Source: Phascolomyces articulosus
Taxonomy: Eukaryota; Mucoromycota; Mucoromycetes; Mucorales; Lichtheimiaceae
Direction: 5' to 3'
Assembly (NCBI GenBank): GCA_025677815.1
Contig: JAIXMP010000028.1
Span: 62,001 to 126,000, forward strand
Length of the DNA stretch: 64,000 bases
The notes below the pieces were generated by a model, which was given only the letters and a program-made list of their open reading frames with translations, was not told the DNA's origin and did no database searches. The translations under genes and the position numbers were made by a program. Below, piece after piece: positions 1-64,000 of this stretch. Positions within the stretch are counted from its first letter, which is position 1. Every line of letters begins with the position of its first letter.

Positions 1-2007
1 ACATGGATAATACACACATTGAATTAGATCAAACAAACAAAACGTTTTTGGGTCCTGATTTTTTGCTAAATTACGTACCTATTAGCTCAGAGTCTAATAA
101 AAAAAAAATTCACCTGTTTACACACTCTCACACGCAATGCCACCCAATAGGTTACACTATACTATTTTTTTTTTTCTTCATTGATAACTTTACTAAAAAG
201 TTCTAAAAAACCTGTCATAAAATAAATAATAATAAAACTGTGGAGAAGCAATATCGACAACTGGAAGGATTTCTTTTTTTTTTTTTTTGGTCCCTTAAAA
301 AAAATATCGATGATCTTCGTTGATAGGGAAAATAAAAAAAAAAATTAGGAACGGGGCTTTGCTTAATAATGAAAACCAATAATTAGGATCCTTTCAAATG
401 ATCGTTCCTTCTTACCTTTTGAAGTCTTTTCAAGATGTGACGGGGAAAAAGCTGCAGCAGTTTTCGTTTTCGTTTTCGTTTCCTTTTTTTTTTATGGTTC
501 AAACATCGTCACCAAACCAAATTGTTCCTCAAAAAGTCATAATTTTTTTTTCTCATGAGGTTACACGTATAAACTACAGACGATGATGATGATGATGTTT
601 CGGAACCTTGCATTTTCACCTTTTTTTTTTCTTTCCGCTGTAACAGATAATTCACCCACACAGTTTTCTTCATTTCCTTCGCTGGAATCTAACTCAACTC
701 TGTTTTTAATCATTTTTCACTATTACTTATTACAACATCTAAATAAGGTGGTTCGTTAGGATATGTTTCTTTAAATGGATATGTTCAATGATTAGTTGAT
801 CGGTTGTCTGTAAAAATGGAATGGAAATATATGGATTACATCAAAGATTGTTGAGAACTACGTCGATAGAGTGAAAAAAAAATGTTGGGAAAGCAGAAAA
901 AGTTGGATAACCATATATATGCACCCCTCAAGAAAAAAGCATGCTAATAATAAAATGACAGTGATACGAGAAAGAAAGTTTTACTCTTGAGGCCTTTTTT
1001 TTTTATGTTTGTCTATATTAGATAATGACGTACTGAACGATTGTGGAGAATGTATTCTATGAGTTATCAAAGTGCCTGAATAGAATAAATAAAAGAGAAT
1101 TCCCTCTGTTCCAAATAAAAATTGTATAATATAATATGTGATAAAAAAAAGTAATAAGCTGATTTGCTCTAATAGTTGATCTCATCACAATTTTATATGA
1201 TTCTAATATAAAAGGAAAGTTCATTCTTTTGGATCGTGTAAAAAGGAGACCAGGGCTCATCATCAAAGTTTACAGTACTATGAAACGTATTTAAAACAAA
1301 CAGAACATCATTCCTTTGGATCATCTGGACGATAGGAAAAAAAACGGGTACGTGGTTGTCGTCATCATCTATTATACTCTTTTTTTTCTAACAAGACGAC
1401 CATTTCTGCCTGGTTCTGGCTGAGCAGAATTATGAATTGCTAATGATCAGCTGCAAGGGACTTTTATTTATTTTTCTGTCACGACAAAACACAAACAAGA
1501 ACCAAGAAATGCATATTATCAAACTCTATTTTGCTTTGCAGATTGGGGTTTTTTTTAGGGGAGTGCTAAGCTTTGCACATTAGTTATCCAGTTTGATATG
1601 GCATCTGCTTAAAATAAAAATAAAAATTGATCTATTAGATATATATCTTGGTAGTGATCCATCATCTTTCTTATCTTCAGCATGATAAGATAAGATACTT
1701 TTTTATATATACAGAATCATAGAAGATCGAATAACTGGGGAGATTTGCATGTTATTTTCCATTTTACGCTAATGTATCTCAATTTCTTTTACTTTTTTTT
1801 TTTGGCCAGTATCCTGTGTCGAAATGCTATTTTATATACTCAATTCCTATATTATGTATAAAAGTATGAATAGTAATCCATAATAATAACTTTGTGGTTG
1901 TTATCTTTCATTCGCTGAGAGATACACTACTGAATGAAGTTGAAAGAATTTTATTTCATCCCATATCGTGGAACAGCAGTAAGCTGAAAAACCGTTGAAA
2001 ACACTCG
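1..2007. other. gene-free AT-rich stretch
   Basis: I see no credible gene here. The open frames are short, low in complexity and driven by homopolymer runs (poly-T near 170, 275 and 485; a GAT repeat near 583-595). No intron-like signals link them into a longer coding frame. Confidence 0.5.
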
Positions 2008-3110
2008 GTATATTGCTCAGCCGATAGATGTCATAAGAATCAACGACTACCCTTTAGGCATTGTATGTATGGGAGCCGATCATTGAGTTTGGTTCTTTGA
2101 TTACCTCCGTTGTTTTGGGCATTATGTGGGACTACTCCCAGGTTGTGCGAAGATCGATTGGCCATCCCGTTTCCTTTTGTTGTGGATAAAGTTGCGGGTC
2201 TTGATAGTCTTGACAAGCACAGGACAGTCATTTTATTCCAATACATTGAAGGCATGTTTTTTTGATTGAATCATCTCAAAAAGGCATTGGCTATGCTGGT
2301 TGTCGGTCAGTCAGTACACACACAGCCATAGGATAGTTCAGGTTCACGACAGACATGTCTTTATCGGGCAGGTGTCTGATTAACCTGGTAGAGAGTTGCT
2401 TCTCTGTCTGTTTAAGGATGGGGCGCTTTTTCATGCGGGCATAACGCGTGAACTCTTATTAAGAAAAGTATTACCGTGTGTGGGGTTTTTCATTGAATGA
2501 ATGTGTGTTGATTATAATAGTTTTTTATAGCTTTCACTAATTCATACATAAGATTTACGTTCATCAAAGGAAATGCTTTCAACGGATGAGGGGTATGATT
2601 GTATCTTGCCAAGGAAAGTATTATTGTGGCTTTTTATTGGATAAGCCTGTGTTGTTTATAATGTGTATTATTTTTTGTAACTTTTACTAATTTATATCTA
2701 AGATTCATGTCCACCAAAGGAAATGTTTTCAACGGACGAGGGGTACGACCGGACCTAATAAACCAACAACGGATCACTGGAGAATGAAACCATAATGTGA
2801 TACTGGTAATAAATTTGGAACAAATAACACGACAATTGGATCAGATACAACAACGATGGATCTATTGAAAGAATGGATGGAAAAGAACGATATGTCAAAA
2901 GTGATAAACAACCCAATGCGATCCAAGACTGTATGATCGACTGGATCGAGTAATTACCAAAAACATCTTGATAGAGAGGATGGATGAGATATTATGATAA
3001 TGATGATAAATTGGACCAAGGTTTAATGATATAGAGTTCCTATACTGATTTACTGATAATAATAATCTGAATCATAACACCACCATCCTTATTGAACGTA
3101 AATAAATAGA
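2008..3110. repeat. dispersed repeat, copy A (truncated at left)
   Basis: This block matches 41587-42710 in the same orientation, by eye at roughly three quarters identity or better over the best parts. Shared landmarks include CCCTTTAGGC, GTTGTGGATAAAGTTGCGGG and ACGAGGGGTACGACCGG. Inside it, a unit of about 130 bp ending in AAAGGAAATG-TTTTCAACGG is duplicated in tandem (about 2455-2600 and 2610-2750), as in copy B. No long open frame survives. Copy B carries extra sequence to its left, so copy A is shortened at that end. It may be the tail of a non-LTR element or a non-autonomous repeat; the class is not established. Confidence 0.7.
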
Positions 3111-3456
3111 ACTACATATATGTTTCATATTTTCTTGAGTTATTTAGTTATCCTTATGTTGCTGTGCTGAATGAAAACATACATATTGCCTACAGTATAT
3201 ATATAATTAAAACGCAAAGTGCTCTGAATATATGGGCTTTTTTTTATGGTGATTTTAATCAGTATGGGTCCGTATTTAACCTCATTTAAAATAAAATAAA
3301 AAACAAATTACATACCAGCATTAATTTTTCTATACTTGTAAATGATCACTTTATGTTATGCATACGCAAGGAGTGAAATTTGCTTCCGAGAGTTTTTTCT
3401 TTTTTAACTTAAAAAATTCGTAATTATTTTTCATGTCTTATATAACTTTGTTCCCC
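3111..3456. other. AT-rich spacer
   Basis: Lies between the dispersed repeat and a small Cys-rich ORF on the minus strand. Nothing recognisable is seen. Confidence 0.4.
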
Positions 3457-3591
3457 TTATATTGGTTTACGTGTTTGTTTTAACTTCTTGGTACATTCTT
3501 TATCCGCATGATGGCATGTGTTACACTGGCAACAATTGACATATCCACAAGCATGACATTGTAAATATAATAGCTTATAGGTACTTGCCAT
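3457..3591 (-). CDS. 44-aa Cys/His-rich micro-ORF, possible zinc-binding fragment
   Basis: The minus-strand frame from ATG (3591) to TAA (3457) encodes 44 residues. Its middle is dense in metal-ligand residues: C-x2-C, then C-C-x-C-x2-C-H-H and a further Cys. A basic tail (KKLKQTRK) follows. This density is unusual for random AT-rich DNA and looks like a zinc-ribbon or cross-brace fragment, such as the C-terminal Cys-rich tails of some transposases. It is too short to assign to a family. It could be a relic exon of a mobile element or a chance ORF. Confidence 0.3.
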   Translation of the reverse strand: MASTYKLLYLQCHACGYVNCCQCNTCHHADKECTKKLKQTRKPI

Positions 3592-3770
3592 TATGGTTTC
3601 CAATGTTTTATTATCCTCACTGTATATATATTATGATATACAATGAAAGGATCGTCCTCTAATTACAGTATAAATAATTTGGGGGCTCTTTCCGTTTTTC
3701 AACACTTTTTCTGAAAAATTACCATAAGCAGTAGCGTTTCCAGCCACGCAATAGGTACTTTCTACCTTCT

Positions 3771-4781
3771 ATGGACCAACAACTTATGGATCTTCCTAAT
3801 AACAAGCCATTATATCACTCAGAAACTATGGCGACACCCTCACCACTTGTATCATCTTGCTACTGTTCATGTGCCTTCAACAGGGACCACCACACTTTGT
3901 TATACACCAAACTTCAGAACTCTGAATCTCACTGCCAACTCTACCGTCAGGCATACATCCAGTGCTCCAAAGAACTAGAACAATTACGAGAACGTATTGC
4001 TATCCTTGAACAGCATGTATATCAACAATCTACTATCAACCATGGATCAAAGACTTCTACTCATACAACAGAGCAGATAACAAAAAACTCAATTCCGCCA
4101 GGCACCTTCCCACCCCCACTGGAATCATCTCCCCAAATTAGTAATACTTACAACCAATATCGTCATCCAAAACATTCAGAATCCATTACTAGCCCCGTAT
4201 CGAAATCAACACCGTCATTGTCATCCGCAACATCTATAAATTCTGAAATCCACCCTCCCACTGACGAAGGCATAAATGAAATGGACGACCAAACTCATGA
4301 TCAACATCCAACAATATCATCAGCAACACAGTTCTTCACGGAGCCTGTTCCGTTACACGACAGATTTAATTATATCTACTTGCCATGTAAACAACGCCGA
4401 CCTCGAAAAGAAATCCGCAAGCTCCTCAAGTCATGTAGCATAAATACATCCCGAGTTCTAGACATCACGTTTCCGACAAAGAAAGTTTTAGGCATCTTAT
4501 TACACTCTCACTACATACCGGAAGCCAGCCAATGCTTCAGAAAAGCTGGTGTCAATATATTAACAACCTTCGATCCACTTAATCCAAATAATGTAAATGA
4601 TACACGATACTCAACACTATCACTCCCTGAAAAAACAAAAATGTCTTATGAACTTCACCAAAACCGGTGCATACAAGCAATGCAGCACTGCGATCATAAA
4701 TATCTTGGCCAGATAGCTGGAACCTTCCTATCAAAAAATTGGATTACCAAGGATGATTATGACTCATTTGATTATGATTAA
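3771..4781 (+). CDS. coiled-coil protein of 336 aa, possibly a retrotransposon ORF1
   Basis: A single uninterrupted frame of 336 codons starting at ATG 3771. Residues about 45-90 are rich in Leu, Glu and Gln and should form a coiled coil (SKELEQLRERIAILEQ). Residues about 95-190 are a disordered Ser/Thr/Pro linker. Residues about 205-336 form a compact basic-then-mixed domain beginning RRPRKEIRKLLKSC. This order (coiled coil, disordered linker, small C-terminal domain) is that of many non-LTR retrotransposon ORF1 proteins, and the gene sits among repeats with no reverse transcriptase next to it. The family assignment is inference; I do not recognise the C-terminal domain with certainty. An ordinary single-exon host gene is the alternative. 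No frameshift or internal stop is present. Confidence 0.45.
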   Translation: MDQQLMDLPNNKPLYHSETMATPSPLVSSCYCSCAFNRDHHTLLYTKLQNSESHCQLYRQAYIQCSKELEQLRERIAILEQHVYQQSTINHGSKTSTHTTEQITKNSIPPGTFPPPLESSPQISNTYNQYRHPKHSESITSPVSKSTPSLSSATSINSEIHPPTDEGINEMDDQTHDQHPTISSATQFFTEPVPLHDRFNYIYLPCKQRRPRKEIRKLLKSCSINTSRVLDITFPTKKVLGILLHSHYIPEASQCFRKAGVNILTTFDPLNPNNVNDTRYSTLSLPEKTKMSYELHQNRCIQAMQHCDHKYLGQIAGTFLSKNWITKDDYDSFDYD

Positions 4782-6552
4782 TACAAACAGAATAGCTATA
4801 CAAATCCCCATATTTATATTACCCTTTTTCTGTGGAGTTACCCACACCTTTTTCCTGCCGCCCCGCAGGTTTTTCAGTACCAAACTTTGTGAGCTGACGA
4901 GAGCAAGAAGCTGAAATCAGCGTGTGCTCATTTAATTTCGTCCTTAATAAAAATTTATAATTTCAACGTATAAATAATTTGTAACAACATAGCTAGTTCC
5001 ATCTCCAATCCTAACAACATGTACTGAAACCTATTCTTCAATGTTATCTATGCTAGAAAGTAACGTCAAAAATATTCTTGACAGAATCTTTTTTGAAGAG
5101 ATGAACCAATACGCGTGTTGTTAGTATACAGTGTTGGAAGTTAAATTTTTTGGCGATACAAAATGAAAATGGTCTATTCTTTTCCAAACACGTTGGAGCT
5201 GATTTTGATACATTTAAATAAAAATGAGGTAATGGTTTTGAGAATGGATCACTTAATCAAAATGGAGCTATATGAGCGAAATTGAGCCAAAGACCTTGGA
5301 GGAATTTGGATCCATCCCATACTACTAAAACTACTCGTCTTTAAAAACAATTTTCCAAACAAAATACATATGCTGAGAGATCAAATAATATTCAACACCG
5401 AACAGTCCTTATTTTTTTCGGTGCATTTTGCATATTACATCCGAACATTTCAATAGCAACAACAAATAATAATAACAATTACCATATAAAAAAATTCATC
5501 ATCTATAATAATACTTTATCAGCAATAATTTGCGTATTAAAGTACAAAATACTATAGAAAAAAGCGTTACCATTATTCGATATGCTAATATATACAGTAA
5601 GCGAGCAATAATAGTGATAAAAAATCATTATCGTTTACAACTCATCTTGTCATAAAAATAGCCTATAAATATCATTCATATATGGAAAAAAAGGAATTGG
5701 GATGAAAAATAATCTTTGATAATAAAGCTTAGCAATGGTGATATGATGCTTATATATATATATTGGGTGTTGTCATCGTGATAAAAGTGGTATTTATTAT
5801 GTTAATATTACTGTCGAACAAGTTATACATAGAGCAAAATTACCACGTAGCAGGATAAAGTATGTATCAATAAACTATCAGTGCATCGTGGTGATAATTA
5901 CATAATATATGCTCCATTGGTTATTTACTATGCTTGTGTAATATGTCAACAAATATGGCATCAGCTTTCCATTATTTGACATTACGAATAAACTTTTTAT
6001 AATGAAATTGCGCCTTGTTCATATTTTTAGGTCAAAAGAAAAAAGACAATAATATTTCATCCATAGATAACATTTAAGAGAAAATGGCCTTTTCCACTGA
6101 ATATTTACCTAAAGATTTAGATTAGTGCAATATAAACAAATATTTATATATATAACCCGTTTGTTTACTTGAACAACGCGAGACAGAAATAAAACTGTAA
6201 GCTATTTTAAATGTTCCAGATATAAACTAGTTTATAGTACCCGCTTATTAGTATATCTACTTAAGATGATAAATCGTAAACAATAATAGGTTATCATCGG
6301 CGATACCTGTAAAGTATAAATATCCCAAATAGGATTATTTTGTTTATGTTCATGTGAAACAAAAAAGACACATTTTTAATAATAACAAATGTCATGATGT
6401 ATAAAGAAGATGCAACAGCATGTTACAATGCAGATAATATTAAGTAACAGATCTGTATAAATTAATAAAATATAGAAGAATTATCCGTTCACAGATGGAT
6501 TACTATATGAATAAAAATAAATGCATCAACTGTTACAGTATCAAAATCTTCT
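4782..6552. other. gene-free AT-rich stretch
   Basis: About 1.8 kb of strongly AT-rich DNA rich in TATA and AATAAT strings. No frame longer than chance and no reverse-transcriptase remnant following the 3771-4781 ORF could be seen. Confidence 0.45.
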
Positions 6553-6555
6553 TAA

Positions 6556-6665
6556 TGTTACAAGAATTCTGCTCTCCAATCCGATGATGTTCCCGAGCAT
6601 ACTCTAGGACTCACCTTGCTCCAATCCTTACAACAAGAGAACGAGCTTCTGCAAACGAGAATGAC
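6556..6665 (+). pseudogene. coding exon interrupted by MULE-A (left part)
   Basis: An open frame after TAA (6553-6555) encodes 36 residues with a Leu/Gln/Glu heptad-like stretch (TLLQSLQQENELLQTR). It stops being host sequence at the MULE-A boundary. If the element and one copy of its 8-bp duplication are ignored, the same frame continues at 10357 for 11 more codons to TGA at 10388. The exon is likely part of a host or older repeat gene on the plus strand. It may be the 5' part of the gene starting at 10587, but splicing between them could not be proven. Confidence 0.4.
6658..6665. repeat. target-site duplication of MULE-A, left
   Basis: AGAATGAC, identical to 10349-10356, directly outside the left inverted repeat. 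Mutator-like elements make 8-10 bp duplications, so 8 bp fits. A ninth base differs (G on the left, C on the right). Confidence 0.8.
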
Positions 6666-6732
6666 GGCTACGTCTAATTGCACACCCCCTCTCAAAAAAA
6701 AAAAAAATTGCACACCCCCTTTGAAGGTCCGA
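6666..6732. repeat. MULE-A left terminal inverted repeat
   Basis: 67 bp whose outer and inner parts pair with 10298-10348. The motif TTGCACACCCCCT occurs twice here, separated by a 14-base A tract. The right end has the two motif copies closer together, so the A tract is an expansion or insertion in the left end. The repeated CACACCC boxes are candidate transposase binding sites. Confidence 0.8.
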
Positions 6733-6849
6733 AGATAAAAATGCTTTTGCAGAAAACAATATATAAAACTGAAAGGTAAAAAATAAAAGAGTATAAAAAG
6801 AGAAGAGACAATAGGAAAAAGAAAATAATATGTGAAAAAGGAAAGGGAA

Positions 6850-9800
6850 CTATTTGGTTAAATCGACAGGTTCGGAATCAGATGAATAAATGGAATGAAC
6901 ATCAGCATCGTCAGGAAGAGAAATTTCAGTGAATATACGAATAGATTGATCAAATACATCTTTGAAAAGTAGATACCATGGATCAGCAGTTAATACTTCT
7001 TTCTTTCTTCCACGACTTTCATAATAAAGTGCTGGCCATTGGATATGTGTATCGTGTTTGATTTTTACAAGGATGAAATGATTAACAATAAGCAGCAGAG
7101 CGATTGGGTGTGTACTTTCTGCATGGGCCGGATCGATTTGAAGAGGAAAAAAAGTATTAGATTCGTAACCGTAAAGTGCTAATGGAGGTTTGAATGTGTC
7201 AGAAGCAATTTGTGCACATTCAGGGGCACAAAACCATTCGTTACTATTTGGATCGAGGACCTGTTTAATACGACGGTGATCGTAGCGTTTGTAAATACCA
7301 TCGATATTTTTCAAATAGTGGATGAGCATTGCATCTTTTACTTCAATATATCTTCCCTCATCACCAAATAATGCAACTGCTAATGCTCGAAATCCACAGT
7401 TTCCATCTGGAGCTGGGTTATACACCATTTCAACTTCGGAGCGAGGTATCAAGCTATGTTTTACCATATTTAAATTAGGTACAAAGCGAATTTTACGGGA
7501 TGGTGGTGTGGATGGATTAGAGGCAGATGATGTACTATATGTCTGGGTGTTATCAGTAGGTTCACGTTTTCCACTCCTAAAATTTAAATTTAAATTGCCA
7601 AGAATAAGGTGAACATGCTCATGCTTCATAACAATATTTTATATCTACATGGACAACATATTACCATATTTCTGCTTCCTCACGGCCAAATTCAGTTTTG
7701 GCTTTCTTTTGACTTGCATTTTCTTGATATTCTAATGCAATTAAATCGCGCTTGTTATTTTTTTGATGATATTTTCCTCGGCCATTCTTTGGAGAGGTTT
7801 TTGGTTGTTGTAAGTCTTTAATATTTATGAAAAGATCATCACTGATTGCTTGCAAGCGCTGCAGTAAGGTTTTATGTTGATGTGGGTACTTATAAACCAA
7901 ATTATTAATACGAGTAAGCTCAACATTAATCTGATCTTCGACAGTGGGGGCAATGTAACGTTCTGTTACTGCAAGGATGTTGCTTTCGTTGTCTGAAGTT
8001 TTGTCTTCTATATAACCGAACAAAATGTAAGCATCGAGTATAGGTGTTACTTTTATTTAATTACCTTGTGGGGCGGTTTTTTCTGGATAAAGGTGCCAAC
8101 GTCTAGGAATTAAACTCAAAGGAATTTCCCCAGCAGAGGGTAACATATGACAGCAAAGGATATTGTAATGAGCTTTGATGTTACATCTGCAATTATCTGT
8201 TTTCAAAATATTGCGATGCTTTAATTCCCCACAAATGGCATAAAATGCAAATTTTGATATTTTACGCTGTAATTGAGCAAGGCGTAGCTTATAGTCCGGT
8301 GGAAGACGAGGGTCAACATCGAAAGATTCTTTGTCCAATTGCCTTTTCCAAGATAAGTTCTGTTTTGAATTACAAGAAAAAATATTGTTACATATACATA
8401 TCTCATCCTATATCCGATCATTTATACATACTCTCAACCTGTAATGTTCATCGATTTGTTCAAAGACGGAATAAAAGTTGCCGCTTGATGACTGGATCGA
8501 CTTTTTTAATGTAGCGTGTGTACCTTCAATCCGGTTTGTACTGTTGTTGCCAAAATGAACTACATATGCAATATCGCGGCCAACCCACTTTTCACGAAAT
8601 TCAAGTTTTCTATTTGTTTTATTTATATATGCAGAAAAAATATTAATTGATTGTATATTAAATATTAGGTCGTCAATTAACATAAATGTGGTTTACTCAC
8701 TCTTCTAGATACTTTTTAACCTCATCCGGTTTTTTCGATTTCTGAGCGATTTCATTGTACATGGCTAATGCTTTAGTCTCAAGCTCCTCATCTGGAACCA
8801 CACATATTTTGGAATACTCGTCATCATATTTATCAGCCATCAAAAAATTGACTGCCTTTTCAAGTTGTTCATAATCGTCCTTGACATCGAAAAGTTTTTA
8901 CAATTTTGTTCGAAAGTTACGTCGAATGTGAACTTTACACAATAACTTTTTTGAGTCAGGAAAAAAATTATCCAGTGCTCTTATCAACGGCTCTGCACTA
9001 TCAGTAACAAAGACCTTGGGAAAGACAGATCGGTGAGATGGCCAAACTATATCTCGAATTTTTCCAACTACCCAGGCATAAGTTTCATTTGTTTCCCGAG
9101 ACACCCATCCTCCTGCAATGCAAAATGTTTTCAAACTTGGATATCCAATGTTTCCGGTGCCTACAACATTGATGAAAGGCATGCGATGCTTGTTTGTCTT
9201 GTATGTTGCATCCAAAACCACCACCTCTGGAAACTTGCACGCCAAATCAATGGCTGATTGATGAGCCCAAACAAGGGAAACCAAGAATTGCTTTCCCCCC
9301 TCCTTTTTAGAGTCAAACTCAACCTCGTATCCACTCTCTTTAAGCTTGGTAATTAATTGGAACATTGTATGATCAGGATCATTGTTAAATATCGTTTGTC
9401 GCATATTGGTAATATCCTTCGGGTCAACAATTTTATTCTTGCTAGCAAGGAATGACATAATGGAGCTGTTTGATGCATGACTCTTAATCATGTTGATAAC
9501 AAGTGCTTCATCATCAACGTCGAGGCGGCGTAACATCGGATACGACGATAGCTCTTGAGCTAATTCATGATTATGCTCACCATTGTAAAAAGATACAACA
9601 TGCCATTGCTGACTATGCTTATTCAATGGTCTAAGTGTCATACGGAACAGACATCCAAAACGTTGAGAATAACCTCTACGTTGTTTGTTTTTATTGGTGT
9701 CCAACGTAGAATCGGTAATTTCACCATTATCCTTAGCAACAAACATTTTTGGTGTATCATTGCTTTGATCGTCATCATGAACGTTGCTGCTGGCTGGTTG

Positions 9801-9995
9801 ACCATAGTGCTTACAAGCAATAATCATCTTTCTTTTGTCGTCCTTTTTTCCACGCGAAGTATTGCTTTTAAAAGTGAACAACGCGATTCCATTCTTTTCA
9901 CCCCATGCAAAACATGCTTTTCTGGCAGCATTGTGATCATCCCAAGATTGTTGAAGTTCATCCGGGATTGATAACATTGAAGTGGATTCAGACAT
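6850..9995 (-). pseudogene. MULE-A transposase with FAR1-like DNA-binding, DDE, SWIM and C-terminal OTU domains (one nonsense codon)
   Basis: Five exons, all phases agreeing: 9995-8701, 8609-8432, 8359-8065, 8007-7665 and 7576-6850, giving 946 codons including the final stop. Residues 20-145 resemble a FAR1/WRKY-GCM zinc domain (Cys61, Cys115, His141, His143). The MULE DDE core has Asp262 (LDATYKTN), Asp332 (VTDSAEPL), a C-x2-H pair (Cys353/His356) and Glu459 (NRIEGTHATLK). A SWIM-type C-x-C...C-x-H finger follows in exon 3. Exon 4 is basic and probably a linker. Exon 5 is an OTU cysteine protease with Asp761-Gly-Asn-Cys764 and His870 (IVNHF). Codon 366 is TAA (8898-8900); the frame on both sides is otherwise clean, so the copy is broken only there. 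A role in excision and integration, plus deubiquitination, is known for the separate families; the combined role is inferred. Confidence 0.85.
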
Positions 9996-10297
9996 TGTGA
10001 TCAGTAATGAAATTGTAAAAAGTTGCTTTTAAGTATTAATAAGAAAAGATTAATTTGTAATTGATATTATTTTTCCATTTCCTTTATGTATCATTTGTGC
10101 TACCGTTTCTATAATACACAGTCGCTACTTTTATTATTTCATATATATTTCTTTATATTATAAACTTGAGTACAGCTATTACGATTAAATAACAAATATG
10201 ATATTATTATTGCCATTCATTTGAAAAAACTGGGTTAATTGATATATTATTCGAGTTGCATAATATGAATTTATTATATCTAAATATTAGACCTTAC

Positions 10298-10348
10298 TCG
10301 GACCTTCAAAGGGGGTGTGTAAGAGAGGGTGTGCAAATAGATGTGGCC
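10298..10348. repeat. MULE-A right terminal inverted repeat
   Basis: 51 bp pairing with the left end. The inner 20 bases (TCGGACCTTCAAAGGGGGTG) match the inverted left end exactly; the outer part has a few substitutions. Two CACACCC-type boxes are present in inverted form. Confidence 0.8.
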
Positions 10349-10356
10349 AGAATGAC
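10349..10356. repeat. target-site duplication of MULE-A, right
   Basis: AGAATGAC, the partner of 6658-6665. Confidence 0.8.
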
Positions 10357-10452
10357 TGGCAGAACACATTGTTATGTACGATCTCTTTGAAAAAAAAAAG
10401 ATTTTCAATTATCGAGATTGTTTTAACACAATGACTATTGACTTCTTATAGA

Positions 10453-10587
10453 ATGCAATCAATGTTCAAATGGCCACTTCAACATGAATTACGTAATCGA
10501 AATGTTTATCCTAATGAAGAAAGACGTAGAGGTCAAATGGATATCACGGATTTGCATGAATTATATAACTTGATCACTTACCCATAA
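10453..10587 (+). other. possible exon or relic ORF of 44 codons
   Basis: The frame from ATG 10453 to TAA 10585-10587 encodes a charged peptide (RNRNVYPNEERRRGQMDITD) preceded by a plausible acceptor (CTTCTTATAG at 10442-10451). Its stop overlaps the ATG of the next gene by one base. It may be an internal exon of the gene cut by MULE-A, but phases with the upstream exon do not join cleanly. Confidence 0.25.
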
Positions 10588-12044
10588 TGAAGTCGATCTT
10601 GTTTTACGACAATACACGCAAGGTAATGACATGATGACATAGCAATGACACATAAAATGGATAAGATAAAGTGGTTATGAACATTACTAATTCACAAAAA
10701 TATAATGTTGTAGATTACTCTGACCTTGTCTTTGTCGAATAACTCTGCCAGTCAAATGCCAATGGCCACTTTTATATTCGCTACGCCGGTTGCATGAGTG
10801 AAGATACTCCTATTGGACAACATCAGGCGGATATACAGCCAGGAGCTGCACCAAGCCGTTTTACCAACTTTTACAGGTGTGTACAAGAAGTCCTACTCGG
10901 CAAGGAATTTCGTATTTTTTGGGTTGAACGGCTTGAATGTTACCATACTTTAGGAGACTACCAACATCGATACCAAGTTGATGGACGTGAACAGGTGCTG
11001 AAACATTTCTTGGGACGTGCTTACCTTCTTAATTCTCAACCCGGTGGGCATTATCGACAATATATTCCTACTACAACAGATTTCCAATCGTATCAGCATC
11101 AAGATTTAAACAACGCATTTAATTATATGTTTGACGACCTTGGGCCACAACAGCAACCAATAGATAATACAGACCCCAGATTTCAGCAGTTTAATCGGTT
11201 ACAAAATATCTATCGTACAAGTGGCATGCTTACTAAAGATCTTATCAAGTCTGTATTCATTGAATGTAATCCAACGGACGATACTTTTACGCCTCCTATA
11301 TTCCACGATCTATGGCCATTCCCTCCACCATCTTCCAATCGAGGGGATACACCTCAATCGTTGATAGGAGTATCTGGCCAAGTGATGCAGTGTTTACAAC
11401 CAATGGTAATCACAACACTTGGCTATTTGCCAGCGGCCGCTGAGTGCTCTAAGTTCCAAGACGTGTAAGTATAATTTTGTTTTCTATCTTAAAATGGATT
11501 TTATTTTTTCAAAAGGATGGGGTTCATTTACTAAAATTATTAATTTTTTTGTTTGGATAGATATTCACTTGGAACAAGTGAATATCATCAAGTACTTGGA
11601 CAGCTGGTAGTTACTGACTACCATTACCAGTTTGATCCCAGAGAGACGAACGCAGGACGACCACAATTTAAAACAATTCTCATTCCCCACCTGGACCCCG
11701 GTTTTGTAAGCTATGGATCTGCCGATCCATGTATTTTACGGTTCATGTTTACGAGTGCAGCAAGATCTACGCTAGGAGCGCAGCAGACCAGGGGTCATTT
11801 TAGTATCACGCTGCGCCCTTGGTCTTCTACTACTGGGTTAATAACAATCGAAAACACTCATCCCAGTACTCCAGTCTTGTTCATCCAAACTGTCCTTGTA
11901 CCTGAATGTATCCTCCGCTTAATACAAGAAGATCGGGGTGGTATTCCATATGCAGAGGCGAAAACAATATTACATGAAAGTGTCGATTTTGGCAAAAACT
12001 ATTATATAGAAGAAGATGATAGTAACACTGATGAATCTGACTAA
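10587..12044 (+). CDS. unrecognised three-exon protein, possible GIY-YIG-like N-terminus
   Basis: Model: exons 10587-10622, 10752-11464 and 11561-12044. The second intron (GTAAGT donor, TACTAAA branch-like sequence, GATAG acceptor) is convincing because it joins two long frames in phase. The first (GTAATG to CTGCCAG) is weaker but extends the frame 26 codons upstream of the ATG at 10794, which is the alternative start. The N-terminal segment GHFYIRYAGC followed by P-x-G-Q-H recalls the start of GIY-YIG nuclease domains (FYIRYVG-type); this is a guess from pattern only. The rest (about 400 aa in total) has aromatic and Gln-rich stretches, many charged residues and an acidic C-terminus (EEDDSNTDES). 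I do not recognise a family. It lies 239 bp from MULE-A and could be the 3' part of a gene whose 5' exon the element split. Confidence 0.55.
11772..11821. repeat. 50-bp inverted repeat, arm within exon 3
   Basis: This coding stretch recurs inverted at 12438-12487 with 48 of 50 positions matching. The core ends in GCGCAG and CTGCGCCC, so the unit itself has short palindromic termini. In this copy it is translated in frame (GAQQTRGHFSITLRP). Confidence 0.8.
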
Positions 12045-12437
12045 AATTGTTAAATATTACTTTCTACTTTGCCTTATTTTTTTTTATATTTTATATTTTC
12101 TTATCATATTTCTTCCACTATACTTGTACCTATTATATACATTTATCCAGCACTAGCTCTTTATTCACAAATAGCGGCCATTTCATTTGTCTTTATTTTT
12201 TCTATAATTTTATCTGTCTTTTTTTTTTTTTTTAAAAAAAAAAAACTAACACAAAACAAAAAATTTGAGACACTATCTATCGTGTCCTTGTAGGTTAAAT
12301 TTCAAATATATGTAATTATATATTGAATTTTTGTAAACTTGTACTTTTACTATTATATGTTGTTTACAACATTTTTGAATTATTAAATCAGAGACATAAA
12401 ACACAAAAGGTAAATACCATTGATTCCAAATGCTGAT

Positions 12438-12487
12438 CAAGGGCGCAGCGTGATACTAAAATGACCCCTGGTCTACTGCGCCCCTAG
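12438..12487. repeat. 50-bp inverted repeat, downstream arm
   Basis: Inverted copy of 11772-11821 starting about 390 bp after that gene's stop codon. It begins GGGCGCAGCG and ends CTGCGCCCC. It also overlaps the C-terminal end of the decayed minus-strand membrane-protein frame. Confidence 0.8.
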
Positions 12488-12758
12488 TAATTTTGTTACT
12501 ATTATTGTCGTTACTTTGTTTCACATCACCATAGTCTGGTGGAGAAGGAGCACCACCTGAAGGGTTTACAGGCATCTTATTGATATTTTTCTTTTGTTCC
12601 TTCTTTTTCTTCTTTTTTAAAATAATATATGATGATATAAAGAAGAATAAGTATTCAAACTGGGATTCCTAATACTAGGGATCCAACTAGGGATTCCGTT
12701 GCTGTCCTGGCATCTATACCACTACTATCTATAGTCCCATTTTTTAATATAAAAAAAA

Positions 12759-12791
<33 letters not shown>

Positions 12792-13197
12792 CAGGAGTGG
12801 ATGTAGATGCTACGTCCAATAATCTCGTAGCATATAAAAAGAAGAAACCCACGCCCATTGATCCACATCCATGATCCAAGTTTCGTTTAAACTTATTATG
12901 AGACCACCTGTCTCTGTTGATAAACCAAATAAAATGAATAAATAAGATCCGAACAAAATGGCTAATAAAGTTGAAGTGGTAGATTATGCATAGACATTTA
13001 TTATTATTTTAGCCAATTATCAACTTTTATACAACGTAAAAAAAAAGTAGCATCAGCGACTTACCAGAATGACTGCTGATTTTATGCTCCGTAGGAGGAC
13101 TTGTTGAGTCGTTTGTTACTTGAATTGTTCTCTTACTCCAACTCAACTCATTTCCCTGAGTGCTCGCTATGTAGATAGATCGAGTATCTAGAATAAC
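12467..13197 (-). pseudogene. decayed kelch-like / single-span membrane protein
   Basis: Minus-strand pieces form a recognisable order. An exon from about 13197 (after a TTTTCCAG acceptor) ends at a GTAAGT donor near 13065. A later exon begins after ATCAACAG near 12911 and reads LNETWIMDVDQWAWVSS, the shape of a kelch-repeat strand. It then shifts frame into a Ser-rich linker, a hydrophobic segment (YLFFFISSYIIL), a lysine-rich stop-transfer run and a Pro/Asn tail ending at 12467. At least one frame change and a stop lie between kelch and linker, so the gene looks broken. Attribution to kelch-repeat membrane proteins is inference from one repeat plus the architecture. Confidence 0.4.
12759..12791. 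repeat. TAC trinucleotide microsatellite
   Basis: About 11 TAC units; on the minus strand they encode the poly-Ser run of the decayed membrane protein. Confidence 0.85.
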
Positions 13198-13342
13198 TGG
13201 AAAAGAAAATTTTTCATGCGTGATGGATATAAGTAATTGTGTTTAATATATAAATTGATAGAATTGTTGTTGTTTCGCGGTAGTAGTGCAACCATGATGG
13301 ATGAGTCACATTGCTGTTTTTCACTACAAATCACATTATATT

Positions 13343-13456
13343 GCATCCTGAACTTACGTACTTTTGAATCCAAAAAGTATTTAATGGTATGGAGTTTTTC
13401 TAAAGGCAGCAAATGGCCTTTAAATGCTTTTTGGTGCAAAAGTTCAGGATGCGCCC
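13343..13456. repeat. miniature foldback (hairpin) element
   Basis: The left arm GCATCCTGAACTT pairs with AAGTTCAGGATGC at the right. Further inside, CCAAAAAGTATTTAATGG pairs imperfectly with CCTTTAAATGCTTTTTGG. The outer terminus read inward from the right is GGGCGCATCCTGAACTT, close to the terminus of the long-inverted-repeat element at 38417 (GGGCGCATCCCAAACTT). The two are probably one family. Confidence 0.55.
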
Positions 13457-16400
13457 TAGATCCTACAAGATGAAGAAATAACTAAATGGGATATTTCCAT
13501 ATTATTTACATCTTATCAAAGCGAAGGAAATGTTTCTATGAAAGATAAGTAATTGTTATTATTTGTTGAAACTACGGACTACAACTACCTACATCCCCAA
13601 GGAGGAAAATACGTTGGCACGTCAATCTATCCATTCCCCAGTGACTCGTGTGTTTTTGGATCTGATTCCCGATTTTTGAATAGTGCGCATCTGAAAAGGG
13701 ATTTCACGTTGAGGGAGGGTGGAACCTTTCTGGTATTTTGGTGAATTCCACATCCCCTTCTGTCAAATACTTTTGGTCTTTCAGGGTATCAAAAAAGGTT
13801 TCTTGAATACTTAAAAATAATTTGAAGCTTTTGGAGAATCTTTATCTAGTTTAAAAATGCTTTAGATTGTTTTAGTATTCCAGAAGGATGAAAAAGGTTC
13901 GTGATAACAGTTGATCCTATGTCATCTTTCTTTTACATCTTTCTTGTATAGGAAACAGTTGTTTTGAGTAGGATAGTATATAATTGATATGATATTCGGT
14001 TGCTACCCTATATTTTATCTTGAAATAAGATTTTGATAAGCATTTCGCTTTGCTTCATATGATATATGATGAGAGAGAGTTTCCTTAATCTTCAAAGAAA
14101 GATGATTGTCATGATTTACTCTTTTAATTATAGATTGTCTAAAATAAAGAGTTCGAAAAAAACACTCATTTTTTATAACGTAATGTTGTTGCATATATCT
14201 TTTTCCTTGTATTATTATGCTTTGTATAAATACGGGATACTTTTTTATAAACATTTTTAAATGGTCATGATATATGAATAATAAAAAATATCCAGATTAT
14301 ATAAGTTTCTGAAATTATGAGAAAGGAGTTTGACATACTAGATTGGATAAAATTTCTTGGTATATTAAAAAAAATATCGAGGAGAGTGACTTTGGATTTG
14401 ATTGGAAAAATATATAAAAAAAATGAGACAGGTCTTCTTCACCAATAAAACAATGATTCTTCTTTTTTTTTTTTGAATCGTTCCTTGTTACCTTTTGAAG
14501 TCCTTCAAATATATACTGATGACGAATAGGATAAAAAAATAAAAGACCTGGATATTATGGTTTAAACGTAAATCACAAATCAAAAAATCCTCCAATGGTT
14601 GTTACACCAAATATGCATATTTACATTTGCCGCTGAACAACTGAAAAACCTTTTATCCATTCTTCTCCGCTTCATCTCAAGTCAAAAATGGAAATGGAAT
14701 CTGGATTTCCGTATAATTTCCCAACTTTGTTAGAAATCAAAGACAAAAATTCCATCATGAAGTATATATGTCTTCTACCCCTCGCTTTGATTGCCAAATA
14801 GAGTGCTTCATACAAAGACTTTTTTTAATTGTTGAAAGAGAGACATACACCCTCGAAAAAAGTATGGGACATAACCAGTAGAGACACTGATGCTTGTAAT
14901 AAATGATGGTTTCAATGAATTCTCATAATAATTGGCGATGTTTTTTTTTCCTGGTGCAAGCGTTATTTTTCAAATTAGGTCTTCCTGGTTGTAATGGCAC
15001 TTTTAACTTTATAAATAAAGGAATATTCAAATCATTACTACTACTACTGATAAATACTATAAAAGTATCTAATCTTTTTGATCGTAAAAAATGAAGAAAC
15101 TCGTTCAAGTATAGATGACACGAGTTCATTTTTCTCTACTTTAAATGAATCGCTTGCTGCCGTTGGCTACGCTTTTTTTTTTTTTTTACTGCTGAGCCAA
15201 CCCCTCCCTCCTGGGATCATCACAGATCAGATGTATAAAGATCAACAAAATGACAAGGCAAAAATGGAGCATTCTCTATAATTACATAAAATGTGTAACA
15301 AAGACTAAAAAACGCGCCATCATTTGATCAAATGGTCATTTATAACTATATATAAGTTATATATCATGTTTCTTTTTAATTATGGAAGACGTTATCGTTT
15401 CCATTCGACGGACGTGCTATTTCTTATTAACTAATATATGTTGAACGACAACGAAGTTGGATTTGATTTGATTCTATTTATTAATAATAATAAAAGTAAC
15501 TACAAATAGAGTACTCGAGCACCCGCAAGTAATAAATATTACAAAATGATCTACGTAATGCATATTTATCTATACTATTATTATTATTATGATAAGATAT
15601 GTATATGTTGCAAAGTCGCTGAACGTGTTATTATAACCCTGAGCGTCCAAAGCGTAGGTGATTGAATTTATAATACAGCACGTGTTTATATAAAAATAGT
15701 AAGTAATTATTTTAGTCCAGTGATATCATGGATCTTCCCTTTGATTTATTAATTACCTAATTTCATCCCAAATAAAAAAAACCCAAGTATGTGGGTTCCC
15801 TCATATTATTTATTCAGAAATTTAACTACTAACGTTTCATACGATCTGTTTCCTTATTTATTCTTATACACAGTCATAAGAGGAAGGAGAGCGAGCTGGA
15901 TCACCTTTTCTTTTCCTTTGATGATGACTAGAAGGATACTACTAGGCACATCTATAAATACCATTCTTCTTTCAACATCTTACAAAGATGGAACAACATC
16001 CACCTATTGGCAAGTCGTATGATCACACGTGAATCAAATTATGAACAAATCGTAATAATCCATCAAATTCTTCTTGTACACAAATAATTACCCGTAGGAA
16101 AATAGCTCATAGATCCCCAGATAAAATAATAATAATAATATACTCTATCCATCCATAGCACTCTATTTTTCTAAGGGCAGACCATTTTGGATGATTAAAT
16201 CTATCATACATTTGATGGTCATAAATGATAAATCATTGTGTTCCACAAAACTTGAAAAAAAAGTCTATTCCAAAAGTGTGCCATTGTACTTTTTCTACTC
16301 CAGTAATAATAGGTTTTGCAATACCCTATTTCATAACAAACCTGAAGCAGATTGTTTTTTTTCCTATTGGAAAAATGTACTGATATCATTTTCAGAAATG

Positions 16401-16607
16401 CTAATGATGATATTTAAAAAGTTGAATTGAATGTGTAAATAAATAAATAAAATTGTTAGTAGGTTCAGGAGAACTTTTTTTTTTGAAAGTATCTTGTAAA
16501 AGTGAACTGACTGAAACTACTACAAAATCTGAACGAACCATCAATGAATATGAATTTGGAGATATAAGAATCATCTCAGGACGTTAAACTCGAATTTAAT
16601 TATCCAA
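13457..16607. other. gene-poor AT-rich stretch
   Basis: Only short, low-complexity frames are present. The frame at 13553-13744 has somewhat mixed composition but no splice partners or recognisable motif. AAT/TAT repeats occur near 15570-15590 and 16125-16140. Confidence 0.4.
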
Positions 16608-17125
16608 ATGACAAGTTTAAATCGTGGTAATAAACAAGAGGAATATGATCCATGTATCATCTTTGGAATTCAAAAAGATGGTTTTGATGGTATGTACCCT
16701 TACCTCAAGCAAAATAAAAACATCAAGACTTTAAAATCTGTTCTCGCGAATACATTTGCTGTAAATGTTACTGCATCTATACCTATGAACAAATATGATT
16801 TGAGTGATTCTGTGAACCAAAAAATAAAAAATAAAAATAAAAAATGCCTTTCTGCTCCTTTTCGCTTTCAAGATTAGGTATTATCAGGTCACTTGCATAG
16901 AATTGAGGAATATAAAATAATAAGACATCAATTTGGAGACGATGATATATATTTGTTTATATTATAGGACATTATCATGAAGGAAGAAGTCCATCCAAGC
17001 AGTTTGATATTTCTTGCCGTCAAACTAATACAAGAGTTCCTCATACAACGGGATCCTTCTGCTTTCCCGAAATACCAACTATCTCGCACCAAAAAGATGA
17101 TTGTATTACTTTTTTATTTATTTAG
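16608..17125 (+). CDS. small two-exon hypothetical protein (79 aa), weak
   Basis: Exon 1 (16608-16689) ends at a canonical GTATGT donor. Exon 2 (16968-17125) follows a TATTATAG acceptor and joins in phase 1, giving 79 residues. Exon 2 is rich in Ser, Thr, His and Pro (HYHEGRSPSKQFDISC) and has better-mixed composition than the surrounding sequence. No family is recognised. The protein is short and the stop lies in a T-rich run, so it may be a fragment of a larger decayed gene or a chance pairing of frames. Confidence 0.25.
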
Positions 17126-20100
17126 GTAGCCTTTATTATAGTAAATCTATTGATGTTTATAATAAAAATAATAAAAGGGACACAATACCCAATCTTTTTG
17201 TAATAATAACCTGCCATTGGGCACCTGGATATATACTACTAGTGCTAATATATATAATGAAAACAAATGATATATTTTGTCGTCTTTTGTTGAGAGTCCT
17301 TATACTGGTACCCAAAAAAAAAAAAAACTTTTCATCCCTCATTCTTATTACAAAACTCAATTCATCAAACCATGCACGTGTATAGGTTCATCCGTTCCAA
17401 TATTCCTTGGCATAATAAACCAAAGAAAAGTCATGAATGATATATAACTCAATTGTTGTATATGAAACTTGCATTTTTTTCATTGTTGTCGGTTATATGT
17501 TTCATCGTAATATAACTTTTTTTTTAGTCATTCATTCCCTTGAAATTATTATTCGTTCGAGCTGTATTTCAATTATTCAAGATACCACATGAAGACAAAA
17601 AAAGAGACGCATGCAGCTTATTATGGTACATGCCGAACGGAAAAAAGATACACCCAAAAAAAAGACAATGCGCGATCCGATACAGATCGTGGATTTTTTT
17701 TTTACAATGGGATCGAAAACAAAATCATTCCCTAAATGGGCTTTAGGGCTGCATAATTAAAATAATTTTTCAGGAAAGAAAAATAATAATAATTCCAAAA
17801 TATATATATATATATTTCCTGAGCACGTTCTTCATCTAATCGATGATCATGGTTATAATAAGAAGCATCAGTCATCTTTTGTAAAGATGATGAAAAAAAA
17901 GACAAACACTATTTTGGAAGGGATGATGATCCCTTTTACTCGGGTGTACTTTGGCGGGGCGTTTCGGAAATACAACCGACTCGTATGCTCAGCATTTACC
18001 CGCTTTGATCACAATATTTTTTTGTATCAATGTTGGTTTTGGTCTGTTTACCTTTGCATCTACAAACTTTGGTAGCAAAAAAAAAAAGGGCGCGCAACTG
18101 TAACATTCATCCCTCTTTCCATGTGGGTGTATGCCCACGCGAGTTTGTTGACCGATGGTACAACCGATTCTACAAACACAAACATTCCTGTGGTTTGTGT
18201 ACCCAAATTTTTTTTTATTCATAATAGGTAACTCCCGTTCCCAAGTCCACTCAACAATTTATATATATCTCCTTTGCATCATCATCATCGTCATCATCAC
18301 CAGATGACCTGTTTACTTAAACCAGTTTGTTACTGTTTTGGATAAACAACGAAAACGCAAGTAACCATTTTCTATCAATTTTATATTCTCTTTTTGTAAC
18401 ACAAAGAATAAACAATGACCCATTCCAATTGTAAATTCCTTGATCGTTTTATTAGAAACAACAGATCATGCGTCCATTGTATCCGTCATAGCAAAAGGTA
18501 GTATATAAAAATGACGTCAAATATACCATAAAGAAGAGAGAGAGATTATCATTTCCTAAAACGAAAAAAAGGTCGCCCGGTCCTTTTATTTGAAGATAAT
18601 CTAGAACAGCATATTATTTTTTTGAAAAAAGAAATGGAAAAGAATGTGTAAGATACATGGTAAAATTCATTTGAAAGTGGATAATGAAATATATATTTTT
18701 CTTTTAATGAGATGTCTTACAATAATTACATATAAACATGATAATTATCACGCTTTTCTACTATGTAAAATATGCATATCATCGTCATATATCCTCAAAC
18801 CATGATAAAATAAATATATAGTGCGATGAGCTATTATTATTTCACAAAAACACACGTATATAGAGAGACTATTTATTGTGATAAATGATAGTGTGTGTGT
18901 ATCTATGAAAATAGACGATAGGATAAAAAAAACTTGTTGTATGAGGTTGTACAGCATGAATGAATGAAGTGAAATATAATATGGATGTGCTTTGGAACGA
19001 ATCTTTCAATAATAATAAAGAGTAGTCATCTTCAAGCAATACAATCAAGAAGAGGTCTTCTATTTAATTTTAAAAAATTTAATCAAACAGTAATAATGAA
19101 ACACTTATTATTATTAGTTCAATAATTTATTCATTTTATTTATATTGTCTATAGTTTTAATAAATGGTGCTACTCTATTTATATACATAAAAAAGAGATC
19201 TTGGTAACATCTTGCTTATTGAGATAGTAATAATAATAATAATTTATAACGTATGAGGAATCCAGGTTCATGCACTCTTTATTAGTTCGCACTCTTCCTG
19301 AAAAGTTTTGATATTCTGTAATCCCTACTATATGATTAATTTTTCTTATCAAAGTAAATTATATTTATAATCTATAAAGATAACAACTCATTTAATTTTA
19401 TTATATATTGATATTGATCGATAACCAAATATATTATTTTTTTCTTCTTTCTCTTGTAGATCAAACCTTCTTTTTTGTTACATTTGACTTCATGCGATGG
19501 TAATTGTTGTGTGTGTGACTAACACATGTAATATATAATATCTAAAGAAGGAAGAACTGTACCGAGTAATAAAAAAAATAATGATATTTATATGCGATCT
19601 TTACTTGAAATAGTCATATATTATTATTTGGGTGGAAATTAGTTGGACTCTTTAACATTAATCAATAAATATTACTATATTCATACAAAGTAATACAATA
19701 GTAATAGCCCGCCCGTGAGATTTTCAACTTCTTTATGTGATAGCTCATCATGTGTATATATTGTATCTATGGACATCATTGAATTTAATCAAAAAAGAGA
19801 AGATGATGAGTGTGGGAGTAGAAAAAGAAAAACATCATTTGTTGAATCATGTATATTATTATTATGCTTCTCCTCATTCAAAATTTAAGTCTCTTTCCCA
19901 AATCCAGTACATTCTCAAACTTCCAATAATAAAATAAATACTAATTTATTATCATTATTTATGACCCAATATCATTAGTCTATAGAATGGTTTTTTTTTG
20001 CCTCCATTTGAAATGACCACAAACATGCATCTCAATGAAAAAAAACATATCGGGCTTATTATTCTCACACTACTATAATTATCTTCTATTTCAAATTAAA

Positions 20101-20500
20101 AAAAAGGGAGAAGAATCCAACCATCGATCTCACGGAACAATAATATCCTCTCCTGTCTGTCAATAATGCGTTGCAAGAAAAAGAGAGAGAGAAATGATAT
20201 TTACTAAATGATTGCATGAAAAACGATGCCTCAGAATATTCTATACGATTTCATTAAGTCAAAAATAATAATAATAACTCTCAGCATGAAGAAAAAAAAG
20301 GGGGATTAGATGTAAAAGGAAATAAATTAGTTTTTTTTGACAAGTCTAAGATATTATGCATAATTTATAGACATAATAATGCATCACTGTCACCAAAGTG
20401 CATATAAGGTCATGTGATGTATTATTTCCTAAATTATATGGGAACCGTCGTTTCTATGGTGACCATAATTATTGTTCATGGAGCCAATGTATAAGTAGGT
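17126..20500. other. gene desert, first part
   Basis: Very AT-rich, with frequent ATAATAAT and TATATA strings. No frame supported by composition, splice sites or homology was found on either strand. Confidence 0.45.
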
Positions 20501-20514
20501 GTTGCCATGGTAAC
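20501..20514. promoter_or_regulatory. perfect X-box palindrome (RFX-type site)
   Basis: GTTGCCATGGTAAC matches the inverted-repeat consensus bound by RFX-family factors (GTNRCC...GGYAAC). A weaker related half-site, CTATGGTGACCATA, lies about 45 bp upstream at 20454-20467. The sequence match is direct; binding is inference, and no nearby gene is evident. Confidence 0.35.
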
Positions 20515-23500
20515 AAAAGTGAATCACTCTAATTAACAACATCAACCAGTGATTCATGCAAGTATAATATTCATATGTAATAGATAAACTTTTCTTTTAT
20601 ATCCTGGATAGACTTTCCGAAATTAGATAAAAATAAGCGAATTATTATATATATATATATTTACCATGACAAACATCCAAAAAAAAGATAGATGTGAAAT
20701 AATCAAGGTAGTATAGTCATAGTCATACCAATAAGTACTACAAGAGTCCAAACATAATACACATTAGTCTTGTACACTGCCAATCCTTGTTTTAATTACA
20801 CTTGGCAAAAAAAATTTCGGAAGGAAAACCGACAAAGTAATGGTCGTGTGATCAAATTTGTTGGGGGAGGGGGAGGGGATGATATAATCCAAAACATTTC
20901 TAATCCCATTTGACAACTTATAAACGATTCATTTTTGAAAAACCAAACCAATCGATTATTCTTTTATTGTTCTTTAGACTCATTGTTGAAAGGATATTCG
21001 CACGGTTTCATGCTATTGTTTTCCAGAGTTTAGGTATAACAAACAATAAGCCAAGCCATCCTATTCACCCATAAAGTTTCAAATAAGAATATACCCCATA
21101 TTTTTAACCAATGAACAATGACGTTTCAAAGGGCAGAAAAAAAAAGGGGCAAGACCCTGTCGATGATGATGAAAAAAAAATTTTTTTCTGTAAATGAATG
21201 AGATTTTTTTATTTGTTAGGTTTGTTGTTAAATGATATCGAACCATTTTTCTTTTATGATTATTTTATATGCATATGAAAGTTCCCTGGTTCTTGGTTTT
21301 TTTCCCTTTATATGAATAAAATAACGGATTTCATATGGAGGAATTATTCTATTAATTAAATTTAGGATTAAAGGAAAAGAGGAAGATCATAGAAATAAAA
21401 GAAACTTTCTTATATCTCCACATATAATAATGCGGAGGATCTTTTTTTTTTGGGGGGGGGAGAAAAGTATGATTTATTTATATTATGGATTGAGATCCAT
21501 CCATATAATGATAATAATAATGATAATGATTGTTCTCTTTCTTTTTTTTAACTAAAATAATATAATTATAACCAAAGAAGAATTCTTTTTTTTTGTGTTG
21601 CTAGGTTTTGTTGTACAACTGCCAAGAAGTTAAAAAAGCGGGGTGAAGCACATTTATTGAACAAAAAATGTCTGTGCTTGTTTGGTTGTATTCGTTCATG
21701 GTTTGGTGAATTGGTAGATCACTCTCCTTATATTGTTATTATTGTGTAGATAGTAAATTATTCACATATTAAATAAAAGTAGTAGTCATTATTCTCCCTA
21801 TAGCATTACAAGATGATATTTGACAACTTTAAATATATATATATATCTTACAAGATCTAGATATTAAGCAAGTCAACCAAGATGATGATGATAATAATAA
21901 TAATACCAATAACAAGATCAATCGTGATTATTGATGATTCACAATATCATATCTTTTTTTTTTCTTATCTTTATTTTTCAAATGGGACTTTTTTTTCTTA
22001 TCTTTATTACTTTATCACGGATCTTTTCCTACATTGGTAATTTACCAGATTTATTGTAATTGTTTTTTCTAAATAAGAAAAGCGAAAAACAAGAAGTTTC
22101 TCTTTTGTAATTAATAAGTTTTTTGTTTTGTATGTAATTTTTACGATGCATCCATTCATCATTTGAACAATGAACTATCATAAAAAAATATATAATTCAA
22201 CAAAAAAAAAAAACAAAAGAGTAGCTGCATTACAATTACCCACATGGCTTTTTTTTTGCGGCGAATGATATAAATGAAACAACCCTGTGCGTAAACAAAG
22301 GTGACACAGGTACCTAAAATTTTTTTCTCAGAATAAAAAAACATCATTCATCGTCAGTTTCGTTGGTCGGCTTACGCAAGAAAAAATTTCGGAATAAACG
22401 AAAAAAGGAAAAACTTTTCAAAAGATTTATACTAAAAAGACTCAAAAATACATACAATGAGACATTTTTTTATCGGAGGAACAAAAAACGAGTCGGTTTA
22501 GCTACTGGTTGATTTTTTTATTATAATATAATAATAATAATAATAATAATAATATAACGATGTGATTTGATCTATTGGATCATGAAAAATAAAAAGCAAG
22601 CTTACTTTTTGATATATATTTATATAGAGAATGCACATAAATTCATACATTACATTACATGGATGACTATTCTATATAAGGTTGTATCCTAATATGATTT
22701 GTTTTGAATTCCAGGAGTTATAAATTATTTAACAATAAAGATAATAATTAAAGATGAACCCCTTGTTCAGTAAAAAGATTTGGGATAATAATTCATAAAT
22801 CACACCCACACACATACATACCCCTTGTCATTTCCTTTTCACAAACCAATAAAAAACACACTATTTATTATAAAAACATAATAATCTCCCCCAAGCCATG
22901 TAAAACATAATTGAACATATATGTAAAGCATGTGTTGTAGTGTGATATATATATATATATACTATGAGTCGGGAATTCAAGGGCAAAAGTTTTCGAACGG
23001 GTTACTGTTTTCCCATTTTGAAAAAAAGTAGCAAGTAATACAAACAAAAAGTTGTAGCATATATATAATATATGGTTTCACACTATATGTGCCTTAACCG
23101 ATTGGCAAAAAAAGTTGGGGACTGCACTTGTTAAAAAAAATGATGATGATGATGAGAAACATAACGGAGCCTATAAGTTTTTATTTGGTTACCCGATTAA
23201 CAAATGAAAGGCTAGGTTTCTATTTTGCCCTGAAACAGAACTGATCGTCGTGGACTGATAATTGTACAAATATGGGTATTAGATCAGATATGGTTAAAAA
23301 CTTGACGTAGGTACCCGTTGTACAGGTTATGTCTCTCTCCCAAAACGTGTCCGCTTACCTGTTGATGGCAAGTGAGTCTGGAGTAAAAAAAAAATAAAAT
23401 AAACTGGGGGATGGAAATTGAACTTGTAGAAATTTTTTATATATTTCTTCTTTTGATTGATTGGATGAAGTGCATCTTTTTTGATGATTGATTGGAATAG

Positions 23501-23890
23501 TTTTTGAAACTAATCATAAAAAACTGACACCTTTTATTTAATAATAATTGTAGTTTGTAATAGTTTTAAATAAAGTGTAATAGTATACAGTTAAGAAAAA
23601 AAGTCCCCCAAATGTATGTCTGTGTTGTGTATGTGTGTGTGTGATAGTGTATAATCCACTCTTATCGTCTCATTTTTAAACCTCCTTTTTTTTTTTCTGA
23701 ATAACACACTCCTCTAAACCGCAAAAGTTCAGTATCAGAGTAATTCAGTCCAGTCAGTTTTCGACCCGATCCACTCTTTTTACTTTTTCCCATTTTTTTC
23801 CTTTTTTTCTTATTTAAACTTTTTTTCTTCTTGCTTTTTTTTTGCAACTTCTTTTTTTTCTTTACCTCTTTTTTCCCGTTAGAACTTATT
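20515..23890. other. gene desert, second part
   Basis: AT-rich spacer with microsatellites: TAA repeats near 22527-22552, TATA near 22948-22960 and TGTG near 23625-23642. No coding signal was recognised until the H+-ATPase leader. Confidence 0.45.
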
Positions 23891-23965
23891 CTCCTTTCCC
23901 TTTTTTTTTAATTCTTCCCTTCTCTTCTTCTCTCTCTCTCTCTCTCTTCTTCTCCCCCTTTTACC
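23891..23965 (+). promoter_or_regulatory. pyrimidine-rich leader of the H+-ATPase gene
   Basis: A dense CT tract (TCTCTCTC at 23929-23946, then CTTCTTCTCCCCC) ends six bases before the ATG at 23972. Such tracts are common just upstream of start codons in highly expressed fungal genes. The context CGACCATGAAC has C at -3 and -1 rather than purine at -3. Confidence 0.4.
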
Positions 23966-23971
23966 TCGACC

Positions 23972-26900
23972 ATGAACGAGAAAACGGAAACAGTCGAGGT
24001 CGTTGCTGAGGAACCTGTTAAGGTCAACCATAGCGCTGGTAACGTCAAGACACTCACTGTCGAAGAACTTTATGACAAGGATAAATATGACTTGTCTACC
24101 ATGGAACCCGATGATGTTTTGCAACTCTTGCAGTATGTATCTTCAACTTATATATACACACCACTTTTCATAACCATCGTTTTTACATTTGAAATTCAAA
24201 AGCTTGATCTGAACTGATATCAATAATCATAATAATAATAGAACTCAACCCAATGGTCTTACTTCGGATGAAGCCGCTCAACGTATTGAAAAGTTTGGTT
24301 ATAACAAACTTCAAGAAAAGGAAACCAATGCCTTTTTACAATTCTTGGGCTTCATGTGGAATCCTTTGTCTTGGGTCATGGAAGCTGCTGCTATTGTCTC
24401 TATTGCTTTAGCCAACGGTGATGGCAAGCCACCGGATTATCCCGATTTTATTGGTATTGTCCTTTTGCTTTTGGCAAACTCTTTGATTGGTTTCTACGAA
24501 GAACGTCAAGCTGGTAACGCCGTCAAGGCTCTTATGGAATCGCTTGCTCCCGAATGTAAGGTCAAGCGTGATGGTGAATGGAAGACTATGGAAGCTGCTG
24601 AACTTGTTCCCGGTGATGTTATTAGCATCAAGTTGGGTGACGTTATTCCTGCTGATGGTCGTTTGCTTTCTGTAAGTTTTTTTTTTGCCACCGTATTCTT
24701 GCCACCCAAAAAAAGAAGAGATCAATCTATTTCACCTTATCTCTTGTTCTTTTTTTTTTTTCTTAAAGAAGAAAAAAAAATCATATGCTTTACACTCCTA
24801 CATTCAAATTTTTTTCGCAGGTTTAATTAATAATTTTTTATGAATTTTTTTTTCTTTGGATTTTTTCGATTTTTCTAGGCTCACGGTCAAGTCTCTATTG
24901 ATCAAGCTGCTTTGACTGGTGAATCTTTACCTGTTGGTAAGGAAGCCGGTGATGAAATTTTCTCTGGTTCTACTGTCAAGCAAGGTGAAGCTGAAGCTAT
25001 TGTTATTGGTACTGGTGTCAACACCTTCTTTGGTCGTGCTGCTAAGCTCGTAGGTGATGCCGGTGACGATGTTGGCCATTTGCAAACCATTTTGGCCAAG
25101 ATTGGTAACTTCTGTTTGGTTTCTATTGGTATCTTTGTTGTTGTCGAAATTCTCGTCATGTATGCTGCTTTCCGTTACAACTACCGTCGTGGTATTGATA
25201 ACTTGCTTGTCTTGCTCATTGGTGGTATTCCTATTGCCATGCCTACTGTCTTGTCTGTTACCCTTGCTATTGGTGCCAAGCAATTGGCTACCCACAAGGC
25301 CATTGTTACTCGTATCACTGCCATTGAAGAAATGGCTGCTGTTACCATTCTTTGCTCTGACAAGACCGGTACTTTGACTTTGAACAAGTTAATCGTTGAC
25401 AAGCCTACCATCAAGACTTATGCCGAATTCAATGGTGATGAAGTCATTCAATTGTCTGCCTTTGCCTGCCGTACTGAAAACCAAGATGCTATTGATTTCT
25501 GTATCGTCAACTCCTTGCCTGATCCCAAATTGGCTCGTGATGGTATTGAAGAATTAGAATTCAAGCCTTTCAACCCTGTTGTGAAGCGTACTGAAATCAC
25601 TTACAAGCGTCTTGAAGATGGTGCCGTCTTGCGTGTTACCAAGGGTATGTCCCATACCATCTTGGATCTTTGCTCTCGTGATAAGACCGAAGCTCAAATT
25701 CAAGCTTTGAACGATGATGTCGATGAATTTGCTCGTCGTGGTCTTCGTGCTTTGGCCGTGGCTGTCGATGAAGTTCCCTCTGGTGAAGTCGATGGTGAAG
25801 GCAAGGGTATGCGTCTTGTCGGTCTTTTGCCCATTTACGATCCCCCACGTTCCGATACAAAGGAAACCATTGACCGTTCCATTGCTTTGGGTGTTCAAGT
25901 CAAGATGATTACCGGTGATCAATTGGCCATTGGTAAGGAAACAGGTCGTCGTCTTGGTATGGGTGATAACATGTTCTTGTCCAAGACCTTGAAGGATGGC
26001 CCTCCCGCTGGCTCGGGTTATACCAGCATCGACGATATGGTCTTGCAAGCCGATGGTTTTGCTGGTGTCTACCCCGAACATAAATATGAAATTGTCGAAC
26101 GTCTTCAAGCCATGGGTCATATGACTGCTATGACTGGTGATGGTGTCAACGATGCTCCTGCTCTTTCCAAGGCTAACGTTGGTGTTGCCGTCGCTGATGC
26201 TTCTGATGCTGCCCGTTCCGCTGCTGATATCGTCTTGACTGAACCCGGCCTTTCCGTCATTGTCGAAGCTATTATTGGTTCCCGTCAAATTTTCCAACGT
26301 ATGCGTAACTATGCTATCTATGCTTGTTCCATCACCATTCGTGTTGTTGTCGGTTTCGCCATTCTTTGCTTTGCTTTCAAGCACGATTTCCCTCCTTTCC
26401 CTGTCCTTATCATTGCTGTCTTGAACGATGGTACTATTATGACCATTTCTACTGATCGTGTCAAGCCTTCTCCTTATCCTGATCAATGGAACTTGCGCGA
26501 AATTTTCGCTTATGCTATCATCTACGGTCTTTATCAAGCCGCTTCCACTTTGGCTTTCGCTGCTGTCATGTTCCACACCACTTTCTTCCATGATAAGTTT
26601 GGTGTTGAATTGCCCCGTGCTGAAGACTCTGGTTCCGGTCCCGATGATTGGGTCAATGATCATATTTACCACTCTATCATCTACTTGCAAGTTTCTATTA
26701 TGTCTCAAGGTTTGATTTTCATCACTCGTTCCCGCAGCTGGTTCTTCATGGAACGTCCATCTGTTTACTTGATGGCCGCTTTCGTTATTGCTCAATTGGT
26801 TGCTACCTTCATTGCCGTCTATGCCAACTGGGGCTTCACTTATATGCGTGGCTGTGGTTGGGATTGGGCTGGTATTGTTTGGATCTGGAACTTTATCTGG

Positions 26901-27209
26901 TTCTTGCCCATGGATTTCCTCAAGTTTGGTATGCAACGTATCTTTACTCCCAAGAACACTCTTATGGAAAACAAGACTCCTTTGGCCGGTGGTCAATCTC
27001 GTCGCGCTTCTGCCATGTCTGGTTCTTCCTCTGCCCGTTACTACGCTAACCGTACAAAGTCTTTGAAGTCTTTGGAACAACCCCGTAACTTTGGCAAGAA
27101 GCTCTTTGGCAAGAAATTGAGCATGGATAAGAAGGAAATGCGTCGTTTCTCTTCTGCTCAAGCTAACCAATCTGCTCAAATCTTGGCTAGCTCCTCCAAC
27201 AAGGCATAA
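23972..27209 (+). CDS. PMA1: plasma-membrane H+-transporting P-type ATPase
   Basis: Three exons: 23972-24132, 24242-24671 and 24879-27209, encoding 973 aa, slightly longer than yeast Pma1. It pumps protons out of the cell with ATP and sets the gradient used for nutrient uptake. Seen: the actuator TGES at 210-213; an M4 motif [15 protein letters not shown]; the phosphorylated Asp358 in [23 protein letters not shown] in the nucleotide-binding part; [20 protein letters not shown]; the hinge [14 protein letters not shown]; then six further membrane segments. The C-terminal tail (from about residue 900) is basic and Ser-rich ([13 protein letters not shown]), as expected for the regulatory domain. 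Codons are strongly biased to C/T-ending forms (GGT, GTC, CGT), the mark of high expression. Intron donors are GTATGT and GTAAGT. No defect is seen. Confidence 0.98.
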
Positions 27210-30200
27210 ATTTTTCATTAAAGATTAACTTTTTTTTTTACATATTATATCCCCCCACAAACAACATGAACCGCAATAAACACACATAACATCCTACCCC
27301 ACATTACATTTCATATAAAATTCGAAATACTCCATCCCTCATTTTTTTTTATCTTTTTTTTTAGTTTATATTATCTTCTTTGTACACCATTTTTTTTATA
27401 TTAAAAAAAGTCTCTTTTTTAAAAAATGTATTGAGCTTTTTTTTTTATCTCTTTATTATGTTTTTTAATTGTTATTTTTAGTTTATTTTTTGTTTTATTA
27501 TAAAAAAATAAAGCAGTTAAGAAAAAAACAATAGTATTTTGTTCTTTTTTCTTTTCTCCACATATATATTTAAAGTCTTTGATGCTTCTTTATCTTTTTT
27601 TTTTTCTGTTATTTTTCCCTTTTGGTATGATTTTTGTTTGTTTTCTCCTCATAAAAATAAAACATCCAAAAAAAGTTTTTTTTTTGTTTGGTTTCCCACG
27701 CAGAGAATTTTTTTTTGCCAGCCAAGCTATAATAGTAACCTGGATCGATTTTTTTTTATTCGGGATAAAAGTACAAATTGGGTTGAAATGGCTCGGGCAA
27801 ATTGATTTTCAGGCACACACGTAATGTGTGGGAAACTCGTATATAATACTCGACTCCCTTATAATGGACCATGTTTTATAAATCCAACAAAACTTTTACC
27901 GGGTGAACTACATACCCAGAAAAATAATGGATGGGTCATGAGAATAAAGATGATGTGTGTATAGATATGTATTACTCTCACCCCACACATGGAAAGTGCG
28001 ATTGCTGAGCAATTGAAATAGTACTAGTGTAAAAAATATACACTGATGTACTTTTGATATACATTGGAAGTTTGACAGTTATAAATAATAAATTAAGCAA
28101 TTGAAGATCATTCTACATCCTATCTATCTAAATGTTGTTGTTTGTTAGAGGGGCAATACTATAAAAAAAACCAAGAAAATTCAGAACGACTTTGAAACTT
28201 GTTTGTTTGTTCAACATACGAAGTAAGGTATTGGGGTCAAGTAAATAGATCGAAGTGGATGACGGAGGAGGGGGGGAGCGCGTCGTCCTACCCACGCCAA
28301 AAAACAGAAGAATCTGAGAAAAAAAAAGGTATCGTCAAATAAAAATTCAACTATCAAATCAGCGGAGGAGAGAACACACGAGGTTACTCCAGTATATAGA
28401 ACCAGTGTATGATGATGATGGTGATGATGCTAATATTCATATACTTCGTGATGATTATGTTTGCGGGGAGAGCTACTAATTAGGTAGCTGATGCACATTT
28501 GTTTGAATTACCAAAGAGTAAGCAGGAACGAGGTGATTATAACTTATTACATATCTTTTCCTCCCCTCCTTTGACTTTGTCATTGGAATAAATTTCATCC
28601 TTTTTTTATCATGACATGTTTTGATATCATTTTTTTCCCTTGTCTCAAAAAATCTATCTTTCAATAGTCTATCGGTTGGTCGGTCGATGCGATTCGGTCG
28701 TCGGCTCGTCGGTGAAATAACTCACAAAACACGTTTTTATTTTAACTCTCGGCCGCTAGCGGTGATATTGACTTTTAACGCGGGGAAAAGAAAACCTTAT
28801 GTGTGTGTCTTGTGTTGGAATAGGGAAAAAGAATATAGAATGATTTATTTTGATAACAACTAAGGTTCGTGACCTATGTAAAAACCATAACCATAACCAT
28901 AATATAGAACCACCAACATTTTCCATCAATCAATATATAATATATCATCATCTCACGCATTTGAAATAAGGTTTCTGAAATCGACATTTAGCCCATTTAT
29001 TTTACTCAACAAAACATGATCTTTTGGTCTAATTTTTGGTAGCCAGCAAACTAAATCGGCGGATCGTAAAGACCAATAGGGGTTTTTTTATTTCATTGAA
29101 TGGCGACATCCTATCGATGTTTTGTTGAAGAGATAGTCAATATAGATACTATATGTAGATGAATTAGAATTGAAGCAACAGTCATCTTCATTTTTTTTCG
29201 GGAAGGAATAAAGTACGCAAGGTTTTCTTTTCTTTTTCTCTAGCAATCGCGTAGCACTATTTAATCTCCAATGAAAAAATAGATTCAATGGATCAACAAG
29301 CATTGTATTATTTTTATTCAATAGCCATCGATTCATTTATTCCCTTTTTACTTTTTTCATAAAAGTTTATAAATATAACGTTTGCGCAGACCCATACAGA
29401 ATGCCTCATCTGTCCTTGAAGAATAATTCTTGTGATGATGCACCTATATTTTTATACAGTCGTGGTACAATCATGACAAAGTGTTTTGTTTACTCAGACC
29501 TGTCGTCTTGGTAATAGATATAGCAAGTATCTTACGTGTATACTATGTTTTTTTAGGATAATCCAAGAAAGAATTGTCAATCCCATTGCTATTTCAAGGA
29601 TAAGATGATGCCAAAAGATACTACTTTGGATAATTCTTGTTTTTCTTTGCAATATATATGACCAAACATAGAACATTTGCATCTTGTTGGTGTACTAATA
29701 GCGAATAAATAATATAGAAGGCACGCTTTCTGAAAGTCAGAGTGCCACGCAAATATAATTCTGTGGAAGCAAATCGTAAATAATACTTTCAAAAACGGAT
29801 CCTAATTAGGTCTAGTCTCCCACTGAATTTCAGCTATTCAGTAAAGTTGAGATATGATGTCCTATACTCTATTGCTAAATGTAATAATTATAGTGAATAC
29901 CATAGTCGTCTTTTCTTTTTTACCCTCTTTGATGTATATGTATAAGCAGTAATAGTACATTCAGAAATAATCTTTGTCATTGTACTCAAGTTTCTTAGTA
30001 ATTTTTTTTCGTATTGGTTTAATAAAAAACATAAGCAACGTATACGATGAAATCAGCTCGAGTTAAAAAATTAGACTTTCTTTCCCATAGTGATCAAATT
30101 AGTATATAACCGAAAGATGGAGTGATTGTGATACTTTTACCCTGAATGAGTCTTTCGTCATTTGCTATAATATAAAATGGAATTGCACACCAGTGAGTTA

Positions 30201-31419
30201 TTTACAAATAGATATTTTTTTCTTGTTTATTATTTATAGAGAGCATAGAGGTAAATCCATCAAATCTTGATAATTCATATTATACAATCATTCCATGTTT
30301 TCTTTCTGTTTTGTGACCAAGTAAGGGCTTGCCATTATTGAAACGTATATGGCAGATCGTGCTACCAAAAAAAAAAAAAACCTGAGAAAAAAAAACGACG
30401 ATTCTATATATACACCTGAATTGAGAAACACAAAAGTAGGCTTTTTTTGTTGATAATCAGCAAATTATTTGTCAAAAGTAAATAAACTATACATTGTTTT
30501 TTCCTGCCATGGGCGCAAAAAAAAAAAAAAAAAAACTGTCTCACTCACGGTTTACCCAAAAAAAAGTTTATTGGTAATAAATTGGTTTTGTCCATATCTG
30601 ATTTGCCAACATCGGTAAATCATTTTTGTGCGTTTTTTTTTGCTCACTGTAAAATAACGTAAGGCTGAATAATGAAGCATCCTAATTAGGTTATACTCAT
30701 GTATAAGAATGACCATACCTTGAATTTAAACACCATTTTTATTTTTCTCTAACTTATGGACACCCTCCCCCAACAAAAGGAACCGTGCACACCCATCATC
30801 TATCATTAAAATTAAAATATTGGATAGGATGATATGAAGAAGGTTTCAGTAATAATTTTCCATTAAAAGTATATAAAAAAACTCAGAATTTTCAAGTAAT
30901 CCATTACATAAGTTGTTCATACTAGTGTGTGTATCTTTCCAACAAAAACATTTTTTCTTCCTACTTCTTTTGTCACACTCATCAGTGATAATTTTTCTTA
31001 AAAGCTGGAACTATCTGATCCACTTTTATTATCTCATTCCTTGATCAAGAATAGTTTTTTTTGTGAATAAGGATCATTTATTCGATATATAAAGGCCAGA
31101 TTCAACAAAACGCTCAGCAAGCTGCTAAGCCATTATTTTTTTTTCATATTTCTTTACTTGGAATGTATAAAAAAAAGAGTTGTTATTTTCAAAGGATAAT
31201 TTTCAACCCGACAAGCATGGATTGTGCCTCAATTCTTCTAACGTATGACCAAAACCCAATTAGGTTAACAAATAAATAAGCTGATATTCAATTTTTTTCT
31301 ATGTTCATTTTAAGAAGAGTTCTTTTTTTTTCTCAACACATGGGTGGTGTGATCCAATGTTCAACGTCGTGAATGATTGTACTTCAGCTGTGTAATATAC
31401 AAAAATAAGATCAATAATA
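27210..31419. other. gene-free stretch after the H+-ATPase
   Basis: The first 400 bases are T-rich 3' flank. The rest is AT-rich, with isolated GC-richer islands such as 28660-28800 (GTCGGTCGATGCGATTCGGT) that carry no convincing gene. No tRNA-like fold was recognised. Confidence 0.4.
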
Positions 31420-31477
31420 ATGGGTATTCCTTCAACCAGTATTGACACTGATGTTGGTTCTATCATTGGATGGATTG
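31420..31477 (+). other. possible isolated first exon
   Basis: ATG GGT ATT... encodes a 19-residue peptide ending SIIGWI before a GTATGC donor. A second piece after GAATAG (about 31532) would continue A-Y-N-S-Y-S-L-L-P-I. The pattern GWI...Y...SLLPI faintly recalls the first helix of a PQ-loop transporter, but nothing further downstream supports a full gene. Relic or chance. Confidence 0.15.
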
Positions 31478-33711
31478 GTATGCAACTTTGTCACACTATA
31501 GAACTAGTCGCCTAAAGGATATTTGGTGAATAGCCTATAACAGTTACTCATTGCTACCAATTGCAAATCAAGACGAACATATCAACTTACAAAGTTGATC
31601 AAATGTTTTTTTTTCAAAAGTGATATATTAGATCAAAAACTCATACTAGCACCATACCTCAATACTTTTTTTTTCCATTTACCCTCCAGCCATATATTCT
31701 TATTGATTACTACTAAAGAAATCTTTCCAATCCAAAAAAGGCATTGACTCGTCGATCACCAGGTGATATTTCTACGAACACTTTAAGGGTATTGCTGATG
31801 ACCGTTCTATATAGTAGGTAATACATCAAAAGAATGATGTCATGATAGGTATAAAATTTTATCCAAGATTTCCAAAGATGTTTGGAATGATTTGATTATA
31901 TTGTCAATATGATCAAGCAAGTCAAACACGAGATTTTACAGGCTTAGAAGTAGGTACTGTGGTTTGAATAACAATAATAAAAAAAAGTCAACAAAATCTT
32001 CATTGCCGTGCGGTAATAGTTAACCTCAAATAGTACAGCTTAGTGATATAGGAATCATTGGCTATTTATATATGAATAGATAGTATATAGTAATAGGCTT
32101 TTATATATATAAACTACATTTTTTATCTATTTGGCCCCATATCCATCGAAATGTCTCATTTTTTTTTTATTTTCGTACTGACGTTATGAGAAATTCACGG
32201 CAGTCACTTAAATTCATGTACAAGGGAAAAAAAAATACAATTTGAAGCTGTATAAAAATAATATTTATTTTTAGATGTTTAGGAGTCTCTGGGTATTCAA
32301 GAAGACTTCTTCACCTTGATTCAAAGACGGAAATGGTCTCCTCCGAGGTCAGAGTCTCATTGATATTCATGATATTCGGGGATAAGGAACATCAGGTGAG
32401 AACCAAGTCCACGTTGCCACCATTCTTTGTTGTGTAGGAGTCATGAGCGACACGACTCTGCCAGCTAGAAAATGACCTAAAATATTATCAATATAATTCA
32501 CTTGAGAGTATTTACTTTTTTTTCACTTTCTTCTTTTATGTATTATTCTTCATCACAGAAAATTATTTTTCTTACCAGGACAAATATTAAAATCACAAGC
32601 GCTATTGGGAAACGGGTTAAATGTTTCGATGCACATACACACACACATTTGCTTACTTCACAGTCATAAAATTACTATGTGGACAATAGTATGAGTTAGA
32701 TATATTTTTGAGTTATCTTGGTAAGAACTCTTGTTAAATTTAGTTACGAAATCTTGTTTCTTGGTTATAAAATCTCATTTTTGTTGTAAAATATATATGA
32801 TAGTGATATATTAAAAAAAAGAAAAGCCATTGTAAAACGTACCTTTTTGATCTGTGCATATTACACAGAACTACTTCACTCTTACCTTAAACCAACGTCA
32901 AAAAGAAAAACTTTGGAAGCGTTGGACAACAATCACGTTGCCAATCGTAATGTGAAAAGTAAGTGTATAGTGAGTTTTCAAACAAAATAATACAAGATAT
33001 TACTTCGTTTTTTTTACAATTAATCTATGGAAATCCCACAAAGTTGAATTATTCGGTTGGTGATATAAATTGCTGGAAAAACGTGTACACTAAAAGCATC
33101 TTGACAAATCATTGACCAAAAGGAATATATACCAATTACTTTACCTGCTTGTACAAACAAATACAAAAACCTATGCGATATTTGCTTCATTAATGAGTAT
33201 TTTTGCACTCCCGACACTTGATCTAGTCTCTCCTTTGAATGAATTTATTTGATCAAATAATTGTTTAAGCCTCATAAAAACTCTACAGAAGATAGTTTCG
33301 GTTATGATGAATGTATTCTATGTTTTATATATCCCAGGGTGTACTGTGTCATTATATACAACGATTTCAAATTGATCAGTAGACGAAGAAAATTTTAGAG
33401 ATATATCTAGTCCGTACTTTAAAAGTTATTATTTTATTAATAATATAATAAAAAAACAGCAATGAAATTTGAAAAAATAAAAGAATAGCATCATAAGAAT
33501 TGTTCTATTTAATTTTTTATGTTGCTTTTTTTTACTGTTGTTGCTTACTTATAAGGTGCAACCTATAGCAATTAGATTTACAGAGTCCAACTGTCGGGGT
33601 GCAACTGGATTTGAGCGTGGTTTTCCATTGTCGTGAATTTTTTTTTCTGTATTAAGAAATTTTATTTTAAAACCTTGAATGGTTCAAATTTACAAATATT
33701 ATAGTGCTATA
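31478..33711. other. gene-poor AT-rich stretch
   Basis: No supported gene. The frame at 33020-33217 (minus) is short and unsupported. The last 100 bases include the A-rich 3' end of the LINE fragment. Confidence 0.35.
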
Positions 33712-34172
33712 CTAAGGGGTACGGGGAAGAGAGTTTTGTGCTTCAATTTGTTTGAGGATTCTAATAGTGGATGCAATGACCCCATTAGGCCAAAAAGTTT
33801 GTTCATCAAAAATGAACCTCCAATGCGCTTGCCAAATGGATAAAATGGCACAACCGATAAATGTACGAAAATAGATATGGGTAATGTTTTGGAGTTCAAA
33901 ACTAGACGGTGGATTTACTGTTAAATGTTCGAAAGTAAGAAAATGTGGTTCCACATGGAACCTTTCTGCCAAACCAGTCCAAACCAGTTTTTTCAATTCG
34001 CACTCCCAGAGAAAATGTTGATCTGTATCATCATGGGAGCAAAATGGACAAATAGGATGAGGAAAGCTATTTGGTATTAGGCGGTGGAGATGGGAACGAC
34101 AAGGAACCATTGTCGTAAATAAGAAGTGCCATTTTTCAAAAAACCTTTTCCAATTGGCTCCAAATCGTGGTG
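33712..34172 (-). pseudogene. 3' end of a LINE reverse-transcriptase ORF (zf-RVT region)
   Basis: The minus-strand frame reads W-K-R-F-F...CRSHLHRLIPN, then CPFCSHDDTDQHFLWEC and a short C-terminus. This is the zinc-binding tail (zf-RVT) of non-LTR retrotransposon polyproteins: C-x2-C with H and C spaced as C-P-F-C...H-F-L-W-E-C. Everything 5' of it, including the polymerase, is missing. An A-rich run lies beyond the stop near 33640-33655, as expected for a LINE 3' end. The truncation point abuts the piggyBac remnant at about 34172. Confidence 0.75.
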
Positions 34173-35967
34173 TGTATTATCTCTATATGATTCTACATCG
34201 ACTTCTTCGTTCCCTTCGCCCATATCAACAGCAGTCATATATTCATTAATCATATCAGTGCAAAGTTGTTCCCGAAAAGAAAAATGGGTAACATTCCTTT
34301 GATCAATTGGTCCAAAAGAATGTCAAGCAAGATAGGCATTTGCCTCAGCCAACGCCAAAAAGAACGAAAATGCCCTAATCTCCTAGGAATGTGTTCTCAT
34401 GACATCATGATACGAAGCCGTATTATCCCGACTGTTGTTGTTAATGTCTACTGCACCCTTACCAGCACCATAATCATCAAACACAGTAGGGCGACGAAAT
34501 GTAGCAAAGCGACTTTTGTTTCCTTCCTTGACCACATGGGTAACCTCTGATCCAAGAGTTGTTTTACTACAAGTACTAACGACACATTGCATCTTCCTGT
34601 CACGCAAGATACAGATCGACAGAACCAACCAAGGAATCCGAGAACCCAACCTCTTCCCCTTCTAACTGAAGATGAAGATCACAGGGAGTATGCTTAGGCC
34701 AGTGGGTTCTCTTCTTCATTGCCATGATACTGTACAGACCATATTGGTAGAGAACAGCAGTAGATGTTGGGGATCCAAACCAAGAATCTGCAAGAATTGT
34801 TCTTCCAGTAGCAAACCAAGGCTCAGATATACGAAGGACAGTAGAAACCACAGCACCTTGATCATCGAACTTTTTCGATTGGAAATTCTTTTCACTGATA
34901 TCGAGACGAATAATGATGTTGGTGGATGCATCAGCGACTGTTTTAAACTCTTGACCCAACAGGATGTGGCTTCGAAATGATCTTTTTCACATTTGGCATT
35001 CGTGATACTTTCCCAACCCATTGATTCATTATCTCATCAATTGTCAACACACGTCCAGGAACCATTGTTTCCAAAAGATTTGCATTGTATTTATCAACAA
35101 ACACACGAATCGCTACTAATGAATCAGTTGTTACTACAGCAGCTATAGTTGAAGGATGTTCTAGAGTATGAGCTCCCAGGATAGCATCAAATCTACGTCG
35201 GGACATCCATTGACCAAAATTGTAAGGAGATGGTACTAAGACTGTTGATTTTGTTCTCCAATAAAAACCTCGGTCACTACAAGGAAGCCAAGTCATATAA
35301 GTCCAAAGCGCAATCCAAAGAAAGTATTCATTTTGGGTCAACGCACGCCAGTTTGCAATCCGTCGAGTAGTTGCATTTGCATTGATAGCTGGAATAACAT
35401 GATCGACAACGTAATCCATTGGAAGAAATCTTTTGAAAAACGCATAAGGTGTTGATAAGTGTTGATTTTGTAAATTCAATACCGCATCATCCTTGTATGC
35501 AGGGTTGGTATATCGCATGTCAATGGTAACTCGTTTCGATATCCAAGCATTATCCTTTCGATCTTCTAGTTCTTCCTCGATATCTTGACCATCATATGAT
35601 TCATCCGTTCCCGAATCATAATCTATTCCCAAATTCACCAATGTGTTGGAAGTATCCTCCATATCTTCAGAAACAGAAGGACCAGTACTCTCTTCTGTTT
35701 CTCTCTCCTTCTTGAGATTTCCAACCTTCAATTTACAAATGGTGCGATCAGCATTAGCTACACGAATAGATGTCATAAAGACATTACCCTCATTAGAGTA
35801 GGATTGAACGAACCATACACACGTTCCTTGGTTGACTTCGTAGTTCCTATCTTAGCAGCTTCCTGTGCCTTCAACGCTCTTAAAAGGAACGATACGTGAG
35901 TTCCGACAGGGATTCTCGAGCAAAAAGTAGAAATATTTGTAGTAGACAGGGCGATGTTAAATTGCAA
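34173..35967 (-). pseudogene. broken piggyBac-type transposase
   Basis: Minus-strand frames line up as one piggyBac (DDE_Tnp_1_7) transposase: an acidic N-terminal part, NAWISKRVT..., NWRALTQNEYFLWIALW, the first catalytic segment LTIDEIMNQWVGK, KKIISKPHPVG, the second Asp segment GRTILADSWFGSP, and the C-terminal FSFFLALAEANAYLA. Breaks: a frame change near 35775 between the first two pieces; a single extra G in the run near 34957 that shifts the frame after PHPVG; a shift near 34620-34640; and TGA directly after NAYLA. The right end near 35970 contains TTAATTAA, which would suit a TTAA target, but the left end is lost at the LINE junction. Confidence 0.8.
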
Positions 35968-36094
35968 ATTTAATTAAGTAAAACTTTTTTTTTGTATTGG
36001 CGATGTCATACGTCTTTTTATTGGGTCAAAATTAACTACTAAAGTGGAGACTAGATCTAGTCTCAGTGCTAATTTAGAAATTAAATGTTCAAAA

Positions 36095-36292
36095 ATGGGT
36101 TCTCAAGCACCTTTATATGTTGAACATGAGGCTTTATGCCTGTCAAGAATGAAATTATGCGTGGAATAATGTGTTGCATTATATCAAAAGTATCCTGAAT
36201 TTCAAGCCTTTAAAGTCACAAACACAAGAGCTCAACAGCTTTTTGAGCTAGGCGAGTGGACAAATGATATTGTACCTGACCAAACGGAATAA
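36095..36292 (+). pseudogene. decayed ORF of unknown origin
   Basis: A frame from ATG 36095 to TAA 36290-36292 runs 65 sense and nonsense codons with one internal TAA at codon 25. Both halves have ordinary protein composition (PLYVEHEALCLSRMK; ALYQKYPEFQAFKVTNTRAQ). Coding-like text continues in another frame near 36360-36470 (HGGDIGITVVSEEF). It looks like an old gene or element, but no family is recognised. Confidence 0.35.
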
Positions 36293-37487
36293 ACAGCTTC
36301 AGCCAAGGTTGCGTATATTTATACACCTACAAAACACTACTTCATACAGCCAGATTGAAGCACGGTGGCGATATCGGTATTACAGTCGTCAGTGAAGAAT
36401 TTGATAAAAAAAATCAATGGTATCAAAATCATCAAATGAAACAAGTACTGCTGCAGCCACTACAACAATTAATCATTATTACCAACACAACAAACAAAAT
36501 GAAACTACGCGTACTTATGTTGGAACTTTGAACTGTACCGTCGCCAGTGACCAGCTACAAAAATGTTCATGAAGTTCAGGGTGATCAACAAAAGCTATAT
36601 CATCTATAATAAAACACAACGATATCAAAAGAATATAGCTTTGTCGACTTTCGTAGGCGTGATGATGTTTTAATAGCAATTACTCAATGAACGGTAAAAA
36701 GATATTACCTAAACCAATTTCTGTAAAGGGTTGAAGAAGAATACTAAATATTGAGTTTTGAGTAAAGTAATATATAATAACAATGATTTTCAATAACTGT
36801 CAGTGTGATATACGAAATGTCGCAGTTGTCTGAAGAAGTGTAAAGCTGTCACAAAGGGTAGCATACTATGATACAAATTGTAAACAATAAAAGCTGTAGC
36901 AAATAAAGCGCCACATGAAGTTGTACGAACATAACCATGATACACTATACGCTGGTGTGTGAAATATGATCATACAATATGACCGCTTGAATAGATTTAG
37001 CGCATTTATATGTGTCTAAAGGTGCCTTACCATCCTTTGCCTGAATATGTTTAAAGGTAATTACAGAGATTCCGATGCAATAACAACTATTCACTTACTG
37101 TAATTATTGTTATTATCATCATTATTCTTCATCATCTTTTCCAATTATTCTTTCATGATTTGGATGTCAATATCACCACCATGTTTTATTCTTGCTTCTG
37201 TAACCAATAACCTGCAATTGTACAAATTTACTACGGATTCTTTTCAAGTAGGGTGCTCTTTTTAACTTCGTCGTGAGGAACGCTGTTGATAGCATCACCT
37301 AGTTTGAATAACACTTGTGCACATTTTTGAGATATTTTCAGTTATGTAAAATGATTAGGAATGGGTTCAGGACGTTTTTTTTGTAAAGCTCCACCCGACA
37401 ACCAACACAGAGCTTCATTGATCGATTCAATGCTTTATGCTTAATATAGAGAGCCGCCTGAGACCCAGTTTTTAATCATTTCGTAAA
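36293..37487. other. decayed or empty stretch
   Basis: Broken coding-like fragments to about 36500, then AT-rich spacer. Nothing can be assigned. Confidence 0.3.
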
Positions 37488-37862
37488 TCAAACATCACAT
37501 AAACGTGTAATTAGTTCTTTGTTAATATAATTGAAGTAAATGGAGTAAATTTCGTGAGGCTGGACATTGTTTAAGTTGCTATTGGTATACACTTCTTTCC
37601 AGTAGTTCATATCACCAGCAGAGAATTTTAGCTCATTATAAACAACTTGAATGAGTCTAATCAATTCATGGGCTTCAAGGTCGTTGTAAATAAGCCGTAA
37701 CAACTCAAAAGGTAGTAAAATAAAATTATTGCCTCTTGTTTGCTTTATCTTAGTGTTTACCTTATGGAAGTATGATGCAGGTGTTGATTGTGGGCGAGCA
37801 ACAAGAAGCCCTTTTTCTATTTCTAGATTAGCTACTGCGTCATTGTAATCAGCACTAGACAT
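37488..37862 (-). CDS. F-box-like protein fragment (124 aa)
   Basis: A single-exon frame. Residues about 46-95 (FILLPFELLRLIYNDLEAHE, then LIRLIQVVYNEL and a Trp in MNYWKEVY) have the LP-x-E-L-L...I...L...L...V...W pattern of an F-box, the Skp1-binding segment of SCF ubiquitin ligases. No substrate-binding repeats follow and the protein ends 25 residues later. It may be a fragment, or the first exon of a larger gene whose remainder has decayed. The family call rests on pattern only. Confidence 0.4.
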   Translation of the reverse strand: MSSADYNDAVANLEIEKGLLVARPQSTPASYFHKVNTKIKQTRGNNFILLPFELLRLIYNDLEAHELIRLIQVVYNELKFSAGDMNYWKEVYTNSNLNNVQPHEIYSIYFNYINKELITRLCDV

Positions 37863-38170
37863 ACAACCAGAATTTCGTTGGGCTTCCTGATGGTCAATAT
37901 TAAAGGCTTCAAGAAGCTCATCAATATTCTATTTAGATAGCCAACTCCTATCCTTTGTTGTGTGATCCGAATCCATTGTGTCGCAAAGGAGAAAGGAGAG
38001 ATACTTAATTTTTAATTAATAAAAAAATACTTTTCTGTGAAATTATGATTTGGCGAAATTCCGATTTGAACTACCACAAATTCATGGAATCTTATTAAAA
38101 AACTTGACCTTTCTTTTGTTCAATATACTTTTCAAATACTACTGTGAATCCATGTATAATTATGTTTATT

Positions 38171-38491
38171 TCAACTACATTGAGAGTTGAGGGAGGAGTA
38201 AGTAAGCCCATAAAAATTCGTGCACATGATGTATGTGTGTGTGAATGGAAAGAAAAAAACAAAACGTGATGCATCCTGAGGTTCCTGTTTTAGAGAACAT
38301 CGCGAAAGGCAGGTCTCGACAATGCTTGCCATAGTGTTACTATCTTCTTTGTATATACGATGATGGAAGAGAATCCAATACACTCTCCTTGATTGATAAT
38401 CGTTGTATAGCTTTATGGGCGCATCCCAAACTTGCTTTTGCAAGAATTTGCACTTCAGAGGATAAAATATTTTAAATGCCGCTAAATCCAT
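38171..38491 (-). other. open frame crossing into the long inverted repeat
   Basis: 106 codons. The first 30 residues come from the outer left arm of the long-inverted-repeat element; the rest is outside it and partly low-complexity (FVFFFPF). The right arm, read in the matching frame, gives the similar NFYPLKCIFLQKQVWDA. The similarity therefore reflects the duplicated arm, not necessarily a gene. Confidence 0.25.
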
Positions 38492-38824
38492 ATAAATGTG
38501 AACACCAAAATTTCAATGTGAGCCTGACATTTAAATGCATTTAAATTCATCACACAGCCTTTAAATGCGTTCAAACGATTTATTTCACCTTTAAATGCAT
38601 TCAAATAGTTTACTCCACCGTAAAATGCATTTAACAGTCGCATTACATCTTTACACGTATTTACAAACTATAATAAGTATTTAAGCACCTTTGTATTGGT
38701 TTATTCCTCATTAAAATCATAACATACAAAGTTGATTTCATTCTCTATTTCTTTCATTTTCTGTTGTGTCTCTAAAGTTTTTTTTTTATTGAAGGTTAAT
38801 TCTTATATGCCTTATCAATTCAAT
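38417..38824. repeat. foldback element, left arm
   Basis: Outer terminus GGGCGCATCCCAAACTT. Inner end near ATGCCTTATCAATTCAATGA. It pairs with 39568-39908. Confidence 0.7.
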
Positions 38825-39567
38825 GATAGTATTACTCCAACTTATACATATTGTGGAGTTCTGTTTATAAACCTTGATTCAATCATAAATTAATCGGTTA
38901 TTATTAAAAATGAAAAGCATCCAGATACTTCACAAGGAAGGTTAGCATACGATAATAATAACAATAGTAGTTGTAACAATTATAATAATATAAGCTTATA
39001 TACATAAATAATTGGTTCTAATTTTGCTGTCCAAAGATTCAGGATTGATATATATTTAAATAATAAAATGTGTTCAAAAGGAATAAAAAGATAGGTGGCA
39101 AAGTGAGATAATAATAGAGGTAGGTAATAAAAATGATATAACGAAATAGCTTGGAAAATAAGAAAATAAGAGGTTTCAGGAATAAGAATAAAGTCAGATA
39201 GTAAAAGATATTGGAATTTTTTTTTGTTTTTTTTTGTTTGGGAAGATAATTGCTGATTGATAAGTAGAAAGGACAAGTGTGTTATTTCATAGTAGCAAAC
39301 AGTTAGTAAAAAAGGTAATAAAAAGATAGGGAAAGCAACATATTTATTCCCTAATATCAGAGTCATCGACTGGCCATTGTTGCTATTGTTTTAAAAAAGG
39401 TATATGAGATATTCTTCATCTGATTGTCTCCCGCTTTCTCTTTTGCTGACAACATACTCAATCAACCAATCCCTTCCCTACTCCAAAACTTTCATCGTAT
39501 AATTTTTCTCTATAAAATACATAAAAAAAATGCAACATTATAATTTATATTGAACATAAAAATAAAA

Positions 39568-39908
39568 TGATTCTTGAATTTATAAGGCATATAAGAATTA
39601 CCTTTTGATAAGAAAAACTGAAATCAACTTTGTATATTATGATAATAAATACGTTTTTATTATTATTTTAATGAGGAATAAACCAATACAAAGATGTTTA
39701 AATAACTTATTATAGTTTGTAAATACGTGTAAAGATGTAATGCGACTGTTAAATGCATTTTACGGTGGAGTAAACCATTTGAATGCATTTAAAGGTGAAA
39801 TAAATCGTTTGAACGCATTTAAAGGCTGTGTGATGAGTTTAAATGCATTTAAAAAATTTTTATCCTCTGAAGTGCATATTCTTGCAAAAGCAAGTTTGGG
39901 ACGCATAC
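39568..39908. repeat. foldback element, right arm with 30-bp tandem units
   Basis: Between 39743 and 39850, four units of about 30 bp read in one frame as x-L-N-A-F-(K/Y)-G repeats. The outer terminus is degraded compared with the left arm (GGGACGCATA instead of GGGATGCGCCC). Confidence 0.7.
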
Positions 39909-40385
39909 ACTTTGTAAACGTATTTCTGCTACTTCAATCTCGAAACCGATCGTTGTTTCTATGCCCATCAAGACAGCGAATTCATAATATCATACAAAAA
40001 AAAACCTTTATAAATCAAATGCATATGTAATTAGAAAAATGGCCCATGAGAATTTTTGCTCCTTCTCCAGCATTTTATTGTCCTAGTTTGAATGAAAGTG
40101 GTACACCAGGAAAATGATCGCTCAGCATTAAATACTTGGTAATATAACAACTGAAAGGATTGATAATTGTAGTTACGCGCGAGATATTTTCTTCTACTGT
40201 ATACAATCCCCTTAATACTATCGTCGTTATTACAATTTTAATTGTATTCTTCTTTAGAATCTTTGACCCATATGGTTACTTTTGTTTTTAAGATATCACT
40301 GGACACAAATAACAATGTAAACATCCTTAGTATATGCGTAGCTAATCATATAGGATTTTGCGTTCTTTTTGGTCCACAAGGTGGA

Positions 40386-40705
40386 ACTTTTTTCACTAAT
40401 AAAAGGTGTTTTTTTCACAAATGAAGGGTCATTTTTTTCGCATATGAGAATAACTTTCTCCGCTTGTAAGAGTTATTTTATTTGTGTAAAGAGTAGATTC
40501 ATTCACTTATAAAGATCACTTTATTCACCAATGAAAGTAGATTTATTCGCTTATGAAAGGTGTATATGTTTGTTAATAAAATAAAGCTTTTTCGCATATG
40601 AAGGACGATAAGGTTCGCAACTGAAAGATGGTGTTGTTCGCTTGTGAATACAAAGTTTTTCGCAAGTGGTGGAATGTATTCTTTCAATTGTGAAAATTAG
40701 AATAT
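40386..40705. repeat. degenerate tandem array, 22-24 bp unit, about 14 units
   Basis: The unit is approximately TTCGC-nnn-TGAAAG-nnnnn-TTT; the best copies begin TTCGCTTATGAAAG, TTCGCATATGAAGG and TTCGCAACTGAAAG. Units are diverged but keep the 22-24 bp spacing. No coding frame is sustained. This is not a CRISPR array, because neither repeats nor spacers are conserved in the required way. Confidence 0.6.
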
Positions 40706-41266
40706 TATGCAGGCTGAGATATGCTGGGATCGAAAGTGGCTGGGCTAATATTTTTTCAACATTTTTCATGATTTACCAAGTCTACTCTGAACGCCGGTTT
40801 TTTTTAATCGTTTCTGAAGATCATTGTAGGTACCTTATATTTTAATAGTATTTTTTTATAAAAGCTTTATAATTACCAGTTTTATTTTTATATTTATTTT
40901 GTTACTCATTTCTTGAAAAACCAAATCTTTGTTTATTTTTTCTCTTTGGCAGATCATATCAAACCGAATAAACACTTTATTATCCTCTGATGAGTGTATC
41001 CCAATGGTATGGGTTTTTTTTAACTTTAGAGCATTTAGACGTGTTTAATTTGCTAACTCACATATATGTTATTGTAGAATGTTCTCCTTGAAAAACCAAG
41101 TCTTTGTATGTTTTTCTTGATTATACGAAACCGAATCACGATGCTTTTGATAAGATTTTCCCAATGGTTCTTTTTAAAAACTTGGTAGTTTTTATTTACA
41201 TTTAGTTGTTACCGTATTTCAATTTACTAATTCACATATATTATATTATTATAGAGCATTCCTCTT
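40706..41266. other. AT-rich spacer with weak internal repetition
   Basis: Two loosely similar blocks (GAAAAACCAA-TCTTTGT at about 40915 and 41091, each followed by a run containing AAACCGAAT) suggest another decayed tandem repeat. No gene was seen. Confidence 0.3.
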
Positions 41267-42710
41267 TTGATTCCTAGTAAAGCCTCCCATTTTGGGCTTT
41301 GTACATTCGGGTGCTACTTAGCAGGTATTGAGTGCTTCGAGCCTCCCATTTTCGGGCTTTGTGCATTTGGGTGCAAGCTTAGCAGGCGTTGTTTGCTTCG
41401 AGCCTCTCTATTTGGCGTTGTTTATATGGGACCTTCCATTGTTGGGGTGCTAATGCACAATGGACGCTTTGTCGGGTAAGCGTTAAATCACTCGGACAAG
41501 AGCCTCCAAGTGGGCTTGGTAGACTTGGTGCCTTTTGTGTTTGAGTGTGATCAATCACATTCCTGCCAGTTGGGACGAAAAACTGGTAGCCTAGCTGATA
41601 GACGTCATGATTCAGCGGCCACCCTTTAGGCTTTGTATGTATGGGAGCCTATCATTGGGCTTTGTTCTATGGTTGCCTCTGTTGTTTTGGGGATTATGTG
41701 GGACTATTTCCAGGTTGCGCGAAGAACGATTGACCACCCCGTTTCCTTGTGTTGTGGATAAAGTTGCGGGTCTTGATGGTTTCGACCAGCACAGGACAGT
41801 TATCTTATTCAAATGCATTGCAGACATGTTTTTTTTTTTTGATCGAGTCATCTCAAAAAAACGTTGACTATGTTGGTAGTCGGTCAATCGGTGCACACAC
41901 AGCCTCAGGATAGTTCAGGTACACAACGGACACATTTATATCGGGGTTGGTGTCTGATTAACCCGGTCGAGAGCTACTTCCCTATCGGCTTAAAGATAGG
42001 GCGCTTTCCATGCGGGCGTATCGCGTGGACTTTTATTAAGGGGAGTATTATCGTGGTTTTTTTTTCCATTGGAGAAGCATATGTTGTTTATAATATATTA
42101 TTTTTGTAACTGTTACTAATTTATACCTTGGATTTACGTTCATGAAAGGATATGTTTTCAAAGGATGAGGGGTGCTATTATTGGATCTTATTCAGGAAAG
42201 TATTATTGTGGGGTTTTTTATTCATTGGATGAACGTGTGTTTTATATAATGTGTTATATTTTGTAACTTTTACTAATTTATACGTACCTGAGATTCATCT
42301 CCATCAACGAAAATGTATTCAACGGACGAGGGGTACGACCGGCCTATGAACGAACGATGGATCTCTTGAAGAATGGGTGGAATAAAATGAAACTAATAGC
42401 GAAAAACTTGTATGATCCGACTGGACGAAGCACAGCAACTATCGATCACTCAAAGGATGGATGCATAATGTTGATACATAAAGAAATTTGGAACGACTGA
42501 ATCAATTACAACAACAATCAATCACCGCTTGCAACATGGATGATGGAATAATACGACAATGATGATAAACTGGATCACGAAAAGTATTTTATAGAATCTT
42601 CAAACCACTAAATGCAATGGTCGATATATCCATACACAAGATTGGTTATTCTACTGACCTGATGTTACACTCTGAATCATAGTATATACCACCATCTGTG
42701 TTGTTGAGCA
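41267..42710. repeat. dispersed repeat, copy B, with GC-richer tandem left end
   Basis: From 41587 on, it parallels copy A (2008-3110), including the two tandem 130-bp units (about 42040-42175 and 42180-42335). The left part, 41275-41400, adds two tandem units of about 65 bp starting AGCCTCCCATTTT-GGGCTTTGT, a shorter third one, and ordered GC-richer sequence to 41586. No coding frame spans it. The longer left end suggests this is the more complete family member. Confidence 0.65.
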
Positions 42711-43843
42711 ATAATCTTTTTGACGAATTGCAATGCTAAAGCATTATTTTCCCAAAAGTGAAATAAAAGAAAGACTTGTCTACATATCTTAAACTCTATT
42801 TACAAAAAGTTTTTCCTCTTGCTACTATCTTTCGTATCTGATTATCATTTGGTAAACACATCTTCCATCAAAGGTCTTCCGGCAAATATGTACTACGTAT
42901 GAGCTACATAACACACATTATTGTTGAGCATTACATGTATGTGATCTTTGTTTTGGTTTTGTTCTCTCCTTCAATAAGAAAAGTTACTGCCAAGAAGAAT
43001 ATCACAATATCCTTCCCTTTTGCATTCTTTCTGATAACTACTACCTTTTTTTAATACTACTTTCGTAGTAACATATTGTTTGAAATATAAAAAGTAAATT
43101 TTTCATTTTTTTGTTTTCCTATAAATCATTCCAAAAGATACTTATTCACCATTTTTTTTTTCATTATAACAAGTATTGATTTATATTTGATTGTATCCGA
43201 TCTAAAAAAATATTTTTATTAGATTTAGGAAGTACACATTCAAAATTTATTACAGCTTAAATACTTACTGTGTTGGCATTGAAATAGCATACCGTTGTAG
43301 GAATAGAATAAATCATTCACATATTTAGACTTTTTATTTGATATCTGTTCTTCTATCTTTTGGTGAAAATAGTAAAAACATATACCAATAAACAGAGACC
43401 TGGAGGATTTGCAAATTAGAACGAAAACTCGAGGTTAACAGAGTGCATTGCTGCACGATCTAAGTAATAACTACTCTCCCTCATTTTTTATATTTCATAC
43501 CGGCCAACTCAATTTAGTGATAATGATACGGTATTTTATTTTTTTAAAAAATTATCTGGGTTTACACTTTCCCATAACTGAAGTACTACTATTACTGCCA
43601 TTGTTGTGCCTAGATTCTTAGTCGCTTTCGCTCAATATTCCTTCTTCGCTTCTGCTAGGATTTTGTTCCTTTGTATCATTTAAACCAGGGGTGTACGCTA
43701 GAGCATTATCAAGATCTGGAGCATGATAGGGCTCTAATATTTTTTATTATTAGTGCCTTAAAAAACAATGAAACATACGAATATAGAACCAAAAAAAAAG
43801 CACCTCCAGCCAAACACAGCAGCCTTGTCTTTGTGCCTCTAAG
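42711..43843. other. gene-poor AT-rich stretch
   Basis: No supported gene on either strand before the interrupted ORF that starts at 43844. Confidence 0.35.
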
Positions 43844-44025
43844 ATGGACCTTTTTTCTTTCCAAATGTTTTCCTTATCCACTATATTGAATGATATAATG
43901 AAGTTACTTGGTGAACGGGCCTGTTTTTTTTTTCTTTTGTTTACCAATTTAAAAGGTGACGAAGTTACAACGAGTTCACAACGTAATTTGAGGCAACCAC
44001 AAAGAAGTGCTGAACGACATAATAG
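43844..44025 (+). pseudogene. coding exon interrupted by MULE-B (left part)
   Basis: A frame open from ATG 43844, or from an acceptor-like TTTAAAAG at 43948-43955, reads a basic/polar segment ending RQPQRSAERHN. Ignoring MULE-B and one 9-bp duplication, the same frame continues at 48234 without a stop for 56 codons. That restored frame is the evidence that the target was coding. No domain is recognised; the region is polar and probably disordered. Confidence 0.5.
44017..44025. repeat. target-site duplication of MULE-B, left
   Basis: ACATAATAG, identical to 48225-48233. Nine base pairs is the typical Mutator-superfamily length. Confidence 0.9.
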
Positions 44026-44078
44026 GGGTGGTGTGTTTTTTTGTGGGCTTTTTGGCATTTTTGTGTATTTAGCCACAG
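44026..44078. repeat. MULE-B left terminal inverted repeat
   Basis: Starts at the first base after ACATAATAG. It pairs with the right end over GGGT...GTGTTTTTTTGTGGG and again at TTTAGC after a short insertion. Confidence 0.8.
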
Positions 44079-44435
44079 ATTTTTTGTGTACTTCGCCACC
44101 GGTGTGGATGTTACACAGTACTTTGGGTATTATAAAAAGCGACTTTTTTTGTGTACTTTTTTTTGTGTACTTTTTTTTAGGGGCCTGTCTCTTCATGGCG
44201 CTCACTCCCCTCACTCAAAAGATTTTTTTTGTGTGGTATTTTTTGTGTGGTTTTTTTTTTTTTTTTGTGGTTTTTTTTTTTTTTGTGGTTTTTTTTTTTG
44301 GTGTGGTATAAACTAGGTATCTATCATTTACAGCATTATATAGTCCATATTACAAGCGATTTTTTTTGTGTGGTATTTTTTGTGTGGCAAATTCAAAATG
44401 TACTTTTTGTGTGGTTTATCAAGTGATTTTTATTC
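44079..44435. repeat. MULE-B subterminal T7-GTG repeats
   Basis: At least eight copies of a run of 6-8 T followed by GTGTAC or GTGTGG (for example near 44140, 44160, 44228, 44243, 44358 and 44373), including AAGCGA-T(7-8)-GTG twice. The motif matches the core of the terminal repeat, as expected for clustered transposase-binding sites. It is present only at the end 3' of the gene. Confidence 0.6.
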
Positions 44436-44912
44436 ATCTTTTTTTTAAAAAAAACTATCTTAGGCTCTGGTTACAATAGTTATAACTATTCTATTTAACT
44501 ATTCTATTGACTATATATATCTAATATTTGTCACTTACCAAGTATATTGAACTATTTACTAACAACGTCATATAATCATACAACTTTACTTCACCAATTC
44601 ACCTCAGGTTCACATAATTCAACCTGAGTAAACCATACCTTATTCACACATGACAAATACATATTGATCCACTTGATCGTACAATATAAAGGCATATAGA
44701 CCATCCTTATATGAAACCCGAAAGAATAAAACAAAACAACAATTGAAATAAACAACAAGAAAAAAAGTCATCAACTTATCTCCAAATGGGTCATTGCCCG
44801 TCTATGTTACGAATTAGTTAAATTATAATGCTTTGTCAGTTAACTATAATGAGTGAAAAGAAAAAAAAAGTTAGTACCATTTTGGTTAACCATATTGAAT
44901 ATTACATACATG

Positions 44913-47900
44913 TTAAATATGGTGTCTTTGGTGATAAAAATCCAACCATGTTGTTGATAGTTGCTTTCTCTTCACATAAGGTTCATAGGTGAGTTCCAAA
45001 CGTGGCCATTGCATATGATTAATTGCTTCGTCTTTCATGATAACTGTATAGAAATGTATTCTATCCAAGTGTAATATAATGGGGGTTTTGTCGTCATCTG
45101 TATTCTCTGTTTCGACATATGGCAAGAATGTAAATGATGCTTCAATGGGAGTTGTCAATACAATGACTGGTCGATTATAAACTTGAGCTAAAACAATTGG
45201 ACATTCCAGATTGTCAAACCACAACCCCATTGTCACCGGTCCTTCTGGCTGATCAAACTTCTTCATCAATTTATGGTAAAGTGTTTCACCAAACATATCC
45301 TTAAACAGTGTCGATTGCTGTTCCATTTTTGTCTTCATACATAACTTGACAACAAAACACTGGTCTTCTTTTCCATAAATTGCAAAAGATGCAGCCCGCC
45401 AACCACAGTTACCATCATCAACAGGGCTATATCTCCCAATAACGCCTTCTTTATCCAACTTGAACTGGCGCATATGTAAATCCGACATGGGAAGAAGGTT
45501 AAACTCACGGACCATCGGCTTAAACATCTTCTCTCTATACAAATAAAACATAACCAGTTATAAATTTTAAAAACATACCATGTTTCTTTTTTTTTATCAG
45601 TTATCGGCAATCTGCCTTCTCACCTAGCAGACTTTTCATTTATCATCTTCATTCGTTTTAATTCGCGTTCCTCTTCTTCCATTCTTCTTCTCTTCTTGTT
45701 CTCCTTATATTCTTCACGTATTTGGTTTGCTTGCTGCTCGCGCCTGGCTGCCAACAATTCTCGTCTCGACTTACCATGCTCCTCCTTCGGCTGGTCTTTT
45801 TTATCGCCGTCAACCTTTCCCTTCTCATCACCACTCTTTTCTTTTTTCTTTTCTTCCCCTATATAACACAACACATTAATGTAAATGTATGGAATATATA
45901 TAAAATATCAAAATGTAAACAGTACAATAAATGAAAATCGGGTACTAACCATGACCAAGAAGAGCTTTGGTAGTGTCAGGTGCACGTCCATCGTTTATAA
46001 ATCTCTCCTTCTTTGGCTTTGAACTATCATAAAAAGAAATATATAAGTACACTAGCTAATCATACAAAAATATGATAATACCTTTTATTTTGAGTGTCTT
46101 TAACTCTGAAGCCATTGTCAAAGCATTCAAAGTCTTTTTCCAGTGATTGTAAGTAATAAAACATTTGACGTAATGTTTCAATCACTGGTTTCTTGGCATG
46201 AACAATCCTATAAAGATCTCGATGGTACGCCTCAATGCCATTGGTTGTACGACATTTATTTTCTTGCAATTCTTTCTTCAAGACAGCCTTTGATCTGAAA
46301 ATCATTACCGCAATTTCATCTCTTGTCCACCATTTTAACCAACGATGGCAGTTTGGAAATTCGTTGTGTAGATCCTGTACTGCACTATTGAATGTCTTTT
46401 CGGTTTTGGCATTATACATCTTGTTCGTCAAATTCAAAAAATTATCATCAAAGCCACGAGGAACGACAAAGTGATTGCTGACTATGCGCTGGACCGACTG
46501 CTTCCAATGATGATAGCATCCACGAAGGAGCGTAGTTGCATCAATGTTGCTTCGAGGAAACGCATCCATAAACGCATCAAGAAAACCTTGACGTTGGGAT
46601 TGGGAAAAATCCATAACCTATAACAATATATATATATAGTTCATACATTCAAAAATCACGTACCAGTAAGCAATACAATCAAAATACAGCCGGTTTCGCC
46701 GTTCATGTTTACAATGCAACTCGACAATATTGTGGCTGTTAAGTTACTTGTTTTCACGTCCTTATTCTATGTTCTACAACCTCCCCTCGTCCATATAGTA
46801 TATGCTCCTTCTATATCAAACATGCTCACATGCTCAAGACATTTTTTCATACCCATATCCTTATCACAAACTTCATTAACTGAACCTCTCAATACCCTTT
46901 CCCTTTCACCCATCACTCTTTCACCAATCACCTTTTCATCCAAGCCTTTTACCCCATCACTCGCTCACCATCAAAACACTCATTCTATCACCAACCATCT
47001 ACACTACAGTAGATCATTTTATACACTTACCAGCCCCGAAAAATTAATATCCAGTTCCTCGTCTGACTTGCCAAATGCAAATGCAAAGGTACGAAAGAAG
47101 GATAGAAAATAAGCCTTGAAATGTGTGGCTGTCAAACCATCAAGAACAGCTTGAAAAACCACACCAAACTTACCCGTCTCTTCAAAAAATATATTTGTAG
47201 AACACAGGTAATAACCCTTCGAGAAACAATCGTATGTGACGTCGGTGAGGATAGGGTAAGATTGAAAATCGACACGAGCAGCAACAGTTGGGGCACAGAA
47301 CGTAATGCAGAATTTGCCGGGTGTTATATCGGTCGATTGGAGGTAATCGGGAAACTCCTCAATAAGATTACCAAGCTCGTCACTAGCAGATTCCAATGAG
47401 GGGCGGCTTGAAGGGAGTTTTCCTCTCTTGACAAGAAAATTACGTCGGTAACGTTTAATTTTGCCGAGACGATGCAATGTCTTGCTGATTTTGATCATTG
47501 GTCGTGCTGGTTGTTGTGGACGTATACTGCTGGTGCCAACTTTCAACGCGTATGCTGTTTCTGACGGGCATTCAAGCACACGTTCCTCCACTTGGTCAAG
47601 AACTTCCATGGTGTCATGCAATGGTTCAAACCTGTTATGAGTGTGTGTGCCTTGATGGTCAAGTGTACCTATTCTCCCAGTAAACTTGAAGTTCACTCTA
47701 ACTGAACAACAAATGTGCTGCAAGGAGTGTTCATTACAGAATTCACAAGTGCCTTTGACCTGCTTTTCTATACCTTTAGGCGTACTCATGGGTCTGATTA
47801 TCTTGCCACACGACTTATTGGTACAGTTTACTGCACCCAAACAAATCTTGGTGATACTGAGGCCATTCTTGATGTGGCCATAATTTCTTTGGAAAAGCTG

Positions 47901-48020
47901 CCATCCAATGCTCATGTCATACACATATTCTTTTTCGTTGTTTTTGCTGTTTTCCTTTTTAGCTTCGCGAAGTTGGATTTGGTAAATATTTTTACCATCA
48001 GGAAATTGAGGGAAAGACAT
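44913..48020 (-). CDS. MULE-B transposase with GCM-like zinc domain and C-terminal OTU cysteine protease (818 aa)
   Basis: Five exons, all phases agreeing: 48020-47031, 46617-46082, 46023-45950, 45858-45624 and 45534-44913, 819 codons with the stop. Residues 35-130 hold ordered Cys/His (Cys60, 66, 71, 92, 95, 104/105; His122, 126, 128) like the GCM/WRKY-type domains of MULEs. DDE core: Asp260 (LTDVTYD), Asp333 (VMDFSQSQ), C-x2-H at Cys364/His367 and Glu459 (TTNGIEAYHR). The 413-bp intron lies between the first and second Asp. Residues 534-612 are a highly charged Lys/Glu/Arg helix, probably a coiled coil and nuclear-targeting linker. Residues 640-790 are an OTU domain: Asp652-Gly-Asn-Cys655, then His772 in RIHFY. 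No key residue is missing. Transposition and ubiquitin cleavage are known for the separate families; their joint role here is inferred. Confidence 0.9.
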
Positions 48021-48171
48021 GGTACAGTAATAAAACAGTGATAATGTAATTGGAAGTAATTAAGAAGTAAGAATAATTCAAACAATTTACAAGAGTATCC
48101 TTTTAATGTATTCATTTAATTGCGTATAGACTGCTTTTCCTCTTCCCCGACTGCTTTTCTTCTCGCCTATT

Positions 48172-48224
48172 TCAATTTTTTGTCAGCTGCTAAATCAAAA
48201 AACCCCACAAAAAAACACTCACCC
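48172..48224. repeat. MULE-B right terminal inverted repeat
   Basis: Read inward (minus strand) it begins GGGTGAGTGTTTTTTTGTGG, then a T run and GATTTAGC, pairing with the left end. It ends exactly at ACATAATAG. Confidence 0.8.
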
Positions 48225-48233
48225 ACATAATAG
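48225..48233. repeat. target-site duplication of MULE-B, right
   Basis: ACATAATAG, the partner of 44017-44025. Confidence 0.9.
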
Positions 48234-48402
48234 TAATACACGAGCGATTAATACGGAATGTAACACTTCACCTATACTTTTTCCAAATGAATCGGATGCA
48301 AAAGTGTGTCGTTATATGAGTGCCGGTTCTGTGGAATCGAGTTCTGGTGATGAAGGAGACGAAGGGATGTCTTCCAATTTACAAGACCTATGCTTCAGGT
48401 GA
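48234..48402 (+). pseudogene. coding exon interrupted by MULE-B (right part)
   Basis: Continues the frame of 43844-44025 for 56 codons to TGA (48400-48402). It is Ser/Glu/Asp-rich (SVESSSGDEGDEG) and so probably a disordered region. The last codons overlap a GTGAGA donor (CTTCAG-GTGAGA), so the exon probably splices onward rather than ending here. No downstream exon was identified. Confidence 0.5.
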
Positions 48403-50697
48403 GAACCCCAACTATAATAAAATGGAATAAAGTGTCAAAGAATGCACAGGTCCTGTTTCCTCGTAGGAAAATGTACCTTCTTTCCAATTCTTGTCTCATT
48501 CATACATAATAATAATACAACTATTCTTAAATGAGATGAAGCCTCTTTTAAATGACTCATTGAGCTAGTATTGTGGGTTGAATCATGATGAGTTGACCTT
48601 TGTAAATATTTCGTTTTTTTTTTCATTTCTAAATGGGCGTTCCATATCTCAATTTTTTTTTGTGTTGAGTGGTCATTATCTTTACAAACAATGTGTCTAC
48701 CTAGGATTCATTGTTGTCGAAGATGAACATAATTATTTGAGGTAGTAAAACACGAAAAATTTGCGTGTTTTTACATATACCAGGTGATATTACATTCCTT
48801 ATATATAATCCCAACTTTTTACAAAAAGGTTACAAAGTATAATGAAGATGCATAATCCTGTGTAAAGTGGTAGTTCATAAAGTTATATGGACTCAACGTC
48901 ATTTTTTATTATTACTATACTCTACGTTAATAATCCTTTGGAATTTCTTGGATACTACAATGACCATTCATACACAAGTTCACTTGGTTTATCGACCACT
49001 ACTTTTTTTGATTTGGGGGAGAATGTCATCTTCCTCGCGCTTGGATCACCTTTTTGGATTCGGGAAATGAAATCCTGCATAAAGTGACAAGCGGTAACCT
49101 TCTTCCACATGAAGCGATTGTAAAGAACATAACACGAATCAAAGTATTTTCGTGGTACACATATATTACTTATCAAACTTTATCCTTGACTGATCATGTA
49201 ATCGCTGTATATATATATAATTTCAAATGCTTCCAATTCTGAGATTGAACCTTTTTCTTCGTATTATAATTAATCCAATTATTTTATTTTTTAACTTTCC
49301 CATAGATTCTATTTATCATGAACTCATCCTCATGTAAGTAATGAATATATAAAAGGTTTCCTTGGGACTAAATTATCGTGAGACATGAAATTTTTTTTTG
49401 TTCATATTATCTTTTATATTATAAAAGTTATGTGAATATCAATTACCAAGTCGGTTCGTTTGTCTATTTTGTCATGATGAGAAAATAATAATAATTAACT
49501 TTAGACTATTAAGTAAAAAAAAAACAAGTTATAAATAGAATTGTTTGGTTTTTTGATCTTTTTTGACAGGCAGCAGCAGGTCCATTATACAAATACTACC
49601 AATCTTTTTTTATAATACTAATATTGCTACTAATCCATTTAATTCACTCTTTTCATTCATTTCCCTAAATGAGTTCAACGTTGTGCAAAAAATGGATATT
49701 TCAAATTACTAGCTTCACTAAAAAAAAGATCATTCACTCTTAAGTCCTAAGTCCGTACGAGATAATTATAATGCATTGTAAATTTTGTTTAAAACAAAAC
49801 AAGAAACAGACTATGATAAGATAAATTTTTCAAATGTGCTTTTTATTATTATTATTATTATTATGAATGTTCTGTCTCAAATAAATAAATAAATAAATAA
49901 TATAATAGAGTAATAGTTTGGCAGTCATAGAGTAAAGTTGGTTTTTTGTTGTTGTTGATCACGTAATAAAAACATATATAAAAACTGAATTAAATATATA
50001 TATAAAATGCTATACAGTTTTTTTTCTTTTCTCTTTATCAAATCCGGTATAAAAAAATAAAAAATAGAGAGAAAAAAAAATTATAAAAAAAAGAAGTATA
50101 CAAATAATAGAATGGATGATTGAAAACTAAAAAAAAAAAAAAAAAAGGGAGCGTAACAAACGAAAAAAGAAGAAGAAAAAATAGACATGGGAATCTTTAA
50201 TATATAATTATAAAAGGGTCATAGAAAAATATCAAATTGTTGATGATATTTTGAAAGGTGTAGGAGAAAGAGAGAGGTGTGTGTGTGTGTGTGTGTGTGT
50301 GTGAATTGGGTATAAAATGTATAAAACTTTCCCTTTTTTTTCTTCTTTATCCTTCCCGATCGACGGGTAAAATGGAAGGGGAAAAAAGGGGAAAGGAGAA
50401 AGAGAGGAACAAAGGTTTTTTTTATGTGTTGTGTGATAAGAGATATATAGGTAATATGTGAGAAAAAAAATAGGATATGTTTTTTTTCATATCCATATAT
50501 ATATATATATATATAAAAGAGAAACAAAAATTCATATATAAAATATATAAGAAATATAGGGGAAAGAGTTAGGAGAGAGGGGTGTTTTTTTTGATGTGTT
50601 ATATAGTTGAATAATAAGTTGCTGTTTGTTGATTGTTATATATGTGTATTGAAAAATGGAATGATGCATTATATATATATATATATATATATATAAT
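48403..50697. other. gene-poor AT-rich stretch with microsatellites
   Basis: A minus-strand frame at 48955-49176 has moderately mixed composition but no splice partner or motif. Tandem repeats: TTA near 49845-49862, AAAT near 49880-49900, GT (14 units) at 50277-50302 and AT near 50670-50695. The 3' flank of the GATA gene lies at the right end. Confidence 0.4.
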
Positions 50698-52596
50698 TTA
50701 AAAATGCTGTAATGTGGTAGTGGGTGATGTAGTAAATGTAGGTGATGATGATGCTGTCGTTGTTGTCATGGATGATTCTTGTTGTTGTTGTTGTTGTTGT
50801 TGAAAATCTTCAGAAGAGGATGATTGTTGAAGAAGATGATGATAATGTTCACTACCATAAAGTAAGGATCGTAATACATTACATCGTTTTTCCAAAATAA
50901 CCAAAAAGCTTTGCATTTGATCAGGTGTCAATTGAGCCAATAAATGTCTGAATCGAGAATCATCCAAAGGTTCAGGTAACCAAGAAGAAGCCTCTTTTTC
51001 AATATCCAAGCTTACATGTGGTGGTGGAGTGGGTAATGAACTAGGTGGATCCAAACGAGCCATCTTGTTCATATGTTCCGATGTCATCAATCCATCTTCA
51101 TTAAAACAGGATTCATCTCCGGACCAGCCTCGACGACGCTTTTGTACTTTTTGTTTATGCATTGTAGCCGGTCTATTACGATGATGTAACTTGGCATATA
51201 AACCTATAAATTAAAAGGATGATATCATGTTAGAAATCCACCATATAAATATATATATGTATATTGGTTCTTTGATCCACCTTATCATGACTATAACATC
51301 TCAGTTTGAACCAGTAATAATAATAGAAAACTTACCACAAGCATTGCATACAGACTCGCCACGTTCATTTTTTCGCCATAATGGAGTATTTGTTTGTAGA
51401 CAATTTGCACATCGTTGTTGTTCATCACCTTCCATATTGAAAAGTTGACCAAGGAAAGGTTGATCCCCCTCTTGTACAATCATATCATCCGTGATGCTAT
51501 GATGAGGAGTAACATTGGGTATCGTGGTAACCATGGGTGGTGACATACTATTATTATTCGTACCGCTAGCAGTCGAGCTTGTAGTAGGGATCGACAACGG
51601 AGCTGTCATGGATGCTGAACAAGTGGTAGTGGGTGTTACCATCGAAGCATGAATGTCATTTTTGTTATTATTCATGTGAGGAGATACATGGTTATTATTA
51701 TTATTTTTGTTGTTGTTATTATTATTACTATTATTGTTATTGTTACTATTACGACGTTGCTTTTGTTCACATGTTGGTACTGATGGATGATGAGAATGCT
51801 CTTTATTATTATTGTTATTGATCTTGGCTCGATTTGTTGAATTCATGATAGGTTGTTGTTGTTGTTGTTGTTGTTGCTCATGCTGTTGCTGTTGTTGTTT
51901 TTGACGAATATGTAAAGGACGATGCGAACCATATTGTTTGAAATATAATCCACAAGCATTACATAAAGAATGGGCTCGATCAGGTGTGCGTCGCCAAAGA
52001 GGTGTTTTAGTGACATGACAATTATAACATTCTAATTGTCTTGGTGGACGAGATGTTTTTGGTTTTTCCGTTGTACCGACAGAAGTTGAAGTTGATTCGG
52101 ATACAACAGGAACAGATGACGTTGAATGATGCTGTTGTTGTGGACCCATGTGTAAAGCAGCTGCAGCTGCAGCCATAGCAGCCGAGTTTTCTTCGAAATG
52201 AATATGAAATGAAGAAGGATCTTGTTGTTGTGATGGATCCATGGAGGATGACATTATTCCATGGGTATTGTTATTGTTGCCACCATGATGAAAGGATGAA
52301 GAAGTATTAGGTTGATATAAGGCGGAAATTGATTGTAAAACAGCAATTGGTAAATTTTGAAAATTGTTTGGATCAAAAAATAAATTATGTGGACTATCAA
52401 AAGAGGCACTGGATGATGTAGGTGATGGGAAACTATTAAAAGTTTGATGTGGTTGATGTGGATGATTTCCCAAGAGTGTAGAAGTTAATGTGTCATTGGC
52501 TGATGAAGGAGAAGGTAATGCATGATGTTGTAGTACACTAAGACGATCATTTGAAGTGTCTACCAAAAGATAATCCGAAGAAGTAGTTTGAGTCAT
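50698..52596 (-). CDS. two-finger GATA transcription factor
   Basis: Exons 52596-51336 and 51203-50698 give 588 aa. Finger 1 (Cys190, 193, 212, 215) is C-x2-C-x18-C-x2-C followed by [18 protein letters not shown]. Finger 2 (Cys396, 399, 417, 420) is C-x2-C-x17-C-x2-C, and its [15 protein letters not shown] tail is supplied by exon 2, which proves the intron (GTAAGT donor, TTTATAG acceptor). It should be a nuclear factor binding GATA sites. The N-terminus has Ser-, Asn- and Ala-rich stretches; poly-Gln and poly-Asn tracts separate the fingers; the C-terminus has RKR-type basic clusters, a Leu-rich segment ([20 protein letters not shown]) and a Q8 tract. Two unlike fingers occur in fungal siderophore-repressor and other GATA factors. 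The linker lacks the Cys-rich motif of siderophore repressors, so I do not give a symbol. Confidence 0.93.
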
Positions 52597-53012
52597 TCAA
52601 ACGGTACTGATTAAAAAAAAGTGCAAAAGAAAAGAAAAAAGAGTTGGGGGTTGTTGTTGTTCAAGACAAAAAGAGAAAGAAAAGTTTTTTTGGTTAAAGA
52701 AGTTTATAAAAAATAAACGAATTTTGTTGAATGTTTTTCTAAAAAGCGAAAAGAAAGAAAAAGCAAAAGAAGAAGAAATCTTGTTTTGTCGGTTTTCGAG
52801 GTAACGTTTATATATTCGCGCAAAAAAAAAAAAAAAAAAAAAATAGTCCCAATATGTTATAAGATATGCTGTGTGTGTGTATTTAATATGTTGGTGAGGT
52901 AGTCTATATAAAAAAAATCGTTCGTAAATTTAGTAACCCACACAGAATTGTATTATAACACACACTGGCTAATCCCAAACGAAAAAAAAAGATGGTAACT
53001 CATCCCCCCATT

Positions 53013-53048
<36 letters not shown>

Positions 53049-56000
53049 AATACTCTCCTCTTCTCTTTTTCTGTGTGCTTAATGATGTTGATGATACTAT
53101 TCCCCCCCAAAAATGCTACGGTTTTATATAACTCTAGGATTCTCCTCCTTTGACCTTCTCTGTCTCCCCCGCTTCTTTGTCAATTGAACAAATGAATCTC
53201 GATACCTTTTGTGGATGTTGTATAAAAAATATAAAATAGCTTGTGCAACAAAAGAGTAATCCAACCAAAACCCTTTTTTAAACTTTCGGTTTTAAACAAA
53301 TGGGTTCCTGTATTACCTCCTCCTTTTTTACTTCTTCTTCCTCCCTCCCCCCGTTTCTTTATTGGTCTTTTTTAACCCCCATGCTCCCCCCCTCTTCTTC
53401 TTCTCTTCTCTTTCTCTCTCTCCTTCTTTATCATAAATAGAGTGGATTAAAAAGACTATATATATGGATCCCCTTTCTCATAGAAACATATTATTGTGTA
53501 GAAATAATCGGAAGTCGGATTACAAAAGGGTGAACCGATACATTATTATTTATTTATATTAAACACCATAATACTCAATATATATATATATATATAACAA
53601 TAGGATACTTTAATGCGGAAATCTAATATGTTTGAGAGTTATAAACCCACGCGACACAATGAGTGTTTGACTGTGGTGCAACCTTTTGTTCGTGTAATCC
53701 ATTCCCAACCTGGTTCTAGTTCTTTTTGTGTTGCAATTCTATTTCTTTTATCATCCCTTCATTTATTTATTTTTTTGGCCTTTAAACAAAATAACAGTGT
53801 CATTCAAATTGTCATGACCCATGGCATAGAATTCAAGTAAAAAGAAAGTAGAATAAGAATAGATAAAAGATGCGTTATCGAGCCAATGAGATGCATGAAC
53901 TTTTCATCGTTGTCGGTGTTTTATTCTTATTCTTTTTATCTATATCCGATTCATTCTCTAATTGGTTGGAGATTAAGATAGTTTGCAAGTTCGTGACTTG
54001 AAGAGGAGGTTGGAATAGATTACACAAAAGAAGAGAATACAATAATAGAATAAAAAGGGGAATGGGACAAACAAAGTAATAGAGGCGCGGTTTTGTTAAC
54101 GCGCGATAACGATAAAGAAGGGAAAATCATTAGTGGCTGGTTAAACAAATAGAATAATAATAATAATATTTTATATATAAAAAAAAATTTTTTTAAAGTA
54201 AAATAAAAGAATAATGCTACACCCGATACCTTCCCTCAACCCCCCTTTTGGGTTCAAAGGTGCACCCCCATTTTGAAAGGCTCCTCCCCCCTTTCTTTTT
54301 TTTTTTTTTTTACAATATTATTGCTATGGTTAATGTTTTTATTACCATTGAGTTGTCATAAGTAATTATTTGATTGCTATGGTTACCATTTTGTTGAAAT
54401 AATGATTATTCGGTTTATCATGATGATTCGAACGTTTAACACGGTAAATGTAAGTTGCTATGGTAGAACGTTTTAAACATTTTATTTTTTACACAATGTG
54501 GGTTATACCATATATGTCGTCACGTATTGCGCAATTGTCTGCATTAAGATCAAGCTCAATAAATTTATCCTATTGGTGGAGAATTCTGTCACGGCTGATC
54601 ACTCCTGCTCCCCCTTTTCTTTTTACATGCAGTGGCCGTGTCAAGGTACACATACACACATAAATAGACTATGACTACTATATATTTTTTTTATTGTAAG
54701 GTCGGGGTTTCCTTTTTATTATATATTCCAACATAATTTCTTTACAATAGGCTATTCCTATAATGTGGTTTCCTCTTGCATTATTATTATTATTTTACGC
54801 CTCAAACATAACAATTTTTTTATAATAATAATAATAATAAATCATCCCCCTCCTTTTTCTATTCCTTCTTTAAACTAAAATAATAACCTCTTTCTTCTTC
54901 CCCCCAAACCCCACCTTTTCATTGCTAAAATAACATCTCCCAAGAGGGAATCAATTCATGTTTTTTTTGTTTGTTACCTAAAGATAGTTTTATGGAAATC
55001 TGGGGTTTGCGTTATATATGCTAAATTCCAAACAAGAAAGTCTTTTTTAGAGTGAGAGTAAGTCGATATACTCCATTTGGGATTTCACATAAATTCACAT
55101 CACACACACCCACGAATACATGAAATGAATATAGAAAAAATAAACATATCCATACATATGGATGAAGAGATAATGGAGTTTATCAGCTTATCTTTTTTCT
55201 TGTCAGCTGTATTTTATCTTCTAATGGTAGTTCACAAGATATATATATTCAATAATGATACTTGTCAATGAAATGTCTTGGCTCAGCAAATCAATTCGAT
55301 AACGCAGGGCTTTTTAATTATTTTAATTTATTTTGAACGAATGATGTTTTAATACTAGGTACATTACATACATATACAGAAGGCATCCCATAATAACAAA
55401 AGAGGCCGCGTAATGGATAATAACAATAATGAATATTGTAGTAGAAAAAAGATTGATTATCAAATCAGGTTCTTTAACACATTCTTTTTTTTTCTGCTGA
55501 GCATTTATTGCTACTACTTTAAAATACATATATACATAGTTATTATGTTCTATAAAGAGCAGTGAGTAAGTGAGAGAGAGTCGACATCTTTATTACATTC
55601 TATAACATAGTCACCCCCCATAATAATTTACATGAAACGATTATTTATTAAAGGAAACTACTACTACTTTATTCTTTATTTTTTTCCCAGGATCTTTTTT
55701 TAGTAGTAGTAGTAGTAGTTGTTAATGTAATTGTAGATGAATCTTCTTGTTTCTAACATTATTATAGAACACCTATTTTTCTTATTATTATTATAATAAT
55801 AATGTTCAAACATGGAATGCACACACAGAGAAGAGAGAACCCGGGAAGGAAAAACTTTAGTAGTAGAAAAACAAGGAGTTTATTATACATGTAAAAAACA
55901 AAGTTGGGGGGGGAAGGAAGAGGAGGACGGAGGGGGGGGGAATAATGTTATTATTACTACTACTTACTGTACTTATTCCTATAATAAACATATAGAATAA

Positions 56001-57427
56001 CTTATATATTAGATAGCAGTATCCTTTTTTAAGAAGGTGAGGCACTTCTTATTGGTTCCAGATCGCCAACTTGCATTCGAAAATTCTTTTTTAATACACA
56101 ACACAATAAATAATAATAATAATAATAATAATACAAACCAAGAGCAGCAACAACTGCAGGTATAATAACCATGTTTGGAAATGTGAGGTTATTAAGTCTT
56201 CTAATATAAAACAATATATAATATATGATAAAGAAGAAAAAGAGCCTATTCTATTACACTAAATAATGGATGAAGTCAAGTAGTATTCTCTCCCCCCCCC
56301 AAGAAAAAATACAAATTAACCCCAGGTTTTTTTTCTTTCTCACTCTTGGCAGAACTGTATGGACTTAAAGTTTTGAAAAAAAAAAAAAGATCGTCGTCGT
56401 ACAATAACGCAATATGTACTACCTAGAAAGAGCGCACACACTTTTTTTTTTGATTTAGACGATCTCCCTCTTTCTCCCAACAGTCAGTCAATGATTCCAC
56501 AGTATTCTCTTTTTTCAGTACCGTGTGTAATATACTTGGTATAAATAAAAAAAAGTGTGTTCTCTTTTATTCTTGAACCCCAAGAATCCACCATCTGCTG
56601 TAGAACCATTCTATCATAGAATACAATAACAATAGCATCATATAAAGTAAGTAGTAGTAAAAAATTGTCGTTTCATTAAAGTATAACATAGTAATAATTA
56701 TTATATTATAAATGTTTTTTTTCATATATATAAAACCAGCCCTTCAATCAAAAAGATCCATTTGCTTATGAGTCACACACATCGAAAAATGATTTTTAAT
56801 GGTTTAATAACGTATTGCATTAGAAAAAAAGAACGCGCGCCACGCCTATTCGCTTGTTATTTTTTTTTCTATTCTAAGTAGATTCTCCTTCTCTAACTAA
56901 TTTATGTGAACTCCTTTATTTTCACTAGACTCAATCTGGCAAGTAAAATCAGACGACCCAATTTCTTCATGGTCTTTTTTGTTCATCGGAGCACCAGCGA
57001 TCCCGTTGTCTAAAATATTTTAAAGTAAGGGGGGAGAGGAATAAGTTACAGAGTTTGTATATATATATAAAAAAAAAAGAAGAATTGGTTGATGCATCAC
57101 GAAAACAAATGATGATAATGGCTACACAAAAAAAAAGCTTAGTTCTTATGTGATCTATTGTAATGCGATCCATGAATGCCATTGGCTTAAACGAGTACAC
57201 GTGTGTCGGGTGCAACTTTTTTATTATCATGTAATGTATTATATAAAAAATAAAATTGCGCGCGCGGCGTAAAGAATGACTTTTCGTAACGTAAAAAAAA
57301 ATGCATCATCGTGTAATATTTATATATATATATATATAAACTCTAAATTGAATTACATTTTATTATATATAGTAATATCTATATAATAAAAAAAAAGAAA
57401 CTAAGTATTTTATATATATATATCGCT
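52597..57427. other. gene-free AT-rich stretch with microsatellites
   Basis: The 5' flank of the GATA gene contains a TC repeat (about 53020-53044) and poly-A runs. GCTATGGTT occurs near 54324 and 54376 and again, modified, near 54456; these resemble half X-boxes. Homopolymer G tracts lie near 55902-55940. Several TAA/ATT/AGT repeats occur at 54779-54842, 55700-55720 and 56109-56133. No gene is supported. Confidence 0.45.
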
Positions 57428-58566
57428 TTATGAACTTTGTCCATAAACATATGTGTCCCATGGGAATGGAATAAATGTGGGTATCTTGCCGTCACCAGGA
57501 CCTTCAGTTTCTGGGATACAATATTCAAGAAAAGTAACATCCAAGAATCGTCCAAACTTGTATCCAGTATTACGGAATACACCAGCTTCATTAAATCCAA
57601 GAGATTTGAATAATCCAATTGAGGGTGTATTTTCAGAAGTGATACCAGCTTTTTTTTAAGTAGATCGATCCATCATCATCACATATATATATATATATAT
57701 AAAAGAAAATTAGATGCGTCACGATGAAAGAAAGAAAAAACGTGAGGAGGTATGCATTTCCTTTTTTTGTGTATGTGTGTGTGGCGTAAAAATCCTGTTT
57801 TTTCTTCTTCCCCAGAACAATCGATTTTCTATCTCTTTTTTTCTTACCTGTAATAGCCTTAAATTTCAAATCTTTGGCAATTCGCATGATTTCAAGTGAT
57901 AATAAACGTCCAAGGCCCTGACGATGATGATCTAAATGAATATAGACTGTAATTTCTGCTGATCTACATATTTATAACAAACAAATAATATATATATATA
58001 ATATAAAGTAGTAGAGAGGAGAAAGTTTTTAATATAAAAAATCAATAATAAACACATTTTTTCCCCAGATCACAAATGATGGACGATTTTTTTCTTGTGT
58101 AATCTATAGCCCTCACTACTGTTACTCCCCCAATACACAATCACATCTGAAATTTCTATCGTGTTGTAATTTATCATTGTTCTTTTTCTTTCTTAAACTT
58201 CAAACAAGAATGGGTCCACCACTCCCACCCTCTCTCTCCTCCCCCAGTCAACTACAGACATACACACACATACTCTCTCTCTCTAAATAGATAGATCACT
58301 TACAAGTTATATGCAGGCTTGGACCTGAAACTACCCAAATAACTATAAGCAACAGTTTGACCCGTGGTCTTTTCTACTGCCACAATAGCGGGATATCCCA
58401 TTTCCTTTGTTGTCTCGAACCATTTTTTCATATAGTCTACTGTCAGAGGATCGTAAATAAATAATCCTGTCGAGTTGGTAATGCGTTCATTGTAAATCTC
58501 TGTAATAGCAGGTAGATCTTGTTCTTCCACTTTACGGATCGAATAACGTTCTAATGGATTAGGCAT
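57428..58566 (-). CDS. GNAT N-acetyltransferase, phosphinothricin/methionine-sulfoximine acetyltransferase-like
   Basis: Exons 58566-58304, 57963-57848 and 57648-57428 join in phase to give 199 aa, close to the 170-200 aa usual for the family. It should transfer an acetyl group from acetyl-CoA to a small amine. Residues 10-60 carry R-x-V-E-E-Q-D-L-P-A-I-T-E-I-Y-N, the typical PAT start. VYIHLDHHRQGLGRLL is motif A, with Q-G-L-G as the pyrophosphate loop. ENTPSIGLFKSLGF is the C-terminal motif (N-x-x-S...L...G-F). The FGRFLDVTFLEY strand completes the fold. The end (IPFPWDTYVYG) is slightly longer than bacterial relatives. It is divergent from the fluoride exporter. Bacterial homologues confer bialaphos resistance; the natural substrate here is unknown. 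Introns carry CT and AT repeats but have normal splice ends. Confidence 0.9.
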
Positions 58567-58753
58567 TGTTTTTTTTTATTATGTTGTTATAAAGTTATTA
58601 AAGAAGAAGAAAAAAAGAGGAAATAAAAGACACTTTATTATGACTTGTCAAAAGTGAGTCAACAACATACTCCTTATCTCCTTTTCCAACTAAAAAAAAA
58701 AAAGTCGGGAAAAAAAACTTCCTTAAACCAATACGCTTCGTTCCTGTTCCGTT
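58567..58753. promoter_or_regulatory. 187-bp divergent promoter, acetyltransferase / fluoride exporter
   Basis: The two ATGs face away from each other with only 187 bp between them, so their promoters must overlap. T- and A-rich runs flank a mixed middle (ACTTGTCAAAAGTGAGTCAAC). Shared regulation is possible but not shown. Confidence 0.6.
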
Positions 58754-60352
58754 ATGCCCGAACCTCGGCCAGGTCATAATGATAATTCAATGGCCATGGA
58801 TAAGGACACTCAGTCAACATTGATAAACCTTGCTGGTGGGGAACAACAATCCAATTCGGGTAATGACGATACCACTGTATTTGCAGAACTACCTAAAAAC
58901 CAAAGTATTTGTAGTGTGAGAATGGGTTCATTCGATCCCAATGACAGCGACACAAGTCAACAAGAATTGAATCAGCGAAAAAAGAACAACAGGAACAATC
59001 AAGACGGAAATGACAAGGATTCTCAACCTACAATTGAACTTGCCACAGGAGAACCATCGGTACCTGACAATCATTATGCATTTGCTGAACTTCCTGATTT
59101 ACAATCTGCTGCTATTGATTTGGATGAACAGGATGAACATGGTGGAAAAAAGAAAAAAGTGCTTGTGGTGAAAGAAAACAAGATTGCAATTACTTTTATT
59201 ATTATCCCTATGGCTATCTTGGGGACCTTGATTCGAGTGGGTTTGATACGATTACAAACATATGATGGGCAACCTGTATTTAGTCTTGTTTATGCACAAT
59301 GGATTGGGTGTTTTATTATGGGTATGGTGGTGCAACAAAAAGATGCTTTATTACAATGGTAAAATATATATATCTTCTCTCATGTGTTTGAGTTTAGGAA
59401 GGGGGAATCATGGGTTTCAAGATAAGAAAGATCAACGCAACTGACAACTTTTTTTTTTTTTTCTAATCAGGTATCTTCCAATCCACGTTGGATTATCAAC
59501 AGGTTTATGTGGCTCCATTACGACCTTTTCATCCTGGCAATTAGATATCTTTAAAGCCTTTGCCAATTATGATGCATCAGATCATTACAGAGGTTACAAC
59601 ATACTTGCAGCCATTTCGCAATTATTAGTGACCTTGGCCATGTCCTTGAATGGTCTCGTGTTTGGATATCATGTCGGTCAACTATTATCGCGTGTCCCAC
59701 CTTTTCTCTATACTTATCCTATCTCTGAAATTATCCCACATGGTTATAGTCTTCATCATTTGAATCGTCATGATGCAGGTGTGATCACTCTGGGTACATT
59801 GAGTTGGATCGGGGTCATTCTTGCGGCTGCCTTGACGTCTCATCAACGCGATCTTACATTGGCATGTGTTTTTGCTCCCCTTGGCGCTTTACTTCGGTGG
59901 CACTTGTCTATCTTCAATACCAAAGTTTGGAAAGGTCAATTCTTTTTTGGTACTTTTCTGGCAAATATGATTGGTACTTTGGTATTGGCGATTGTTACGT
60001 TACTAGAATCGGGTGTGGTTGTATCCACTATTGGATGTCAAGTATTGCATGGTTTTGCAGAAGGGTTTTGTGGTTGCTTAACAACGATTTCGACTTTTAT
60101 GGTAAGAAGAAACTGTTTCTCTCTCTCTCTGTAATTGGATGAGATATAATAGAATGAAATGAATGGATTCAATAGTCAAGAAGCTAATGATTTTTCAATC
60201 GATTTTTTTTATAGGTTGAATTGTCCAATCTTCCTTTGAAACATACTTATACATATGGTATGACATCGGTGATCCTGGGTCAATGTTTTATGTTTTTGGT
60301 TTGTGGAACATTTATTTGGACGCAAGGCGTAAATCCTTCATGTTCAACATAA
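58754..60352 (+). CDS. FEX: fluoride exporter, FEX / CrcB (Fluc) family, two-domain
   Basis: Exons 58754-59358, 59471-60101 and 60215-60352 give 457 aa. FEX proteins export fluoride across the plasma membrane; eukaryotic ones are internal duplications of bacterial CrcB, and both halves are visible. Half 1 has ILGTLIRVGL (G-x-x-x-R), a helix with QWIGCFIMG and the signature GLCGSITTFSSW (from about residue 212). Half 2 has PLGALLRWHL, FFGTFLANMIGTLVL (conserved Asn) and GFCGCLTTISTF (about 400-411). About nine hydrophobic helices are seen. The first 140 residues are hydrophilic and contain a diverged internal repeat (FAELPKNQS and FAELPDLQS, each after a LA-x-GE box), not typical of yeast Fex1. 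In half 1 the usual Asn of the second helix appears as Gln/Trp (AQWIG). Start chosen at the first ATG of the open frame. Confidence 0.92.
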
Positions 60353-61812
60353 ACAAATCCATGATTTTCTCATTCTATCCATATGCATTATATACCCAAC
60401 ATAAGAAACAAATTATAATACTCTTTTTTTTATATTATTATTATTATTATTATTATCCGTAATACTATTTTCACGTTCTTTTTTTTTCTGTCTTTTCTAA
60501 TAACAACATCCCGTTGTACTCTAAATTCCCTATATATTACATTTTCTCCTCCAACAAATTAATCTTACCAAAAACAAATAAACTTAATAATCCATTATAA
60601 GGAAAAACAATGATTTCATGTGCAACTTGTTGATAGTGGCATTGAATGTGGCACCTTTTTTTTTGATAGATGCTATTTTTACAAATAACTGAAAAGAGTT
60701 TTATAGGGCTATGTATAAGTCATTGAATCAGCGATAACGTGGCATAGGGGCCCACCAAGATTAAGATAATTATATAATGCGATTTCTCTTATCTCATCAA
60801 AATGGATTTTCATAGAGGACAACGATGGGATAATAGATAGACAAGTCTTTTGTATCAATGGCTGTGTTTAATAAAAAAAAAAGAGTTGACTCATCTATCT
60901 TGATAATGGTGATGGGAATGGAATCTATGATAATAGAGTAATAGCCAGAACAGAAAAAAAAGTCTTTTATTTTTTTCATAGTATCAAATGTCAAATGGCA
61001 TATATTTTTCATCAATGATTCTGGCGAATGTATACAACACTTTTTTGTGGATTTATTCTTTGGTCTTATTCTTGAAAAGCAGTATTTTGATATTTTTTCG
61101 ATGATACTTTCTTTTTCTCCACTTTTATATACTTTTTTTTTTTATCATGGGGAAAAGAAAACTGAATGAATATCCAAATACACGGATAGACATATTCCAA
61201 AGCCCATCCATCGAAAGATAGAGAATTTTCGTCAAAGGTTTCGGAAGCATTTCGTGCAGAAAGGATTTCTGGATTTATGCTTATTATCCTTCTTTACACT
61301 CCTGAATAAAAGAATCATTACGATTTTCCATTCCCTATTCTCTAGAAAGTGGCCATGAATCAAAGAGTAACTCTCTCAGCCCACTCATTTTTTGCTGTGT
61401 AGAAAATCGGATTGCGTTGTTGACATGATCAGAAGTCAATCTAACTTCTAGTAGGAAAGTAGAGTAACACAATAATATGCGGGAATGAGCTGTATTTATA
61501 GCCCATACGCCAGTGATATGCAAGAATGGTTTTTATGAGGCGACTACTTCCCATTGCTATTGTAGAAAGATACATATTTTGACGTTGTGCCAAGCAGAAA
61601 TGTTTCTATTACGTATTTCAAAGATATAATTATATAAATTCTGGAAAACGGAATTATACGGAGATTGACAATATAACACACACTGACCGTTCATGACGGG
61701 TTGATGAATATCAAAGGTAACTATTACGTTGTCGTCATTGAATCATAAAATAGAACACTTCCATAGAATATAATATCAGAATCCATTATAGCACAAAAAA
61801 CATATACCAAGT
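60353..61812. other. gene-free stretch
   Basis: An AT-rich 3' flank (ATT repeat at about 60434-60456), then sequence without a supported gene. Short frames at 60797-61015 and 61335-61523 (minus) have no support. Confidence 0.4.
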
Positions 61813-61893
61813 ATGCAAGACTTACGTACAGATATTTTTTATACGCCTAATACCGAGGAAGCATTGATGGAAGAATTCCATCATCATTTTAAG
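61813..61893 (+). other. possible isolated exon
   Basis: ATG CAA GAC... encodes 27 well-mixed residues (IFYTPNTEEALMEEFHHHF) ending at a GTAACG donor in phase 0. A candidate second piece near 61985-62050 (RYFKIGNIHTSAWNITC) follows an AG but soon meets a stop. Probably a broken gene; no family is recognised. Confidence 0.2.
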
Positions 61894-62518
61894 GTAACGC
61901 GTTTATATTACTTTGAAAGAAATAACCAAATTTTTTTTTAAATACTGACTTCCGCTTTATCCATGGGGAATCACCTGCTACAAAAGAGAGATATTTCAAG
62001 ATTGGAAACATCCATACCAGCGCTTGGAATATTACTTGCTATAAAATTCATTCAAACGGCTGAAGAATAGGAAAAAATCAGTATGGCTATAGATCATCAT
62101 ACTTCAATGTGAGTCTTTGTAACATCAAAATTCATCGTAATTGTGAAAAGATCGATATATACATAAAGTAGTGAGGAGCGTGACAAAAGATATGATAAAT
62201 TGTAATTTTTTATGCCTGGACAACAAACACGTCAAAGATTATCAGCCAAATCATTTTCGTTTCTGATTTTTCTTGTTAAATTGGACCAGAAAAAACGAAT
62301 GCCTAAAATCATGGTTTGGCCAATTTTATTGTATAGTAGAATTTTGAAATAATACACACACACACACACACACATGAGGTGATCAAATACATCGCATCAT
62401 AGAAGATTTTGGAGATTGTTAAAAGGAATCGACATCTACTAGGTCTATCTCACGAAATGAGAACATGAATAAATGCCTCTTCATATTATATAGAACCTAA
62501 ATATGGAAGAATTATAAT

Positions 62519-62830
62519 ATGAATCTGTGTGGATGCATTCGTAGCAGCAAAGAAAATACACTGAAATGGACGATTCTGTATAAAATACCATATTTACGCA
62601 GTAGCTGGTCTACAATTATTGGGGAATGGCAACTACACCATAAAAAAATTCACATACAACCATGTCCATACATCCACGCTAATCCATTTCTTAAAAAAAG
62701 GAATAAGATATCAAAATTAATTCGTGTAAGATTATGCACTTAAAGAAGCTATTCATTGGCTTCTCGAATGCAAAATTGCTTGGCCACTATATCGACGTAT
62801 CCTATTACTTTTTTTTATGTCGTTAATGTA
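62519..62830 (+). pseudogene. possible decayed LINE 3' end
   Basis: A frame reading AIHWLLECKIAWPLYRRIL near 62750-62810 resembles the H-x-L-x-x-C-x-x-A-W ending of zf-RVT domains. The preceding frame at 62519-62743 is interrupted. Highly degraded; assigned by analogy with the clearer fragment at 33712-34172. Confidence 0.25.
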
Positions 62831-64000
62831 TATTTACATTTCTTTGGAGTGACGTTCTAAACAAGGGTCATTCAGTTGATAATATCGTCCATGTAAAATA
62901 GAGTAAAATTGATATTATTATCAATAGCGAAAAAAACAACCGATTGTTGACCACATATCAAGAAGAAAAACCACAATAGCCCGCCAAAATATCAATAAAT
63001 CAATTCTAGATATTTTCGCACTTGTTCACATAACTCATCAAATCGGAAAAGGCATAATAATTTTTGTACGTACAACAACGCACATTGCACTATCAGATCA
63101 GGACTCGATTGCAAAGATAGAGTATATCCTTATATTTTTATTATGTTGCAAAGAACACACGTGAAAATCGGCAAATACAGATAGCCATGAACTATCAGAG
63201 AAAACAAAATAGATGGATTTATTAGTTTATTTACCCATAAAATATAACGCGAACATATCATATATCATTTGATAATCCTTATTGCTTATCTTAAGAATGG
63301 ATGTTCTGCTGATTGAAGCATTCCAAGCATTATCAGTAAATCCGGCCTTCCACGAGTATACATACCCTCAGGAAAAACCATCATTGACGCTTATGAAGAA
63401 GCAGAGATACATCTATATCCCAACAAACATAGATATATGACATAGTGTTATTGATGACTAAATGACACTACACTATAAAGAATTTGATTCTCTCCCGTTG
63501 TTACTACTGTTTAAAAAATAAGAATTGGTTATAATCATGTTTGAATATTTTTTTAAAAAAAAGCCTACAAGAGGTGCCAGCGACAGAATGATAACAACGT
63601 GTTCGTTATATGGTATCATTTTGAACAACTCTGAATTTACAAGAAGGAGAGTACATTTATTATATATAAAAAGCTTTACAACCAATCTTTTCCCTTTTCT
63701 CGAATTAAACCATAGACGTCTTTTTTGCATTTTTTATTGTTCTAAATCAAATAACTTAATTATAAAACTCGGTGACCAAACCTATTCAATGAAAAGGTTC
63801 CCTGAATAAGAACATTGAATTTATTCTTGCGAAATAGTAACATTAAAAAGGAACAACAACCAAGTGAAAGGGAGAGCCATTACGTCCAGGCATCATTCCA
63901 TTTTCCAAGCTCTACTCATATTAAAAAGAGTCCCGTCTCTTTATTATATTACTATTTTTATTTTGTTCCTCCTGCCCACAGAAACATTGCTTGAGCATAA
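62831..64000. other. no supported gene
   Basis: AT-rich with short frames only. A mixed-composition patch near 63310-63420 does not form a sustained reading frame. Confidence 0.35.

Follow-up and report, generated by a model that had tools for sequence, protein, structure and literature searches.

A recently mobile Mutator-like transposon in Phascolomyces articulosus with a gene predicted to join a transposase to an OTU protease

The window analysed here is a 64,000-nucleotide stretch of the genome of Phascolomyces articulosus, corresponding to C32:62001-126000 in a 47.4-Mb assembly of 110 contigs. By direct reading, it contains at window positions 44026-48224 a 4,199-bp DNA transposon, flanked by two copies of the target site duplication (TSD) ACATAATAG, one at 44017-44025 and the other at 48225-48233. 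The two copies are perfect 9-bp matches, consistent with an earlier note on this DNA; a perfect 9-mer match between flanks is expected by chance at about 1e-5 per site. The ends of the element form an imperfect terminal inverted repeat: the left end (44026-44060, plus strand, GGGTGGTGTGTTTTTTTGTGGG..., beginning with GGGTGG) and the right end (48192-48224, minus strand, GGGTGAGTGTTTTTTTGTGGGG..., beginning with GGGTGA) align over 35 and 33 bases respectively, interrupted by two short gaps and several mismatches, and the left one includes a repeat (I5) that is 95% complementary over 21 nt. The inverted ends described in the earlier note thus match without being identical. Their alignment score was reached by none of 5000 random pairs of 40-mers from the window and by none of 5000 shuffles of the ends themselves; together with the odds of the flank match, these controls reject a chance origin of the ends or of the TSD. 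Inward of the left end lies a T-rich subterminal tract (44136-44428) with GTGTGG/GTGTAC repeats (repeat families D1-D5).

The element carries a gene on the minus strand, with five exons and GT-AG introns (predicted splicing), encoding 818 aa; with the stop codon as the 819th, this agrees with the 819 codons first counted. According to our reading of the translation, exon 1 (47031-48020) comprises the start codon, an N-terminal domain that is GCM-type by a profile of relatives, and the first catalytic residue, Asp260. Exon 2 (46082-46617) contributes Asp333, Cys364-x2-His367 and Glu459. Exon 3 (45950-46023) is followed by exon 4 (45624-45858), which encodes a charged, Lys/Glu-rich linker, and by exon 5 (44913-45534), which includes the stop codon and encodes the predicted OTU domain (residues 613-818, with Asp652, Cys655 and His772), as judged from translation, alignment, predicted fold and profile. 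The introns deduced from the exon bounds are 413, 58, 91 and 89 nt long, and the phases of all four join. All six residues previously proposed as catalytic, three in the transposase and three in the OTU domain, were found at those positions. Intron 4 (45535-45623) has an in-frame TGA inside its donor, so that its retention would yield a transposase lacking the OTU domain, and such a form is possible.

When the entire element was searched against the genome, six full-length copies were found, in agreement with the proposal that it is an intact mobile transposon. Four of them (on C32, C29, C28 and C15) share all 4,199 bp without a difference, and the other two differ by one base in a homopolymer, with one extra base in C1 and one missing in C37. 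We checked the flanks of all six: five copies have a perfect TSD, of 9 bp in four cases and 10 bp in one (ACATAATAG, GTGAATAAGA, CATTAAAAT, CTCTGATAC and GTCATCCAG), and no TSD was found around the C1 copy. The flanks are unrelated to each other (24-38% identity). Near-identical copies with differing TSDs and unrelated flanks indicate distinct insertions of an element that moved too recently for its copies to diverge, and this set of copies is the strongest proof that the element is a mobile unit. Partial relics with 76-93% identity were detected on C70 and C27, and looking for relatives with the same left end (L021-L023) turned up one weak end only.

Several features support a DDE-type transposase and point to a Mutator-like element. 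In Mutator-like elements (MULEs), the DDE core has a Cys-x2-His motif between the second Asp and the Glu; here Cys364 and His367 sit between Asp333 and Glu459, after Asp260, that is, in the MULE-type order. The TSDs, of 9 bp in four copies and 10 bp in one, are within the 8-11 bp characteristic of MULEs, and the imperfect terminal inverted repeats of 33-35 bases are within the published range of 14-500 bp (PMC6446971). All four text patterns of the DDE/Cys-x2-His core were present in 6 of 27 homologues (P0001, P0003, P0004, P0009, P0015 and P0017), the remaining 21 being partial or missing a core pattern. The core of a relative appears closest in fold to the IS256 transposase ISCth4; Foldseek alone, run with the P0017 core, gave nothing at E<=0.001, the best match being the P element (1.2e-3). 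One homologue (P0010) bears the UniRef name “MULE transposase domain-containing”.

Sequence searches with MULE models were negative. The Pfam MULE model PF10551 had no match at E<=1 in the whole 818-aa protein, for which Pfam returned CDC45 only (E 0.62, a chance match), and it was found in none of 23 relatives, among which the scan gave weak matches to Transposase_mut (one, 0.069) and to the ZSWIM1-3 RNaseH-like family (two, best 0.0024). NCBIfam gave nothing useful for four relatives, and hhalign against six true MULEs of this genome showed no relation (probability 0.1, with shallow profiles). The DDE transposase of the earlier note is supported, and its Mutator-like character with a qualification. 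Since neither PF10551 nor the profile comparison recognises the protein, we file the element as Mutator-like rather than as a classic MULE proven by sequence, a label drawn from the length of the TSD, the ends, the order of the residues, the type of N-terminal domain and how a relative folds.

The C-terminal part is predicted to adopt an OTU fold, as the earlier note had proposed. The best 50 of 215 Foldseek matches of the model were all OTU entries, and so were the 50 VIA matches listed. By sequence profile, the domain matched OTUD5 with E 6.5e-10, its Asp/Cys motif and its His motif aligning too. The Pfam OTU model stayed below its cut-off on exon 5 alone (E 0.032) and had no match in the whole 818-aa protein. 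Asp652 and Cys655, in the DGxC motif, and His772, in the C-terminal His motif, are invariant in all seven OTU exons of this genome that we aligned, the DGNC of the element being replaced by DGYC in the C24 relative and DGWC in the C46 relative. Many OTUs carry Asn or Asp two residues after the catalytic His, which is used by some members only and is dispensable where the Asp of DGNC serves. At this position the element has Tyr774, against Ser, Gln, Lys or Ile in the other six aligned exons, so that Asp652 would be needed to complete the catalytic triad.

The fusion of transposase and OTU domain was also found in other proteins. An initial protein search retrieved eight homologues, and 27 were collected in all; their architectures are gene predictions made independently of the reader behind the earlier note. 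Two proteins of Circinella minor (P0001 and P0002, 54% identity) have the GCM-type region, core, linker and OTU domain in one annotated protein; P0001 ends before the catalytic His, and P0002 is without the Cys-x2-His stretch. The same domain order occurs in P0005 (with an incomplete core) and P0009, from two sister families of this genome. An OTU motif was detected in 5 of the 27 homologues (these four and P0016), the same five that UniRef names “OTU domain-containing”. Most homologues without OTU are short or partial models, such as P0003 and P0004, which lie on short contigs and stop before the linker, and three carry another C-terminal domain. The recurrence of this architecture in annotated proteins supports a fusion, as first read from the window, rather than a chance reading.

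The three proteins with another C-terminal domain, the sister transposases P0015, P0017 and, from Rhizopus microsporus, P0027, have it after the same core. It contains a conserved Cys box, which reads SCYIDAIFELLW in two of the proteins and SCFIDATFEMLW in P0017, and further on a late His box that is either GVHFY or GDHFF. Pfam reported a UCH match in P0027 only (E 0.13) and no peptidase family for the domain in P0015 and P0017, PDB sequence searches with the domain found no peptidase, and hhalign detected no relation to OTUs. For P0017, AlphaFold gives a model with pLDDT <50 over most of its length, and a protein search with P0017 matched only itself. From the order of its motifs, we would guess that this domain is USP-like.

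Across the genome, we counted at least 32 places with an OTU of this type, after merging 30 and 31 OTU rows that overlapped or were fragments of one locus. The ordinary Pfam OTU model finds two places only, neither of them among these 32, so standard annotation overlooks this OTU branch. At 25 of the 32 places, a transposase match lies 1.07-1.70 kb upstream on the same strand: 12 are beside Pfam MULE matches (13 of 29 MULE rows, all kept, with C38 counted twice) and 13 beside places with a transposase of the query type (13 of 20 places, merged from 28 rows). Uniform independent placement would give 0.07 pairs, an expectation to be read with the fact that the places are not independent, six being this very element and several others near-identical among themselves. 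No transposase was found at 7 of the 32 OTU places, and no OTU within 4.5 kb of 16 of the 29 MULE rows and 7 of the 20 query-type places; the place counts are lower bounds, since the search scores the best candidates only. The third codon of exon 5 is Met (residue 615), so that a separate OTU gene is formally conceivable; however, given the recurrent fusion, the spacing and the joining phases, we consider it unlikely.

One of these pairs belongs to another MULE-OTU element, which lies in the window on the minus strand and is a broken member of a different family (6711-10322, bounds taken from the match to the C19 copy and not proven as ends); around it, no TSD was found. It has a PF10551 match above the cut-off (within 8901-10028, E 3.9e-18) and an OTU exon within 6853-7638. 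This family looks to be decaying: we read a stop in the window copy, a frameshift in the C19 copy and a lost donor in the C100 copy.

The OTU part is under purifying selection in related families, as shown by dN/dS values of 0.22 (C19-C38), 0.35 (C46-C80) and 0.31 (C27-C67), and of 0.14, from few changes, between the second window element and C19. Two pairs with a fragmentary member gave higher values: 0.97 for C38-C58, near neutral, and 0.48 for C24-C23 (C58 and C23 are the fragmentary ones). The element at 44026-48224 itself gives no value, because synonymous sites are saturated between it and C67. In the OTU tree, C24 and C23, which accompany query-type transposases, join C46 and C80, which accompany Pfam MULE transposases (support 99/96), and an AU test rejected the query-type OTUs as one clade (p 0.018). 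The rows already bore their transposase-type labels when the tree was made, the AU test was picked after inspecting it, and the tree carries a long-branch warning; with a post-hoc test and long branches, we regard module exchange between transposase types as likely rather than shown.

Transposases with proteases of this kind have precedents, which partly answers the question, raised in the earlier note, of whether the fusion had been named before. Table 1 of PMC6446971 lists “Ovarian Tumour Gene” as the extra motif of MuDR-6_HM, a Hydra MULE of group 14, which resembles our element in being a Mutator-type element with OTU; it is cnidarian and occupies one table cell without anatomy or main-text discussion there, so that the likeness is that of the listing. 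The same table has MULE-Mucorales in group 5, with a 10-bp TSD, a 40-bp terminal inverted repeat and SWIM, and lists no OTU for it. OTU domains in Ginger1 DDE transposases were published as early as 2010 (PMC2836005); there, the same protein ends in an OTU or Ulp1 protease, and the authors proposed a role in repair. In contrast to our element, with TSDs of 9-10 bp and an apparently IS256-like core in a relative, Ginger1 is described there with a Gypsy-integrase-like transposase and a CCGG/CCGT TSD; membership in Ginger1 was rejected, since our TSDs differ at each site and no integrase family appeared in the Pfam scans. PMC2836005 also cites MULEs with Ulp1 from plants, hydra and lancelet, which likewise combine a Mutator-type element with a ubiquitin-family protease, but Ulp1 acts on SUMO and belongs to another cysteine protease family. 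Helentrons, including some in fungi, have an OTU-like protease (PMC6431247; PMC4067079); they share the OTU module, but are described as rolling-circle Rep-helicase elements rather than DDE elements. Outside transposons, OTUD5/DUBA and VCPIP1 have folds like that of our OTU domain (22% and 17% identity in structural alignments), OTUD5 also by sequence profile. In the open-licence literature, we found no description of DDE-OTU fusions in fungi, or of their recurrence or exchange; the word OTU is absent from the main texts of PMC10799480 and PMC12730594, and in the relevant passage of PMC6875170 it stands for operational taxonomic unit.

We are confident about the anatomy, that is, a mobile unit with a gene for a GCM-type domain, a DDE core, a linker and a C-terminal predicted OTU protease. 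The full reading, an autonomous, recently active, Mutator-like cut-and-paste transposon with a spliced transposase-OTU gene in which the OTU domain protects the complex, has in our view an even chance of being right. A single spliced gene would produce a protein in which a zinc DNA-binding domain of GCM type and an RNase H-like DDE core are followed by the charged linker and an OTU cysteine protease, and the fusion would hold the protease on the DNA-bound transposase. There, it could strip ubiquitin off its own transposase or off proteins beside the transposition complex, and the transposase-DNA complex would persist long enough for cutting and joining. Such help would benefit any transposase in these fungi, which may explain why kin of this OTU recur beside others. 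The pairing at 25 of 32 places, the two transposase lineages, the purifying selection in related families and the discordant trees argue that the protease works for the elements and is not a mere passenger. Protection in cis as its specific role is a tentative proposal, falling somewhat short of even.

The main rival is that, where the element leaves and inserts, the OTU domain would edit the ubiquitin of chromatin or of repair proteins (e.g., histone or break-signalling ubiquitin), channelling repair or opening targets instead of protecting the transposase, which is clearly less probable. It is improbable that the domain counters in trans a ubiquitin-dependent host defence, in which the transposase would be degraded or a silencing complex would make use of ubiquitin: the two transposase lineages beside which the OTU recurs have no detectable sequence relation, and this and the possible module exchange would suit such a role, but they are equally expected under cis protection, and no host factor is known. 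Slightly less probable still is a dead binding module (e.g., ubiquitin binding only), for which the lack of Asn or Asp at His+2 and the DGYC and DGWC variants could speak, but the Cys and His are conserved in all seven aligned exons. Finally, an OTU exon that is a captured or separate gene with no role in transposition is very improbable. In its favour, MULEs capture gene fragments, Met615 is close to the 5’ end of exon 5 and many transposase places have no OTU; against it, order and spacing are constant at 25 of the 32 places, fused proteins are annotated in another genus, dN/dS is 0.22-0.35 between related families and all four intron phases join.

Turning back to cis protection, in the accessible text of the literature on OTU and Ulp1 transposases since 2010, the importance of ubiquitin for transposition is a proposal and not a tested result. 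The presence of the same kind of OTU beside many transposases of this genome makes its role in jumping testable, and the element at 44026-48224 suits such tests, with one gene, a single-exon protease, a predicted nucleophile open to replacement by Ala, and four identical copies as a sign of recent mobility. A broader and rather doubtful idea is that a deubiquitinase is a swappable transposase accessory in these fungi, with the OTU passed between transposase lineages whose sequences no longer show a recognisable kinship and the Rhizopus-type sisters having a possibly USP-like protease at the same place. If true, ubiquitin removal would be a general need of cut-and-paste transposition in the group, met repeatedly by different enzymes.

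We also rejoined the insertion sites, keeping one TSD copy and both flanks. At the window site, an open frame of 135 aa runs across the junction, so that this insertion may have hit an exon; at four other rejoined sites, the longest open frames are of 27 to 72 aa at most.

In the OTU tree, the domains on contigs C24, C23, C46 and C80 (loci L046, L051, L047 and L052, respectively) clustered together, mixing two transposase types contrary to the transposase grouping: those on C24 and C23 adjoin transposases of the main-element type, and those on C46 and C80 adjoin Pfam MULE transposases. Because of this conflict, the sequences suggest that the OTU module has been exchanged between transposase types. 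Three proteins homologous to the transposase of the main element (P0015, P0017 and, from Rhizopus microsporus, P0027) end in a conserved domain unlike OTU (after residues ~630, ~730 and ~460, respectively). This domain, possibly a USP-like peptidase, contains both a Cys box and a His box. Intron 4 of the main element (window 45535-45623, minus strand) begins GTGAGA, so its retention would give an in-frame stop at once; the predicted product is a transposase without the OTU domain.

The main element may lie within an exon of a host gene, since its flanks (window 43787-44025 and 48234-48402, plus strand), joined with a single copy of the target-site duplication, gave a 135-aa open frame crossing the site. 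No comparable frame was found at four other insertion sites joined likewise (27 to 72 aa). One of the six full-length copies (G000:C1:488248-492447), otherwise intact, lacks the target-site duplication, possibly through deletion or recombination at the site.

The window also contains a MULE-OTU element of another family (6711-10322, minus strand), with a Pfam MULE match, an OTU exon, a FAR1 match below the cut-off and a SWIM-like motif. It is broken by a stop within the transposase exon; its copies on C19 and C100 (about 98% identity) look damaged, each in a way different from the window copy.
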